The position numbers and the translations under genes were made by a program. 7,726 bases of DNA from Zymomonas sp. (GTDB lineage Bacteria > Pseudomonadota > Alphaproteobacteria > Sphingomonadales > Sphingomonadaceae): assembly GCA_027489105.1 (NCBI GenBank), contig JAIYAJ010000478.1, positions 1 to 7,726 of the forward strand, written 5' to 3'. Positions within the stretch are counted from its first letter, which is position 1. Every line of letters begins with the position of its first letter. The notes under the pieces were generated by a model, which searched no databases, had not been told where the DNA came from, and worked only from the letters and a program-made list of their open reading frames with translations. This document shows, one piece after another, positions 1 through 7,726 of this stretch.

Positions 1-2
1 CG

Positions 3-362
3 GTCGCCGGCCGTATGCCCGGTCACATGAACGTGCTGCTGGCGGAAGCCAATGTGCCCTATGACGAGGTGTTCGAGCTCGAGGACATCAACAGCGAGTT
101 CTCGCAGACCGACGTCGCCTTCGTCATCGGCGCCAACGACGTGACCAACCCGGCGGCGAAGACCGACAAGAGCTCGCCGATCTACGGCATGCCGATCCTC
201 GACGTCGAGAAGGCCAAGACCGTGCTGTTCGTGAAGCGCTCGATGGGCGGTGTCGGCTATGCCGGCGTGGACAACGACGTCTTCTACATGGACAACACGA
301 TGATGCTGCTCGGCGACGCCAAGAAGATGGTCGAGGAGATCGTCAAGGCGATGGCGCACTAA
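3..362 (+). CDS. pntB: NAD(P) transhydrogenase subunit beta, C-terminal part (5' end outside window)
   Basis: This is the C-terminal 119 residues of the beta subunit of proton-translocating NAD(P)+ transhydrogenase, an inner-membrane complex that uses the proton gradient to reduce NADP+ with NADH. Only the cytoplasmic NADP(H)-binding domain III is present. The reading frame is already open at base 3 (V-A-G-R before the first Met), so the gene begins to the left of the window. Family hallmarks are the [15 protein letters not shown] stretch, the YDEV segment, the [11 protein letters not shown] loop, the PIYGMPIL segment and the VFVKRSM/GYAGVDN loop near the end. The frame ends with TAA at 360-362 and a strong terminator follows 22 bases later, so this is the last gene of its operon, expected to be pntA-pntB. 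Nothing looks truncated at the 3' end. Identification is from recognised family motifs. Confidence 0.96.
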
Positions 363-384
363 GCGCTCATTCCTGCCATTATAG

Positions 385-423
385 AGGCCCTTCTCCGCCT
401 GGCGGGGGAGGGCCTTTTCTTTT
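385..423 (+). terminator. Rho-independent terminator of pntB
   Basis: A GC-rich hairpin pairs 385-397 with 403-415 (AGGCCC arm against GGGCCT arm, with G-T pairs further in), leaving a loop of about five bases. It is followed directly by a T-rich tail (TTTTCTTTT, 415-423). Its position 22 bases after the pntB stop makes it the end of that operon. Confidence 0.88.
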
Positions 424-432
424 GATCGCCTC

Positions 433-448
433 CATCCGCTTACGGATG
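433..448 (+). other. Small perfect hairpin in the leader region of the secreted protein gene
   Basis: CATCCG (433-438) and CGGATG (443-448) form a perfect six-base stem with a four-base CTTA loop. It lies between the pntB terminator and the next gene. There is no T-run after it, so it is not a clear terminator. It could be a protein-binding site or an mRNA 5' hairpin, or chance. Confidence 0.25.
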
Positions 449-562
449 TTGCGGCCCGGACAATGAACGGGTGCAGTGCGCGGAATTGAACCGGCCCGCC
501 CCTTGGCTCATCCTCCGTCCCGCACGCATCCTGGCGTCGCCCAAGACGAAGAGGGGCCTATC

Positions 563-1285
563 ATGTTTCGATCCTTTGCGCGTTCCGTCACCCTCGGCCT
601 TGCCGTTCTGGGCGCGATAGCCACGACAGCCGGCAATGCGGAAGAGGCCAAGGCGGTCCGCGACGCGCAGGGCCTTTGGGCCTATACGCTGCTGAAGGCG
701 GGACGCAGCGGGGAGGAAATGCCCCTCACCGGCATCATCCTCTACAGGGATGGTCTGTTCGCGCAGCAGGCGATCTTCGACGGTGAGCCGTTCGAGACGC
801 GTGGCGCGATGGCGCATGCAGGAACCTTCGGTCCCGGTCCGAGCGGCATTCACATGGTGGCCGAACAGACGATCGGCATCGATCCGGCCAAGCAGCCGGC
901 ACTAAGCTTCCGCAAGGACACCCAGCACGACATCTCGGTGACGCGCGATGGCGATGCCCTGACGCTCGTTTTCGGATCCGGGACCGTACAGAAGTTCCGC
1001 CAGATCGGCCCAGCCGATGGCGACATCTACAAGCTCGAACAGGGCGTTCTGGCGCTCGTCGACGGCCATTTCGTGCTGGTCTCGGGGGACGAGAAGGGCG
1101 TGGTGACCGGCTATGGCAAGGCCATCAAGCAGGGCGATGGCTATAGGCTGGAGATCATCCGCTGGTCGGAAGCGACCCCCGCCAAGGCCGTCAACCGCAA
1201 GGATGGCACGATCAAGGCGAGTTTCGACGGCAAGACCTTCACCCTGGCCGACGGCCGCAGCTTCAAGGTCGTACCGAAGGGCTGA
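563..1285 (+). CDS. Secreted beta-rich protein of unknown function, possibly lipocalin-like
   Basis: A 240-residue protein with a clear Sec signal peptide: residues 1-10 hold two arginines, residues 9-22 are hydrophobic, and an A-G-N-A site suggests cleavage after residue 26. The mature protein should be periplasmic or exported. After a short linker it reads QGLWAYTLL..., then many short alternating strands such as LTGIILYRDGLFAQQA, ending in DGKTFTLADGRSFKVV. The opening G-x-W and the glycine-spaced strand pattern recall bacterial lipocalin-like domains, but I do not recognise a specific family and no active-site motif is visible. The start at 563 is preferred to an in-frame GTG at 476 because it begins exactly at the signal peptide and has a GAGGGG ribosome binding site (551-555 region) about eight bases upstream. 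The gene stands alone, between the pntB terminator and a hairpin-rich convergent gap. Confidence is high that it is a secreted protein, low for the fold. Confidence 0.85.
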   Translation: MFRSFARSVTLGLAVLGAIATTAGNAEEAKAVRDAQGLWAYTLLKAGRSGEEMPLTGIILYRDGLFAQQAIFDGEPFETRGAMAHAGTFGPGPSGIHMVAEQTIGIDPAKQPALSFRKDTQHDISVTRDGDALTLVFGSGTVQKFRQIGPADGDIYKLEQGVLALVDGHFVLVSGDEKGVVTGYGKAIKQGDGYRLEIIRWSEATPAKAVNRKDGTIKASFDGKTFTLADGRSFKVVPKG

Positions 1286-1291
1286 TAGCAA

Positions 1292-1332
1292 TCGGAAGCG
1301 CCCTCTTGCTATTTAGCAGCCGGCGCTTCCGA
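1292..1332. terminator. Inverted repeat after the secreted protein gene, possible terminator
   Basis: TCGGAAGCGCC (1292-1302) and GGCGCTTCCGA (1322-1332) are perfect 11-base inverted repeats. The 19-base loop itself contains a smaller hairpin (TGCT 1307-1310 with AGCA 1315-1318). It starts seven bases after the stop codon at 1283-1285. No T-run follows on either strand, so it may act as an mRNA 3'-end structure rather than a classical terminator. Confidence 0.5.
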
Positions 1333-1341
1333 CACCGCCTG

Positions 1342-1378
1342 GAGCGTGTTCACGATGAGTGAACGCGCTCTTGCCTTT
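1342..1378 (+). terminator. Probable terminator hairpin of the secreted protein gene
   Basis: A 12-base stem pairs 1342-1353 (GAGCGTGTTCAC) with 1359-1370 (GTGAACGCGCTC), with a single G-T pair and a five-base loop GATGA. On the plus strand it is followed by TTGCCTTT, a moderately T-rich tail, so it fits best as a plus-strand terminator backing up the hairpin at 1292-1332. Confidence 0.55.
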
Positions 1379-1400
1379 CGAAACCGCATTCTCCGAGCCA

Positions 1401-1418
1401 TTGACCGAGTTCGGTCAA
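1401..1418. other. Perfect palindrome near the 3' end of the oxygenase gene
   Basis: TTGACCGA (1401-1408) and TCGGTCAA (1411-1418) form a perfect eight-base inverted repeat separated by two bases. It lies nine bases beyond the oxygenase stop codon. It could be a short hairpin closing the minus-strand transcript, although no T-run follows on that strand, or a dimeric regulator site. Its role is unknown. Confidence 0.3.
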
Positions 1419-1426
1419 CTTCTGCT

Positions 1427-2158
1427 CTAGCGAAACCAGATCGAAAAATTGAACCGCTGGAAATCGGCCGCCGCCTGGGACAGCGGCAATACGCTGTGGT
1501 CGAGCCCGGAGTTGACGTCGAACAGGATCATCCGGTTCGGCAGGGGATCGACAATCCGGTCGCCATCGCGCGCATGCATGACGAACTGGCCGCCCATGGC
1601 GGGGGTCCAGCCATCGCTGAAATAGAGCAGTGCGCAGATCGTCCGGCCGCCGATCGCATCGTCATGGCGCCGCGCAAGGTCACCGAAGACCATGCGGCGG
1701 ATGAGCAATTCCTGCAGAGCATCAGGGCGTCGACCGGCGATGACGCCCAGCAGGTCCATAAAGGCAGGGCTCGTCAACAGCGTCTTGAAACGGACGAGAT
1801 CGACTATGCCCGGGGAAAGCTCGCGTCCGCGCCTCACACGTTCGAACGCTTGATGCTGGAAGAAGCGCTCCGCAGGGGCCGCCTCGGCGAAGTCGGCCGC
1901 GTCGACCCATTTTACGGCATTCTGCCCAACGGTACCGTCCTCGCCGGCAGAGGGCATCAGTCCATGACGCGGGCCCCAAGCGACATCCGATTTCAGGGCA
2001 TCGGCTATCCGACGATATCGCGTCGGCAGCAGTACGTCGTCGATGACCACCATGCGGGCGTCATCCTCTGCGAAGCGGCGAGCGGCAACATGGCAGGAAT
2101 CGGTGTCGAGGGTGGTAGCTGACAACCAGTCGGTCAGTGGCGAAGCCGGCAAACTCAA
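1427..2158 (-). CDS. 2-oxoglutarate/Fe(II)-dependent oxygenase (prolyl-4-hydroxylase-like fold)
   Basis: The protein belongs to the 2OG/Fe(II) oxygenase superfamily (2OG-FeII_Oxy_3, P4Hc type), cytoplasmic enzymes that hydroxylate a protein, peptide or small molecule using O2 and 2-oxoglutarate. Counted from the TTG at 2158 (243 residues), the HxD iron ligands are His165 and Asp167 (RRHDD), the distal His is His221 (DHSVLP) and the 2OG-binding Arg is Arg235 (QRFNFSIWFR). The LYFSDGW..AMGG strand and LPNRMILF core also match the family. All key residues are present, so it should be active. The start is uncertain. The frame is open up to 2557, but residues before AARRFAEDDARMVVIDDVL do not look like a domain and would run across the small plus-strand gene at 2283. 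TTG 2158 has an AGAAAGGG ribosome binding site at good spacing; ATG 2209 (260 residues) has only a poorly placed AAGAAG. The gene is divergent from the precursor-like gene and convergent with the secreted protein gene. The substrate is unknown. Confidence 0.85.
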   Translation of the reverse strand: MSLPASPLTDWLSATTLDTDSCHVAARRFAEDDARMVVIDDVLLPTRYRRIADALKSDVAWGPRHGLMPSAGEDGTVGQNAVKWVDAADFAEAAPAERFFQHQAFERVRRGRELSPGIVDLVRFKTLLTSPAFMDLLGVIAGRRPDALQELLIRRMVFGDLARRHDDAIGGRTICALLYFSDGWTPAMGGQFVMHARDGDRIVDPLPNRMILFDVNSGLDHSVLPLSQAAADFQRFNFSIWFR

Positions 2159-2282
2159 TTTGCAACCCTTTCTCGGCCAGCTGAGCCTAACCGGATCGCT
2201 GCCTAGCATCTTCTTGGATCTAAGAGGCAACCATAGTATTGGGGGGGCGGAGACATCGGAATTCAGGCGAGGGGTTTTTGCA
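2159..2282. promoter_or_regulatory. Divergent intergenic region between the oxygenase and the precursor-like gene
   Basis: About 124 bases separate the two head-to-head starts and must hold promoters for both if both are transcribed. The only suggestive elements are TAGTAT at 2234-2239, a weak -10 match readable in similar form on both strands, and a run of seven G at 2241-2247. No convincing -35 box is visible. The plus-strand ribosome binding site GAGGGG is at 2269-2274, eight bases before ATG 2283. The stretch is clearly less GC-rich than its surroundings. Confidence 0.35.
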
Positions 2283-2450
2283 ATGGCGCAGTCGGACAGA
2301 AAAGATATGGACGTGCTCGAGGCAGAGTGCGCGCAGCCATCAGCTTCGGCCAAGGGCATTTGGAGCACGCCTTCACTGACGATAGTCGATCTGTCGGATT
2401 CAACCTTGGCGATGGGGGCTGGCTCGTCAGACTCAGGTATTCTCAGCTGA
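2283..2450 (+). CDS. Small lasso-type RiPP precursor-like peptide (55 residues)
   Basis: A 55-residue ORF starting MAQSDRKDMD and ending in TAG-free frame at a TGA (2448-2450). Its ribosome binding site is strong: AGGCGAGGGG at 2265-2274, eight bases before the ATG. The first 26 residues are polar and acidic. They are followed by W27-x-x-P30-x-L32 (WSTPSL), which matches the Y/W-x-x-P-x-L motif recognised by RRE proteins in lasso-peptide leaders. A threonine at position 41 sits two residues before a possible core, AMGAGSSDSGILS (43-55), as Thr(-2) does in known leaders; the Trp would then be at -16. Asp50 would be residue 8 of that core, the position of a macrolactam acceptor. Against a true lasso: the core would have only 13 residues, with a five-residue tail, and no maturation genes adjoin. 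It may belong to the wider group of alphaproteobacterial proteins with lasso-type leaders and other fates. The gene is divergent from a 2OG oxygenase. The leader motif is seen; a RiPP function is inferred. Confidence 0.55.
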   Translation: MAQSDRKDMDVLEAECAQPSASAKGIWSTPSLTIVDLSDSTLAMGAGSSDSGILS

Positions 2451-2620
2451 GGTGTTTTATGTGAGGGCGGCTTTGCTCTGCAACTTCGTTGCTGCAGGAT
2501 AAGCTGCTCCGTCCTTTCGCAACTCTGATCCGCGCGCAGGATTGCCCCATCCGTCATTAGCGGTCATGGCGGCACCGTGACCCGACGCACCAGCCGCCCT
2601 GACAGCAACAACAGTGCGCC

Positions 2621-2635
2621 CGAGCAGAATGCTCG
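2621..2635 (+). promoter_or_regulatory. Leader hairpin just upstream of the MFS gene
   Basis: CGAGCA (2621-2626) and TGCTCG (2630-2635) form a perfect six-base stem with a GAA loop, seven bases before the GGAGG ribosome binding site of the transporter gene. It could influence translation or bind a regulator, or be chance. The rest of the 207-base gap between 2450 and 2658 shows only a weak five-base stem (2480-2492) and no gene I can support. Confidence 0.25.
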
Positions 2636-2657
2636 CACCGGCGGAGGGGAAGACCCG

Positions 2658-3824
2658 ATGCGCCGGGGGCAGGTCGACCATGGCCGCGCCCGCGCGGCGC
2701 TCTTTCTCGCGGGCTTCGCGACCTTTTCCCTGCTCTGGTGCACCCAGCCGCTGCTGCCCGCCTTCGCCGCCCATTTCGGATTGAGCGCGCCGACCAGTGC
2801 GCTGGCGCAGTCGATGACCGCTGGCGCCATTGCCGGGGCGAGCATGGTCGCCGCCGCGCTGTCGCACCTCTTCACGCGCCGCCGGCTGATGTTCACGGTG
2901 ATGCTGGTCGCCGCGCTTCTCAACCTGGCCGTCGCCTTCGCGCCGAACTGGTCGGCGCTGCTATTTGCTCGTTTTCTCCAGGGGGCGGCGCTGGGCGGGG
3001 TGCCGGTGGTCGCGATGGCCTATCTGGCCGAGGAGATGGACGATCGCGACCTGCCCCGCGCGATCGGCCTCTACGTAGCGGGCACGGCCTTCGGGGCGAT
3101 GATGGGGCGGGTGGCGGTCGGGGTGATTGCCGACCTGCTGGACTGGCGCGGCGCCATGGCGGTCGTCGGCGTGGTCGACGTCGCAGCGGCGATCGGCTTC
3201 CTGCTGCTGCTACCGGCGTCGCGCAACTTTGCGCCCTCGCGCGGCTTCGATATCGGCGCGCATATCGGGCACTGGCGCGACCAGTTCCGTTCACCCGCGC
3301 TACGCCGTCTGTTTGCGGTCGGTTTCGTCCTGACCAGCGTCTTCGTCGTGCCGTTCAACTATGCTGGTTTTCGGCTGAGCCATCCGCCCTATGATCTCGG
3401 GCAGGCGGCGAGCAGCCTCATCTTCCTGACCTATGTCTTCGGCATCGTGTCATCCGCGCAGGCGGGCAGCCTGATCGCCCGTATAGGGCCCAGACGGGCG
3501 CTCGCGGCCAGCATCGCCGTCATGACATCGGGCATGATCGTCAGCCTTGCCGAGCCCCTCTGGGCGTTCATCCTCGGCATCATCCTCGTGACGATGGGGT
3601 TCTTCGCCTCGCATGCGATCGCCAGCGGCGAGGTGGGACGGCAGGCAGGGCCGGCCAAGGCCCATGCGGCCTCGCTTTACCTGCTCTTTTATTATGCGGG
3701 GGTGACCTTGACCGGCTGGGGCGCCGGCTGGTTCTGGGAGCATAGCGGATGGCTGGGGCTGACGGTCGTCACCGGGATCATCGGCACAGCCGGGGTGGTG
3801 CTGGCGCTCGGCGGACGCGACTGA
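2658..3824 (+). CDS. MFS transporter, YnfM-like
   Basis: A 388-residue major facilitator protein of the inner membrane, expected to have twelve membrane segments. It resembles E. coli YnfM along its whole length as I remember that sequence: FATFSLLWCTQPLLPAF in segment 1, an R-F-L-Q-G-A-A-L-G-G segment, AMAYLAEEMDD, GLYVAGTAFGAMMGR, the DWRGAMAV loop, LPASRNFAP before the central loop, VPFNYAGFRL, and ASLYLLFYYAG near the end. The usual loop 2-3 motif is reduced (SHLFTRRRL), while the second-half copy is clear (GSLIARIGPRRALA). YnfM-type proteins are usually annotated as drug or metabolite exporters; the substrate here is unknown. ATG 2658 is chosen over GTG 2577 because it has GGAGGGGAAGA about ten bases upstream and starts the conserved region; the 27 residues before it look like non-coding read-through. 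It follows the precursor-like gene on the same strand after 207 bases, so a role in exporting that peptide is possible but unsupported. Confidence 0.92.
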   Translation: MRRGQVDHGRARAALFLAGFATFSLLWCTQPLLPAFAAHFGLSAPTSALAQSMTAGAIAGASMVAAALSHLFTRRRLMFTVMLVAALLNLAVAFAPNWSALLFARFLQGAALGGVPVVAMAYLAEEMDDRDLPRAIGLYVAGTAFGAMMGRVAVGVIADLLDWRGAMAVVGVVDVAAAIGFLLLLPASRNFAPSRGFDIGAHIGHWRDQFRSPALRRLFAVGFVLTSVFVVPFNYAGFRLSHPPYDLGQAASSLIFLTYVFGIVSSAQAGSLIARIGPRRALAASIAVMTSGMIVSLAEPLWAFILGIILVTMGFFASHAIASGEVGRQAGPAKAHAASLYLLFYYAGVTLTGWGAGWFWEHSGWLGLTVVTGIIGTAGVVLALGGRD

Positions 3825-3836
3825 CCGCTCACGCAG

Positions 3837-3873
3837 ACAAAGAAAGAGCCGGAGATCGTGCGACCTCCGGCTC
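3837..3873 (-). terminator. Terminator of the OmpA-like gene (minus strand)
   Basis: GAGCCGGAG (3846-3854) and CTCCGGCTC (3865-3873) form a perfect nine-base stem with a ten-base loop. Read on the minus strand the stem is followed by TTTCTTTGT (3845-3837), a T-rich tail, so it is a rho-independent terminator for the gene ending at 3912. Being symmetrical, it may also help stop transcription of the MFS gene coming from the other side. Confidence 0.8.
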
Positions 3874-3911
3874 CTTGGTCATGCCTTGCAGCGCATGCTG
3901 CGCCAACTGGC

Positions 3912-4796
3912 TTAGAGGTCGTCCACGCTCTTGCTGACGAGGATGTTGACCGCGACGCGGCGGTTCTGCGCCTTGCCTTCGGGCGTGTCGTTCGGCGCCA
4001 GCGGATCGGCGGTGGCCATGCCGGTCGGGGTCAGCATCCGGTAAGGCTTCCAGCCGCAGGCCTGCTGCAGATAGTTGATCACCCGCGCCGCGCGCTTCTC
4101 GCTCAGCTGCTGGTTGACCTCTTCGGGGCCGGTAGAATCCGTGTAGCCGACCACCAGCATGAGCGCATTCTCGGTCGCCTCGGCCGTGCTCGCCGTCTGG
4201 CAGAGTTGGGCCTTGTCCTCGGGCGACAGCTCCGCCTTGCCGGTGTCGAAATGGACATTGATCGTGTTCTTGATGTTGTACTTGTCGATATCGCCGAGGC
4301 GCCCGCGCAGCGCCTCCGTCGCGGCGATTTGCTCATCGAAGCGCTGGTCGGTGGCGTTGCGGATCATCGAGGCGGTCTTGAAATCGCCGTTCCGGAAATT
4401 GACCTGGCTCGCATAGAGCTCGCTGCCCGCGCCGCCGGCAGGCTGAAGCGTCTTCACCGTCACTGGGAGACCGTTCAGCAGCGCATCGAGCCCGAGCTTC
4501 TTGTTGCTGCCGAACAGGCCGGACGCGGCCTTGACCCGCGTGGCATCGCCGACCGCGATCACAGTGCTCGTGCCATCGGCCTGCCTGACCTTTAGCCGGT
4601 TGCCCGTGCGAGCCAAGATAACGCCTTTTATTTCAGGACCTTCAGTCATCGTCGAAGGATCCGGAAGAGGAACGCCGTCAACGACAATATTCGAGTCGGA
4701 TGAGCGCTGTTGTTGGGCCGAAAGGCTGGCTGAAGCCGACAGGGCCAGCATAGCCATCATGAAACGAACTCTCCGGTCCTTGGAATTGACACGCAT
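3912..4796 (-). CDS. OmpA family protein with N-terminal OB-like domain
   Basis: A 294-residue exported protein. Residues 1-27 form a signal peptide: charged MRVNSKDRRVR, then hydrophobic MMAMLALSASASLSA, with cleavage expected after SLSA. Residues about 52-118 (EIKGVILARTGNRLKVRQADG... to VTVKTLQ) look like a small OB-fold domain of the DUF5666 kind, not an OmpA beta-barrel. Residues about 178-290 are an OmpA C-terminal peptidoglycan-binding domain: NINVHFDTGKAELSPE, VVGYTDSTG, LSEKRAARVINYL and an NRRV motif. The residues that contact diaminopimelate in this family match Asp220 and Arg235. Cys199 and Cys247 could form a disulfide. The protein probably tethers an envelope component to the cell wall in the periplasm. 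The start is well supported: AAAGGAG at 4804-4810 is seven bases upstream. It stands as a single-gene unit with its own terminator. Confidence 0.9.
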   Translation of the reverse strand: MRVNSKDRRVRFMMAMLALSASASLSAQQQRSSDSNIVVDGVPLPDPSTMTEGPEIKGVILARTGNRLKVRQADGTSTVIAVGDATRVKAASGLFGSNKKLGLDALLNGLPVTVKTLQPAGGAGSELYASQVNFRNGDFKTASMIRNATDQRFDEQIAATEALRGRLGDIDKYNIKNTINVHFDTGKAELSPEDKAQLCQTASTAEATENALMLVVGYTDSTGPEEVNQQLSEKRAARVINYLQQACGWKPYRMLTPTGMATADPLAPNDTPEGKAQNRRVAVNILVSKSVDDL

Positions 4797-4928
4797 GAAG
4801 CGACTCCTTTGTCTTTCCCCGTCTGCTTTGGGTGTCGTTGACTAGCTGTCTGCCAGATTAACGCCGGACCTGACGGTCGAGAACTTGCCGCTGACGAGAG
4901 TGTATCGCGCGACGAAAGGAGGGTCGCT

Positions 4929-5033
4929 ATGTCCGAATCGGGTGGTCGAGACAGTCGTCCGCTGGCCGGGGATCGGGTGTGGCCAGCATCGCGCACAGAT
5001 GGATTCGCGACCCGGAATATGCGGCGGGCTTAG
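4929..5033 (+). CDS. Possible 34-residue ORF with a very strong ribosome binding site
   Basis: A short frame beginning MSESGGRDSRPLAGDR and ending RNMRRA with TAG at 5031-5033. It is notable only for its ribosome binding site: AAAGGAGGG at 4915-4923, five bases before the ATG, close to a perfect anti-Shine-Dalgarno match. It is arginine-rich with no membrane segment or known motif. It is divergent from the OmpA-like gene and its stop overlaps the stop of the minus-strand nucleotidyltransferase gene by three bases. It could be a small regulatory or leader peptide, the remnant of a truncated gene, or chance. A 7-base inverted repeat (GCTGGCC 4961-4967, GGCCAGC 4981-4987) lies inside it. The remaining bases between 4797 and 4928 show no other feature I can support. 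Confidence 0.28.
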   Translation: MSESGGRDSRPLAGDRVWPASRTDGFATRNMRRA

Positions 5034-6310
5034 TGCGCCGCGACCGCTCCATCATGCCGTTCGAGCCAGTCGTGAACGGCGAGCATATGATCGACGATCG
5101 CCATATCGGCGTGGTTGGAAGCGCTCTCCGCACGGGCGCCGCTGCGGCCGATCAGGGCGGGCCTGCGCCTGGTGCCGATCTCCCACAGCCTGCGCGCGTA
5201 GAAGAGGGGCATGCGTGGCGATCGGGGATCGACCGGATACATGTTCGCCATCTCCAGCCGCGACGGAAACAGCCGGCCGAAGAGGAAGGACGACAGGTCC
5301 CCGCTGCGGCGGCGCAGGCGGGTCTGCAGCGACAGCTTGAGGTCTTTGCGCTGGCTGGCGTCCTGCAGCATGATCAGCGCGGTCGCATCGACCAGGGCCG
5401 AGGGCACCGAACAGGATCCGGGGCCGCCCTCCGGTTCGGGGATCGCTACGCTCGGCCAGTAGCGCCGGGTGAGGGCGAAGCTCAGCAGCGCGCCGTGACG
5501 GCAATGCGCCCGGTCGGCGAGCGACCAGAAGAGCGGCCAGTCGACGCTGCCGCCCCGGACCAGCCAGGCGATGTCGCTGAGCAGCAAAGGGCCGTTGTCG
5601 AAGGCGTGCCCGTAAGCGGCGTGCTCGATCAGATGGAGCAGCGTGTCGGTTGGCGAAGGAAAGGCAATCTCGCGGCCAGGCTCCCCAAGCCGCACCAGCC
5701 GCTCCCAGAAGGCGGGGTCTTCGCTCGGCTCATAGCCGTCGCCGCGCTCGCGATCGTGGAAGAGACGGAAATGAACCTCGACCGCCATGCCCGTCGCGGG
5801 CGAGCGTGCCGGCGGCATCTGGTGCAGGAAGTCGAGCGCGGATTCCGGACTGCCCTGGCTCAGCTCGATCTGGCCATAGCCTTCGGCCTCCAGCAGGCGC
5901 CACGCCTCCACCGCGCGGTCGCGCGGGACGAGGATGTCGATGTCGCGCAGAGGGCGGAGTTCCGGGCGTGGATAGGCGGTGCGGCCGAGATAGGCGCCCT
6001 TCAAGGCGGCGAAGGATATGCCAGCTTTGGAGAAAAGAGCGCGCAGTCGCTCCAGTTCGGCGGCCGCGCGCAGTCCCGCCATGGCCTGGGCGCGCCGCCG
6101 CTCGACCAACTGGACTGCGATCGGGCCGGGAAAACAGCCGGGATCCTGCGCCAGCCTCTGCCCGAGCAGCGGTTCCAGCCGATGCTGCCGCGCCATCCGG
6201 ATAAGGTCGTCCCAGGCGGTGGCATCGAGCGCAGCGTAACGGGCCATATCGACGGGCCGCTCGATCGCAATCAGGTCGAGCAGCAGCAGCGCGTGCGTAG
6301 GATCGCTCAT
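5030..6310 (-). CDS. Nucleotidyltransferase family protein (PF14907 type)
   Basis: A 426-residue protein of the uncharacterised nucleotidyltransferase family NTP_transf_5 (PF14907). Counted from ATG 6310, the diagnostic stretch is AALKGAYLGRTAYP (Lys104-Gly105), then RPLRDIDILV with the metal-binding Asp123 and Asp125, and the third acidic strand MAVEVHFRLFH (Glu178, His180). LLHLIEHAAYGHAF and LLLSDIAWLV (Asp246) complete the family pattern. The catalytic residues are intact, so it should be active, but the substrate of this family is not established. Members are often encoded in lasso-peptide and related clusters near PqqD-like, asparagine-synthetase-like and HPr-kinase-like genes; none of these is seen here. 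The frame is open to a TTG at 6376, but the conserved region begins at MSDPTHALLLLDLI, and GAGG before the TTG is too close to it. ATG 6310 itself lacks a clear ribosome binding site, so the start is uncertain. It follows fghA on the same strand after 124 bases. Confidence 0.85.
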   Translation of the reverse strand: MSDPTHALLLLDLIAIERPVDMARYAALDATAWDDLIRMARQHRLEPLLGQRLAQDPGCFPGPIAVQLVERRRAQAMAGLRAAAELERLRALFSKAGISFAALKGAYLGRTAYPRPELRPLRDIDILVPRDRAVEAWRLLEAEGYGQIELSQGSPESALDFLHQMPPARSPATGMAVEVHFRLFHDRERGDGYEPSEDPAFWERLVRLGEPGREIAFPSPTDTLLHLIEHAAYGHAFDNGPLLLSDIAWLVRGGSVDWPLFWSLADRAHCRHGALLSFALTRRYWPSVAIPEPEGGPGSCSVPSALVDATALIMLQDASQRKDLKLSLQTRLRRRSGDLSSFLFGRLFPSRLEMANMYPVDPRSPRMPLFYARRLWEIGTRRRPALIGRSGARAESASNHADMAIVDHMLAVHDWLERHDGAVAAH

Positions 6311-6434
6311 CGGCGATGCCCGCAGCGGATGCGGCAAAGGGCGCGGCGCGACGTCATGGCTTTCTAGTGACGCCAAAACCTCGTCGGATAAAGGCGCAAT
6401 TTCAATATCTCGTGCCGGGCCTCGGGCCGCCGGA

Positions 6435-7277
6435 TCAGCTCAGGCGGGCTGCGTGCCAGCGCAGATGATCGTCCATGAAGGTCGAGATGAAATAATAGCT
6501 ATGGTCATAGCCGGGCTGGAGCCGCAGCGTGAGGTCTATCCCGGCATCGGCGCAGGCGTCCGCAAGCAGCTGGGGCTTGAGCTGGTCGGCCAGGAAACCG
6601 TCCGCCTCGCCCTGATCGACGAGCAGATCCTTCACCCGCGCGCCGTCCTCGATCAACGCGACCGCGTCGTGCCTACGCCACACCGCCCGGTCCTCGCCCA
6701 GATAGCCGGGGAGGGCCTTCTGACCCCACGGCACCTGCGACGGCGCCACGATCGGCGCGAAGGCCGATACCGAGCGGAAGCGTTCGGGGAAGGTCAGGCC
6801 AATGGTCAGTGCGCCATGGCCGCCCATCGAATGGCCGGTGATCGCCTGCCGGTCCATGTCGGCCGGGAAATGCTCGGCGATGAGCGTCGGCAGCTCCTCG
6901 GTGACATAGCTCCACATGCGATAATGCGGCGCGAAGGGTTGTTCGGTCGCATCCACATAGAAGCCTGCGCCCAGCCCGAAATCATAGGCGCCGGCCGGAT
7001 CGTCGGCCACGCCTTCGCCGCGCGGGCTGGTGTCCGGCGCGACGAAGATCAGGCCGAGTTCGGCGCAGGCCCGCCGATACTCGCCTTTTTCGGTCACATT
7101 GGCATGGGTGCAGGTGAGGCCCGACAGATACCAGACGACCGGTAGGCGCGCGCCCGGCTCGTGCGGCGGGACATAGACCGAGAAGGTCATGTCGGTGCCG
7201 GTGACGGCGGACGCGTGGCGATAGACTCCCTGCACGCCGCCGAACGCCCGGTTGGTCGAAACGGTCTCGATGCCCAT
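6435..7277 (-). CDS. fghA: S-formylglutathione hydrolase
   Basis: A 280-residue cytoplasmic serine hydrolase (esterase D family, alpha/beta hydrolase fold) that splits S-formylglutathione into formate and glutathione, the second step of glutathione-dependent formaldehyde detoxification. The catalytic triad is visible as Ser150 in GHSMGG, Asp226 in DQGEADGFL and His259 in GYDHSYYFI. Other family marks are VVWYLSGLTCTHAN (oxyanion region), VAPDTSPRG, GAGFYVDAT and the length, which is normal for the family. It starts 11 bases after the adhC stop on the same strand, so the two genes form an operon. The ribosome binding site is weak (GATCGGG), consistent with coupling to adhC. The 124 bases between its stop and the nucleotidyltransferase start hold no convincing terminator, so read-through into that gene is possible. 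Confidence 0.96.
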   Translation of the reverse strand: MGIETVSTNRAFGGVQGVYRHASAVTGTDMTFSVYVPPHEPGARLPVVWYLSGLTCTHANVTEKGEYRRACAELGLIFVAPDTSPRGEGVADDPAGAYDFGLGAGFYVDATEQPFAPHYRMWSYVTEELPTLIAEHFPADMDRQAITGHSMGGHGALTIGLTFPERFRSVSAFAPIVAPSQVPWGQKALPGYLGEDRAVWRRHDAVALIEDGARVKDLLVDQGEADGFLADQLKPQLLADACADAGIDLTLRLQPGYDHSYYFISTFMDDHLRWHAARLS

Positions 7278-7288
7278 GCCCGATCCGA

Positions 7289-7726
7289 TCAGAAGACGAC
7301 GACCGAGCGGATCGACTTGCCCGCGTGCATCAGGTCGAACGCGGTGTTGATCTCCTCCAGCCCCATGACATGGGTGATCATCGGATCGATCTCGATCTTG
7401 CCGGTCATGTACATGTCGACGATCTTCGGCACGTCGGTGCGACCCTTGGCGCCACCGAAGGCCGTGCCGCGCCAGTTGCGGCCGGTCACCAGCTGGAAGG
7501 GACGCGTCGCGATCTCCTTGCCGGCTTCCGCGACGCCAATGATGATCGAGGTGCCCCAGCCGCGATGGCAGGCCTCGAGCGCGGTGCGCATCACCTCGGT
7601 GTTGCCGGTCGCGTCGAACGTATAGTCGGCGCCGCCGTCGGTCATCTCGACGACCTTGGCGACGACGTCCTCGCGGCTCATGCCCTTGCTGTTGAGGAAG
7701 GCGGTCATGCCGAAGCGGCGGCCCCA
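7289..7726 (-). CDS. adhC: S-(hydroxymethyl)glutathione dehydrogenase / class III alcohol dehydrogenase, C-terminal part
   Basis: The last 145 residues of the zinc-dependent class III alcohol dehydrogenase (also called frmA or adhC), which oxidises S-hydroxymethylglutathione, formed from formaldehyde and glutathione, to S-formylglutathione with NAD+. The frame is open to the window edge (WGRRFGMTAF at the start), so the N-terminal zinc-binding half lies outside. Family sequence is unmistakable: GGADYTFDATGN, EACHRGWGTSIIIGVAEAG, TRPFQLVTGRNWRGTAFGG, GRTDVPKIVDMYM, IDPMITH and the closing DLMHAGKSIRSVVVF. It sits directly upstream of fghA and shares its operon. Regulation cannot be judged because the promoter is outside the window. 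Confidence 0.96.
   Translation of the reverse strand, partial: WGRRFGMTAFLNSKGMSREDVVAKVVEMTDGGADYTFDATGNTEVMRTALEACHRGWGTSIIIGVAEAGKEIATRPFQLVTGRNWRGTAFGGAKGRTDVPKIVDMYMTGKIEIDPMITHVMGLEEINTAFDLMHAGKSIRSVVVF

Follow-up and report, generated by a model that had tools for sequence, protein, structure and literature searches.

Can a short lasso-type peptide be made from a precursor gene that has no lasso enzymes beside it? This question is raised by a 55-codon open reading frame (ORF) in a stretch of 7,726 nucleotides from Zymomonas sp., referred to here as the window. The window contains, in this order, the 3' end of pntB, a gene for a conserved 269-aa protein, a 2OG-Fe(II) oxygenase gene, the precursor gene, an MFS transporter gene, minus-strand genes for an OmpA-domain protein, an NTP_transf_5 nucleotidyltransferase and an S-formylglutathione hydrolase, and part of a further gene (Table 1). 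Neither a cyclase (C), an RRE protein (B1), a leader peptidase (B2) nor a kinase was found in these 7.7 kb. The initial annotation had described the ORF as a candidate lasso-type precursor, and the details on which it relied are confirmed by direct reading of the letters: GAGGGG placed eight bases ahead of the ATG, 55 codons closed by a stop at 2448-2450, the motif W27-S-T-P30-S-L32, T41, and a tail running from A43 through D50 to S55.

Table 1. Coordinates of the precursor gene, its predicted parts and neighbouring features in the window.
Feature	Position	Strand	Basis
2OG-Fe(II) oxygenase, candidate tailoring hydroxylase, probable TTG start 2158	1427..2158	-	PF13640/PF13661; divergent from precursor
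Ribosome binding site (RBS) GAGGGG	2269..2274	+	8 bases ahead of ATG; sequence
Predicted lasso-type RiPP precursor gene, 55 aa, stop included	2283..2450	+	orthologues L001, L002, L093; purifying selection
Leader, residues 1-42, predicted cleavage after Leu42	2283..2408	+	predicted from Thr41 (-2) and alignment
Predicted RRE-binding motif W27-S-T-P-S-L32	2361..2378	+	W/Y and Pro in 14/14 rows
Thr41, leader position -2	2403..2405	+	Thr in 12/14 rows, Ile or Val in two
Predicted core, residues 43-55, AMGAGSSDSGILS, Ala1-Asp8 ring, five-residue tail, C-terminal Ser	2409..2447	+	alignment; ring predicted
Asp50, core 8, predicted ring-closing acid	2430..2432	+	Asp/Glu at core 8 or 9 in 14/14 rows
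Site matching cyclase and second precursor of syntenic L093; remnant not found	2451..2576	.	comparison with L093
MFS transporter, downstream; putative link to peptide only	2577..3824	+	PF07690; syntenic in L001 and L093
NTP_transf_5 nucleotidyltransferase, possible tailoring enzyme (PsmN-like role)	5030..6376	-	PF14907, 2.7e-51

Relatives of the precursor were sought beside oxygenases, as the window oxygenase led to 14 homologues and these to three genomes. Two closer oxygenases each have a 55-mer relative in divergent orientation, as in the window; the precursor of locus L001 from a Rhizorhabdus MAG (G001) is 59% identical (E 2.6e-14) and that of L002 from a Ferrovibrio MAG is 46% identical (E 5.6e-6). 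A third orthologue is located in L093 of G503, a genome of the Rhizorhabdus genus whose one 4.33 Mb contig represents about the whole 4.3 Mb genome. The conserved 269-aa protein (476-1285) is syntenic in L001 and L093 and has no Pfam or NCBIfam match at E <= 1.

The precursor frame continues open upstream to an ATG at 2043, so the start at 2283 is not imposed by the frame. The L001 orthologue (5539-5372, minus strand) begins at the aligned position with an identical GAGGGG ahead of it, which backs 2283 as the start in the window. Between the two ORFs, differences occur at 22.3 of 40.5 synonymous but only 26.7 of 124.5 non-synonymous sites (Fisher p = 0.00012). From W27 to the end, first, second and third codon positions differ 6, 3 and 12 times between window and L001, 10, 2 and 15 times between window and L093, and 4, 1 and 12 times between L001 and L093. 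Of eight genes compared between window and L001, none has diverged as far as the precursor (60% amino acid identity, dS 1.00, dN 0.25); its dN/dS is 0.25, that of the seven others 0 to 0.46. At the level of sequence, these comparisons show a real, conserved gene under purifying selection. A pattern derived from the precursor family, and fitted to it afterwards, matched once in the window and never in 400 dinucleotide shuffles of it. A control scan of 282,946 bases from loci already known to be pattern-free was circular and is not counted.

A chance ORF, or an antisense reading of the oxygenase frame, might be suspected because a minus-strand frame (1427-2557) is open across the precursor and no family model matches the latter. 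However, the oxygenase homologues start near 2158 and do not reach the precursor, variation in the plus frame is greatest at third codon positions, and homologues are found beside lasso-type genes. The initial annotation had held that conservation of the opposite strand instead would speak against a precursor gene; since the oxygenase homologues begin before the precursor, the conservation does not lie in the antisense frame that crosses it. The frame conserved in L001, L002 and L093 refutes this explanation in practice, and on these alignments we give it next to no credence.

Family models brought no support, as the 55-mer matched none of the NCBIfam, Pfam or PHROG models, which counts against a lasso-type precursor. 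With the 55-mer alone no candidate was found among 5.8 billion proteins, a promoter and terminator scan of window positions 2080-2680 gave none of either, and Rfam yielded no match at the gathering score. The search of viral contigs returned nothing useful, and the search of plasmids only the MFS and OmpA stretches plus two weak oxygenase matches.

Relatedness to lasso precursors was analyzed on the residues that the family conserves. From W27 to the end the sequences are WSTPSLTIVDLSDSTLAMGAGSSDSGILS in the window, WTTPSVTIVDLSDSTLAMGPGVADGGIFS in L001, WSAPSVTLVDLSDSTLAMGPGVADGGFFS in L093 and WAAPSVTAIDLAAVTLAMGPGDSDAGIFGS in L002. All four share W-x-x-P-S-[LV], Thr(-2), Asp at core position 8 and a C-terminal Ser. 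An alignment of 14 rows (the window and 13 relatives, registers read by eye) contains W/Y-x-x-P in all rows, Thr(-2) in 12, with Ile and Val in the others, and Asp or Glu at core 8 in 12 rows and at core 9 in two. The C-terminal Ser is present in 14 of 14, and the patterns that found the rows made no demand for it. The W/Y lies at -16 in 12 rows and at -17 in two; the published position in lasso leaders is -17 (PMC10368454). A profile of these rows retrieved 24 proteins at E <= 1, all ending in Ser, several of which are rows used in building the profile and none of which belongs to the window's AMG subgroup. Searched against whole genomes, the profile matched in 3 of 14 of the genus and, among 385 genomes sampled from the class, in 8, one of them G001. 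Among the 34 distinct matches listed, 33 have a locus and were read; 32 of these end in Ser and one (L130) in Pro. Used directly as the query, the L001 precursor matched in one of 199 family genomes, its own, which indicates that the window's subgroup is rare. Relatives in protein databases are called hypothetical or uncharacterised wherever a source names them.

Discrete lasso RREs recognise [Y/W]xxPx[L/V/I/F/A] (PMC13381572), and W27-S-T-P-S-L32 corresponds to this motif. T41 occupies position -2, where lasso leaders have Thr and rarely Ile or Val, and D50, as core residue 8, lies within the range of 7-9 for the ring-closing Asp or Glu. The leader motif, Thr(-2) and Asp8 are what the relatives conserve, which supports the reading as a lasso-type precursor. 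The eight-residue ring from Ala43 to Asp50 that had been proposed remains a prediction, consistent with the acid kept at core 8 or 9 in all 14 rows. The product would be AMGAGSSDSGILS with an Ala1-Asp8 ring and a five-residue tail, possibly hydroxylated and modified on Ser13. The calculated [M+H]+ of the ring-closed core is 1134.51, and would be 1150.50 after hydroxylation by the oxygenase, 1214.48 after phosphorylation and 1230.47 with both.

To our knowledge, a core of 13 residues is at or below the short end of lasso peptides, and this counts against a lasso. The initial annotation had considered the core too short and perhaps a sign of another RiPP class. The concern about length is eased, since cores of 13-14 residues recur across the precursor family. 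Canucin has 14 residues (PMC9266682), one more than the core predicted here, and according to a review legend the solid-state structure of xanthomonin I lacks 4 tail residues (PMC13352647); together they suggest that a short threaded peptide is possible. The literature search for the shortest lasso gave no size record in the texts it returned. Another RiPP class becomes less likely, as the closest relatives of the window precursor adjoin a cyclase (L002, L093).

The wider family contains further types. In another subgroup (P0015, P0024, P0029, P0031-P0038) 11 proteins have almost the same predicted 14-residue core, TTSGPVSDGNGSTS, behind differing leaders, which suggests a fixed role for the mature peptide. 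A subgroup with two core cysteines (L055 10234-10416, P0020, L131; start ITNCGSG) may comprise disulfide-bridged lassos. In the L027 precursor (6717-6878), position -2 is Val and the core is predicted to begin with Asn; Asn1 is described as new in metanodin (PMC12670498). G503 also harbors a lone precursor (WTAPELTVIDLSEATETFNGGAGDSNTGS; L094 7551-7691) with the nearest cyclase match about 39 kb away. Other family precursors are positioned near a JmjC_2-type oxygenase and not the 2OG enzyme (L014 9687-9839 and 8211-9368, L092, L052, L099).

The related loci form a series in which a cyclase is either beside the precursor or gone. In Ferrovibrio L002 the order is cyclase (+), precursor (-), oxygenase (+), PqqD (+), and in L093 it is cyclase (+), precursor 2 (-), precursor 1 (-), oxygenase (+). 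The L093 cyclase is placed and oriented as in L002, and no PqqD was matched in the 19 kb of L093. L093 is located inside the same frame of NTP_transf_5, OmpA, MFS and, at the other end, pntB as the window. L001 contains two precursors and the oxygenase, and the cyclase is absent from its 12.4 kb. The window contains a single precursor and the oxygenase, and 76 bases lie between the aligned blocks compared with 410 in L001. No cyclase remnant was detected in window positions 2380-2760 at E <= 10, and in L001 only matches of 5-12 residues appeared (E 1.8 or worse). As order and orientation are common to Ferrovibrio and G503, loss of the cyclase in the branch of window and L001 is likelier than gain. 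The losses in window and L001 could be separate events.

The enzymes near the precursor relatives are asparagine-synthetase-like. The best NCBIfam model for four scanned cyclases was lass_lactam_cya with 184-284 bits, below the cut-off of 525, and for two scanned PqqDs a lasso PqqD model with 56.5 and 71.8 bits, below the cut-off of 80. In 9 of 14 control genomes the cyclase model also gives matches that fall short of its cut-off, so this score by itself proves little. Among 13 aligned N termini, Cys2, a feature of glutamine-hydrolysing enzymes, is missing from the 12 lasso-type enzymes and present in the 13th, which we take to be an exopolysaccharide-type enzyme. Sequence comparison pairs the Ferrovibrio PqqD with TbiB1 and with a lasso PqqD structure. 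With 76.4 bits against a cut-off of 33, the G001 B2 clears the NCBIfam lasso_biosyn_B2 model, and the Pfam family of B2 matches in 2 of 14 control genomes. The motif SGGLDS occurs in 7 of the 13 aligned enzymes, and SAGRDS in the unlinked cyclases of G001 and G503 (L060 4589-6541; L090 8077-10029). This change, the cyclase and PqqD scores below cut-off and the failure to find C, B1, B2 or a kinase in the 7.7 kb of the window are points against a lasso peptide matured in trans.

Genes for cyclase, PqqD (B1) and leader peptidase (B2) that are not linked to a precursor are present in both G001 and G503. Examples are the cyclase at L060 4589-6541 (minus), the B1 at L051 8046-8339 (minus) and the B2 at L013 9650-10102 (plus). 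The unlinked cyclase of G001 (contig C336) is a sister of the Ferrovibrio cyclase in a 13-sequence tree (45% identity, support 0.99). Between G001 and G503, the unlinked cyclases are 73% identical with syntenic flanks, the PqqDs (C360 in G001) 84% identical with a syntenic flank on the one side compared, and the B2 proteins 81% identical and syntenic. The unlinked B2 is also 63.5% identical to a Ferrovibrio B2, and no precursor pattern was found in the 19 kb surrounding the latter. G001 has seven profile-matched precursors at five loci and one B2, on another contig. G503 has nine precursors at eight loci (eight by profile, one by pattern), and its whole genome gave two B2 matches, one of them at one of the eight loci; thus seven loci would need a distant B2. 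With the C360 PqqD as query, five matches were obtained in G503, four at precursor loci and one unlinked; on this count, four of the eight loci lack a PqqD of their own. HprK-like kinase genes occur at other loci of both genomes. In Ferrovibrio G002, five PqqD matches each lie near a cyclase and two B2 genes share one contig, and G506 has three B2 genes, one at one of the four loci with a precursor seen. G003 harbors its single B2 on the contig of the cluster, the ordinary arrangement, which indicates that unlinking is not general. Several of these genomes (at least two) are MAGs and may be incomplete, so the absence of further copies is not proof. By comparison with these relatives, which alone supply the putative partners, the window precursor, if matured, is probably matured in trans. 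The literature search covered open-licence PubMed Central texts and brought up neither a lasso B2 that is unlinked or shared nor a Rhizorhabdus lasso peptide.

The window gene might also be a relic: with the cyclase lost, the precursor would have ceased to be matured and would be disappearing. The cyclase of L093 is missing from window and L001, the window lacks the second precursor as well, and the precursor has diverged more than any of the other genes compared with L001. However, the frame is intact, the RBS is conserved and the synonymous excess is significant. The neighbouring oxygenase is 93% identical to that of L001 with its metal ligands intact, and the unlinked C, B1 and B2 persist at syntenic places. 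A relic thus appears rather improbable.

The oxygenase was analyzed as the candidate enzyme for tailoring. Its HxD...H...R residues are invariant in 15 aligned rows, and the predicted fold resembles Tpa1, OGFOD1 and prolyl-4-hydroxylase (mean pLDDT 82.6). CanE, a 2OG enzyme, is described as acting on a linear lasso precursor with the aid of B1 (PMC9266682), which makes action of the neighbouring oxygenase on the precursor the best guess. A strictly prolyl target does not fit, as the window core contains no Pro; in L001, L093 and L002 the first precursor carries Pro at core position 4. A match to the cyclophane-oxygenase model NF041706 was too weak (18.2 bits, cut-off 150). A gene-order search gave oxygenase matches in 7 of 396 genomes, five of which were dropped as no precursor or lasso gene was recognised by eye in the 19 kb around each. 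Between window (1427-2158) and L001 (5660-6397) the dS of the oxygenase is 0.07, compared with 0.22-0.51 for six other flanking genes and 1.00 for the precursor, as if the gene had recently been exchanged by recombination. The NTP_transf_5 gene is syntenic in L001 (89% amino acid identity) and L093 (80%).

Among known systems, the phosphorylated lassos of the paeninodin and pseudomycoidin type share with the window and its relatives discrete B1 and B2 proteins (in the relatives), the leader motif Y/W-x-x-P-x-L, Thr(-2), an NTP_transf_5 gene and a C-terminal Ser as in the kinase substrates, here S55 (PMC9266682, PMC8498205). Kinases of this type are described as modifying the C-terminal Ser of their substrates and an NTP transferase as adding hexoses to it (PMC9266682, PMC8498205), whereas the Bsf kinase acts on Ser3 instead (PMC10368454). 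The window differs in its 13-residue core, its 2OG oxygenase and the absence of cyclase, B1, B2 and kinase from the locus. No HprK-like kinase was found in the window, matched in L093 or seen by eye in L001, and the window is therefore not assigned to the phosphorylated lassos. Canucin A resembles the window product in its short core and the 2OG oxygenase, but CanE hydroxylates a C-terminal Asp (PMC9266682) and the window core ends in Ser; the fold of the window oxygenase is Tpa1/OGFOD1/P4H-like. The Bradymonas Bsf and the Sphingomonadales precursors with Ile or Val at -2 have the same leader architecture, and Ile(-2) (L003) and Val(-2) (L027) occur in the wider family, whereas the window has Thr(-2), W at -16 rather than -17 and no linked kinase (PMC10368454). 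The lipolanthine microvionin provides a precedent for an unlinked RiPP leader protease, as its leader proteases are described as encoded outside the cluster (PMC10885120). It belongs to another RiPP class with a zinc protease, whereas here the lasso-type B2, B1 and cyclase are all unlinked.

The LPP family bears on a further explanation, that of an unthreaded RiPP with a lasso-type leader, either a branched-cyclic macrolactam or a linear hydroxylated and phosphorylated peptide like the LPPs. LPP loci lack a cyclase, as does the window, and their leaders begin with Y/W-x-x-P; LPP clusters share the RRE, HprK kinase and NTP transferase (PMC13381572). The NTP_transf_5 gene near the precursor and the tail of only five residues would also fit. 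However, the leader from W27 onwards (see WSTPSLTIVDLSDSTLAMGAGSSDSGILS) does not contain the LPP motif YxxPxVLxHQxIxFETxxS, and Thr(-2), Asp8 and homologues linked to a cyclase set the precursor apart from LPPs (PMC13381572). The acid at core 8 or 9 is never lost in the 14 rows, and a cyclase adjoins the gene in the syntenic L093 and in the Ferrovibrio cluster, although an unthreaded ring would be compatible with this as well. An unthreaded product is unlikely on balance, if less so than a relic.

We consider it quite probable that the product of the ORF is processed into a short lasso-type (macrolactam) peptide, with C, B1 and B2 supplied in trans from genes located elsewhere in the genomes of this lineage. 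B1, a PqqD-type RRE on a separate protein, would bind the leader at W27-x-x-P-x-L, and B2, a peptidase of the transglutaminase fold, would cut between Leu42 and Ala43. The asparagine-synthetase-like cyclase would then join the amine of Ala43 to the side chain of Asp50, giving a ring of eight residues with the tail S-G-I-L-S. The neighbouring 2OG oxygenase would most likely hydroxylate the precursor, and Ser55 would be a likely site for a kinase and perhaps for the nucleotidyltransferase.

A more far-reaching proposal is tentative. The window may represent a lasso pathway caught part-way through dispersal, in which precursor and oxygenase are still together and many precursors rely on a remote cyclase, a remote RRE and a single common leader peptidase. 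Its product might be a lasso of 13 residues, one of the smallest, with a tail of the type D-G/S-G-hydrophobic-hydrophobic-Ser kept inside the ring by its pair of hydrophobic residues and plugged by a modified C-terminal Ser. The dispersal of the machinery and the shared B2 would make it more than a routine new member. Genome mining usually seeks lasso precursors next to a cyclase and a peptidase. A lineage with unlinked parts, in which one B2 would need to serve up to seven loci, is easily missed in this way. Two questions could be put to such a lineage as a natural experiment: do RREs discriminate between leaders in trans, and what is the minimum length of a threaded peptide?
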